NCBI GenBank assembly: GCA_949318235.1
Contig: OX439130.1
Coordinates: 37,685,851-37,749,850 of the forward strand
Length of the DNA stretch: 64,000 nt
Source of the DNA: Ecdyonurus torrentis
Lineage: Eukaryota > Arthropoda > Insecta > Ephemeroptera > Heptageniidae
Reading direction: 5' to 3'
The first letter of the stretch is position 1, and each line of letters opens with the position of its first letter. Shown here piece by piece: positions 1 through 64,000 of the stretch. The translations under genes and the position numbers were made by a program. The notes beneath the pieces were generated by a model. The model saw nothing but the letters and a program-made list of their open reading frames with translations. It did not search any database and was not told the origin of the DNA.

Positions 1-1348
1 TTCTAACGCCAAATAAAATCACTTTGCACTCAAAATCTTTTCAATTGAAAATTTTCACGTACTTTAAACCTAAATCACCATACCAATACATTTTAATACT
101 GTTGCGTTAAAAATATCATTTACATTTAATGAATATTAAATGCGTAAATTTTAAATTAAATTATGTAAAATGTTTCTTGAAAAAAAAACAAAAAAACAAA
201 AAAACATAATAATATATTTTATAATACGTTTGCTATATAGCTAAAAATGTAAACGCAATAAACAAACATATCACGTAAAACATATAATAAAGCGAGGTAT
301 ACAACAACAGCAGCAGAAGCAACACGAATTACTTTTAATCATGAACCAATATATATAGTCAAAGAATAGTTAAGGGCTTGGCTTTTAATAATGAACCTTA
401 CTTTCTTGCTATATAACAACTTGAGAAAAATGCTATAATTATACCCACTATATCTGGCCGCGTAGTCGAAAATCTTTTAATTGGAGACCATACAAATGAC
501 TGGCTATCATCTTTTTTAGATACAACATTTATACTGACTACAAAACAGGTAAACTTTTTTTTAATATAATATTATATAAAATTTTATCTTTCAAGACAAT
601 TTAGTATTTAAGAATGAGAAGAAAAAAAACTTTTTTTTTTTGAATGAAAACAACCGACTATTATTATTATTTAAAAGCAAAAATATTTATCGGTGTAAAA
701 TCACGTTTTAGATTTTTTTTATTATAATAATAATATAAATACATACAATTTACAGTATAGAATTTTATTTTAATAATAATTATCTTTTCATTTTTTTATG
801 TAAGAATATATTAAGCTTAGTGGGAACTACCGGTAAGCCTTTTTTTATTTATGTAATTTAAGGTTTTAGGTTTAGGGTAGGAGATCTGAACGGTCCAATA
901 TTAATTTTTTTTTTTTTTTTTTTTTTTTATGATTAAAAACTTCCTGTAGTTTTACAAAATAACATATATATAAATAAAGTTTTCTGTATTACGTTGACAT
1001 ACAATGTATTTATATGACAACTTTAATTAGTAATTAAAATTATTTCCATAAACTAATAGATTTAATACAATTTGAAGTCATATAGAAAATTTACACTGCG
1101 TACAGTACATAAAACACAGATATACAGAGAACTGTAAAAGATTCAAAAATGAATTAATTTTTATTTAAATAAATGGATAACATTAGTGACATTTTTCATT
1201 AATGCTAATTTTCATTAAATTAGTAATCCAGTTTATATTATGGTGAAACAACTTGACCGCCAGTTAAAATTTATCCAAATAAAATACTGTATAGTTTTAA
1301 TGCACTGCTCTCAATAAATTTTTGTCTTGAGAATTTTGTGATCATAGT
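1..1348. other. AT-rich non-coding stretch
   Basis: I see no gene, conserved exon or structured RNA here. The stretch is very AT-rich with many poly-A and poly-T runs, including a T run near 907-929. Reading frames are short and have no splice-bounded coding character. Confidence 0.6.
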
Positions 1349-1676
1349 TTAAAGCTATAGACCACATAAAACAACATGTGCTTTTTAATGAATAAACACG
1401 AAATGGAATCTTCAAAACTGATGACAATTTTTGCCAGACACGAGAGAGCGTGAGAAAACTGTAAAGTATGCAATTTGCGTGAAAATTCATGTTTATGACG
1501 TCAGAAACATGCAAAAATTAGTATGAAAATGTTGTGCGGATTGCATAAATCAAATTTTCAGATCACTGCTACGGGGCTACTGTTGGGTTTTGAGACAAAC
1601 TAAAGTTATTTATGTAAATCCCGTCAAGTGTTTTGTGAAGTCAATGCTTACGTTTTTCTCTGGTCTATTCCTTTAA
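1349..1676. mobile_element. TTAA-flanked MITE, copy 1
   Basis: This is a 328-bp repeat bounded by TTAA on both sides, matching the copies at 7754-8108 and 12426-12768. The ends are inverted: TTAAAGCTATAGACCA on the left against TTAAAGGAATAGACCA read inward from the right. A TTAA target duplication with short inverted ends is typical of piggyBac-like or Kolobok-like non-autonomous elements. No transposase is present. The inner sequence includes a small hairpin, CACGAGAGAGCGTG, shared by the family. The superfamily is inferred from the target site only. Confidence 0.8.
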
Positions 1677-4600
1677 GCTTTTCTTATTAGAAACTAAATT
1701 TTTGTGACATTATTGACATGTATCGCGCTATTATTATTTTGTATACTTTTAATTTTAAGTATTTTTTTCGTTAGGTAAAAAATTATTTGAAATCTTCAAA
1801 TTATATTTTATGTCTTTGTTTTATTTTTTATTTTTTTATCAAGATTTTGTTTACTTTTAAACTACGCATATTGATTCAAAAACTTTTAAAATTTATTCTC
1901 TCTTTTATTTTATTTTGTAATTTATTCTGAATTATTTTACGATTAATGATCAATTTATTATAAAATCAATGAAAAATTTATGAAAATTTAGAAGGAAAAA
2001 ATAAAACAGTAGCAATTTCTAGACACCAATAAATCACTAAATGTACTTCATTATAATAATAATAGAATGATTTAAAAAACATTGAATAAATTTAAATGTA
2101 TCACATTAAACCAATGTATCACGATAGAGTTTTCCCTCTCTTTCTCTCTATACCACAATCTTTTTTATAAAAATTATTTTCTACTTTTTATGTTAATTCA
2201 AAAAAAATTTGAATACCAGATTTTTTTATATATAAGAGTGATCACTTTATTTTTTTCTTATAGAAATTATTATCCTGTAATTGACTTTAGGACATTATTA
2301 TAATAATATTTTTATATACGGGAAAAAAGAATAACAATTTTCGGGGAACATTATTTGAAATTAACAGCTCCCTGAGATATAGTTTTAAAAATAATAGGCT
2401 TATGGTTGCTTGATTGTAGATTATTATCTTGACTGCAGCACCGGAATATTAAATACACACGGGTCTCGGGTAAGATCTGCCATCATTATAATCCTAAATT
2501 AAATAAAATTAGACGAGCCTCACTCCACCCATTTTTTTTTATGTTAATAACATACTGAAAGTTCAGTGTTTAAACATCAAAATATAAAGACAATTTTTTT
2601 AGATACATGTATTGGATACAAATTTATTTTTTTAATTCTTTCAAAATTCATCTCATGATTCCTTCTTTATTTTTTTAAATATAAAAATTAATAATGATAG
2701 TAAATTTGATGTATTATATAAGTTTAAATTAAATAATATTTTAATATTAGGTTTTCAATGCAAATTCTGAGAAAGGTTATTTTAAATTGCATTTTTTTTT
2801 CTTGAATTAAATTGTCTGTGAGAAATAAATAATGCAGCATAATTATTAAAGTATTGTAGTTTTATTAGAAAATGCAGTGATTTCTTCAAAATAATGAAAA
2901 ATAATTGTATTAACAAGAACTTTTACCATCATATATACATAAACGTTAAGTAGTATTATATGGTAGTATATTCATTTATAGCAAAAATCGGTATTGCACT
3001 ACAATATTTCTGTGATAAACTCAAACTCATGTATTATTTTTTTTTTTTTACTATGCATTTAAATTTTTTAGGGGTTTCGTGTAAGAGTGGGCCAGATAAA
3101 TAATAGGCCTAGACCTCGCCCTGTTAAAAATGATTTTTTTTTTGTTTATTTTTAACAAAGATGATTTTTTTTATAATATAAAGATAAGTCGGCACAGGTG
3201 CACAGTATGGGAACTACAAATAATTTTTAATAAAATAAATATATTATGTTTATGGTTATTCAGAAAATAAATATTTCTAACGAATTAAGCTATTTTTGAA
3301 GCTTTTTTTTTTTTTTGTTCTTTCTTTTTATACACATAATGAAAAAGAAGTCGAATTTATTATATTCTTTCACATTTATTGTAGGTGCGTGTTAACTGAA
3401 TTGCTACCTAAACCCAAAACTTATATCGCGCAGGGACATGAGTGAATAATATTTTATTGCATTTTACATCATTCTGTGCTTACTCTTGTAAAAAAAAAAA
3501 AAAAGAATAATAATAAAAAAAGAAAAAAAAAATTTATTATTTTATATTGCTAAATTTTTATATTTCAACTTAATTTTTTTTTGTCAAAAGACAAACAAAA
3601 AAACGACAACAAAAAAGTGTATCTCAAGGTCTGAGACGTGTGCATGCAAATGAACTGAAATGCAACAAGACTCACCGTGCAGCAGATGGCTAGTGAGTGA
3701 GAAAACGTGCAATAATAAAATACAACACCACGCACAAGATCTCCAAATTACAGAGTAAATCAGCAGCATCTGTGCTACAGATCCATTGAAGAAACAAAAT
3801 CCGTCAATTCAATTAAAATAATGTAAAGTATACGTGCTTTAATGCATAATTATGCTTTTTGAAACTGTTATTACGACTATATGCGGTGCATTATTGATTG
3901 TGATTTAGAAAATATAATAACAAAAATATTAATTTTTAATTTCTCAACTTGAGTTCAATATTTGAGAGAAACCTTCGGCATTGCCAGGCAAACTGGAAAG
4001 TTATTACTTCAAAAACTTTTAAAGTAGACAATCATATGCCTTGACATTATGAGACATAAAGAAAATGTATATCGACTACGACTACTCTTGGTAATGATTG
4101 GATAGGGCAAGGGCCGCGGGGTATCGCGGGGGCCTCGGATAGGGCGAAAATCGATTAGAAAGTATAAGATGGCTAAAATAACATCATTTTAAAATGTTTT
4201 AAAAATAAAATTTCATTATTTCTAGGATTCATATTTATTTATCCAAAATAGTTGTAATTGCGAGTTATAAGACTCAAAAACTTAAATCAAGTTTGATAAG
4301 CTCTAACGTTGTGTGACCGCGCCTAAATATCAAAGTTGACATTATAAAAATTCACAAGCTCATGTAAACCATCGTCCTCTTCTTCTACATTTCAAAAAAA
4401 AAAATATATATTTAAAGATATATAACATGAATTTTTTTTGAGATATTAATCTGTAATATGTTTGATCTGATCGTAATAAAAATAAAATCTGCTTATATAT
4501 GAGCGAACATGAGAATATGGCTCAGTAAGATCCGGCCTGGAATGTCAGTGAGGGCCGGACTGGCACACCACGTACCACACAGCTATGCTATAGTCCACTG

Positions 4601-5790
4601 CAAGGCACTGGTGTCTAATAATTTATATGGAAACAAAAACTAATGTAACACTCACGTCAATATGAACGAACATACTTGTGTAAAATCAAGTTTAAAATAA
4701 ATAAATAGTAAAATAAACTATAGTCTATATGGAATAAAAAAAAACTCATAATTTGCTACAATTATTTAGATAAAACAGATTGATCAGATTATTAAAACTG
4801 TATTTTTATATTTCATTTGAATTTTAATTCCTTAACAGCAAAATGATTTTTGTTAATCATTTTAACTTGAAAGTGTGTTACCAACAACGATTATTTCAGG
4901 GTCAATGAGAGTCTATCTGGTCCTGAGAGAGAATCAGGGAGAAATAAAGGGAGAGAGAACACACACACATACATACACAGTCAGCGGATTATCCGCTTAG
5001 AGTGACAAAAAATGTGACTGTCAGGTGAGTGAACAGCGAGTGTGAAAGTGACATGAATTAACTTCAGGTTAAATATTTCCCGAGTGACGCTAATGACATT
5101 GTTATGTGAAATTAAATTAAAGCAGCTTAATTATTACATACTGAGCAAGCAGAATGAGCAGCGATGGAGCTTCACTTAACAACTTATATATTGTAAATAT
5201 TAGAACTTTGTGATTACCTTGGATTTTTAATAAAAAAAAAAAACTGTATGTAATTTATAGTCTATAAATATAAAGATTTTTTACCCTTTTTTTTTTTAAC
5301 ATATTTTTAACAATTATACTTCAAAGTACGTCAAAGTTACTGTCAAAAGAATCAAATTTATTACAATTTGCAATAAGAATGATTGCACTGATTTGCAAGT
5401 TATCTCTAACTTTTTTTCATTATGAAACATATCCCTAACGACGAGCTGCGCATTTTTTCACTGACTTGTATTTTTGTTCCAAACAACCCGATAGTGCATA
5501 CTTGGAAATAAGTACCTTGAAATTAAAAATATATTGAATCTCTATTATTTTTTTACCTCTTTTAATTAGATAATTTCCTTTTCATACACTTAAATTTTAA
5601 ATGTGTTAATAAATTTCTTAACAACTTAATTCCATATTCAACTTAAAATATGCATTTAAAAAAAGAAAAAAAAACTAATTTCAATATAGTGCCGTAAGCA
5701 ATGTAGTGAGAGAAAAATATTGCATTTTATTATAGTATGCTAATTATTTATATATTAACTCTTTTTTATATATACCGTTTATGATATAGG

Positions 5791-5849
<59 letters not shown>

Positions 5850-7753
5850 GTGCTATGGACTTCTCTGTGATGCAAATTAATTTTAAGTCGGGCCACCAAG
5901 GCATGCAAAATAAGGATAACATTAGAATAAAAAAAAAAAGTTGTACTCTGATCTGCATATTGTGCCGTAAGCATTGAACGCGGAGAAGTAGTGAAGCGGG
6001 CGGCACAAAACCAGTAGCCGGAGTGCCACTGTGCGAGCAGCTACCTTGCCACCTACCCCTGAGCCATCTCTCTCTCTCTGTCTCTCTCTCTCAATCCCGT
6101 GAAATTGCCCTCCTCTCCACTTCCATTTTTTTAAAATAATAATAAAATAAATTTATATCAAAATTGTTATGATTCTCTTTCTTTCCCCCTTTTTTTTTAT
6201 CCTAATATCATGGTAACTTATAGCGACATCCCAAAAATTATTACTTTTAGTATAGAAAAAAAATCATCTTTATTCTTATTTTAATTTTATAAATTGTTAA
6301 TAATGATACATGCCTAAAGCAATATTGAATATTTAATAAAATTTTATAATAGGTACCATACTTTTTAATATACCTTCAGGTTAATTTATATTATTTATAA
6401 TTTTTATTTTGAATTTTATAGAAAAGTTTTTAAAATCTTATATGTCTTTGTATTCTGATCATATGATTTTATATGCAATTTTCTTTTTTTTTTTAATTTC
6501 CTGATTGAATCAAGGTTATTATTGTGACTTGAGGGTAAAGTGAATAAGTATTTTCAATAAGTATACCGAGAATTATTGTTTTCCAGCTACCACATTTTAT
6601 GTTTTATCTGACGTTTTATTTATTACCTATTGTCATTATTTTTGCGCATGCGCTTCAGGCTTAAACTAATTTGCATTCTTTACGTTAAAAAAAAAAGTGT
6701 ACACTTAAATTTTCATTGCAGACGTCACTGAAAATAATAATAGAGGTACATACTGTTGAGGAATTATATAGGTAAAATATTTATGAAATATTGTTATACA
6801 ATCGATTTTGATTGCAACAGGATCTTTATTTTAGTAACAACGCTTTAATCATGATTATATACTTGTACGTATTAAAAAAAGATTTAACAATGTTTTAGCC
6901 ATACAAACTTAAGTTTTCATAGTTCATGAGTTAAAAACTTATAACAATTTCAAGTACAAATCTATCCCATAATAGGGTGTATGCGCATGACGTCATAATA
7001 AATGCGTTTCGATGCCATAATTGAGCAACGACTAACATTGCTTAGCATATATGCTATAGGACAAACGTAAGTTTTTGCTATTTTCTTTGAAAAATAAGTA
7101 ATTTTTTTGTCATTATTATTTTTCTCGCATACTTGAAAACCTAATTCAACTTGTTAATATAGCATCAATGCTCTCAAAAAACTGCTGTACGTACTTTTAA
7201 ATGTGTCATTTTCCCATACCGCGGCCCATGTTATTTAGTACTCAATTATGGCGTTGACTTTAATATGAATGCAACTCACCCTATAGTCTGTATACACAGA
7301 CTCTGAATAGTTACTTTGTTTTAGCTCAACTATTATGGTGTATAACAAAGTAACTTTTCAAAACAAAAGAAATAAAGTAAATATGGTAAAGTCCCTCTAT
7401 TGTATAAAACAGTGGTAAGTTTTTGTATTATTGATTGGTATGTTACTTTAATAGAGTTCAGTATACGTAAGTGTGATGTTTCAATATATTACTACATCAA
7501 AATCATAATTTTGATTTTTATATGTACATAGTATAGATTTGTTTAAGTTGCAATACTGTCGGCTAATTATTGTGGTCAAAGGGTTTATGTGGTATACTAT
7601 GACTGAAAAAGTCTTGCATGCGCCTTAAATAAAGTTATTATTATATGAAACGCTCTATGATAAAGTAATGCTGTATATACGAGCTTAATATAATAGCATA
7701 AATATGTTGCGCAACAAAAATTGAAAAAACAACAACATTTTTTTCCCGAACAT
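1677..7753. other. Non-coding stretch with GA array and a GC-richer island
   Basis: I find no coding gene. The stretch holds a (GA)n array near 5.8 kb and a short GC-richer island at about 5960-6060, followed by interrupted TC repeats. It also has GC-richer patches near 4110-4145 and 4530-4600. The remainder is AT-rich with homopolymer runs. The island could be a promoter or untranslated exon, but no motif shows which. Confidence 0.5.
5793..5846. repeat. (GA)n microsatellite
   Basis: About 27 uninterrupted GA units. Apparent Ser-Leu repeat reading frames across it are artefacts of the repeat. Confidence 0.95.
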
Positions 7754-8108
7754 TTAAAGCCATAGTTCACATAAAACAACATGTGATTTTTAATGAATAA
7801 ACACGAAACGGGATCTTCAAAACTGATGATAATTTTTACCAGAATGCAGAATACCAGAATGTAACCCACGAGAGAGCGTGAAAATACTGTAAAGTATGCA
7901 ATTTGCGTGACTATTTATGTTTCTGTCGTCAGAAACATGCAAAAATAAGTACAAAATGTTGTCCGGGCTGCATAAATCGAAATTTTCTGGTCACTGCTAT
8001 ACGGAGCGCTACAGTTGAGTTTTGAGGCAAACTAAAGCTATTTATGTAAATCCCATCAAGTGTTTTGTGATATAAATGCTTATGTTTTCTTCTGTTCTAA
8101 TCCTTTAA
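7754..8108. mobile_element. TTAA-flanked MITE, copy 2
   Basis: This copy has the same family layout as the element at 1349-1676, bounded by TTAA on both sides. It is longer (355 bp) because of a partial internal duplication around 7838-7868, where the phrase ACCAGAATG recurs. The left end reads TTAAAGCCATAG and the right end closes with CTAATCCTTTAA, so one inverted end has drifted. It is non-autonomous. Confidence 0.78.
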
Positions 8109-8465
8109 GTTGTAATATTACTGCAGATATAATTGTTTGTTATAATTAAAAGTTATAGAAAATTTGATTTAAAAAAATATAGCATAATTTGAAATGCAAA
8201 CAGCGACGTTTCGGGTGAATAACGAGAAATGAATTAAATACATTCTTTTAGATAGTAAATAGGTAATAATATAACAATATTCATCACAAATATTTAGAGA
8301 AATGCAGAGCCAAATTTCCTCACACAAAATAATACAACAGATACAAAATTATAAATATGGTTCCTTTACTTTTAGTTTTGCAATTTGAGATATCCCACAA
8401 TAAAAGAACAGCTCGGCGTGCACAACGCAATCCAGTTGCCCAGTGCGTGATACCAAAATATGTGA

Positions 8466-8496
<31 letters not shown>

Positions 8497-9924
8497 AAGT
8501 CTGATACCAAGAAATAAAAGAATGATACATGTAAAAAAATATATAATATATAACAATATTTAGGACTATAAAACTTTTAAACTAAAACACCTTAAATTTA
8601 AGTTTTTTTTTATAAAGATCAGATCAATTTTCTTAAAAGATTTTTAAATATATAAAAAAAAATATTTTTTGTTTTTTAGCAGAAATGATTAAAAATTAAA
8701 AGATATTTTATCCTTTTTGTTTAATTGAGGTAAAATTATATTTAATGATATTGCCTACCTACTGTGTTAGTCAAATTAGAGTAAATTGCTTTGCAACAAC
8801 GTCGTTCAAGTTCAACTCAGCGTATACCTCACGTGAATTACACGGGGAAAAAAACTTTTCAACAATAATTGGCATTTTATTTTACAAGTAAACATACTTA
8901 ATTTTTCAATTTATGCGGAATTCAGCTAAAAAAAACTATTGGATATTATTACGCCGCAAATTAAAATAATGTACATTTGTAAAATTACATAAATACTGTA
9001 TAGAGCTTTTTAAATATTATAAGAGATATCTCATGAGTCTTGCTGTGAATTTATATGGATCAAGTGAATGAGCAGTTGACTTTAAAATATAGCAAAATGT
9101 ATGATTATGCATGTTAGAAAAATTAATAGAGTAAATCATCATCTCCTCGCAACCTTATGGAAATAGTCGATTTTTTTTTAATTAATGTTTTTTAACTTAA
9201 TTTTGTACAGTTCTTATGCAATACTAATACTGTATAAATCAAAATCATTGTATTTTTTTAATCGTGGCAATTTTATTTTTACGCGGAAAATTACAATTTC
9301 ACGACTGAGATTTTAAATAAAGAATTTCCAAAAGTAACCATTTTCAGTATAAACCATTTGTCCTAAAATATTTTTAATTTTAAAATTGATCTGCAATTTT
9401 GTACCTTTAATTTTAATTACAAAAATGGGTTTACAATAATCTTATACCTTTAAAAACTTTTGAATTTTATGTTGTTATTCTGTCAAACCAATTTCAATGT
9501 TTTTTAAATATATAATTTTTACCGTGTAAAATAATCACTGTGCGCATTTATAAACCAGTATGTAATCAAAACATATATTTTTAGTTTTTACATTATAGTA
9601 TATATTAAGTATTTTTCTTAAGTTATAGTTTAAAACTTTAAAAGGTATATATTTAAATATAAATGTTTTTATTTATTTTTATTTGTGATAATTAGCAGAA
9701 TGTGGTTTGCGCGATGTCATATAAAAATGTTTTATTTTTATCGACATCAGACACAGACATGCGAGAAAATCAGTAGCTACTGTGCAACATGCAACTTGAT
9801 TTTTTTTCCTTCTTCTTTTTCTTCTTCTTCTTCTTCTTTAGAATTGTAATTATCTTTTCTTAGAGCAACATGATGCATTTTGTGTGCGTGCGTTTAATCA
9901 CCCTGCCTGCCTGTCTGCTCTTCT

Positions 9925-9930
<6 letters not shown>

Positions 9931-9985
<55 letters not shown>
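9931..9985. repeat. (TC)n microsatellite
   Basis: An uninterrupted TC array of about 27 units. Confidence 0.95.
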
Positions 9986-9986
<1 letters not shown>

Positions 9987-10503
9987 AAAGCTGCCTCTCT
10001 TACGCGGATCATTCTAAGTCTAAGATAGAAGAAAATCACGCAAAATCACGTCATTTCAAACAAAAGATTAAAAAAATTATACCTGGAGAAAAGATATAAA
10101 CGATATATATTTTTTTAAGTGTTTGCTGGCTTTTAAAATATAAAATTATATCACAATAAAATAATTGTATGGAGATTACAGATATATATAATTATACGAT
10201 TAATTGAAATTTAAAAACTTGCCAGCAATTTTATTAAAACAATGAAAAAATACGAATATATATTTTTAGTAAAATGTATTTGATTTGTATAATGAGCAGA
10301 TTTTTTTGAAAACAATCGAGCAATCGCGTGCATTAGAAAAATTGTTTTTTTTTTATTATGTTTTTTGAACTTCCAATGCTTTATTAATATATATTTATCA
10401 AACAAGAAAACATTGTTACAGAAATTATTACATATCCCGCTGAGAAAAAAAAATCTGATATTTTCAAACACTTGATTTCAAAACGTTATACAGTAAATAA
10501 GTT

Positions 10504-10508
<5 letters not shown>

Positions 10509-10553
<45 letters not shown>
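10509..10553. repeat. (CT)n microsatellite
   Basis: An uninterrupted CT array of about 22 units. Confidence 0.95.
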
Positions 10554-10558
<5 letters not shown>

Positions 10559-12425
10559 CTATTACTTCTAATGGATTTTATAAATGACGTCACAACAGCA
10601 TTTGTGTATAACAAAAAATTCTTTACTTTGCGAGAAAATTAAAAAAAAAAGGTCTTTTTATATTTTTTTGGTACAATAAAAAACAACAGTTATTTTTTAA
10701 ACTATATAATAATAAGTGCTCTAAATGATTTTTTTCCAGACTATACTTAACTACCGTACTCAAGTTGTTCTAACAAGTTATAGGTGCCCTGCATTATAGC
10801 ATTCCTGCATTACAACCAACTTTTTTTTAGAGCTGCGGTCACATGTTGATTTTCTTTGCAGATGCATGCATATTAAATTTGTTGTACAGTATATATCTAC
10901 TAGCTAACCTAAGAGTTTAATATGTATATTGTAACAAATGAAGCATAAGCTTTATAGTTATATAACTAAAACCATTATGATATTTTTATAAAGCAAAATT
11001 ATCTTAATGGATTTTTGATTTGATTTGATTTGATTTGATTTATTTTTCTTATTTTTTATTTTATTTTATTTTTTTTTGCTTATTTGATTTTATACTTTTA
11101 ATTTGTGTTACTATGCAAATACCATAGTCCTGTCAAGACATAGTTTTATTGACGATTACAATGAAACCCGCACAACGGGCCATCTATGGTTTAAATACAC
11201 AGCCTGACATTCGCCATGAGAGACTAGAGAAACCTTAGAAAACCATAGGTACCCCAGGAATCAGTCTAGGAGTAAAACATGCACCTCCCGGTTGCTGTGC
11301 ATCGTCATGGAATGCGTGTTGTAAACACGTATCGTAAAGTTTTTAATAATATCATAGTTCAAAAGATCATGATAATAATATCATTAACACATTCAATTTG
11401 CTATACCACACGGAAAAAGAAAATTACATAATTTGTGCTGCATTTATGTCATTATATAGCATAAATGTTGACAAACTGGAACAGCATAAATAACTATATG
11501 TACTACAACATAATATTTATAACATTTACCATAGTTTAATACACAATATCGGATAAATTATGTTTTGCAATAAATTTAACGCTGGAAATGTCGAGGAAAT
11601 ATAATTATATTAAGTTAAGTTATTTTTGTTCGTTAATGAAGTATAAAACTTAAAGATGATGTAACCGCAGCTTGACATTGTAACAATAATCTCAACTAGT
11701 AATAAACAACAATTAATGCAAATACAGACAAGTTGATGATGCACACAGAATAAGAGCTCGACGTTTTACAATCGCAGTATAAAGTATAATATAAAAATAT
11801 TATCTAACTAACTACTATACAGAGAGCCTCATTTTTCTCACATTCATATAAGAATTTGTTCCTGTTTGCATCTGATTAATTTGCAGTACTGTGTCTTTCA
11901 CTGTAGGAAAAATAAGTACATGATTTGTTTGTAACAACATTGGTATTCATTTTACTATATGCATGTTTATGTACAGTATAATGTAATATAATGCATAGTA
12001 TACATACATTTTCCCGTGTGTGTTATAGGAAATAGCAATATGTAAAATATAAAATATGAATTATAATAATTATTTAGGTTCTATGTGGAATCGTGTTCTA
12101 TACGTATAATAGAAAACAAAAAGTGCTATATAAAACATAAATTTAGCCATGAATATTGCTAATATTGCTTAAAATAATTTAGCCATAAATATTGCTATTA
12201 TTGCTTAAAAGTTTACGAAAACCATGAGTGACAGCCATGTGGAATTCAGTTAATGAAAATTTTCAATATCACATTTGTGTTTCAACAATTTTCAATTTTT
12301 TTTATTGGGTAAAATGTACTGCCTATTACAGGGTAATTAGAGTCTAGAAGGTTCTAGAGTTCTCTAAGGGTAATGTTCATTTTAAATTCACAATGTTATT
12401 CGTATCAGAGAAATCCATATGTAGT

Positions 12426-12768
12426 TTAATGCCATAGACCACATAAAACAACATGTGCTTTTCAATGAATAAACACGAAATGGGATCTTCAAAACTGATG
12501 ACAATTTTTACCAGAATGTTAATGTAGCCTCACGAGAGAGCGTGAAAAAACTGTAAAGTATGCAATTTGCGTGAAAATTCATGTTTATGACGTCAGAAAC
12601 ATGCAAAAATTAGTATGAAAATGTTGTGCGGGTTGCATAAATTGAATATTCTGATCACTGCTACGGGGCTTCTGTTGGGTTTTGAGACAAACTAATGTTA
12701 TTTATGTAAATCCCATCAAGTGTTTTGTGATATAAATGCTTGTGTTTTTCTCTGGTCTATTCCTTTAA
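12426..12768. mobile_element. TTAA-flanked MITE, copy 3
   Basis: This 343-bp copy is closest to the one at 1349-1676. The left end is TTAATGCCATAGACCA and the right end is TGGTCTATTCCTTTAA, each including TTAA. It keeps the internal phrases CTGTAAAGTATGCAA and TGACGTCAGAAACATGC seen in the other copies. All three copies lie in the same orientation. No coding capacity. Confidence 0.8.
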
Positions 12769-13900
12769 ATATAGTTAAAAATTCATTGAGTACCAACTGT
12801 GTGTAAAAAAAAAAAAAACGTACAGTTCAAGAATTTATTCAAGAAGAGTTCGTATTTTTATCCTGCGTAGATATTTACAGAACAATGAGATAGAATAACA
12901 TTTTTTTTTTATCTTTGACAATATTTAATGTATTATTAAGAACTGTATGCTCTCTTTTTAAAATTTATTATTAATTTATGGTAAAATTCATGAACAGTAA
13001 GAGTTATAATATAATTGTTAGAGTAGAGTATAATTTTGTTTTATAAAGATTTTGTTTTATTTGAAAAATTCAACTATTGATATGTATTTTTTTTTCAAAT
13101 ATGTTAATTTTGATAATACAAAAAAAAAGGGATATGGACTACTAATAGAGTTCAAAAAAAACCAAGTTAAGACAAAGGTATTTGCGGAGGTTGTTTTGTG
13201 ATAATCTGTGGCACAAATCTTGCGATCCATTAGCTATATATACGTCTTCTGATTACCCAGCAGTAATTAACTGAGTTTTAATTACCCACTAAAACCTTAG
13301 TGAGTACTTAAGTTAAGAAATAGGCACTTTATTTTTATTTTCTGAATATCCTAGATAATTATTTGATCCTGTTCAATTTGCATATAACAATATTTTACTA
13401 AAATTCTGTAAAAAATATATAATAATAATAAAATCGTGACAGATTTTTAAAAACTAGTTATTAAAATTAAATCAAAATTGTAGAGCTAAAAAACAAGAAA
13501 GAAAAAACAAAGTGAAATTTACTTATTTTGAAGTATTCGTTTCTTCATGAATATTGATGCTTTAAGCGCAATAAAAATAATACAAAGTTAGTAAAATCTT
13601 TGAATGTTCTGAAATAATGCATCATTTGCCCATTTTACCCTCTACATGAAAAAGGAAACATTAAAAATTAAATGAGCGTGAAACTATTTAATGTAATTTT
13701 TGGTAGACTGCCTCTATTTTGTCATTTTTTTTTTTAAAGGTGATAAAATGTTAAAATCCATTTGAAAATAAATATTTTAATGCGCATTAAACACGCTTTT
13801 AAAGATTAGTTATTATTATTTGTGCCTGACTAGATTTTTAAGATTTCGCCTCCTTTATTTGTTTGGCTTTATATGAAAAGTACTTTAAGATTATATGTGC

Positions 13901-13943
<43 letters not shown>

Positions 13944-14746
13944 AACAAACAAACAAACAAACAAACTTGAAAAGAGCTTTAAGGTTATAGGACAGAAAAT
14001 CACAATGCATTTTATATGCAATTAAACGTATAAAACGTATTTTCAATTTATTTTATATTTTCAAATATTACGACACCACATCAGTGTAAACTATAAAGAT
14101 TTCCTCTCTCCAACTTTAAAATCTATAATGTGCACTTGTAGTGGGAATAGTATAGTTATTTGTTATTTTTATGTAAATTTTGTATGTAAGTTTTGACGCT
14201 ATAAGGTCATCACATTAAATCTGCATACATTATAATGCAATGTAATATCTCACTTAACTGCACTTTATTATGCACTTAAGTATCAAACAAAACATGCACA
14301 ACCATCAAATTTGATGACCGCTTAAATTGTAAGCTAACATGACGTATATATAAATACGTTTTTATTTTACACCTAATAAAATGATACGTGATATATATAT
14401 GTATAGTATTGTGTGTGTGTTTTTTGTTCACCAAAGCATATTTACCCTTTTGTTGTAGTTGTATATGTTCGTTATTTTTTTTATCTTGAAAGTTGAGGAC
14501 AAGACAATAAAATGTTGATTGTGCTTAACAAGCTGCAAGAATCTTTTTATGTATCTCCACGATTACCTCTTGAGAGAGAACTTTTAGGTCTTATCGCGGA
14601 GCATAGTTCACGTGTTTTACCGCAACATTATAAACAAGGATATTTCAATAAAATACAATTTTATGTACGTACTCAACAATAGTGTACACGAGTTTTCTAT
14701 TTAATACATTTTTATGGTTATTGATCACATGATGTAATGTTTTATG

Positions 14747-14827
<81 letters not shown>

Positions 14828-16879
14828 GCATGTATATAAAATGGTAATTAAATTTATTTAATAGTCTTTTTTAGTTCGAGCATTTAGTTTTGTTCCTTCA
14901 TGAGCAAAATTCATTAACATTTTTAAGCTTAAAAAAATTCAGTACTATATTAATGAAACTATCATTTTATTAAATTATTATACCTTTTACCCTTATGATT
15001 TTCTTATTTTATATTGAGTTATTGGGGAGTTGAAACCAAATTTCGTAAAGATTCATTCTACAAAAATACGAATTGTCATGGATATGGGAAACATTTGTAA
15101 GCCAATCATTTTGCCATACGATAATCATTTTATATATTATGTAATAAACTCGGGCCGTTAAAGTAATAAGAGTTTTAAATAATTATATTAATAAAAAAAT
15201 ACCCATTCAGTCATAGGTTTCTTTTAATGCTTACAAAAATTTATTATTCTTTTTTTTTTTTTTAAATATTAAATAAAAAGAAATCCATGAAATTTTGGAC
15301 CCATAAATTTGATATTTTGATGCTGTATGTTATTTCATCTAAAAATTTAATTAAAGTAAATATCCACTTATATTTAAGTATTATAAGTATACAGTATACT
15401 GTGTATTAAATTAAATAATCGTCTTTTTGCAAAAAAAGTTTTTTTTTTTTTTTTTTTTTTTTGGAAAGGGAAAGGTTTAGAAAAAATGTCTAGCTCACTC
15501 TTACACCTAACCCCAACAAAAGACATCAATTATAATTTTGAATAAATACAAAATTATAATAATAAAACAAAGGATAGGAAGAGAAAAAAAAATGTATATT
15601 ATATCATATAAAAAAAATTATATTGTATAGCTTTGGCAAATGAGGAAAATACTAAATGGAAAAAAAAAATAACTGAAAAGCATAAAAACAAGAAGGCAAG
15701 AGAGAGAGAGAGAGAGAGAGAGAACAATAATAATAATTAAAACAAAACAAATGCTACAAGTGAAGCTTTTTTATATTGAGATATGTAGGCTTATAATCAT
15801 TTTTAAATATTGAGACTGTTTTAGAACTACTTAATCTACATGCCAGAGTATTTCAAAGTAATGTATACTATTACTATAGCACTATTTTAATAGTAAATTA
15901 TTATCAATTCACAATCCACCTTCTTGAATAACAATACAACACAAATCTATACGAACTTTAATTCATGAATGCAAACACAATAAAATAAATAATTCGAGAT
16001 AACAATCAAATCGATGAATGATTGAAACACATAAATTTTGTTCCTAGAAATAAAATGCAATGCTTGCATGCACTCTGCTGTGCGTTGGCAGAAAATTACA
16101 CATAAAATGTTTAAAAAAAATTATTATATTACTCGCCGCTCCCTTTCTTATATATAAAAGAAAAGCATTGTAAAGTAGGCGGGGTTACTAATGTTATTTC
16201 TTGCGCCTGCGAACAAAAAGTTACTCGTAAAAATAAACTGCATAAATTAGTCGCAAGAGAAAGAATGAGATTTAATTTTCAGTTGCATGCGGGAGTCACA
16301 ATTTTTTTTTCTATGCATACATACTGTTTGTCTTCTACATCTGATAATGATAAAAAAAACTACAGAAAGGGGAAATTAATTAGCATATCTCTTGATCTTT
16401 AAATATAAGACAGTATTACTTGTGACATGATGTGTAAAATCAATCTGAAGTTTTATATATGAGTTCTATGGTAACTTTGAATACCAGGCTGAAATTTTCT
16501 CAAAATACGCAGGAAATAGAAGAAGAAAATATTATTTAAAAACAAAGATGCTTTACTCAAAGTTTATTTTTTATGAATTACTATGGATATATTTATGATG
16601 GTCTTTCTTATTATAATTCAATTTTTTTATGAACACGTACAATTCACCGTTGCAACAAAGCATAAATTTAAAGAAACTAAAAACGATATGAATGAAAATA
16701 TTAATACCCTGTCCCTGCATAACATGATATAGATTAAGGTGAAGGTTTATAAAATTATAACTTTTTTTGACCTCTCTTCCTTTTCTTATAGACGAACTAA
16801 ATCAAATAGTTCATGGTTTATTTTACGAGTTGAAGTTGATGTTTCCCGGTACAATCACGTGTACGAGATTTTCGGTATT
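12769..16879. other. Non-coding stretch with poly-A, TA and GA repeats
   Basis: I see no gene. It contains a poly-A run of almost 40 bases at 13902-13939 followed by AAAC repeats, a (TA)n array at 14751-14825, and a short (GA)n array at 15700-15723. The rest is AT-rich. Confidence 0.5.
14751..14825. repeat. (TA)n microsatellite, interrupted
   Basis: A TA array with one TTTA interruption near 14779. Confidence 0.9.
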
Positions 16880-17153
16880 CATATGATGACCATACAGATA
16901 AAAAGTTCAAGGGATATACCAGCCTCAAAAAATTGAATCAAAAACGTAAAATTGATAGATGGAACCATCATTCATACACATGTTATGTCCCTCAACCCTT
17001 CTGTACCCTCACAAAATGGGGTTAAAAAGCTGTAAAGTATAGGCAACTTTATAGGAATTCATGATGTCACTCTGGTATACAATAAAAATTGTAGCGCGGG
17101 TTGCCTACCTTACAAGTTTTCTCCTCCAATTTGTCTCCTATATCTCCTACATT

Positions 17154-17170
<17 letters not shown>
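16880..17170. mobile_element. Diverged relative of the TTAA MITE family
   Basis: Phrases from the family occur here in the right order but diverged: CTGTAAAGTATAGGCAA, then GAATTCATG followed by GATGTCA, then ATTGTAGCGCGGGTTGC. The ends are not clear, and the right side runs into a poly-T tract. The limits are approximate. It could instead be a different family that shares an internal segment. Confidence 0.45.
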
Positions 17171-17184
<14 letters not shown>

Positions 17185-19211
17185 CAAGGTTAGTAACTTT
17201 TTAACGGTTACCGATAATGTTTTAACTCGTCATTATTTCCGGATCGTTGTTTCTCAGTGTAAGAGTTTAATTAAGCAATGCTGTGATCGATGGTGCCAAA
17301 CGTTATTATTGCAATGAAATGAAGTGCTCATGTTCAGTCGGAGCAATGAGTGAGGCCCACGCACGACACGACACGAGGCTTACAAAGAACACACTCTGGT
17401 GTACTTGGACAACACGACGAGCTCGTAATTTTGACGTAACCACATCAAGTGATTGAAGGGTGTGGCTAGGTCATAGAGGTCAATAACTGCATCACATCAA
17501 CTCAATATATGTGTATAATTCCAATCAATATAAATTAACATAAGACATTTTTAGGTTAAAAAAAATGCATAGAATATGATGACATTACCTGACCGGAGTT
17601 AATTTATGTTAATGATCAAAACTTTTTATGACACTTGGAGAATAAGATAATATAACAAAATAAAATGTATATGGTGCAAAAAAAAAAAATCTTATAATAA
17701 ATATGAAGGCTGAAAATCACGACCAACCGCTCTCAATATGTAAATAAATTAAAATATTTATGTGTAATAAAGTAATTATACAATGTTGTTGAGGTTGAAC
17801 GCTGCAAGCAGGAGATTCGAATACGTGCAGGATGCACTGCTGCTTGTTTTCGTCCCAGTTTGCACGACTCAATCCGTCCAGCGTTCAGCTCTCCCAAGTA
17901 GTTATTGAATATATCAATAAAGAAATAATAATACAATAGTATATGATGATGAAAGTTAAATTTATATTAGCAAAAATGACATCTATTGACTTTTTTGTGT
18001 AGAAAGTCATGTAAATATAGTAAATATTCTATGATTGTTGCCTGTTTTTATAGTAAATATTTACATTTTAAAAGTGGAAAGATATTTTATTATACTGTGT
18101 ATCTACAAAGACTTTTTCAGTTTTACAGCTTCAAATTTAAAATCAGTATTTGCGTTTATACATCGTTGCATCAGCATCTTTAAATTGTTTTTCTACTACA
18201 GTTTTTTTATTATTATTGTTTAATAAAGTACCAGACTGTATAATTCAACTTTCAGGAAAAAAAGTGGTCAGTGCTGAAAATTTTTGATGTAAAAACTGAA
18301 TGTATTATGCTAATTACAGTCTGGATGAATTATTTTGTAGATTATTTTGGCGCGACTGTGCGGAGAATTAGCGTGAGTCTGCAAGGGAGCAAGGGAGCGA
18401 CATAACTCACCACGCGAGAACGAGAGAGCGAGGTTCACGCCAGAGACGCCAGCTTGGAGCATGTAGCTGCAAGAACCCCCGCAGATGAGAATTTTACGAT
18501 CTTGTGCTTTCGTCGTATCAACACCTCAGTACAGGGTGTCTACAATTTACCTTAACTATAGAAATAAGATTGTGAAGTGCAGACAATGTTTGAAAAATGG
18601 CAGTACTCCTCATTGCTTTATGGTAATAGTACTGTATATTATGTATTTTATGAAAAAACACTGTAAATTACCACTTGGGTAAAATATTACAAGAATTTTT
18701 TTTACATTTTTAACTAAAATTTTACATTAATATTAATGCAAAATCACGCGGCTATGAAAATAATTGTTGTCTTTAATTTTTTTAAGACACAATTGTTTAA
18801 ACAATCTGAAATGGTTAAAAAAATACACAAGAAATAATATGGAGAAAATTATATATATATTGAACGAAAATGTGTAATATAGAGTGCATTTTATTTTTGA
18901 AGCAAAATTCAATTCCAAAATTTGAAATAATTGTTAATAAAATTTAAAGATGGCACAAAGGTAATCTGCAAGAAACATAACATAATGATCAAACCAATTT
19001 CAACTTAAATTTTGTCATAAAAAAAGCAAACTCTATTTTATTATTATTATTAATATTATTTGAAATTGCATGCATGGTTCTCAGAAAATGTGCCTATTTC
19101 ACAAAAATAAAAGATTCACAGAATCAAATTTCACAAAATCGAGACCTTTCTGTGTACTCTCTTTTTGAAGATGATAATTGATCTGGTCATGTACTTTGTT
19201 TTATATGTATC

Positions 19212-19244
<33 letters not shown>

Positions 19245-20591
19245 AAAAATAGAAGTTTTCAGAATTTTTAAAATAATAAAATCATCATCATCTCTCTCTC
19301 TCTCTGTCTTTCTCTCTCTGAAAAAGTGAAAAAAGAGTAAAAGAGTCAAATTTGGAAATAAGTTTAAAGATATTATGAACAAACTAATAACATCTAAAAG
19401 TTCTCTCCCATACTTGGAAAAGTTAAACAAATTACGAACACCCTGTAGAATCAAGATTTTTTTATTTCTTATTTAGATATTCCATAAATTACGTTAAGTT
19501 TCTTAATCTATATGCATGTAGCAAAAGAAGAAGTGGTAATTATTTAAATGCATCATTTGCAAGTGTTATTTTAAATAAAATTAAAATTTATTTTATCTGA
19601 TTTATTTGAGTACAGATTAATATCATTTATTTCTTTGTAAATTACAATAATATAAAAATATCTTACAGGGTAAAATGAGATGTATTTCATATATTTACAT
19701 TAATTTAACATAATTAAAAATTTATATTTAAATAAAAAAGTAACTTGTTAAGTATAGAAAATAAATGTAAAATAATGATTTTTATCAATAATTAAAACAC
19801 TTTTTTACATTTTCAGATTTATATAAAAGTAGTTGAATAATTTTTTCTCGTTTTTCTTTTCTTATTAATTTAAATGATTCTAAATCTGTTTAATTTTAAA
19901 GAAAAGATCACATACGCAAATAAGATTTATTTTTATATTCCTTGTATGATGTTATGATACATATTTTCCAGGACACATTTTGTTTTATGTACGTATATAC
20001 TTTACGTAATTATTACAACTTCTCGTTGTCTCATCATGAATAGAGTCCTAATCATGAAAATAATAAAATTAAATAAATGTCTTGAAGCATTTTAACAACT
20101 ATATAATATCAACCTTTATGTTATATAAAACAGTTTAATTTTTTTAAACTTAAATACTAGTTGTTTATTACACGAAAAATTGAATATACATTACAGTATA
20201 CTTCATTATGTTCTGACAAGGACTGTGTCTTTGTCCCTTGAAATACTGAAATCGTTGAATTTCGTTCAAAAATTTATAGAAATGTCAGTAATTAGGTTTA
20301 AACCACGGAAAATGTTTACTTCTCTTCCGAGTTGTGCGTGAGTTATATAAAAAAAAACTAACAGAAATAAGTTTGTTTCTACGAAATTTCATTCATGTTT
20401 GGAAAACGTGCAAAAGAAGACAATTAAGTTGGAAAAAACTGATGAATCAGAAAGAAAGAAAATATAAAGTATTATTTTTAATTGCAAATGATTTTTTTTA
20501 AATATGTGCTGACTCGTGAATGAATTGTTTACGTCTTTTTCACTCTTATTTCCTATATGTAACGATGCGTAATATTTTGACTCAAAAATAC
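17171..20591. other. Non-coding stretch with scattered GC-richer islands
   Basis: No gene is recognised. A GC-richer patch at about 17330-17470 and another at 17780-17890 stand out. The second has inverted GAACGCTG/CAGCGTTC motifs, suggesting a hairpin or a small palindromic repeat. A third, at 18345-18490, is described separately. A poly-T run lies near 19214-19242. Confidence 0.4.
18345..18490. other. GC-richer island, possible promoter or untranslated exon
   Basis: Base composition rises sharply against the AT-rich surroundings. It contains a GTGAGT donor-like site near 18373 and a CCCCCGCAG acceptor-like site just before 18485. No protein family is recognisable in any frame. Similar islands lie at about 5960-6060 and 23420-23530. 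Any link to the receptor gene about 22 kb downstream is a guess. Confidence 0.25.
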
Positions 20592-20815
20592 CTATATCGA
20601 TGTCGTAGAGGAAAATGTGTGTATCGTTTATTATCACGTGAATCAAAATGTGTATCTCGTTTTTTGTCACGGGAAGCTAAATGTGTAACTCGTTTCTGAA
20701 CGTGCTATAGATGGCGCTCCGAGTTACACATTTTGCTTGTCATGGCAAAAAACGAGACTGATTCCGTGACAAAAAATCAGATACACATTTTGCTTGTGAC
20801 AAAAAACGAGCCAAA
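20592..20815. mobile_element. Palindromic MITE related to 44135-44302
   Basis: The segment is largely self-complementary. TGTGTA(A/T)CTCG and TTTTTTGTCACG motifs in the left half recur inverted in the right half, around a centre near ATGGCGCTC. The left end, ATATCGATGTCGTAG, resembles the left end of the 44135-44302 element. No coding capacity. The superfamily is not determined. Confidence 0.65.
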
Positions 20816-23419
20816 CAACATTTAAAAACGCTACAATATCTTTATACAGTATATAATTGTAACGTAAATTTTAATAGTAGAATTACTAATCTTGTTAAAT
20901 CAAAAAAGAAGGACAGCAAAAAACTACAGCCCAGTAAAATGTTGATTTTGTGAAATCACAAGATATTTAAGAAATGTTCATTTCACAAAATCCATGATAG
21001 ATCTAACATAATATAAATGTTTATGTTGAAAACTGCTGCGGATCTGACTGAACATTTCTCAAAAATTAAGATTTTACTGTAGGCTCAATAATGGAGTTAA
21101 TATATATTTTACATAATATAATTATAAATTTACATTTCAGCAAAATATTTGGTTATAGTCTACTGGTCAAATTTATCTCAAAGCAAAACTTTATTATTAG
21201 TGTATTCATGCAAAGTTGTTGATTTCTGCTTCAGTAATGCACAAATAAACATAAAATGCTTCGAGTCATTTGCTTACCAATAATTTCATATGCAAAACAG
21301 CAATATAGTGCGCGCCTGCCTGCCTACCATAAGTACCCAGTAATTGAGTACAAAAAATATCATAAACTGCGAGCGAGCGAGCAAGAAAGCAAGCGCGCGG
21401 CTATAGCTCTGTGCCTCATCATAATGCAAACATTTAACTGCCTCACTTATATGTGCTGGATATAGTAATTTTAATAAAATATTTAAATATACACTAATGT
21501 GGAATAACACGGAGAAAAATATTTTTTTCATTTGCAGCAGCAGAAGAAAAAAAAATAACAGCATTTAAAAATATCTGAAATATAAAATTTAATTCATAGT
21601 TAAAATTTCGTAAATTTTATAATATATCATGAGTATTATGTATGTAATTGAATGATTGCTATAATAGAAAGAAGAAATTAGACATCAACAATCAACATTG
21701 ATTTGCAAAATATTTGAGGTGTTTTCATCCAAAATTAATTAGATTTCGAATTTTGAGTTACTATTCAACGCTGAAATTTAGGAATTTTTACATTTGCTTC
21801 ACGTGAATTGAATAAGAAAAGCTATAGAGCTATGTTCATTGAGTTAGTATTAGATTCATATTTTGGTACTAAATTTCCCATAAATATCGGGAAATAATGT
21901 ACTACATCAATGATCCAAGTCAAAGTTTCTCCGTGTATTTGTGTGTGTGTTGAGTGTGTAATTAGGCAAGAAAATGGCTGCAGACATTGATGATGAGTCA
22001 AAAAATATGCAGTAGACTTGAATGGGAAGCAAAAACACTTTACAACGTTTTTCTCCTGGAATTTTAAGTCGTAAAAATATCTTGTTCGGCTTGCATGAGT
22101 GTTTTGCATGCGACGTCAAAAGCGATCGCTCTCCCGCCTCTCCTTGCGTATGCAAAACTGATTTTTCTGTCTGCGAGAAATAACTTACATATCTCTTTGT
22201 AATTTTATTTTTTGCCGAATAAAATGTTCGAGTATAAATTCATGTGCACAATACAATAGTTATATATTTAGGTGACGTCCACTGTACGTAAAGTATCATA
22301 AAATGTGTAATCATAAAATGAATATCTATATGTGAAGGACTATCTGAATTCAAATATCCGCATAATTAAAAACATATTTATTTATACGTGTACCCATTAC
22401 TTCCCACTAAATTTCTTCAAATTTCTTAATTATTTAAAATAATCTTATAAGGGCAGTCGGGGGCAAAGTTTCCTTCTTATTATTCAAGAGTCTATTATGA
22501 GCATTGAGAATATATCCGCTCCTTTTTTTTTCATTTTTTTATAAATAAAGTCTTGTTATGGTTTTGCACTCCCTCTTGAAGTAAAACAAAAGACAGAGAT
22601 ATTTCAAAATCTTGAGAGTATGTCATGTGTATTTCTCTGATATTATACAAGTATATTTTCTTCTCTTGTTAAATTTTACGCAAGAAATAATTCAAAATCG
22701 AAGTAAACAAATGATCTGCAGGAAAATTTTGACATCATGTCTCACAAAATGTAAAGTTATAATATAATGACGCGAAGAATTCGTGATTAACGAGCCGCGT
22801 CATTCACTACTCACAGTATTGCACAACGTGTCAAAATGTAGACATGTTTATCAGGTGCCATAAGTCATTCTTTTGTTTTAAATTAATTAAATGATCGTAC
22901 ATTTTATTTTTATAAAACTCTCTTGTTATTGTAATTACACTATAATAACATTGAAATTAAACTTGAAGAAGTCATGCATGAAATATGCATGTATGATACA
23001 ACCAAAATCTTAATACTGGTAAAATGTTATACTGAAAATATTTGCGAGTGACTAAAATTTCACTCTAGAGTATGTATAGCACATCCTCATTTCTTTCGAT
23101 TTTTTTTTTTTTTTTGCGTGATTAAAATGTTAATTAAACTAAAGTAATGAAATGATATTCGAGACAGCCATATCTATAACTGTATACGTATATTTATTTT
23201 TTAAATAATTACCTAAATTTGGATTGCTGTCGTCAAGCTATACAATTAATGCAAATAAGCATAGAAATTTACATTGCTATTTTATACATGATTATTATTT
23301 CTCATTTGAACCTTGCTTCGATTGATTTCCGCTGCCTTGAGAGGAATATTTTGTTAAGAGCAAACGGGGAGGGTGGTCAGTTACTGAAATCCCACGCATT
23401 GCAAAGCAAAGCGAAGGTA

Positions 23420-23530
23420 TAACCAAAGTTAACGTGACACACGCCAGCAGCACTGGAGAACTCGAAGTAGCTACTGTCTGTCGGACTGCGTGTGCGTGTC
23501 AGCACGGGGCCTACACCTGCCCACCGTTTC
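23420..23530. other. GC-richer island
   Basis: A short GC-richer segment followed by interrupted TC repeats, in the same arrangement as the island at about 5960-6060. No coding homology seen. It may be a promoter or an untranslated exon. Confidence 0.2.
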
Positions 23531-23677
23531 TCTCTCTCTATCTCTCTTTTCTCGCAACCTCACGAATCTAGCTGCGCATAGCTTCTTTCATGTTTCCTCA
23601 ACATCTCAGTAATCTCATCTTTGTGGAGTCCATTGGAAATTCAAAATTTTTAACTTGAAAATAAGCAAGTTTTTATT

Positions 23678-23680
<3 letters not shown>

Positions 23681-23742
<62 letters not shown>
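23681..23742. repeat. (GA)n microsatellite
   Basis: About 31 uninterrupted GA units. Confidence 0.95.
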
Positions 23743-23744
<2 letters not shown>

Positions 23745-25354
23745 AAAAAAGTAATTTTTGCTTACAATCATACGCATCTTTTTTTTTTCAGTGTTTCAAA
23801 ATAAATAAATAAATAATTCTTTGTGACTCTATATATATTCAGCAGTGATAAAATTAAATCGTAAGAAAAAAGAAAAAAATTATTATTGCAAATTTTAATC
23901 GTAATGCTTGATATTGCAGTGGTTTAAAAAAAAAAAAAATATATCTTTGAATTATCGATGAAATATAAAACAGAATATTATATAATCCTTCAATATAATT
24001 AACGATGAAACTTATAATAACACACAAGTCTAAAACCACGTCCTATGCACAGTAGTATATTATTTTGCAACAAAATCAAAATTAATAGTCAACATCCTCG
24101 ATCAAAAAGTCGTGGCTTAAAAAAAAAATTATTCAAACAATATAAAACTACCAGATTTTAACCTTCGCCAAGTTATTATAACATAAAAAATAATCATGCT
24201 TGCTTATATTGCTTTTATAAAATAATAATCGCGTGTGCGGGGATTATTATTAAAAAGTAATAAAAAATATTTTAGTCGGCTTTTTTTAATAATCAGTTCT
24301 GACGTAAGGTGTCACTACTAACTGGAGACTTTCAAGGTTAATTTTAATCAAAATTTAATTATTATATATTATAACTATTTTGTTACCGTTAATATATAAA
24401 TAATACTATGTATTTACATTTAGTAAAAATATATACAAGATGATCGACCCTGTATAATATCTTCACTACTAAATTTATAATAAAATAAACATAAGAGCAT
24501 GCAGGGTAAAAGTGTTTACTGATTTCTGGTGGAAAAGTTTTGACATTTAGAAATCAGAATTTTAAATGAATTTGAAAACAAGAAATAGCTTAGAAAAAGT
24601 AAGAATTCATCAATAAAATTTGATATTGTTATTTGAAAAATAATAATAATAAAAAAATATTATGCAGCTAATAAAATTCATTCTTGCAAACGTATAACGT
24701 ACCACCAATTATACATTTTTCATAAAGACCTTACGGACAATCAGCCATTTAAAACCGGGCGTTCTAGTACAAAATAATAATGATAATAATCAACCCCTAT
24801 GCAATTAATGATGGGAGAGTAACCACACAATATATAACTTCACATAGAGAGAGAAATTCTATAAATTTTGTCTAATTTGTAAAAAAAAAAAAAAAATGTG
24901 TATAGATAAAACAGATAGTATAATAACAATAAATAATATAACAGTATGTACTCAATATTTCATTGAGAATTTTTATTCAAAATATAAAATAAATGACGGT
25001 TAAAAATGGTAGTAAAAAATTAGATACAAATCTTTAACTTAATCTAGTCTTTAAATCTTGATGATGTAAAAGATATAAAAAAATACCTCCATTTTATGCT
25101 CATCTTCTTCTTTTTTTTTTTTTAATATCTAATTATTAAATGATTAATTAATGCATATTTATCACTGACATTATCAATAAATTACGAGTATAACAAAAAA
25201 AATTCACAAATAAACAAATTATCAGTATAATTATTTTATTGACCTAAACGTTTCTCTATGTGAATGGTATATAGAATTAATGCAGACCAGTTTTAACCTT
25301 TGACCTGAGACATTGCTCTGCGGGGAGCCACCACAACTGGTACTAACAATAATA

Positions 25355-25356
<2 letters not shown>

Positions 25357-25427
<71 letters not shown>

Positions 25428-25430
25428 ATA
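25357..25430. repeat. (TA)n microsatellite
   Basis: A nearly pure TA array with a small imperfection at its right end. Confidence 0.92.
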
Positions 25431-28400
25431 TATAAAAAGAAATATGTACACGTAATACAAATTGTGTACGATATTTAGTCGCGAGTCACAATAACATAAT
25501 CGTGGTGTGAGAAAAACATATGTTTTAAGAGAACCACTATTTACTGTTAAACATTCTTCGCATTTATGTTTTTAATTATAATAATTTGGTTAAAATAATT
25601 AATTAGTAATTTACACTATATTTAAATTTTCATAAAAATGGGGGATTGGTATATTAAAATTTTGTAATTTTAAATGTTTGTTCCACAAGACTACCTCACG
25701 CAATGATTATTTTCATGTTACTACGTTTTTAGTTAATTTTATTGATGAAATAGTTAAATAATATTACATATTATGCTCGCGTTTAACAATCAATTGCACT
25801 GTACAGTACGTGCACGAACCAAAATGTTTTATAATTATTCTACAGTTAGATTTCAGCAACTTATATCCATTAGTATACATAATGCATTATAAAATATAGA
25901 ACAATAACTATATATATATGTATATTATGCTGCACATTTATAACATATATTAAATAGCATAATTGTTTATGCAACTTTGAAATAGTGACATTTCTGCTAC
26001 AATGATGTAATTATAGCATAATATATAGGTAAAGTAATTTCCTTTTGCAGGGGAATCAATGAATGATATTATAAAAGTAACCATAATGCTTAGTGAGCGA
26101 TGAAATCATAAATGTAAAATTGTGGTATAATAAGAATAAGAAATAGATCATGAAAACTACAATCACCGGATAGCAAATAATGCAAGAAAAGGAAAACAGA
26201 GGTGTAAAATAAGAAAATGATGTAATAATTACAGTATTCACCATAATTCTTCCAAGTCATTGCTAAAATATTCAGTAAATCTATAACGAATGCATAATAT
26301 AAATAATATTTGCATCTGCTAAATGGTAACTAATAAATTAATTTTTCAAACACCCCAAAAAAACAGGAAAGCATACGCCTAATTTCCGACTCCACATTTT
26401 ATGAAAATTATATCTTATTATATATAAACTTTTATGTTTTGTTAATGTATTTAAATTATGTGTTAAATAGCGTCTATTAATTTTTACGTTTATCATCTTG
26501 TTTTAAATATAATAAATAAAATTCGTCACAGCGGGCACAGCTGCTAAACTAAAGAATTGATAAAAAAATTGTATAATTAATTTTCTGAGCATTGAATGTT
26601 GCGGAATAAACAACTTTTTTCACGCGCGTCAGCAAGTGCCGAGTTTTGACAAATTTCCTTGGGAATTAATCTGACAAATTAGGATGAACTCTGTAGAAGA
26701 TATGAAGAGTCAAGTTGCAGAGATAGAGATGATGTAGTGTGAGCGTTCATAAAAGTACACACGTCTTACAATGAAATTGAATCCTGAATTCACAACTGCA
26801 ATTTCTTCCAAATCTATAAGTAAAATAAGGGATTTTTTTATCCCTCAATATCAATATATTTTTGATCGATTCCTTGAGGGGATATCTGCAACATTCAATA
26901 GCTGCAAATTTTGAAAGTTAAATGCTATCAAATTTGACTTAGTTATGATTTTTTTTTCAAAGGGAACACAAATAAAATAAAAAGTTGTACAAATTTATGA
27001 CTCAAATATGTACAAATTTATTATTGTAACAGTTATCCTTCAAAAAATTTATGCTATTGGTTTTCTCTTATTTAAAAATTACAACTACAGAAATAATCAA
27101 AATCTAGTTGTCATTTTTTTTAATCAATCTAATTAAAAGACATCTTTTCTTCTATCGTCAATTATAAGAGTAGATTATAAACAGTAAAAATGCACTTGAG
27201 AAATGAAAATACAACAAAACATTTAATCAAGATACTTGCAAAATGATAATCACATCATAAACACCATCTTGTATAGGTAATAATAATGACGTTAAAAGTG
27301 TCTTTGATTAAATCTAAAAAAGGTAAAGTAACACGTCATTTTTATGTAAGAATATATTTACATTTTGAGGTAGAATAATAATAATGTTTTTACATTTGTT
27401 TACTGTCTTGAGCTTGAGAGATATAAGATGTTGGAGAGAGAGGTCACACAAGGTCACGCAGGACACAACGCATACTCTAAGGTCATTTTTAACTTTATAT
27501 TCTCATGATTCATAAAAGTGTTTTGATAAATTACGCTTCTTAAATATATTTTATATTGTGGATCAAAACCAATTTATTATTTTTTAAATACGTCATTAGC
27601 CTGCTAATTGAAATAATGGCAAAACTAATTAGTTGTATTAAAATATACACTGATAAAAAAAATGAATATATTTTATGTATATAATTTAATATTAAAGAAG
27701 CTGAAATATACCAAACAATTTTTCTTTTATTATTTCCAAAAGTATTTATAATGAAAATCATATTATGTAAGTTATTGATATTAACTATTTATATGAAAAA
27801 TAAATAAATATATGAAACCGATTCTTGTGTCATATAAGTGATAATTTCCATTCATTTCTATTTCTTTTAATAAATTCACAAGATAATCATAAGTTCAGTT
27901 TTCATAAGATAGCAAGTGAGTATATTAATTAAAAGTGACTTTTGAAGCACCTGTATATACCTTGAAAAATAACACATTTCCTAATTTTCCTAATTTATTA
28001 TTTAAAGCTACGTATATCGTGGCGATAGTTTTACCATATAGTTTTACGTTAGAAGAAATATTACTGACGCTACTTATTGTGATGAGTTAGGTTATCAATT
28101 ATTCACAGTGAAATTATTAAAAAAAAAATTCAATCAAATATTAAAATAAATTATTTGGTTCAGGAAATGTAGTTATTGTCTGTTTTACAGTGTCATACAA
28201 TATAACCAATAAAATTATTGAATTTTATCGTCAATTTAATACCATTGATTTTTTATTATATAACAAATATTTTCGAAAAAAATCACTGACAAACAGTATA
28301 AAAATATTCAAAACAACGTTCAAAATTTTCATTGTTTATAACATTTAAAAAGCTTATCAACACTTAAAAATCATTGATTTATTGTTTTATAGGGAGACTT

Positions 28401-29303
28401 TAATGAATGCAAATCCTTATACACGTAAAGCAATATTGTAATGTAGACTTTCATACTACAAGTCGCTGTTTAACTTTATTTCCTTCTTTTTAAAGCATCT
28501 GAGTGTATAATGTGTGTACAAGGTGTGACAAAAATATAACATTTAATTACTTTTCCATATATGTCTATGGCAAAAACAAGTCATATCATATCAAAAATAA
28601 GTGGTTGTAATTGATATTTTTGAGTACAGTATAATATGTCTAAATTTTATTTTAAAATATTAATATAGGTACTGCTATATTTTGTTGCTGTTTTTATTCC
28701 CGTGTAATTTGGCGTGTCCATCAGGTTTTGTATTAAAGTCTCGTTGCAAAGTCAATAACTGACCCGAGGCCTATAGCTTACGTCACATAAAAAAATTTAA
28801 TAAATTTGTTCAAGTTCTTAATTTTGCCATGCATATCTCTAAAAAATTTCTAATAGCATTTTAACAAGGAGTTAATAGAAAAACTTTATAATTCATTATA
28901 TTTTAAACTAATCTTCTCTAATTAATTTTAATTTTATATGGTAAAACCTCATATCTCTTCTCATTTTACAAGTTTTTTTTTATTAATTTTTTATTTACAG
29001 TAAATGTGTGTATACACATACTGATAAATTTCATTTTATTTTTTCTTGAAAATAATAGGTAGCCAATGTAATATAGAAATATACAAGAACCTTATCATGA
29101 CTAGTTATAGTTCAGCGTATAGAGAAATTTTTCCATGAGGAAATACTGTATGGAAAATAAAATTTCCTCCCATTTATATGTACGAAATCAAAATCTTATT
29201 GTTTTATTTCTTTTTAAATATTTGTTATTATTATTGTTTGTTTTTCATGAATGATTTAAAGATTGCTTAAAAGTCTTCTCTTCTCCAGCTTAAGTCAGCG
29301 GAG

Positions 29304-29307
<4 letters not shown>

Positions 29308-29379
<72 letters not shown>
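29308..29379. repeat. (TA)n microsatellite
   Basis: An uninterrupted TA array of about 36 units. Confidence 0.95.
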
Positions 29380-29382
<3 letters not shown>

Positions 29383-30494
29383 TACTGTATATAGTATAAA
29401 CGGAATAGGTTTATTGGTTTATTATGCAAGAATGGGCCATAGATCGTATAATATAACCGGAAAAAAATCACAAAAACATCATTTTGTATCACCTTGTTAA
29501 TTTTCAGCTGTGATGTTTGACTGTGGTGCATTATTAATTCTCTCTGAGAAGTTATAGTTTAGGGTGTGCCCGGTGAGATCGTGAGAAACGCTTGACTTTA
29601 TTGGTGACACTCTGCTATAGCTGTCAACTGAACGCGGCTTTTAGTGAAGTCATCAAGAGTGGGCGTTGTTATTGAAATTCTACGTCAAGTTAATCATCAA
29701 CCAAATAAAATATGGTTTGAAATTTTATATCTCTCATTATTTTATATACTGTATACTAAAACTGGCACAATTGATTCTGAAATCTGAATTCAAGTATTAG
29801 CCGACGGAAAATTAAATATTTTTATTTCATTATTTTAACCTTTTTTTTAATATCTGAATATACAAATAATAGTTGTTATAATAAAATGTCATATAAGCCA
29901 TACTTAAATTTAATAATAATAATAAATAATAAAAAAAAGCTTAATATTTCTTTGAAGTATAAAAAGTAATTTAACAATTGCATTTATTATTGCTATTATT
30001 ATTATATCAAAATAAGTATACATAAAGTACTCATTAGCATAGGGTATATTAACAATAATTACAATAAATATGTTGTTTATTATACGTACTTAAATATTAT
30101 AATGCAAGTTTAAATAAAATCCCATTAAGCCGTTACAATTAGAAATTCTAAGTTATAACATATAATTACTTGTATAGAATAATTCAACTTATCGATTAAT
30201 AATAATTATGAGTAAATGCTTTCTTAATTAAATGCAAAAAGTATAGCATCTATTAATTGACAAAAAGTTGTTAATTCTTCTTTAACTTTTATTAAACTAC
30301 ATAATCAGTACATCAATCATAATAAAAAGCAAGTAAAAGTCAATAAAAAATTTAGTTTCATGTTGGATTCAGTCAGTCGATTTATCACAAAATTGATATG
30401 TCTTATATAATATTGAACACAGAAATGCTTTAAAAGTAATTAATTTTTGTGATACAAAGTTGTAATTTCTTGTGCTTGATCGAGTGACGTGTCT

Positions 30495-30654
<160 letters not shown>

Positions 30655-33600
30655 CAAACATGTCAAATGAAGCATAATAATTAATTTTAAATTATTATAT
30701 TATATTGGCATATAATATCTAATAAATATGAAAGGGTTTTTATATCAGTACAACTTATGATTTATTATAACTAATGCATTGATTGTTTTTACCCGTTGCG
30801 CAAAGTTTTATTCACACTTTTATAAAAAAAACTTAAGTTTTTATTAAGTTTTATTAATTATATATTTAAAAAAATGCGTCATTAGAGTTAATATGTTTAC
30901 AAAAATAAGTAAATAAAAAGTTAAGATCTTCAAATAATAATAATAAATTAAAAAAAAAAAACAGGCATGAGACTTATTTTCTTGTTAAATTTTGATTGGG
31001 ATATTAACTATTTCTAAAAAATCAGAACCTTTCGTAGTCCAAATTATTTTATTTATACATCGTTTTCTGTATTGGTATGACATCTAGGAATAAAACTTTC
31101 AAATAAATTTCAAGTGAATATTTACGCCTAGAAGTTATGCAACTTTTGCAGCTTGCATGCACCGAGGGTTGCAGGCATTTCTTGAAAAAAAGTTTCTACA
31201 TCATACTATATTGAATGCAGTCATTATATTATTTAACTATAATAATGCTAATATAGTTATGATGAATACTGTATTGTAACTGCATGAATCAATTTTTTGT
31301 TCCATAAATGAGCATATTGACTTATGAGATAAAACCCGTTGTATTATGTATTTCAAATTGAAAGCAACGAAATATGTAAGGGTAAGAATTGTGGTGCTTG
31401 AAAATTTCAACTATGTTTTTATTATCATTAGCAACTGTTTGCTTATAGCATCCAATTCAAATATTGGAGTTATAAGTGTTTAAGTGTGTCAGAAATAATA
31501 TATAATTAGGCCGAAACTAAATCTTGATACACCCTTTTGAAAAATGTATTCTGTTTTTGAATAAAGATATGTATTTTATTTGTTTTTCTTTTCAGTCAAT
31601 CATTAGCAAAGCATTCATGTATAATAAAGACTTAATTAATTGGTATTAATTAAACCCATTTTAACATATTTTGAACCCATTACGATAAATATTACATTAA
31701 ATCCTTTACACAATTTTAAAAGATAATTTATATATTAAGTTTTATTGATACACTCATTAAAGCAAAACAAACTTTTCACGCCTGCTAAATAAACAATCTC
31801 GACAAGGTAAACAATAAAAATGTAAACAACCTTTCGTTGCTCTAATTCATTCATTAAACATTGGAGAGCTTCAACACACACAAAAGTTGTGATTAAAAAT
31901 TATAATATTCAATTAACTTTATTCAAAAATAAAAATTCAACTAAAAAACGTATTTAATAAAATTTAAAATTGACAAACATAAATCTTAAGTTTGGAGAGG
32001 GAAAAGAAAACATTGTTATCTTGTTTTATGTTTAATCTGAGCAATAAAATGTAGACATACATTTAAGACTAGTAGCATTTTTAAATTTTTTTTTTTTTTT
32101 ATCGCACTAATTATGCGTGATTCTGCGAGTATGTTCACGTTGTCGGTTTGTGTTGTGGTTGCATGTAAGTGAACCTTCTTATCATTTATGTAATAACTTG
32201 TTTAATTTGTTTAACAAAATGAAGTATTTCAATTTTATAGTATTTATAAGTTGAAACACCGTATTTATATATTTTTTAACTTTTAAATATATAAGAATTT
32301 AGAACTTTATAAAACATTGATGGTTTAAGTTTTTGTGTATTATTTTATTTTCTAAATTAAAAGAAACAATGAAAGAAGAACTAAAAACCTAATTATATAT
32401 ATTTTTTCTAATTATAAAAGAAATAGAGTCCTTTTAAATAAAGTATTTCTATATAGGCATTACAAGGGCGTGTTCAACGGTTCCAATATTTTCAATGTGT
32501 TATACAGTAAATTTGAACGCATACAAATTCATACAATGTAATCTACATTATAAAAATAAATTTAAATGCAATCAAATTTATGTTACAAATTCAAAATGTT
32601 GCACTGTGTCAACGGCCTATTCCAGTCTCTCATTGGTTCTCATTTTAAAGTTGAAAAATAAGCAAGAAATCATTTATTATTTGTATATCAAGACTTGATA
32701 TTTTTTGGGAAAAAATCAAATGTTACTACCATTACTTTTGTAGGCAAGGAAAAGTTAATACTTGTGAAGTGTTTATATTTTATATTATTTAAAGTAAATT
32801 ATCTTCATTATAGCTCCTGTATATACATATAAATTTTAATATTAAAAAGGGTATGGTATAATTACCTTTTTTTTTTTTTTTACTTTTATAATAGAAAACT
32901 TGCAAAAAGTGAGATTATAGTGAGAAAATAAACTCATTGAGCCTAAAAATATACTAACAAAAGTGATAGCAGACGAGCCAGATGACTGTGTGTTCCTGTC
33001 TCCATTACCATGCTTTCCTATTGCTGAATGACCCAGTTACATTTTTTTTCTTGACGATCGAGGCTTTTAAATCTAAGGTAAAAAAGTGAGTTTTGAGAAA
33101 AAATTCCAACTCAAGTCCAAAGTCATCTTTAATATATTATTGATGGGCGTTGAGTTTATTTATTTTTTCATTAAATTTAATGCTTTTGCAAGTCTTCTAC
33201 TATTGTTGGAGTAATTTATCAGAAAAGAAAAAATAATAAAAATAAACACGCTATTGTAACATTTATATTTTTGTGATGAAAACACTGCTGTGTACTGCGT
33301 AGCTGGTAGAGCCCATGACAATTATGTAACTTTGTTTGGTTTGGTTAATTTTTATTGAGTGCTGAGTCAATATACTGTATATATGTAAATGAATTGTTCT
33401 TCATATCTTTACTTATCGAGAGTGAGGGCAAAGATATCAGTATAGCACTAGGTATATACAATACTGCATTCAACTCAACCTTGACTGAAAAACTCCAAGG
33501 ATGATATGCTAGTCAAATTATTTATTATATTAAATGCATATAGTCTGAAAACATTCAATATCCTCTGTTTCATTCTTATACTCACATCTCTGACAGTACG

Positions 33601-35573
33601 CAATGATGCTATCTAAATTAATTATAATTTATTATAATATAATTAATATATAATTTAATATTGTTTTTATCCCTCTTCATATTTTTAGTCTTTTGTGTGT
33701 ATATGAAATTCCAGATATTTGTTACTTCTGCAAGTTTGACTGCAAAATCATCATGAATTACTAGAAACACCATACAAAAGAAAAAAATACGATTGACTGC
33801 CTATTTAGAATCATATAATAAAAGTTTATCAGTTCAGGTTTTGCAACCGTGTGTAAAAATTCAGTGCGAATGAGTTTTTATAATATTCATAGTGTTGATA
33901 ATTTGTATTTGTGCTAAATAGTTTTATATTACGCAAGTTAACTTTTTGTTATATACTTACAATTCATATCATGTGACAATTACTATTTCTTTATCTTTAA
34001 TTGTTAATTGCTTGTGAAATTGGTTTGTGCAATAATGTACGTAAGTTGACAATGTAATTATAATTAATCTAATATCATTACCATGTTGTACTATATATAA
34101 CATTATTATATTATTGAAGTGTTAATTTATTAATAAAAATGTGACGAGTTATTTCTCAAGATGAAATGTCTTCGCAATTTTCAAAAGATTTGGATATAAA
34201 TGGAGGTGCGTAAGTATTACAATAATTAACTTAAGAAATGGTGTACTTATTCTAATGTTGATTTGTGATTTGTGTTGATAATGTGATTTTGTTGATTAGC
34301 ATCAATAAAACCCGGAATCCAATTTTTTTTTTCGGTTTTTGGTTACAAAATTTTGCTCATTTATATATAGTATATAATGAGTAATGACTAATAATGAGCA
34401 TTTTATAGAAAAAAAAATGTTGCTTGTCGGTTTTTGTTTAGTGTGTTCAGTGTGCACCGATTAAAATATAATAATAAATTACTTACCATTAAAAATCTTC
34501 TTAAATTTTGGTTGCGTATGGTGAAAAACTACGGTCTAATTTTATTGTTATTCTCAAGCATTGACATCACAATGCACTGTTACACTGTATATTTTTTAAA
34601 TACCCTTAAGTTGATAAATATAATTTTGATTAATTAACAAACAAATCAGTTTTTACATAGCATGCACAAATAATCAGTAAAATTAAAACCACAAATCAAT
34701 GCACTCTTTCATTACAAACTGAACACTGAAATCCAAACATAAAGAAGAAAGCTATATGAGAGGCTATTTCCACTTTTTACAACGGCGGCACCCGCGACGA
34801 AAAATTTTCGCCGATCGAATTGAAATTTATACACGAAGTACATACTAATGAAACATGTTTCGTCATATAATATTTCTGAAAATTTTTATTTGGTTTGCGA
34901 GATACACGTATTTGAAAATGGCGGCCCATGCGCGATATGGGCATTTAGAGTCAACTTCTGGGCTCTGCATCTTTTCGTATAAAAGAGATATTTTAAAAAT
35001 TCTTTTTCGAGGGAGTAGACCAACATGTTAACTTATAATTTATTTGTGCACCAAAATTTCAAAACAACCCAAAGTATTTTTTAATAATTTAAAAAAAATG
35101 CCGAGATTCTTCAAAATTGCCTATTTTCTACGACCCGGCAAAAATACTAAAAAAATTTTTTAATGATATTTAACGCACTTTTTAGTTCAATAGTATCCTT
35201 ATTAATACTTTTTTATAGAAAAAGTAATTTTTGAAAATTTACATAAAGTACAATACTCGACAAAACAACCGACATTTTGTCAAATTGATGATATTTGACC
35301 TCAAATATGGCCGTGTTACCCATTGTTTTCGGAAAATCAAAGTTGATGAAAAGAAAGCTTACATCTTACTATACACAAGCAAAAAATAAAAAATGTGCTT
35401 ATGAAGTTGCATCTACGTTTTGTAGCTATCTTCGTAACTTGCTTTTCGCGCGCTATACGTGATGTCAGCGGCTGCATATAAACATGCCCGCTAACATTAA
35501 AACGACCAAAAATGTTGTTAAAATATTATATCTTTATAGTTTTGTTGACTTGAGTCAATTTTTTTATTGTTTC

Positions 35574-35607
<34 letters not shown>

Positions 35608-35753
35608 TTGAGTTATGCTTAATTTTTGAGGATTCCTCTTCCCGCTAACTTAATCCAGGGTAAGGGCAACTTCTAAACCTGCAATAGAATAGACATGGAG
35701 ACCCCACCATTAAAAAATTCTTAAAAATAGGTCATAAGTCAGTTTGTACTAAT

Positions 35754-37732
35754 CAGTGGCGTAGCCAGGGGGGGGGTTTTGGGGGTTCAAACCCCCCCTG
35801 TGGATTTGGAAAAGATACAAAAAAATACAAAGTCAACAAAAATTTTGAAACAAAAATAATATTTTAGGAGAAAATTTCGTAAAAATTTTCTCGCTTCGCT
35901 CGAATATGTTTATTCTTATTTTTGTTACTAATTTTACATTCTTCACTGATACATAGTACAGTGGTAAACACTATATTAGCCTTTAAGGTACCAAATATTT
36001 TGTAGTACTAACCAAACAAATAACTAGATTTTTCATTAAATATTGTAAATTTTCTGTTTTCCATGAAAAAAAAATATATATTTATTAGTAAAAACTTCAC
36101 AGTTCTCTATAGCATAGAATGGGTAAGAAAATAAAAAACGACGTGATTTCAAATGCGCAGTGTTGGGGTCGAACACCATTTTAGTTGAACTCGAACTGAT
36201 CACGAACACTTAAAATTCTTTCGAACACGATCCGAACACGAACATTTTGAACTTTTTGCAATTTCGAACTCATCACGAACTGTTCGATCGAACTGTTAGT
36301 ATTAAAAAAAAAAAAATACTACACAAATAAACAAACTTTTTTGTTTTCATTTTTTATTTAAACATATTATTTGTATGTAATATAATTATTGGAAATGGTT
36401 GAAAATCCTTTCATTTTACATAAATATACACCAATTTTTCATTTTAAAATTTTAACTAATTTATAACTTTTTACATGTAAAACTTAATTGCAAAAGTGTT
36501 CGACTTCGAGTTTGAAATTTCGAACAATCAGCAGTGAAAATGGTGTTCGTCGAACACGAACTCGAACACCTAAAAAAATCCAAACGAACTCGCACACGAA
36601 CTGTTCGAGTTCGTTTGTGCTGTTCGAAAAATGTTCGACGTCGCACTCGAACACCCCAAGACTGCAAAAGCGTACACAGAAACAAAACTTTCAAACGATA
36701 CTATAGTATAAGGAAATTTTCAAAATATATTGAGTTTATTCTAGTCCTCGATAATTTTTAGCCAATTAGCCAATTTCAGAAAAAAAAAAAAAAGAAAGAC
36801 TAAAAAGAAGTAAAATTGGTATTGCAAAAATTGCGTATAAGAGTTGCTGAAATTCTCTTTAGTTTTGATTGATTTTTGCAATTCATTGTAAAACAATGAA
36901 TTGCCTGATATTTACTTTCGAACTAAAAAAAAAAAAAAAAAAAAAAAAAAGTCTTGCGTTCCAAAAATGATTTGAAGCTCAAAGTTATTTTTAAGGTTGT
37001 AATTTTGTATTCTTGAAATCATCTTTTTACAATAATGGAAGTATTTTCTGTCAGTAAAGTTTAATGATAATGATATATATTTTTTTTCTAAGTTTTTGTG
37101 TACTTCGGGTTGCGGTCATCAGGTGTTTTACGTTCTGCGGGCTGCGTAAATGCAGTGCTATATAAAATGAAATACAAAGAATACAGCAATTCATAATTTT
37201 CATAGTTAATTTTAAAATAATTTTTTTTATAGAATTCTTAAAAAAAAATGCGCCCTTTTAAAAGTATTTTGAGCATCAAAACATTGGTTTAATGAAAGAT
37301 CCACATTGCTTGATCATATAGAGTGGCTTAAGTAGGCATTATATTTATAGCTTTTCTCTCCATTTCATTTTTATTTTATTATTATTATTATTATTATTTT
37401 TTTTTTTGCTGGTCATATTCCCAGTCAAAATTGACTAAAATAGTTATAAGTATATATCAAGTATTGTCTCTAAAATAAAATATTAATAATGTAGCAAATA
37501 AAATAGTAGTTTTAATTTTGTATGTAGAAGCAAATCCACATTTTGGCACGTCAAAATCTCAAACATAAGTTTTACCTCATTTAAATTTAAATGCATTATA
37601 AATACATAAATTTCATCAAAAAAAGGGGCGTGGCCTCAAAAAATTTCGCGCCTGCGGCGGGCTTTTGGGGGCTTCGCCCCGTCTGGTTCAGACCTGAACC
37701 CCCCCTGTGGTAAAATCCTGGCTACGCCACTG
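35754..37732. mobile_element. hAT-like non-autonomous element nested in the fold-back
   Basis: The termini are inverted: CAGTGGCGTAGCCAGG at the left and its complement CCTGGCTACGCCACTG at the right. They are flanked by a perfect 8-bp duplication, GTACTAAT (35746-35753 and 37733-37740). An 8-bp target duplication with CAGTG ends is the hAT signature. Length is 1979 bp including a second insertion at 36158-36664. No transposase frame is seen. The mirror arm of the host fold-back keeps the uninterrupted site, so this insertion came after the inverted duplication. Confidence 0.9.
36158..36664. mobile_element. hAT-like element with TTCGAAC-type subterminal array, nested
   Basis: This 507-bp element starts CAGTGTTGGGGTCGAACA and ends TCGAACACCCCAAGACTG, giving inverted ends. 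The flanks CAAATGCG and CAAAAGCG form an 8-bp duplication with one mismatch. Both subterminal zones are packed with short variants of GTTCG/CGAAC in both orientations (about 36165-36295 and 36497-36655). This creates spurious Arg/Thr/Glu-rich reading frames. Subterminal short repeats in hAT elements usually bind transposase, and that is inferred here. Confidence 0.75.
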
Positions 37733-38530
37733 GTACTAATATATATATAAAGATTATAACAAAATAGAATTATTATTTCCATTTTTTTTTGTAAAGTAAT
37801 CTATAAATAATACAGATAGTAACATGCCTTTTTTTTCCAGAAAACATCAGATTTTATTTGTATGATTGTTTATTTGATTTATTTCCTTTTTTACAGTTTT
37901 ACAGTAGAATACTTTAGCAATTACAGATGAAACCGCAGCAGGTTCAGGAAAATCTTATAATCTTCTATTTCTAAGTATTGCAAAACGATTGTTTTCAGCT
38001 ATTTGCAGTTTTTCTTTTTTTTTACATTTTTTTTATATATAAATTAAATACATGAATGTATTATAATTTTTTCACCTCGGTGCATTAATTTTCATCTTAA
38101 AATATTATAATAAAAAACATTGTTTAGCAATGCTTAGAAATAGAAGATTATAAAATTTTCCTGAACCTGTTCGCGGTTCCGCCTGTAATTGGCGAGAGTA
38201 TTCTATACTGGTAAATTGTTATAAAACAGGAATAATAATAAAAATAAAATTGATAAACAATAAAACAAATAGATTCTGATGTTTTCTGAAAAAAAAAGTC
38301 ATGTTACTATCTGTATTATTTATAGATTACTTTACAAAAAAAATGGAAATAATAATTTTTTTTTGTTATAATCTTTATATATATATTAGTACAAACTGAC
38401 TTATGACCTATTTTTAAGAATTTTTTAATGGTGGGGTCTCCATGTCTATTCTATTGCAGGTTTAGAAGTTGCCCTTACCCTGGATTAAGTTAGCGGGAAG
38501 AGGAATCCTCAAAAATTAAGCATAACTCAA

Positions 38531-38564
<34 letters not shown>

Positions 38565-39383
38565 GAAACAATAAAAAAATTGACTCAAGTCAACAAAACT
38601 ATAAAGATATAATATTTTAACAACATTTTTGGTCGTTTTACTGTTAGCGGGCATGTTTATATGCAGCCGCTGACATCACGTATAGCGCGCGAAAAGCAAG
38701 TTACGAAGATAGCTACAAAACGTAGATGCAACTTCATAAGCACATTTTTTATTTTTTGCTTGTGTAGAGTAAGATGTAAGCTTTCTTTTCATCAACTTTG
38801 ATTTTCCGAAAACAATGGGTAACACGGCCATATTTGAGGTCAAATATCATCAATTTGACAAAATGTCGGTTGTTTTGTCGAGTATTGTACTTTATGTAAA
38901 TTTTCAAAAATTACTTTTTCTATAAAAAAGTATTAATAAGGATACTATTGAACTAAAAAGTGCGTTAAATATCATTAAAAAAATTTTTGAGTATTTTTGC
39001 CGGGTCGTAGAAAATAGGCAATTTTGAAGAATCTCGGCATTTTTGTTAAATTATTAAAAAATACTTTGGGTTGTTTTGAAATTTTGGTGCACAAATAAAT
39101 TATAAGTTAACATGTTGGTCTACTCCCTCGAAAAAGAATTTTTAAAATATCTCTTTTATACGAAAAGATGCAGAGCCCAGAAGTTGACTCTAAATGCCCA
39201 TATCGCGCATGGGCCGCCATTTTCAAATACGTGTATCTCGCGAACCAAATAAAATTTTTCAGAAATATCATATGACGAAACATGTTTCATTAGTATGTAC
39301 TTTGTGTATAAATTTCAATTCGATCGGCGAAAATTTTTCGTCGCGGGTGCCGCCGTTGTAAAAAGTGGAAATAGCCTCTCATA

Positions 39384-40405
39384 TAGGATTATTAATCGCA
39401 AGAACTCACCTATTCACCTTAGACTTTGAACTTTATGATACATGAAATATGTAAAGGGCTAAGTGAGTAATAATATATAATCCTTCTCTTTATGTTTCGA
39501 TTTCAGCGCAAGTTTGAACATAAAAGTGAAGGGAGTGAATTTATGGTCCTAATATTATTTATTCATTTGTTTATATTAGTACATGTAAAGTGTTTTATTA
39601 AGTGATACTGATAATTATTATTTATCAAATACAATTATGTTTAAAATTTTTTACTTAAGTTATTAAATAATGTGTCAGTAAAATGAATAAAATTTAAAAA
39701 ATATGCATGTGCGCAAGTAATTAATACTCTGTTATTATTTATTATTTTGACATATGATATAAAAAATAATTACATATTTATAATCTTTAAAGTAGTTTAT
39801 AAAATGTGACTGATACGACATTCAATAAGAATGGCATTATTTTAAATAATAAAAATTCAAAATTTAGAGTACACTATAATTATACTAAAATTTATAATAA
39901 AAAAAAGACATTAAATTTAAACCTTTACTCACACACACATATATAATATTATATATATATAAATATATATAATATGTAATACAGTATATTATTATTGTTT
40001 CATTGGGGTTAAATGGCCTGGGGTAAAAATACCTTAAGGCCAATACAGTATATTATAATAGATTAAAAACAGTTTTGTTTACTTTAAATCATTGGCCAAA
40101 ACTATAATTATAATGTTAACACCGGGTTTTTACTTTTTGCGAAACATGATCATTACTGGAAATGAGCAAAATTTCGTGACCATATAAAAGCCGTAAAAAC
40201 TTGGATTCCGGCGGGTTTTGGTGCTAACACACAATTATATTATAATAAGTCAGTTGCGTAAAAGTACGTCGTTAGGTACGTTAGTTTTCAGGGAGAAAAT
40301 TGAGATAACTTTAATATGTGGTAATAAATAATAATAGAAGATTAGCATGAAAGCGTTAGCATATATATAGTGTTAGCATTAGCATGAAAACCTATGAAAT
40401 TTTAG
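39384..40405. other. Non-coding stretch upstream of the receptor exon
   Basis: AT-rich sequence between the fold-back element and the first identified receptor exon. It contains short TA and CA repeats at about 39930-39970. I could not find an ATG exon that splices in frame to the receptor here. Confidence 0.45.
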
Positions 40406-40408
40406 CAG

Positions 40409-43438
<3,030 letters not shown>

Positions 43439-44134
43439 ACTTTGACAGCCATTAAAAGATCTCCTACACACCTATCATCATGATGAGTGATTGTGGACGA
43501 AGACAGGCAGTGCATGTTTTTTCAAGACTTGTCAAACGTTTCGGTGCAATAGTTTTTACTAGTGTTGATTTCACTTTTATTATAAAATCATTCCTTCAAT
43601 ATTTTGTAATAATTTAAAATAAGAACTATCAACTTTCACAAAAGTTTAAAAATGAGTAAGGTGCAACAGAGAAATGCATTAATAATTTTAACTAAACAAT
43701 TTTAAATTTTTATTTGTTATTATTGCTTATTTGGCTTATACAATAAAAAAAAATGAATATTCTCCAATCATTTTGTAAATATAAAAAAAGTTAATACCGT
43801 TTAATATAAATGTATAAAAAAAGCTGCACTTTTTTAAAAACAAATTTAAAATGATATCAGTTATGATACAAATAAATCAGTTGTTTTTAGTTTGTATAAT
43901 ATTTGATATTTGTAAATTATGTAATTTTTATTATAATAAAATCAGGCAACTTATTAGCTTTCATAACAAATAAGATAAGCATTTTGGTTTGTTTCTCCTA
44001 TTATTATTAATTTCACATTTAACTACAATCAACATGTGTCTTGTTGGTCTTTCTCTTGATAAGATTAAAAAAAAAAAAAAAAAAAAAAACTGAATGAATG
44101 AATGAATTTGCAAACAAATGGAGCCCAAAAACTA
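43439..44134. other. Receptor 3' flank / intergenic
   Basis: AT-rich sequence after the receptor stop. AATAAA hexamers near 43742 and 43935 are candidate poly(A) signals for the receptor. A poly-A run lies at about 44067-44089. Nothing else is recognised. Confidence 0.5.
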
Positions 44135-44302
44135 GATATCGACGTTGTTGCGAAAAAAATGTGTAACTCGTATTTTGTCAGGCGAAGCAAAATGTGTAAG
44201 TCGTTCCCGAACGTTATGGAGATGGCGCTCGACTTACACATATTGCTTCGCGTGACAAAATACGAGATACACATTTTTTTTCGCAACAACGTTGATATGT
44301 TA
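44135..44302. mobile_element. Palindromic MITE related to 20592-20815
   Basis: A nearly perfect hairpin. The left half reads ATATCGACGTTGTTGCG and onward, and the right half returns CGCAACAACGTTGATAT. Inner TGTGTAA and CTCG motifs and the central ATGGCGCTC match the 20.6 kb element. It is non-coding, about 168 bp. Conceptual frames on both strands are mirror images produced by the palindrome. Confidence 0.8.
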
Positions 44303-44698
44303 AATTTTTAGAATGTTTCTATAATGATCCAAACTTACTGTTAGTTGATGTGTTTGTAATCCAGTTATTGTAGATCTGGATAAAATTTTGTCCATAAAAT
44401 CAGGATTTCTTGATATCCAAATAAGCTCTTATCCAATCTGGATACAAAAATTATTCTGATTTTTTGACAGCACTAATTAGAATTGGCCTATGCTTAGGTA
44501 TGATGCTTTGAATCTCACATTATTTACCACTAACACCATGATTATCTTCAGTCAAAGGTAAAGTTATCCTACTTACTCACATGCCATGATGACTTTTCTT
44601 TTGGCAAAGAAATCACAAGGATTTAACCACTTCAATGAAATTCAACAAATAAAAATCAGTAATTTTTGTATTATTTTTGTATTAATCCAAATCAAAGT

Positions 44699-45043
44699 TT
44701 ACAGATAGGGTTCAGGGAATTCAAAGCTAACTTCTCTGCCTGTCAACTTCTTGTAAACCCCAGAGAATGTGTCCACCTGCAACACACAAAACAAAAACAT
44801 CAATGTTAGATCTATTTTGTTTGCTATCACAATAAGCACAATGACACTTCCACTTTACTAGCTTTTCAAGCTGTACTAATTTGAGAAAATAAAAATATGA
44901 AAGTTGGATACAATGCTGTCGAAGATAAAGATATGAAAGTTTACTCTTATTAATTAACATTAAAAATAATTTATAACAGGCTGTACAATAAAAGACTGGA
45001 CATTTGTTTGTGGGGAATGTTACGGTACCAATATTATTGTCCT

Positions 45044-45101
<58 letters not shown>

Positions 45102-48100
45102 CTAGCCTTTAGTAAATTTCAAATTTAATTTTTATTCAAAATTGAACAGATGATGTAAGACATTATAATAATTTTTAGTTTTGTCCCTGCCTGATGAACT
45201 AGCCCCATTGAACTAGATCTAAATAGCTGTCAACTAATTTACACATTGCTTGCTTGGTAACACAAACAGGTTGCTGGGCTTAGTTGGTGTGTAGGCTAGT
45301 TATCCACAAACATTGCTCATAGAGAAGCAAGCTTGGGGATGCAAGCCATTGATATTGCACTGAAGTGGAAACTAAGAGAGCAACTTGCTCAATAGTACTC
45401 GGCAGTGCTGACTTAACTTAAGCTACACACTAACCTAGAAATCATATTGTACATTATAAAAATGTTTTAGAAATCACTCAATTACTCAAAGTTTACTAAA
45501 CTTGGGATGCAATGAAGATTTCAACAAATTAACAATTTACTGTTTATTAGATTTCTAAGTTAAAATAAAAATTCTCTTGTTTCCTTGAATCTCACTTATC
45601 TTACTTGGATAACTGTGGAAATTCTAAAGCTAATACATGCAACCAGAGACGCAACCAGAAATGGGCAAGGCACACTTATTAGATGAAAATGAGCATCAGT
45701 GGAAGCTGACACATCACACTTTAGACAGCACTCAGGTAGGTTTCCAAATTAAGCCATAATTCTAGTATAATAGTAAAATTCTGTTCCCACTTTCATTTCC
45801 ATTGCAAACAGCCACTTCTTAATTTTTGTCTTTACAATACAGGAATTTTATTTTTTCTTGGTAAATTAAAATTTCTATGAAAGCTTTTCATCAATCAAGA
45901 ATAGCTAATTCAAATTCACAATATTTAAGGTTGATCAATGACTAAAATTTCAAGTGATTGGACGTTCATCAGCTTCTATCATATTTGCTCTTCCCTAAAC
46001 ATCCGAATGCTATTTTATTTCTAAAGAATCTATAAGACATTCCTTGCAGCAGATATTGACAATTGTTTTGAGGCTGACTTGAAGCAAATTCGCTCACCAC
46101 TGCTTCAATGTTCTACAGATGCGTAGTATGTCAGAACAGAAGCCAATGTTAGCTAAATTGCTTGATGTCAGCCTCGAATCAGTTGCTTCTTCACTAGTCA
46201 ATTTGATGCTATCATTTTCTGACCTTGGCAGTAATCACTTATTTTTGTAGGGTACGTGATAATAAGAAAAAATGGGAAGAGCCTGTTAAGACACAATATG
46301 ATGAACTTGAGTACACTTATCTGTGGCCTAAAGACTACTTGAGAGGAGATACGTTTTCAAAATGAAGGGGTTCAGAACTCAAACCACGTACAGGCGAGAG
46401 CTAGGCTGCCACCTCTGCACTCGCAATACCTCCAAATCTTTGCATTGACTTCTCGTCATTCATTATATTGTTAACATTCTTGCAAATATAATGACAAAGA
46501 GAATTTTACAACCGACAACAAGGCAATGAAAAAGTCTGCAAGTGTTACAAATACAGAGCTTGTAACATCCACTTAACTGAGCACAGTTCTGATCACAACA
46601 AACTCAACTGTGCTATAGAAAAAGTGTACATTTTTAATTTCCACACAATTTACTCTTCACACCAGAGAAAGAATGATGCTTGTCATTACTGGAACCACAT
46701 AAACACATGGGTTTTGCATTATTGATTTTGATCTCATGGTTTCAACTTAAAGATAGCATTACTACTATTTTTATTACTTGGAAAATACTCAAATCTCAAT
46801 TTTACACAGAGGACATTTTATTTTCAATGACTCTGATAGACACTCCACAGCTGGAGAGATATGTATATGTACCTTGTGTTCAATGTTGGTCTGCTGGTTC
46901 TTATCAAGATGAACTTTGGTCAGCTGGGAGCCGTCCAGTCTCACTCTAATACGCTTGCCTACAATTTCTGCAGGGAAAACAAGGTCTTCTAGGATAGCAT
47001 CATAAACTGCAGTCAATGTGCGACTGAAACACAAAACATAAACATGTCAATCACTATGGCAAATTTTCAATTATAAACAGTACACAATTTCTAATTACCC
47101 ATAATTAGTCAGAAATGTAGCCTTACGGGTACCATTTCAGATTGAAATAAAGCAATAATAAATAAAAAAATGACAACAAACCTTTTTTTAAATTACTAAT
47201 AGTATAAAAAAATTGTTTATAGCCTCATTTCAGATTAGCAAAAAATGAATAATTAAATAGCAAACAAGTATTTTTTTATCTATTTTTTTTTTTTTGCGCA
47301 AGCTAGAATGATTTGCATCCCTAGTCCCAATTTACTATTTAAATTAGAGAATTTTCGCGTTTTATTAATTTTCAATTCAATCTCTACCAACTATTTTCTA
47401 ATTATTTTTTTTAAACGTAATTAATACTAATTGCGATGGTTTTTTCCTATATATTAAATAGCAAACAAGGTTTAAAAATGCCCCCCCCCCCCCCCATTTT
47501 GGTTTTACTATTACTTTTTAGTTATTTAGATCTGTTGAAAAATCTCGCACCACTAGGGTTTTGATAAAAGGTACCAGTACATTGAATTTGTTGAGACTAT
47601 AATCAATCAAGTCCTTTCATATAAGTTGAGGGTCTCATTGAACTAGATGTACAAAAACTTTCAACTAATGTACACAACTCTTGCTTACTAACACAATCAG
47701 CTAGCTAGGTTTATTTGTTGTAGGCTAAAAGTACGCACAAACATTGCTCAGAGAGAAGCAAGCTTGGGGATGCAAGCCGTTGATATTGCACTGAAGTGGA
47801 AACTAAGAGAGCGATTTGCTCAATAGTACTCGGCAGTGCTGACAAACCTAAGCTGTACTTCTAAGACCCAACAGTTCTGGCATGATAATAATAATGAAAC
47901 AATAAAGTTAACTACTTACTGCAATAATGATTATACCTAGCTATGGTGATACCCTAAGGTTATATAAGTCCTTAGCATCTTCCCCCATTGTTTTATTTTT
48001 TAGAAGCAAGTGATAAAATTCAGTTCTTAACTTACAACAAACTAAATCAACAAATTTAGCTACATTTAATTATTACATTTATCACAATAAATACCAACAA

Positions 48101-49934
48101 TTCTAATTTCTTGCTGTACTCTAAGATGGATGCCTCAGAATTACACAAGAACCAAACAATTTGTGGGGTAGATCAGGTGACTGAACTCACCTACGAGGTC
48201 GCTTCTGCTTGTTCTTTGTCCTTGTCTTACGTGTAGGCTTAGGTAAGATCTTGCGCTCAGCAACAAACACAACATGGTTCCCACTGAACTTCTTCTCCAG
48301 TTCTCTTACCAATCTAGTCTGGATCTTTTGGAACTGCTTCAGTTGAGGCACTGGCACATAAATAATGATGGACTGAAACAAATGAAAAAATCATAATCAA
48401 GCAACAGGTACATTTGCCACTTGTCCAAACATTGTCCCCTGCATCGATACACAATTACATACATTTCTTCTGTTATATCACTTTAAAAACAATAGGCTTA
48501 TTTTAAACCTGTTATCTTACCCCACCTCCAAATTCATAATCCCATTTAAAAAACATCAGATGACTGTCTACCCCCCCCCCCCCCCCTTCAGAGCAAAAAA
48601 AATAGGGTTTACAAACAAGCTTAATATTAACCTGCATACCAGTATGTGACGACCTGTAAAGCTTTGCCATATGGTCATAATCAACCTCTCCACTCCTGCC
48701 TAAAATAACAAGAGCTCCTGTACTGGTACTTTCTAACTTCTCATAGCTCATTAGTTTTAAACATTATCTGACACCTGACAATAAGCTGCTAGTATGCTAC
48801 GAAAACCCGTATGCTACATTGTGAATAATCATTGTGCTGTCAGTTAATTGTTGTGTTTTAACTTTTACCCCTCTCTCTGTGTATAAACGTTTACCATATC
48901 CTTTAACCACCAAGTTATTTTATAACTGCGTTATATAGAAATATATCAACCTAAAAGTAACCAAAATAAAGTTAAGCGTGTTGCTAATCGAGCAGTTCAA
49001 GTGTTTCTGAATGATTGATACATTTAGGAAACTATGTAGGCTAGAAGTACGCACAAGCATTGCTAAGAGACAAGCAAGCCTGGGGATGCAAGCCGTTGAT
49101 ATTGCACTGAAGTGGAAACTGAGAGAGCAACTTGCTCAACAGTACTCGGCAGTGCTGACATAACAATTGCCGGTATGTATGCATGCCTTTACCTTTTTGC
49201 CGTTGAGTTCAATCTCCTTGGCCTTGGTAATGTGCAGTTCTCGGAGCTGAGCCTTGAGGTCAGAGTTCATTTCAAGCTCCAACAAAGCTTGTGAAATCTG
49301 AGTCTCAAATGGGTCGGGTTCTGTACCCCCGGCCTTTACGATTTTCGCGCTGGAGGTGAACATCTGTCAAAATAAAAAATCAAGGTATTAGTCACTGGAT
49401 TGTAAACATAGAATTTCTTTACATAATGTTTGAAAAATGTTGTATTCATAAATAATGCAAACCATATCGTTATACCAAACTTAAACCGGCCTACATTTGT
49501 GTCCGGCATCGCCTGTCCACAGTCGACACCGTACAGTGTCCAATATTGTTTACATTAATTTTAATTTAGTGTGGGTACACAAACACGAAAAGTGACACAT
49601 TAAGCTAATTCCTCAGATGTAAACTGGAACAATTAACTATGAGATTTCACTTTTATTTGATACTTGCTTCTATATTTTTATTTTATTGAAATATGGCTCG
49701 AATACGTAGATTACAAGAACATGCAAGGAGCATGCCACCTCACCGAAATCCATTAACATCCTAGTTCATATTCGGTCATCGAGTAATCTAAATTGGTAAA
49801 ATGGCAAACCATAATTTAAAGTAAAATATAGAGTTTTTATTTTATTATAATTACAGCGACTTTGTTTTCAATTTGATCTAAAAATCTGACAAAATTTGTA
49901 AAAACTTTCATACCTTGCTCCCCGCGTGTGAAAG
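44699..49934 (-). CDS. RpS7: Ribosomal protein S7 (eS7), complete
   Basis: eS7 is a structural protein of the small cytosolic ribosomal subunit. Four coding exons on the minus strand are 49363-49193 ([10 protein letters not shown] onward), 48372-48191 ([10 protein letters not shown] to KQKRPR), 47023-46873 ([13 protein letters not shown] to IEHK) and 44776-44699 ([10 protein letters not shown] to the stop). They splice in frame with GT-AG borders to 193 codons plus stop, the normal family length. Conserved blocks such as [21 protein letters not shown] and ILPKPTRK are intact. The ATG directly follows an acceptor (TTGACAG). A short untranslated first exon is inferred at 49934-49914, beginning with a pyrimidine tract (CTTTC) and ending GCAAG/GTATGA, like a TOP mRNA start. 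Three introns each carry an H/ACA-like snoRNA copy. A variant poly(A) signal, AATACA, lies just past the stop. Confidence 0.97.
45046..45098. repeat. Long poly-A tract in RPS7 intron
   Basis: About 53 uninterrupted A on the plus strand (T on the gene strand), in the last intron. Confidence 0.95.
45287..45412 (-). ncRNA. H/ACA-like snoRNA, copy 1, in RPS7 intron 4
   Basis: This is a conserved block of about 126 nt on the RPS7 strand with H/ACA features. The 5' end is GTCAGCACTGCC. A first hairpin is closed by GCACTG/CAGTGC with an inner GAGCAA/TTGCTC stem. An H box ATATCA follows, then a second hairpin with a GGCT/AGCC base stem and a TTGCT/AGCAA upper stem, and an ACA box three bases before the end (CCTACACAC). 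Two paralogues lie in the next introns. Its target uridine is not assigned. It is processed from the spliced intron in this kind of host gene (established for ribosomal protein hosts). Confidence 0.78.
47296..47458 (+). mobile_element. Fragment of the dispersed repeat found downstream of the hammerhead
   Basis: Read on the plus strand, this matches the reverse complement of 60850-61018 closely. Shared phrases include AGTCCCAATTTACTATTT, TTAATTTTCAATTCAAT and GCGATGGTTTTTTCC. It lies in RPS7 intron 3. It stops at GCGCAAGC and lacks the ribozyme and promoter part. Confidence 0.75.
47716..47843 (-). ncRNA. H/ACA-like snoRNA, copy 2, in RPS7 intron 3
   Basis: This copy is about 128 nt, with the same 5' end GTCAGCACTGCC, H box ATATCA and ACA box (CCTACAACA) as the other two. 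Differences sit mainly in loops, and the base stem AGCC/GGCT is kept. Conservation stops at the proposed RNA ends, whereas the flanking intron sequence is unrelated. That argues for an RNA gene rather than a transposon. Confidence 0.78.
48191..49193. other. RPS7 intron 2 and exon 2 zone with poly-C tract
   Basis: The zone contains the coding exon 48191-48372 and an intron with a poly-C tract at about 48573-48587. The snoRNA copy at 49032-49159 starts only about 33 nt after the exon donor. Confidence 0.6.
49032..49159 (-). ncRNA. H/ACA-like snoRNA, copy 3, in RPS7 intron 2
   Basis: About 128 nt with GTCAGCACTGCC start, inner GAGCAA/TTGCTC stem, H box ATATCA and ACA box followed by TAG. Compensating or loop changes (for example TTGCTTGTCTCTTAGCAA in the upper second hairpin) keep the stem. 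It sits close to the 5' splice site, about 33 nt from it. Confidence 0.78.
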
Positions 49935-50070
49935 ATTTTCTACTCGCGCGACATCTGCAATGTTGCCAAATCATCAAATGTCAAGCCCGCGACTACAGCT
50001 GTTTTTTGTTTTGTCGTCTGCTAGATTTTTGTTTTCATTAATTTTTTAAGGAAAGTAATATCTTTTAATT
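49935..50070. promoter_or_regulatory. Divergent promoter between RPS7 and CUSTOS-like gene
   Basis: Only about 136 bp separate the inferred RPS7 transcription start (minus) from the CUSTOS-like ATG (plus). The segment has CpG-containing motifs (ACTCGCGCGACAT, CCCGCGACTA) in otherwise AT-rich DNA, and no TATA box close to the RPS7 start. The head-to-head layout suggests shared regulation of both genes. Confidence 0.6.
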
Positions 50071-51267
50071 ATGTCAAGCAGTAGTGAAAGTGAAGATGAT
50101 GCATTACTGAGAGAGGCATTAGCTCCAGGGTTTACTATAGATGCTGGTATTTATATTTATTCATCGAAAATAAATAAAAAATCAAAGCCGGCCGGCAACG
50201 CTCGATCGTGTCTCATTCGTTTTTGTTTTTGGTCATACATAGGGTTTCTATAATCATTTTGACAATTTTTAAAGCACCATACCTTGTTTGTCAATTATAT
50301 GGGCATTCTTACTAAACCTATTTAATTATTAAGCTTATATTTACGTATTTTATTCTTGCAATAATCATACGCTTTTTTTCTTCTTTAGTTACAAAGCTAC
50401 AGTCGCCTTTAGACGACAAGAAGAAAACATTCGCACAGGCAGCTAAGAAATCTTTAAGACACAGAGATGACGAAGACGATGATAACGTGAAGCACTCCAA
50501 CTTTCACGCTGGTTTCAGCATTACCCCGCAGCAGCAGAAATTTATTGCAGCAAAACTAGAAGAGTTTCTTGATAAGTAAGATCTAGCTGCATAGACTGTT
50601 TTATTGTCCGAGTTCAATTATTATTTAAGATGCACCTTTAATTAAATATGTTCCTCGTAGACTAATAATACTGTATATACTGTATGCATAAAAAAGAGCA
50701 TCATATGCAACAGCAGACATTTGACATATTCTGTAAATAAGCATCATTTTCTCTTACTAAGCAGGTGAGAAATAAACCATTCAGAAAATGTTGAATGTCT
50801 GCTTTTGCAACTGACGCTTTCATATTTGACGTCAGATCTTACAATAACCAAGCCAAACAAAAGAAATTAAAATGATAAAACCTACTGATAAAACAATTGA
50901 TTCTTTTTTCAGGGAGGTAAAAGAAGCTGACTTGCTGACAAAAACCTGGGAAGACAGACCAAAGACTAAGAAAAAGAAGACGAGCAGAGGCATACGACTT
51001 CTCTCTGGGTCAAGAAAATCTCTGAAACATGTTGACGAGGAGCCTGAAGAGCCTTCTGCTCCTGCAGTGAAGCCTGAGCTTCACAAGCGAAGAAGAGTCA
51101 TGGAAGATGAGGAGAGCTTGTCAAGAGAAGAAAAGCTCCGAGCAGCTGCAGTCAGTCCCGAGTGGGTGCTGCAGGGCAAGGGGGTGTATGGCAAGACTTT
51201 CCGACGTGATGGAGAAGTTATCACTGGGGCAGTGCATGCATGGACTGTGAAAAACAAAAGCAAGTGA
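50071..51267 (+). CDS. CUSTOS: CUSTOS-like nuclear protein
   Basis: Three exons join in frame: 50071-50146, 50389-50575 and 50913-51267. They give 205 residues. The start is an acidic/serine tract (MSSSSESEDD) followed by LLREALAPG. A middle block has an RHRDDEDDDN-type acidic run leading into ITPQQQKFIAAKLEEFLDK. A basic segment (KTKKKKTSR) resembles a nuclear localisation signal. The end carries REEKLRAAAVSPEWVLQ. This order (Ser/Asp-rich start, a C-terminal-of-helix KKL..LLD block, Lys-rich patch, second REAAVS-like block) fits CUSTOS (human C12orf43), linked to Wnt signalling and the nuclear envelope. The match is from memory and short blocks only. AATAAA hexamers lie at 51273 and 51576. 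It is head-to-head with RPS7. Confidence 0.6.
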
Positions 51268-53383
51268 ATAATAATAAAATAGATTAAACCTGGTTACTGA
51301 ACACAAGTGAAGCAAATGTTATAACTGACCTGTGATGTGAAGAATGATGTGAAATTTAGAATGTAGATGTTTATATTGTGTTGCAGGGACGAATGGTAAT
51401 AGAAATAGACATGCAATGAAAGTTTTAGACATTCACTGTTGGCAATACATCTAATTAGTATTGCATAATAATTATTTTATACATGTAATCAATTTACAAA
51501 GAAACAATTGTATCTTTTATATGTCAACATTTCTTGAAATTAAGAATATAATTAGAAATGTAATTATTCTATCTTAATAAAATTTCTTTAATATTGCTAC
51601 ATATTTGTAATAAAATAATAATAAATCTTGCTTTCTTACAATTTGAATAAATTTGATAATGCTGAAACTAGGCACTTTAACAATGTCTGTATAATAATAA
51701 TAATAAAACTTATAATAAAAACAAATTTATTTTCAAACATTGGCAACTATACAAAGAAATCACACATAAACACATTCATAATATAAGCAGTAAAAAATGT
51801 TAACAACTATTTTTTTCCCAGAGTATTAAAAAAATTATTAAAATTAAAGGAGGAAATAAAACAATAGAATTTGGGCTAAGTGGCCTAAAATCTGTCTGAA
51901 GATTTATTTAACAACCCGCTGAAGAAATAATAATGGTGACTTTAGGCCTACTTTGAAAAACATAATAAAAGAAAGTTTTCAAACATTCTAACTTGTAATT
52001 TTAACTATGATATAAACAAAAGGAATTTTGCATTGGTATAATAACAATTTTTACATTTTTGATCCAAAAAAAAATCCCCCACTCTAATATACTAATACGT
52101 AATCAGGAAGAAGAGAGAAGTTCTCAACCATGCTTAATATTATATCTGAACAATAAAAAAGGTCACTTTAATCTTTTAAATAAATCAAACATGTCCTTAC
52201 CTAATGGAATGCCCCTTCATTATCTATAGTACATAGTATTTATTAATAGCTTACAAATAAGTTGGCAAATTCAAGAGCACAAAACTTAACTTGTGCTGCA
52301 CCATTGACTTTAAACCTATAGACCCAGACTCCACAAACATACAATAACTACATAATTTGTTCATAGCTTGTACATTTTTTCATAAAGATAACATAATGTG
52401 GTTGCAGATTGCCTATACAAATCGTTCTCAAACTTTTGGCCAGAGCTGTACATCAAATTTGCATATTTAGAACAGTAATTTTCTTGTATTTTGTATGTAC
52501 AAGAAAATTACTGTTGCGGGATGTACATAATTTAAGTAAATAAACTTGAAAGCAACAAATTTGTCAGTACATAAAAGTACAGATTATGTAATCATATTGT
52601 ATATTCCTGCAGTTAGGGTGCTTGTGTGTTTTAAGAGCAAGAATATGATTTTTTTTTTTTATGTTTCAAGGGTTACCCCTGAATTTGCCTGGTAACACAA
52701 ATTCTTTGGGCAAAACAGTCACAATTATAGCTTAGCAATATTTACAATTAAGCAAAGTTGTTTGCAGTGATTTTTTCAACATGTGGCAAATTAGCAAAGG
52801 TATGAAATAGTTTCAAGAACAAAACTTTTCAAAAGACTATAATATTGTTTTGTTTTGTTTTTTTTTTTTGTTTTTTTACAGTATAGGCTATTTTTTAAGG
52901 ATATATAGCACATATTTTACAAATAAGGCATCAAATAAGCTTGTATATACAACAGTCATACTATATTTTATCATTTAAATCCACGGCCAGTTTTTCTCAT
53001 AAGAATAACATTGTAAATTTAGCGAGTGTTTTTGAATGATAAAATATATCATTACAATTGTGAGTAAGGGAGGAAAAGGAAAAACTAATAATAATAATTA
53101 GATAAATAATCTTAAATGATTTTTTGATAAATAATGTGATACAATTCCTATTGATTTATAGATTAAAATTATTATTATTTATTTGGTATTATAGTCTTTA
53201 TCTCAAAACGGACATCACAACAATTAAATTGAACTTCACTCTATTGCATACCTGATGTAAATCAAATTGATTGTTACTATTTCAAGCTAGACTTAAGGAA
53301 TGTGTCTATTCACTGCCAGACTAACAAATGAGGGTTGTATCAAGTATGCAATGAGAAAATTGACCAATTATTAAAGTTGGCAT
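51268..53383. other. 3' flanks of the CUSTOS-like gene and PEX13
   Basis: Two convergent gene ends meet here. The segment is AT-rich. It has candidate poly(A) signals for the plus gene at 51273 and 51576, and for PEX13 at 53178-53183 (TTTATT on the plus strand). A MITE fragment lies at 52380-52450. No additional gene is seen. Confidence 0.5.
52380..52450. mobile_element. Truncated copy of the Tc1-type MITE
   Basis: The right end, CTTTTGGCCAGAGCTGTA, and the inner phrase around TGTGGTTGC match the element at 42993-43121 in inverted orientation. The left end is missing. Confidence 0.65.
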
Positions 53384-54527
53384 CTATTGTTGAGAAGTCA
53401 CATCTTCAGTGCTACCTATGAGGGGATCTCGTTGTATCTCAACATGTACTTCAGGGATAGAAGTTAATGTTGGAGCAGTTGCAGGGGTTGGTTGTAAGGG
53501 AGTACTGACAGGGGTTGGATTTGATGTAGGCATAGATAAAGGGATATTGTATACTACAGAGTTAGCTGCAGGGGTCCTATTTAATCCAGGCAATGTAGGC
53601 ATACCAACAGAAGGAACATTCACAGGGATATTCAGTACTACAGTAGGAGTTCCATTCACGCTCACTGTTGTAGGGATGACATTAGGAGTACTAGCTTGTT
53701 GTGGCTGACCACCATTAGGAGTACCAGCTTGTTGTGGCTGACCACCATTAGGAGCATTAGATGTTTCTAAAAAAATATAAGTAAAATTTTGTTGAGCACA
53801 TTATAAGAATTATTAAAGCTTCATTTCACATGTTAGTTATACTTATTGTGGGTGTTCCACTCGTTGATCTATATAATACAGTTAGCTTAGCTGACTGTGT
53901 ATACTTTCCCTATGCTGGGCTGAAGCATGGCCTTCAACTGTTTTGCAAAAAGCAGAGCAAAGGGTAAAATAGTGGGGGTCAAAAAAATTATATTTCTATA
54001 CTGAAACTCCAGAAAGTTATACCGGGTTTTGTAAAAACACCTCTTCTTACAAAGGGAAAATCTTGACTTTTTGTCAGATGTTTAAGTTGAGCACCCTTAA
54101 TACACTGGTATATGCCTTCAAATAGCATCTGAAAATGCAATCACACAATTTCTTCTTGGATGCTAGAGGGTAAAAAGTCTTGCAATTTTCAACATTATAG
54201 TGGTGTTACAAATTACATGTATAATATAAATTAGGTTTACTTCACTTTCCACGCTAAAACCAAATTTATGAAATTAGATATTTAATAGAGAAAGGATATC
54301 CCTTTGCTATCGATTGGCAACCCTTGAAAAATTGTGAAAAATTGTAGTTTGCAGATTTTTAGGGGATGCGGTCTCTTCTCTGTTAAAAATAATCAAGCTA
54401 ATCATTAAGTATAAGTGTTTGATATTTTTTCGGGGGCGGAGGGGTTAGAAATTAGAGATTACAAGGCTAAGGAAATTAGCTGCAGCATATAATGAGAAAT
54501 TTTTTTGGGTGCTTTGTTTTGTAAGCT

Positions 54528-54567
<40 letters not shown>

Positions 54568-55975
54568 CCTTTTTTGCTAATCCTTTCATGAAAATTTTTA
54601 TTTGCATACATTAATACGCCACACAAATTTGGGTAGGATGAAACTAAGTCGCAATTCATTGCAGTTTTTGCAAAAATTGTTTTTGATACAAATTAGTTAA
54701 AGCTAATTAAGGAAATATATTGGTTTTCAATGCTTGTAGTAAATCTCTAGGTACAAATTTTATACTCTAATTGTTTATTTGTGAATTAATTAACTGTTCT
54801 ATTGGATTGTGTTATTTTAAATATTGTTCTTAATGCGTGGTGTACGTTGTTTCTGATCAATTGAGATCTGACTCTTTCAGATCACGATCATTAAAGCACT
54901 AAACGATCTAATCACGATTTGATCAGATCTACGATCATTTGATCGAAATTTTCGTTCTTTTACAATTGAATTTATATTTTCGATTTTTAATGTATTCACA
55001 TTACAAGAAAAAACTTCTATACTTTTCATTCCAATTAAAAAAAAAAAGATCATTAAAAAATAAAATACAAGTTCAATATATAAAAAAAAGCCACTATGTT
55101 TTTAAAATATTTTCTTATAGCTAGAAAATTATTTTAAAAGCAGTAAATACCTGTATTCTGTGCCTCACAGATATATATTTCTATTCTTATTTTTTAACCA
55201 TACCTTTTTAAAAAAAAGTTTAAAAATTTGAACTTTAGAACGTGATCATCGGATCAAAAAAAACGTTCGATCACAGCCTAAATGTGATCGAAATCAGATC
55301 ACGTTCATTTTTTAAACAAATAGGGGTCAATCCGATCACCGATTCGCTCAAATGATCGTGATCTGATCGTGGTCGGTTTGAAAAACGATTGATCGACTAC
55401 AACACTGCAAAAAATGACATTTAAAATCATGAAAAAGTGAAATAACTTTTTATTTTAATAAATGCTTTTTTTCACTTTTTCGTGATTTTTTGCTTCTTTT
55501 TGTGCTTTTTTTGAGCAAAATACTTGCTTTTTTAAGTGCTTTTTTCAGTCTTGGGGTCGATTATCGAAAACACGATAACTATAAGATAACTATAACTATA
55601 GTTCGTTATAGATATAGTATAGATTAACACTTTTGCAAAAACTATCGTTATAGTTATAGATTAACATTTATTTCTACGATTATCGTCCAATTCGATAACG
55701 ATACTTTTAAAAATTTATTCACTCAAAAAAGCAAAAAGGCTAAAAAAAAAAAAAAAAAAAAAAGAAAAAGAGAAAAACCAGATACAGAGTATGATTATGA
55801 ATAGCAGGTACAGACCAATATCACACCTGCTCACAGACAGTCAGTAGACAAAACGCACAAAACTGTCTTTCATAAACATATTGTTTGGAAAGTACTAAAA
55901 ATAGATTTTCTAGGAACCACTTTATATAAAATATAAAACAAATACAGTTACATTTTTATAATCTATGCCGAAATG

Positions 55976-56006
<31 letters not shown>

Positions 56007-59000
56007 GAAGATTTTTTTTTTCATTTTTCAATTGCTTGTATAGTATTTCTCCCCCACCCCTTTTTTTCAATAATGAGAACTACATTGTTCAAATCAATGA
56101 AATTTGCCGCGGCGCCAAGTTGATTGACATTCAGCTACAAGACAATGTCCAAAGTATTTGTGTTATATTGTCTGAGTTTAAAGTAAATTTTTTGGATACA
56201 CTATTGTATATAGTATAAGTGCTGATTTCTAACTGGATTTGCTATTAGATTTATTTGTAATTATTGTACAATAAAATATTTCCTAAAAACATTATAAAGT
56301 AAATTTCTTGAAAATTAGGGGAAATACTGGGCAGAGTACGGGGCAACTTTTCTCCCTCTTCTATAAAATTTTTCACGATCTCACATTATTAAAAATTTGA
56401 GTTTCATATTAGAAGTAATTTTTAAGTCATAACATATTGTCTCTCCACACCGATTTTGTATTTATCTATTATAAAGTTGCAAAGTTATTCATATGTGATA
56501 TAAAATCTAAAACGTACAGTACAACTTATCAGTGCAATTTTATCATTTTATTACTATTCTATAAAAAATTCTATAAAAAAAATGATGTTATTAAAAATTT
56601 GGAAAATATAGTATCGTTATCGTGAAATTATCGTTATAGTTATAGTATCGTTATAGTTTTCAAAAAAATAAAAAGTATCGATATCGTTATAGTTATAGTG
56701 TGAGGCTAAAATATAGTATCGTTATCGTTATAGAAATTTTGGGTATCGAACCCAAGACTGGCTTTTTTTGCTAAAAATAAAAACTTTTTTTCCGGACTCT
56801 AGACTAATGGACATAGCCAGTCGAAGGCTGATGCTCCTTTATAATATTGTGCCTTTGATGTAGCGTGAGAACGTGAGATACTGGATTATATTACGTGTTA
56901 TTCAGATACTAAACTATCATGTTTCATTGACATAGTATCCATATCCTTTTAACGTCTTTTTTATCTAGCACTCGTCTATGCTAGAACATTTGGTCTCAAG
57001 TCCCAATTTACTAAATAAATTAGAGAATCTTCATGTTTTATTAATTTTCAATTCAATGTGCTGTTATCTCTACCTAAATTTTTATATTAAAATATCTTAT
57101 TAAATTACATGCCTATTATTTTAAAGATAAGTTATGCTTACTTGTGTAAATAGTACGGAAGTGATTGGTGGGTACAAAGCCAATAGGACTAGGCCTAGGA
57201 ATTACGTTGTTTGCATGGTCTCGCACTCTTGCTGCCAACATCCAGCCCTGTGCCCGCAATTGCTGCTGCTCACTGGGTGCCATGGCCAGCACGTCACCAG
57301 CATTGAAGCTCAGGTCACCCTCTTGACGACCCTGGAAGCTGTATGCTGCCTGAGCGATGTAGCAGGGGGCAATACCTCGCATCCACGGTTCCTCCTGGAG
57401 TTGTGGTTCTGCACCCAGAGATAGCAAAAAATAAATATTAATATAATTGTAAGTTGGGAAAATATTAGTATCAAAATATTAAAATATTTATTTAATTATT
57501 TCACACAAAGTAGTTGCACATATTGTAAATATTGCAGTCACATTTATGTGTTTGCAAGTAACCAGAGAGCAGAAGTTACAGGAATATTTATTATACAATG
57601 CAAGATTAGCAGCACCAATCCTGATCATAATTAAATCATTTTCAATCCCAAACTTATGGGAGGGGGGGGGGGGGGGGGAACTACCCAAAATTTATTTTGA
57701 GGATGTTAAGAGTTTTAATGATTTTTGAAACCATACTGACTTACTATAATTCTTGGCTACCCATTCTGAAATTTACAATTATGGTAGATTTGGTAAATAC
57801 GACCCATACCTGAAGTTGCGGCAGCTGGATCATCTGCTAGTGATCTCTGCACAGAACGCAGTAGCTTCCAGATAAGGTACGGTCCTCCCACAACAAGGCT
57901 CATGAACATCACTATAGGCCACGCAGACTTATTTTCTGGGCTGCTTCCTGCTGCTGCAGCAAGCCCTACTCCAGCTTCCACACTTGCCTCATTCCAAACT
58001 TGCTCTGCAGCACCAGGCTTGCGCAATCCTAGGGACAAAACATGTTATTTTTAATACATACATACATATCATGACGCTACAATCCCTTTCAGGGTAAGCC
58101 AACAACACAGATGTTTTATCCTGACCAAGTGATAGACCTCCACAACTTCCTATACTGACATACTTCACTTGCTTCCTCCAGTCTCATAACTTGTTTCATA
58201 CATTTCCTTTTGCATTTCATACTGCGTACATTCTTATTTTTCAAACATCTTCCAACCACCTGAGACCATGATGTTTTAGGCCTGCCTCTATCTCTCCTTC
58301 CATCCACTCTACTATGAAATACCTGCTTTGCTATTCTTTCATCACCCATTCTCTCAACATGACCAAACCACCGTAATACACTGTTCTCATACTTCTCAGT
58401 CAGTTTCTTTTACTCCACATTTCTCCATCACCCAAGTATTCCTTACCCTATCTAATCTTGTTTTACCACACATACTTCTAAGAAAACTCATACCAACAGC
58501 ATTCACCCTACTCATATGCCTACTCTGACATACCCATGATTCAGAACCATATAAGATAGTTGGGAGTAAGACAGAATTGTACACTGTAAGTTTTGCTTTG
58601 TTTGATAAAGCATCACTCTTGGCCAATCCTGCCATGCTGCCAACTACTTTCCTACCTGCCGCCACTCTCCTCTCAATCTCCCCATCTATACTTCCATTCT
58701 CTTGATATAATCTTCCCAAATATACAAACTCTTTCACTCTTTCCAGCTTTTCTCCATTCAGTGTGAACTCATTTCCATCATCATTTTCTCCACCAAATAC
58801 CATTACTTTAGTTTTCCCAACATTTATTCTCAAATCCATTTGTTCTGTACTTTCTTCCAACCTATCAATCATCTCTTGCAGTTCTTCCTCACTCTCAGCC
58901 ACCATCAAAGCATCATCAGCGTACAACAGCATCCACACCATTAACAAACCTACGTTTACTCCACTTCTATACTTTTCAGCCAACTTTATACATTTATCCA

Positions 59001-59124
59001 TGAAATTTTTTTTTTAATAATACAGTAATTTAAATTACATGTATGGAAAATTTTGCCTTTGTAGTGGTTGACTAATAAAATTATTTGATAGTAAAAAATA
59101 CAGATACCTGTAGTGATCTGGACT

Positions 59125-59155
<31 letters not shown>

Positions 59156-59823
59156 CACACAAAACATCCTTGTGAGCTTACTACTCGCTATCTCACATAC
59201 AAAAAAAAAGTTGAAGAAAAGTAACTATTGCAGTTGGATACAAGTAATTAAAAGGAAAGGATAGTGGAAATCAGCAAGGGTCTTATTATAGTGAAGTAGT
59301 ATTAGTATGGGTGAAAATTCTCACTAGTACCTACACAATATCCAGTGTGTCTATTATTATTTCTATGCTACACAGTAATCAAGAATTTTAACCTTTACTA
59401 TAAGACAGTACTTAACTACTGTAAGGTCCTTGTTTATTCCCAATAAATATCTTCCTTTTAATTTATTTACACATAGAAATAGTCTAAAAATATTCCCATT
59501 TGAGTAATAAACAAAATATACAACACATTTTCTTTTAATAACCATGGAATTTAAACTCTCGCCTAGACTACTCACGGAGGATCTCCAGCAGTTTGTGAGC
59601 TGCCCAGCGCACGGCTCTGAAGATAGTGAGAGCAGAGAAGACCTGAGCCAGCAAGCCTCTCATGCGACCAAAGTTCTCAGCCACGCCAAGCACTGCTCGG
59701 AATGAACTGTGAATTGCAAAGAAGGTTGACTCCATCATCATGCTGACAGAACCAAATGCATGGACTAGGGACTCTAGAGACTCAAAGGCTGGTCTTGAGT
59801 TTTCCTCTGCTAGCTGGATGAAC
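53384..59823 (-). CDS. Pex13: Peroxin 13 (PEX13), 5' partial
   Basis: PEX13 is a peroxisomal membrane protein of the docking complex for PTS-receptor import. Four minus-strand exons join in frame: 59823-59576, 58028-57810, 57408-57142 and 53766-53384. They encode about 371 residues. The first begins FIQLAEENSR and includes the conserved SMMMESTF block. The second has the membrane segment PIVMFMSLVVGGPYLIWKLL. The third is the SH3 domain (AQAAYSF, GDLSFNAGD, GWML, GFVPTNHF). The fourth is a long Pro/Thr/Asn-rich tail with a tandem TPNGGQPQQA repeat. The N-terminal exon(s), with the family's Gly-rich start, lie beyond the region I can resolve, probably past 64000. The tail is unlike the vertebrate C-terminus I know. 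Identity is firm; the missing start is the main gap. Confidence 0.93.
53691..53761 (-). repeat. 30-nt coding tandem repeat in the PEX13 tail
   Basis: A 30-bp unit, encoding TPNGGQPQQA with one variable residue, occurs twice back to back and is followed by the start of a third (TPN). It is in frame and so lengthens the tail without disrupting it. Confidence 0.8.
54830..55407. mobile_element. Element with GATC-rich subterminal motifs, hAT-like right end
   Basis: Dense GATC/CGATC motifs in both orientations occupy about 54855-54950 and 55245-55395, separated by AT-rich sequence. The right end, CGACTACAACACTG, read inward as CAGTGTTGTAGTCG, resembles the ends of the elements at 36158 and 55546. 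A left terminus and target duplication were not resolved, so the left limit is approximate. It lies in the last PEX13 intron. Confidence 0.5.
55546..56760. mobile_element. hAT-like element with TATCG/TATAGTTATCG subterminal array
   Basis: It starts CAGTCTTGGGGTCGATTATC and ends GGGTATCGAACCCAAGACTG, giving inverted ends. A perfect 8-bp duplication, GCTTTTTT, flanks it (55538-55545 and 56761-56768). The subterminal zones are degenerate arrays of TATAGTTATCG-type motifs in both orientations (about 55557-55700 and 56608-56735). The centre is AT-rich with a poly-A run. It is 1215 bp, has no transposase frame, and sits in the last PEX13 intron. Confidence 0.85.
56804..57075 (+). mobile_element. 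Diverged copy of the segment downstream of the hammerhead
   Basis: On the plus strand this parallels the minus strand of about 61153-60900. Shared phrases are GCTGATGCTC, TTATAATATTGTGCCTTTG, GTGAGAACGTGAGAT, AGTCCCAATTTACT and TTAATTTTCAATTCAAT. Similarity fades close to the point that corresponds to the ribozyme cleavage site. It lies in the last PEX13 intron, just upstream of the SH3 exon on the plus map. Confidence 0.65.
57661..57678. repeat. Poly-G tract
   Basis: A G run of about 18 in the PEX13 intron between the SH3 exon and the membrane exon. On the gene strand it is poly-C. Confidence 0.85.
58055..59005 (-). mobile_element. 5'-truncated non-LTR retrotransposon fragment (RTE-like)
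   Basis: On the minus strand, 59001-58396 encodes about 200 residues. They contain the reverse-transcriptase catalytic motif YADD (in LLYADDALMVAES), the motif YLG after FV, and the C-terminal SVLLPTILYGSESW and FLRSMCG blocks typical of non-LTR elements. A frameshift near 58390 moves the remaining C-terminal part (RWFGHVERMG, RGRPKTSW) into another frame. The element ends in a short (ATGT)n tail at 58055-58069. The 5' part is lost at a poly-T/AT junction near 59005. It lies in a PEX13 intron in the same orientation, its tail about 26 nt from the acceptor of the membrane exon. It is a dead copy. Confidence 0.88.
59130..59154. repeat. Poly-T tract
   Basis: A T run of about 25 in the PEX13 intron, next to the retroelement fragment. 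Confidence 0.85.
59225..59475. mobile_element. Diverged copy of the 60433-60744 palindromic MITE
   Basis: Left-half phrases GGAAAGGATAG, CAGCAAGGGTCTTA, TATAGTGAAG and GGTGAAAAT parallel those of 60445-60520. The right half, GTAAGGTCCTTG followed by TTTTAATTTAT, parallels the mirror arm. The middle is rearranged. It lies in a PEX13 intron. Confidence 0.45.
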
Positions 59824-60059
59824 CTGTAAAACAAATATATAGGTATATTATTAAATATTATGCTGTGCTAATTTTAAAGCTACTTTTTTTTTTTTTTTTT
59901 TTTTTTTTAATTGGACATAAATTATAGGTATAATAAAAAATTAATGATTAACTATGATCACTGTGATTGCTGTGTATGAGACCTGGTTGAGACATTTATG
60001 TTTAAAGAACTTTTTTCAGAGAAAGAAATCAGTGCATGATCTTATATCTAAAGTCTGAC

Positions 60060-60133
60060 CAGACGTCCCGATTTTCCCGGGACAATCCCGATTTTGACAC
60101 CTTGTCCCGGCTAAAAATTGAAATGTCCCGATT
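60060..60133. mobile_element. Possible solo hAT-like end with TCCCG array
   Basis: CAGACGTCCCGATTTTCCCG opens a cluster of five TCCCG-type motifs within about 75 bp. The opposite end was not found and may have been lost at the TA array starting near 60250. Classification rests only on the CAG start and the motif cluster. Confidence 0.3.
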
Positions 60134-60249
60134 TCTCATGAAGGGAAAAAATACAATGCAAAATAAAAAATAAAAATATAATTAAAAAATCTTTAAAACA
60201 AACACATAAATTATTTATTTTAATATAAAAATATCGTGATTTATCAATA

Positions 60250-60347
60250 ACTATATATATATATATATATATATCGTCGTGGTTCCGCTATAATGTCCGA
60301 TGTCCAAATGACCTTGAAAAAATAAAAATCGTCTGATCGACCCCATA

Positions 60348-60395
<48 letters not shown>
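60250..60395. mobile_element. Half copy of a small MITE between TA arrays
   Basis: Between a short TA array (60250-60274) and another at about 60348-60393 lies about 70 bp containing TTCCGCTATAATGTCC and TGACCTTGAAAAA. It corresponds to one arm of the palindromic element at 61543-61693. The other arm is missing. Confidence 0.6.
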
Positions 60396-60399
<4 letters not shown>

Positions 60400-60432
60400 G
60401 TATATTAAGGAAGATAAACCATCACGGTTAGG

Positions 60433-60744
60433 TATGATAAATTGACAGAAAAGGATAGGAGAAAACCAGCAAGGGCCTTACCATAGTGAAGAGAGTCCCA
60501 TAGTTCGGTGAAAATCTTGCTAGCACAGATATAAAATAACCAACACATTGGAAATATTTCGGCAATCGACTCCAAGAGAGATATGGAGCGTGTTATGCCT
60601 TCTTCAGTCGATTGCCAAAATATTTCCAATGTGTTAGTTATTTTATATCTGAGCTAGCAAGATTTTCACCAAACTATGGGACTCTCTTCACTATGGTAAG
60701 GCCCTTGCTGGTTTTCTCCTATCCTTTTCTTTCAATTTATCATA
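60433..60744. mobile_element. Palindromic MITE flanked by TA arrays
   Basis: The left arm (about 60433-60573) is repeated inverted at about 60602-60744, separated by a loop of under 30 bp. The outer ends read TATGATAAATTGA and TCAATTTATCATA. TA arrays lie on both sides, immediately adjacent on the right. It has no coding capacity. The target is probably TA. Confidence 0.8.
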
Positions 60745-60857
<113 letters not shown>

Positions 60858-61147
60858 GGAAAAAACCATCGCGGTTCGTATTAATTACGTTTAAAAAAAT
60901 AATTAGAAAATAGTTGGTAGAGATTAGAGCACGTTGAATTGAAAATTAATAAAACGCGAAAATTTTCTAATTTAAATAGTAAATTGGGACTAGGGATGCA
61001 AATTATTCTAGCTTGCGCTAGATAAAAATAGACGTTAAAAGGGATGAGGGGTATAGTGTCAATGTAAAATACGATATACCTAACATCTCACGTTCTCACA
61101 TTACATCAAAGGCACAACATTATAAAACAGCATCAGACTTACTCTTG

Positions 61148-61192
61148 GCCTTAGACCGGTTTCGTCCTTTACCTAGGACTCATCAGTAAGGC
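61148..61192 (-). ncRNA. Type I hammerhead ribozyme
   Basis: On the minus strand the core is complete. Stem I is GCCUUA pairing perfectly with UAAGGC. CUGAUGA follows, then stem II GUCC/GGAC closed by the 8-nt loop UAGGUAAA, then GAA, and a very short stem III in the self-complementary ACCGGU. The GUC cleavage triplet puts the predicted cut between 61154 and 61153. Open stem I makes it type I. A two-base-pair stem III is typical of retroelement hammerheads that act better as dimers. All core positions are canonical. Activity is inferred, not shown. Confidence 0.88.
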
Positions 61193-61244
61193 TCGGCAGA
61201 GAGCTCTGTACAGCTAGAGATGGCTCACACCACATCTGCTAACT

Positions 61245-61316
61245 GACTGAGCTGAGGAAGCAAGTGGCAGCCGCGTTTTTATACGCGATGCCCCCGCAGC
61301 TGCTCGCGCTGATTGG
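61245..61316 (-). promoter_or_regulatory. CCAAT/TATA/initiator-like promoter upstream of the hammerhead
   Basis: On the minus strand, CCAAT at 61316-61312 is followed by TATAAAAA at 61283-61276. An initiator-like TCAGTC at 61250-61245 lies about 35 bases from the TATA start. The predicted transcript would contain the ribozyme about 55 nt from its 5' end. The spacing fits RNA polymerase II, and use is inferred. Confidence 0.55.
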
Positions 61317-61542
61317 TTGAACAATCGCGCGCGCAAACCCGGCTTGCTATTTAAAACCTCTCATCCTCACACTGTAATATAATATTGTGCACTAAGAGGG
61401 ATGCAAGACTGGCTGCCAACAAGCCACGTGTGCCCTCCCTCACTTCCTAGAGTTCCCCAACTCCAGAAAGTTCGCGAGAGCAATGCGCCTGCCGGCCGCC
61501 TGTATCGTGATTAAGCTAGTTACATCATATATATATATATAT

Positions 61543-61693
61543 CGAGGGTGCTCCGCTATAATGTCCTAAGTCCACTTGACCTTGAAAAATAAAAAATCGT
61601 CAAATCAACCCCAAATTTTGGTTCAGGTCATTTGTAGCAAAAAATGTTTTTCAAGGTCAAATGGACTTAGGACATTATAGCGGAGCACCCTCG
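61543..61693. mobile_element. Small palindromic MITE in a TA array
   Basis: A 151-bp element with ends CGAGGGTGCTCCGCTATAAT and its mirror ending GAGCACCCTCG. TATATATA sits directly on both sides. The arms also share GTCCTAAGTCCA and the inner TGACCTTGAAAAA motif. It is non-coding. A half copy lies at about 60275-60345. Confidence 0.88.
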
Positions 61694-61705
61694 ATATATA
61701 TATAT

Positions 61706-63975
61706 CGTCAGTAGTCAGCCAAACGTACTTGTCCATGAACCATGACTTTATGGTAGAGTTATGATTTTTTCAGAATTAAGTCACCTTACCATAGGTACTT
61801 CAAAGCACGTGTTAAAAAAAATCGGAAAAATTTGCCGCGGAAAATACGGCGCCTTCTAATTTTCTAACTTAGCCAAAGGTAGGGTTGATTATTTTCACAT
61901 ATCTTTTTTTCCAATGGAGATACATAAAAAATAAAAAGTGGGGTTGTTTAAGAATAAATAAGCGCATAAATGACCTATGTACTGTCATGACCTTGACCTT
62001 TATTTTGGGTCATTTTTTTAGTAAAAAATTACAAAAATACATATAAAAATAACAACGGCTTATTTTATGGCAAATGAGTATAGCAGTTATATGCGCACAC
62101 ACCTAACCTACAAAACTGTGTGAGTCAAGTTAAGGTGAACTTGATACAATTAAAGTTTAACTTAAAAATGTAGAGTAACCTAAGCGCGCAGCCATACTTT
62201 ATACTGATATACCAATGCTCTCTCACTTGATACGAAGTGCGTAAGTTTACACTGTTTTAAATATAAAAAAATATATATATAAAATATATTGTGACAGTAC
62301 AATACAGCTACTAAAAAATTATAGCCAATTATTTTCTAGCATAGGAAATTATAGCAAGTTACGTAATTAAAAGATCACATTTCTATTAATTTCTGATCAA
62401 ATTCAATAAAAATTATATAAAAAAAAAAGCTTGATGTCACAAAAAATGAATAAATTTTAAGTTTTACACCATTCGAGCAAAAAATGAAATTGTATCGCGG
62501 GAAATTTAAAATTAAAATGCTCTCTTACTTGATACGAATTGCGTAAGTTTACGCTGCGTTTTAAATTTAAAAAAAAATATTGTTACATAAGTACAGATAC
62601 TAAAAAATTATAACAAATTATTTTCTAGCATAGCAAATTATAGCAAGTTACGTAATTAAAAGATCACATTTCTATTGACTTCTGATCAGATTCGATAAAA
62701 ATTCTTTAAAAAAAGAAAAAAAAATTGCTTGATGTCAGAAAAAAATGAATAAATTTTAAGTTTTACTACATTCGAGCAAAAAATGATTAAAGGTGTAGAA
62801 CACCTTGTACAAAAAAGTTGAGTAATATCCTAACAAATCTGAAAATCAACGTTGATTAGGCCGGAGTCATTGATTTCTAATTTATTTTCCATTCACAAAA
62901 TACCGCTGCCCGATTCTATAGTATATTTCGGTGCAACATGGACTGACTTAATACATAAGATCAAAAAAAATTGTGTGCCGATTTTAATGATTTTATTTTG
63001 AAAACAAAAAATCAATTTTATTGCTTGAAGACAAAACAACACCATACCTAATGTACCATAGTAGTAAATAAAATTATAAAATTTTAGAATTGTTGACTTG
63101 TTTTGTTAAAATTAAAAAAAAAAACTCAAAATAAATAACATCTCGCAAAAAAAAAAAAAAAAACTTTTAAATTTCCCGCCACACAATTTCAATTTTTGCT
63201 CGAATGGTGTAAAAACTTAAAATTTATTCATTTTTTGTGACATCAAGCTTTTTTTTTTATAATTTTTATTGAATTTGATCAGAAATTAATAGAAATGTGA
63301 TCTTTTAATTACGTAACTTGCTATAATTTCCTATGCTAGAAAATAATTGGCTATAATTTTTTAGTAGCTGTATTGTACTGTCACAATATATATATATTTT
63401 TTTTTTTATTTAAAACGCAGTGTAAACTTACGCACTTCATATCAAGTGAGAGAGCATTTGTATATCAGTATAAAGTATGGCTGCGCGCTTAGGTTACTCT
63501 ACATTTTTAAGTTAAACTTTAATTGTATCAAGTTCACCTTAACTTGACTCACACAGTTTTGTAGGTGAGGTGTGTGCGCATATAACTGCTATACTCATTT
63601 GCCATAAAATAAGCCGTTGTTATTTTTATATGTATTTTTGTAATTTTTTACTAAAAAAATGACCCAAAATAAAGGTCAAGGTCATGACAGTACATAGGTC
63701 ATTTATGCGCTTATTTATTCTTAAACAACCCCACTTTTTATTTTTTATGTATCTCCATTGGAAAAAAAGATATGTGAAAATAATCAACCCTACCTTTGGC
63801 TAAGTTAGAAAATTAGAAGGCGCCGTATTTTCCGCGGCAAATTTTTCCGATTTTTTTAACACGTGCTTTGAAGTACCTATGGTAAGGTGACTTAATTCTG
63901 AAAAAAACATAACTCTAGCATAATATATCATAATATCATGGTTCATGGACAAGTACGTTTGGCTGACTACTGACG
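61706..63975. mobile_element. Second large fold-back element, TA-flanked
   Basis: The left arm (61706 to about 62512) is repeated inverted at about 63163-63975, with few differences. The outer ends read CGTCAGTAGTCAGCC and GGCTGACTACTGACG, each bordered by TA repeats. The innermost 300 bp of the left arm is duplicated in direct orientation (about 62214-62515 and 62516-62787), so one unit occurs twice on the left and once on the right. The central unpaired part runs from about 62788 to 63162. No transposase frame is seen. Confidence 0.88.
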
Positions 63976-64000
63976 ATATATATATATATATATATATATA
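63976..64000. repeat. (TA)n microsatellite at the window edge
   Basis: A TA array that follows the second fold-back directly and continues past the window. Confidence 0.9.

Follow-up and report, generated by a model that had tools for sequence, protein, structure and literature searches.

A minus-strand hammerhead ribozyme in the window (the whole 64,000-nt stretch of DNA analyzed here) belongs, with a probability that we put at roughly 0.85, to a non-autonomous retroelement that has a 902-nt unit without a long open reading frame (ORF) and is mobilized by a Penelope-like element (PLE) resident in the same genome. Our best reading of the sequence is a retrozyme-like, PLE-mobilized element with its own promoter and a ribozyme that would cut in vivo. 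The driver of animal retrozymes is an open question, as is any action of their hammerheads in transposition. PLEs are named as strong candidate drivers in a passage of one report (PMC7229834), and the 2025 view, as put in a section of another, is that LINEs or PLEs may mobilize retrozymes (PMC12029980). Here, one genome combines a young element with its likely driver, a block of recognition sequence shared by the two, matching tailed and untailed ends, and joints at the predicted cut, which makes both questions directly testable in a single species.

A type I hammerhead ribozyme on the minus strand

From 5' to 3', the ribozyme reads GCCUUA, CUGAUGA, GUCCU and AGGAC around the loop AGGUAA, GAA, A(CCGG)U and C, followed beyond the cut by UAAGGC; it has the conserved core CUGANGA...GAAA...NUH with helix I open, as defines type I hammerheads (Table 1). 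The Rfam model Hammerhead_1 aligned to it end to end (model positions 1-45 of 45) at 30.0 bits, below the gathering score of 34, with E = 1.8e-5 when 501 bp were searched and E = 0.0023 for the 64-kb window. It was the only hammerhead listed in the window at E <= 10, and a default Rfam scan at the gathering score yields none there. A structural descriptor (stem I of 6 bp, CUGANGA, stem II of at least 4 bp, GAA, an A-U-closed stem III and H17) matched the window once, at the same 45 nt, and also matched 1 of 300 dinucleotide shuffles. On the strength of the window-wide E value and the shuffles, we rejected a chance match.

These results confirm the preliminary description, which had claimed an intact hammerhead with a canonical core that was very unlikely to be random; the covariance match falls exactly at the locus, although short of the curated cut-off. 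Its 6-bp stem I also stood, whereas stem II, given as exactly 4 bp, can reach 5 bp. Stem III, described as the tiny palindrome ACCGGU and likened to that of retroelement hammerheads that may act as dimers, is indeed palindromic, but as a hairpin it amounts to a single A-U pair with the palindromic tetraloop CCGG on top. The 5' end that had been expected at 61153 agrees with the cut predicted here.

Beyond an internal loop (CUGCCGA/CA), stem I can take in further pairs, GCUCU/AGAGU. When the 45 nt are folded alone, the minimum-free-energy structure (-14.7 kcal/mol) differs from the hammerhead, which reaches -5.8 kcal/mol, a gap of about 9 kcal/mol, and the energy model predicts that the palindrome ACCGGU can pair two molecules at -8.3 kcal/mol. 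The newt and axolotl satellite hammerhead HHR_Amex1 likewise has a helix III of one A-U pair with a palindromic tetraloop, and a passage on it reports that the monomer was cut by 6% in an hour and the dimer far better (PMC7229834). The window hammerhead differs from HHR_Amex1 in host and in repeat. Among 44 fetched copies spanning the hammerhead, which were picked by likeness to the window copy and include that copy and a segmental duplicate pair (L010/L011), 38 carry an identical 45-nt ribozyme; a check for helix covariation thus met nearly uniform copies. A literature search combining hammerhead ribozyme and mayfly found no paper.

Table 1. Positions of the ribozyme, the element copies and neighboring features in the window
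Feature	Positions	Strand	Basis and details
Type I hammerhead ribozyme	61148..61192	-	Rfam RF00163 match, shuffle test and copy identity; predicted cut 61154/61153
Copy A of the element	60847..61538	-	Unit about 211-901 of 902; BLAST 95-98.6% to L001 and L003-L008; unit alignment
Palindromic TA-rich repeat in place of the 5' part of copy A	61527-61706		Arms 61531-61589 and 61647-61705
CCAAT motif	61312..61316	-	Sequence; putative function
TATA-like box, TATAAAA	61277..61283	-	Sequence
Initiator-like TCAGC/TCAGT sites	61242..61255	-	Their A lies 30, 35 and 39 nt past the first T of the TATA box
GTAAGT, candidate splice donor, consensus-like	61137..61142	-	12 nt past the cut; sequence
Optional 3' tail with AACCGCGATGGTTTTTTCCT, common to the PLE	60847..60879	-	AACC/GGTT able to pair
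Head-to-head pair of PLE 3' fragments	60405..60744	.	Arms 60433-60571 and 60606-60744; tail AACCGTGATGGTT at 60417
Copy B, 5'-truncated, tailed	47271..47452	+	17-nt target duplication ATTAAATAGCAAACAAG at 47252-47268 and 47453-47469
Copy C, older	56820..57090	+	Homology starts about +14 from the predicted cut

A young repeat with a 902-nt unit

An exact search for the 19-mer spanning the cut found 380 occurrences in the genome (503 Mb in 117 contigs), implying at least 380 copies. A search with positions 61050-61400 of the minus strand gave 44 matches among those listed, 86-100% identical, with 40 of 1,617 candidates scored. From eight 3.35-kb and twenty 10-kb genomic loci (the 28 unit-bearing loci inspected, L001-L028, of at least 380 anchor copies), we derived a unit of 902 nt. 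Its longest ORF is 68 aa, and the reverse transcriptase plus GIY-YIG ORF of an autonomous PLE is absent. The unit comprises a GC-rich block with CCAAT, TATAAAA and TCAGC/TCAGT motifs, followed by the hammerhead; a 3' tail of 33 nt is optional, and in most fetched ends the 3' end of the unit takes one of two forms, at position 865-869 or 901-902. The hammerhead family is a young, repeated, protein-less mobile element.

We take the CCAAT of copy A to be the known motif of that name, with a putative function here. The combination of TATAAA with TCAGT 24-45 nt further on occurs three times in the window, both strands counted, and is weak by itself, so the promoter is put forward as a proposal only. 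A relative of the TA-flanked palindromic repeat beside copy A lies at 60232-60348. Next to copy C, a stretch in reverse orientation (56740-56823) looks tRNA-like by eye and is perhaps a SINE; ARAGORN lists no tRNA for it.

Insertions resemble those of Penelope-like elements

Copies are arranged as partial tandems with a period of about 903 nt and as head-to-head pairs. We examined 108 anchor places on contigs C1 and C4, made up of the first 100 in the list of 380 and 8 of the 18 that lack a C before the cut. Head-to-head pairs numbered 27 and tail-to-tail pairs 0; of 8 pairs of same-strand neighbors, 6 were spaced by 900-907 nt. Clear target duplications of 13-16 nt that are not simple repeats were present at 7 of 16 loci (L012, L014, L017, L018, L020, L022 and L024), with TA or A runs or shorter matches at others (15 nt and A-rich at L021, 10 nt at L028, 9 nt at L009 and 8 nt at L019); a target duplication was sought at L026 and none was found. 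With limits for tail and no tail that were fixed after the unit alignment of the fetched ends had been seen, 13 of 14 head-to-head insertions had one tailed and one untailed end, and the 14th (L023) was interrupted. Three copies of one head-to-head insertion on a 238-kb contig (C23:6100, 62945 and 169214) probably reflect segmental duplication.

Head-to-head arms, partial tandems, variable target duplications and an optional tail are the marks by which sections of two reports characterize PLEs, the tail being what separates two start sites of reverse transcription (PMC3846280, PMC11167929). The retroelement setting proposed earlier for this hammerhead is strongly borne out by a young repeat family with such Penelope-type insertions. 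Like PLEs of the Penelope/Poseidon type as described in those sections, the element has head-to-head inverted repeats, partial tandems, target duplications and an optional tail, there of 30-40 bp, as well as TATA and initiator motifs, there placed in the pseudo-LTR (PMC3846280, PMC11167929). It departs from their descriptions in that its unit is non-coding and its hammerhead is not the minimal PLE variant without helix III. An LTR retrotransposon was rejected on the lack of a long ORF, the 13-17-nt duplications and the head-to-head arms. A DNA transposon with long inverted repeats, suggested by the near-perfect palindromes, was rejected because the arms are unequal, 5'-truncated and partly tandem.

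Tandem units within one insertion were near-identical in 4 of 7 pairs (differences of 0/434 at L015, 1/473 at L023, 1/647 at L024 and 2/188 at L019), closer to each other than in nearly all comparisons with other loci. In the other three (2/158 at L003, 0/123 at L020 and 7/329 at L022), the two units were not evidently more similar to one another than to the rest of the copies. Near-identical tandem units fit a single template read round, as a circle might be; a recent multimer, or conversion between neighbors, would also produce them.

Relation to known retrozymes

The closest published relatives are the metazoan non-LTR retrozymes (Cervera and de la Pena 2020, PMC7229834), which share with our element, in the parts of that account used here, a non-coding tandem unit bounded by type I hammerheads and no LTR features. 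Could the element then be an ordinary retrozyme of this kind, that is, a short tandem repeat that carries a type I hammerhead and is read through from outside, circularized and mobilized by a non-LTR element? The hammerhead type, the partial tandems, the absence of a long ORF and the near-identical tandem units would all suit this, yet we regard it as doubtful: the unit is 902 nt rather than about 170-400 nt, and the promoter-like block, the head-to-head arms and the tail and junction block that it has in common with the PLE are absent from the retrozyme descriptions consulted. For the plant NbRZ1, a section of a later report describes a promoter of its own (PMC12029980). Plant LTR retrozymes, which are characterized by LTRs, a PBS and a PPT, have type III rather than type I hammerheads and 4-bp rather than 13-17-nt duplications. 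The element fits neither an autonomous PLE (no ORF) nor a published metazoan retrozyme (size and promoter-like block); it appears to be retrozyme-like in its working and PLE-like in its insertion.

Joints of head-to-head pairs are concentrated at the predicted cut

We counted head-to-head joints over the whole genome using exact patterns in which the arms begin near chosen anchors. The anchor at +16 gave 18 joint places and that at +1 gave 8, compared with 2, 1 and 0 for control anchors at -80, -33 and +36, respectively; these are raw counts, not scaled to the abundance of the control anchors. In the 18 joints of the +16 anchor, two of whose strings are identical, the longer arm starts between -2 and +11, with 4 starting exactly at +1 and 2 more compatible with such a start through microhomology. 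At the 8 places of the +1 anchor, the arms include bases upstream of the cut, and most meet at ACC|GGT. Four of these (C1:49276123, C8:36210217, C10:34176548 and C21:23176065) share one C-to-T variant in one arm and so are probably not independent; they look as if an already inverted copy had been recopied or duplicated. Within the main subfamily, the 18 places without C before the cut comprise 5 true +1 starts and 13 that are either point mutants or carry an insertion or a shared variant. A two-base test for starts at +2 found 6 places, so +1 is no lone spike.

A reverse transcriptase that copied cut RNA as far as the 5' end would leave such a pile-up. Part of it could come from stops at RNA structure or from joining guided by the palindrome, and we think it possible, albeit rather unlikely, that all of it arose in the absence of cleavage, through stalling of the reverse transcriptase on the folded ribozyme or through annealing of the palindrome. 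Several joints do meet at ACC|GGT, starts are spread over +1 and +2, and the hammerhead region is strongly paired in the predicted circle, each of which such stopping or annealing would explain. Against it, the 18 joints of the +16 anchor start at -2 to +11 and none further upstream, although for one arm the pattern would have admitted starts as far as about 15 nt upstream.

A resident Penelope-like element as the likely driver

Locus L026 holds both the hammerhead element and a PLE fragment. When a 159-aa C-terminal PLE piece from this locus was searched against the genome, 150 of 646 candidates were scored, and 147 of these 150 were 100% identical at the protein level. PLE open frames reach 1,027 aa, and many head-to-head pairs occur among the scored places; judging from these sequences, the resident PLE would be young and autonomous. 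Against Pfam, its protein matched RVT_1 at 25.8 bits, below the cut-off of 29.6, and gave no GIY-YIG match; relatives at about 40% identity carry PF00078, PF28514 and PF26215, and often PF01541 (GIY-YIG).

The 3' ends of the PLE come in the same two kinds, tailed and untailed, as those of the element unit. Eight of 11 PLE head-to-head clusters score as one tailed plus one untailed end, one of the eight (L040) having its tailed end at an internal tandem junction. Moreover, the PLE tandem junction (L049, also L040) aligns to the tandem junction of the unit, with AACCGCGATGGTTTTTTCCT identical in both. Tail plus tandem junction reached a local alignment score of 61, compared with at most 44 in 300 shuffles. 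Counting against the proposed link, the block in common is a short one, with 20 identical nt and about 62 nt at 81% identity. A search of viral contigs for the shared 3' motif gave 0 matches.

LINE/SINE pairs offer a precedent, the non-autonomous element borrowing the 3' recognition end of its driver. The present pair resembles them in this borrowing. It differs in having a PLE as driver, a shared block that extends across the tandem junction, and a promoter that looks to be of the polymerase II kind. Literature searched by title and the start of the abstract contained no report of a PLE-driven retrozyme, which is not proof of absence.

In contrast to Penelope/Poseidon PLEs that carry hammerheads, the resident PLE had none listed in 13 loci scanned with Rfam at E <= 5 or E <= 1, a scan that covered the loci apart from the middle of the ORF. 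The sequence TTGATAATGTCATTATCATATGACGAAAG, present at L049 (631-668) and in PLE 3' ends, resembles by eye half of a degenerate hammerhead; Rfam lists none there. On its downstream side, copy A adjoins the PLE 3'-fragment pair of the window (Table 1), and fragments of the PLE occur close to many further hammerhead copies, those at L018, L024 and L026 among them.

Alternatively, a second autonomous PLE might exist, with full copies that went unseen, and the 902-nt unit would be its pseudo-LTR. Sections of two reports state that PLE pseudo-LTRs can carry promoters and minimal hammerheads (PMC3846280, PMC7761336), and the 28 unit-bearing loci inspected are a small part of at least 380 copies. We nonetheless hold this to be improbable: the 900-907-nt spacing of same-strand neighbors in 6 of 8 pairs leaves no place for an ORF between those units, and in the 20 PLE loci L029-L048 the unit matched only stretches of 28-62 nt, at the tail or junction, in 16 of 20.

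A proposed life cycle

Returning to a non-autonomous element driven by the resident PLE, we propose the following cycle. Polymerase II would start at the TATA/TCAGT promoter of the unit, and the transcript of tandem copies would be cut by its hammerheads, probably best as dimers formed through the ACCGGU palindrome. Cutting would permute the unit, so that the tail and the PLE-shared block become internal. The PLE protein may then bind the tail or shared block, make nicks in the two strands of AT-rich DNA, staggered by 13-17 bp, and prime two cDNAs, one at the tailed and one at the untailed site; nicking and priming of this kind are described for a lizard PLE in a section of PMC11167929. Joining of the two cDNAs head to head would yield the anatomy observed. 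With a cut linear RNA as template, arms would end at the cut or a few nucleotides inside it, where the joints pile up. Arms that run through the ribozyme need an uncut or re-closed RNA as template; this, possibly as circles, could also give the partial tandems seen.

In its full form, the proposal makes the element a ribozyme-bearing RNA parasite of the PLE, cut in vivo, copied by the PLE to its 5' end to leave the joints, and recopied from re-closed circles into tandems. To this complete chain of events we give even odds; if true, it would provide direct genomic evidence for PLE mobilization of a retrozyme-like element.

The PEX13 locus and other features of the window

The ribozyme lies on the same strand as exons of PEX13 (59577-59822, 57757-58038 and 57116-57427). 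Over 82 residues, the first of these is 89% identical to PEX13 of the mayfly Cloeon dipterum, and the best protein match overall is a 396-aa protein at 53%. Judged by these matches, the window is animal DNA of an insect-like genome, and the host is probably a mayfly or a near relative of mayflies. Searched against the whole genome, the Cloeon protein recovered only two of the three window exons, at this locus, and no exon for the N-terminus in the window or genome; the ribozyme may therefore sit within an intron of PEX13 or ahead of the gene. A role as an exon or UTR of PEX13 is weakened by the at least 380 copies of the element. That the hammerhead acts on the PEX13 transcript, cutting the pre-mRNA or offering an alternative first exon (promoter, then GTAAGT donor), is very improbable despite its sense orientation to the exons at 59577-59822 and downstream and its promoter-like block and donor-like site, since it is one of so many repeat copies and, with no N-terminal exon found, may be either intronic or upstream.

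A reverse transcriptase ORF at 58396-59001 (RVT_1, 33.7 bits), situated in a PEX13 intron, belongs to a different retroelement family. The window also holds a large fold-back of over 2 kb at 61694-63987, with arms that are 96-98% alike, and an inverted repeat of 1,002 nt at 99% identity (34752-35753 and 38385-39386). The ORFs at 40424-41674 look by eye like pieces of a rhodopsin-type receptor.
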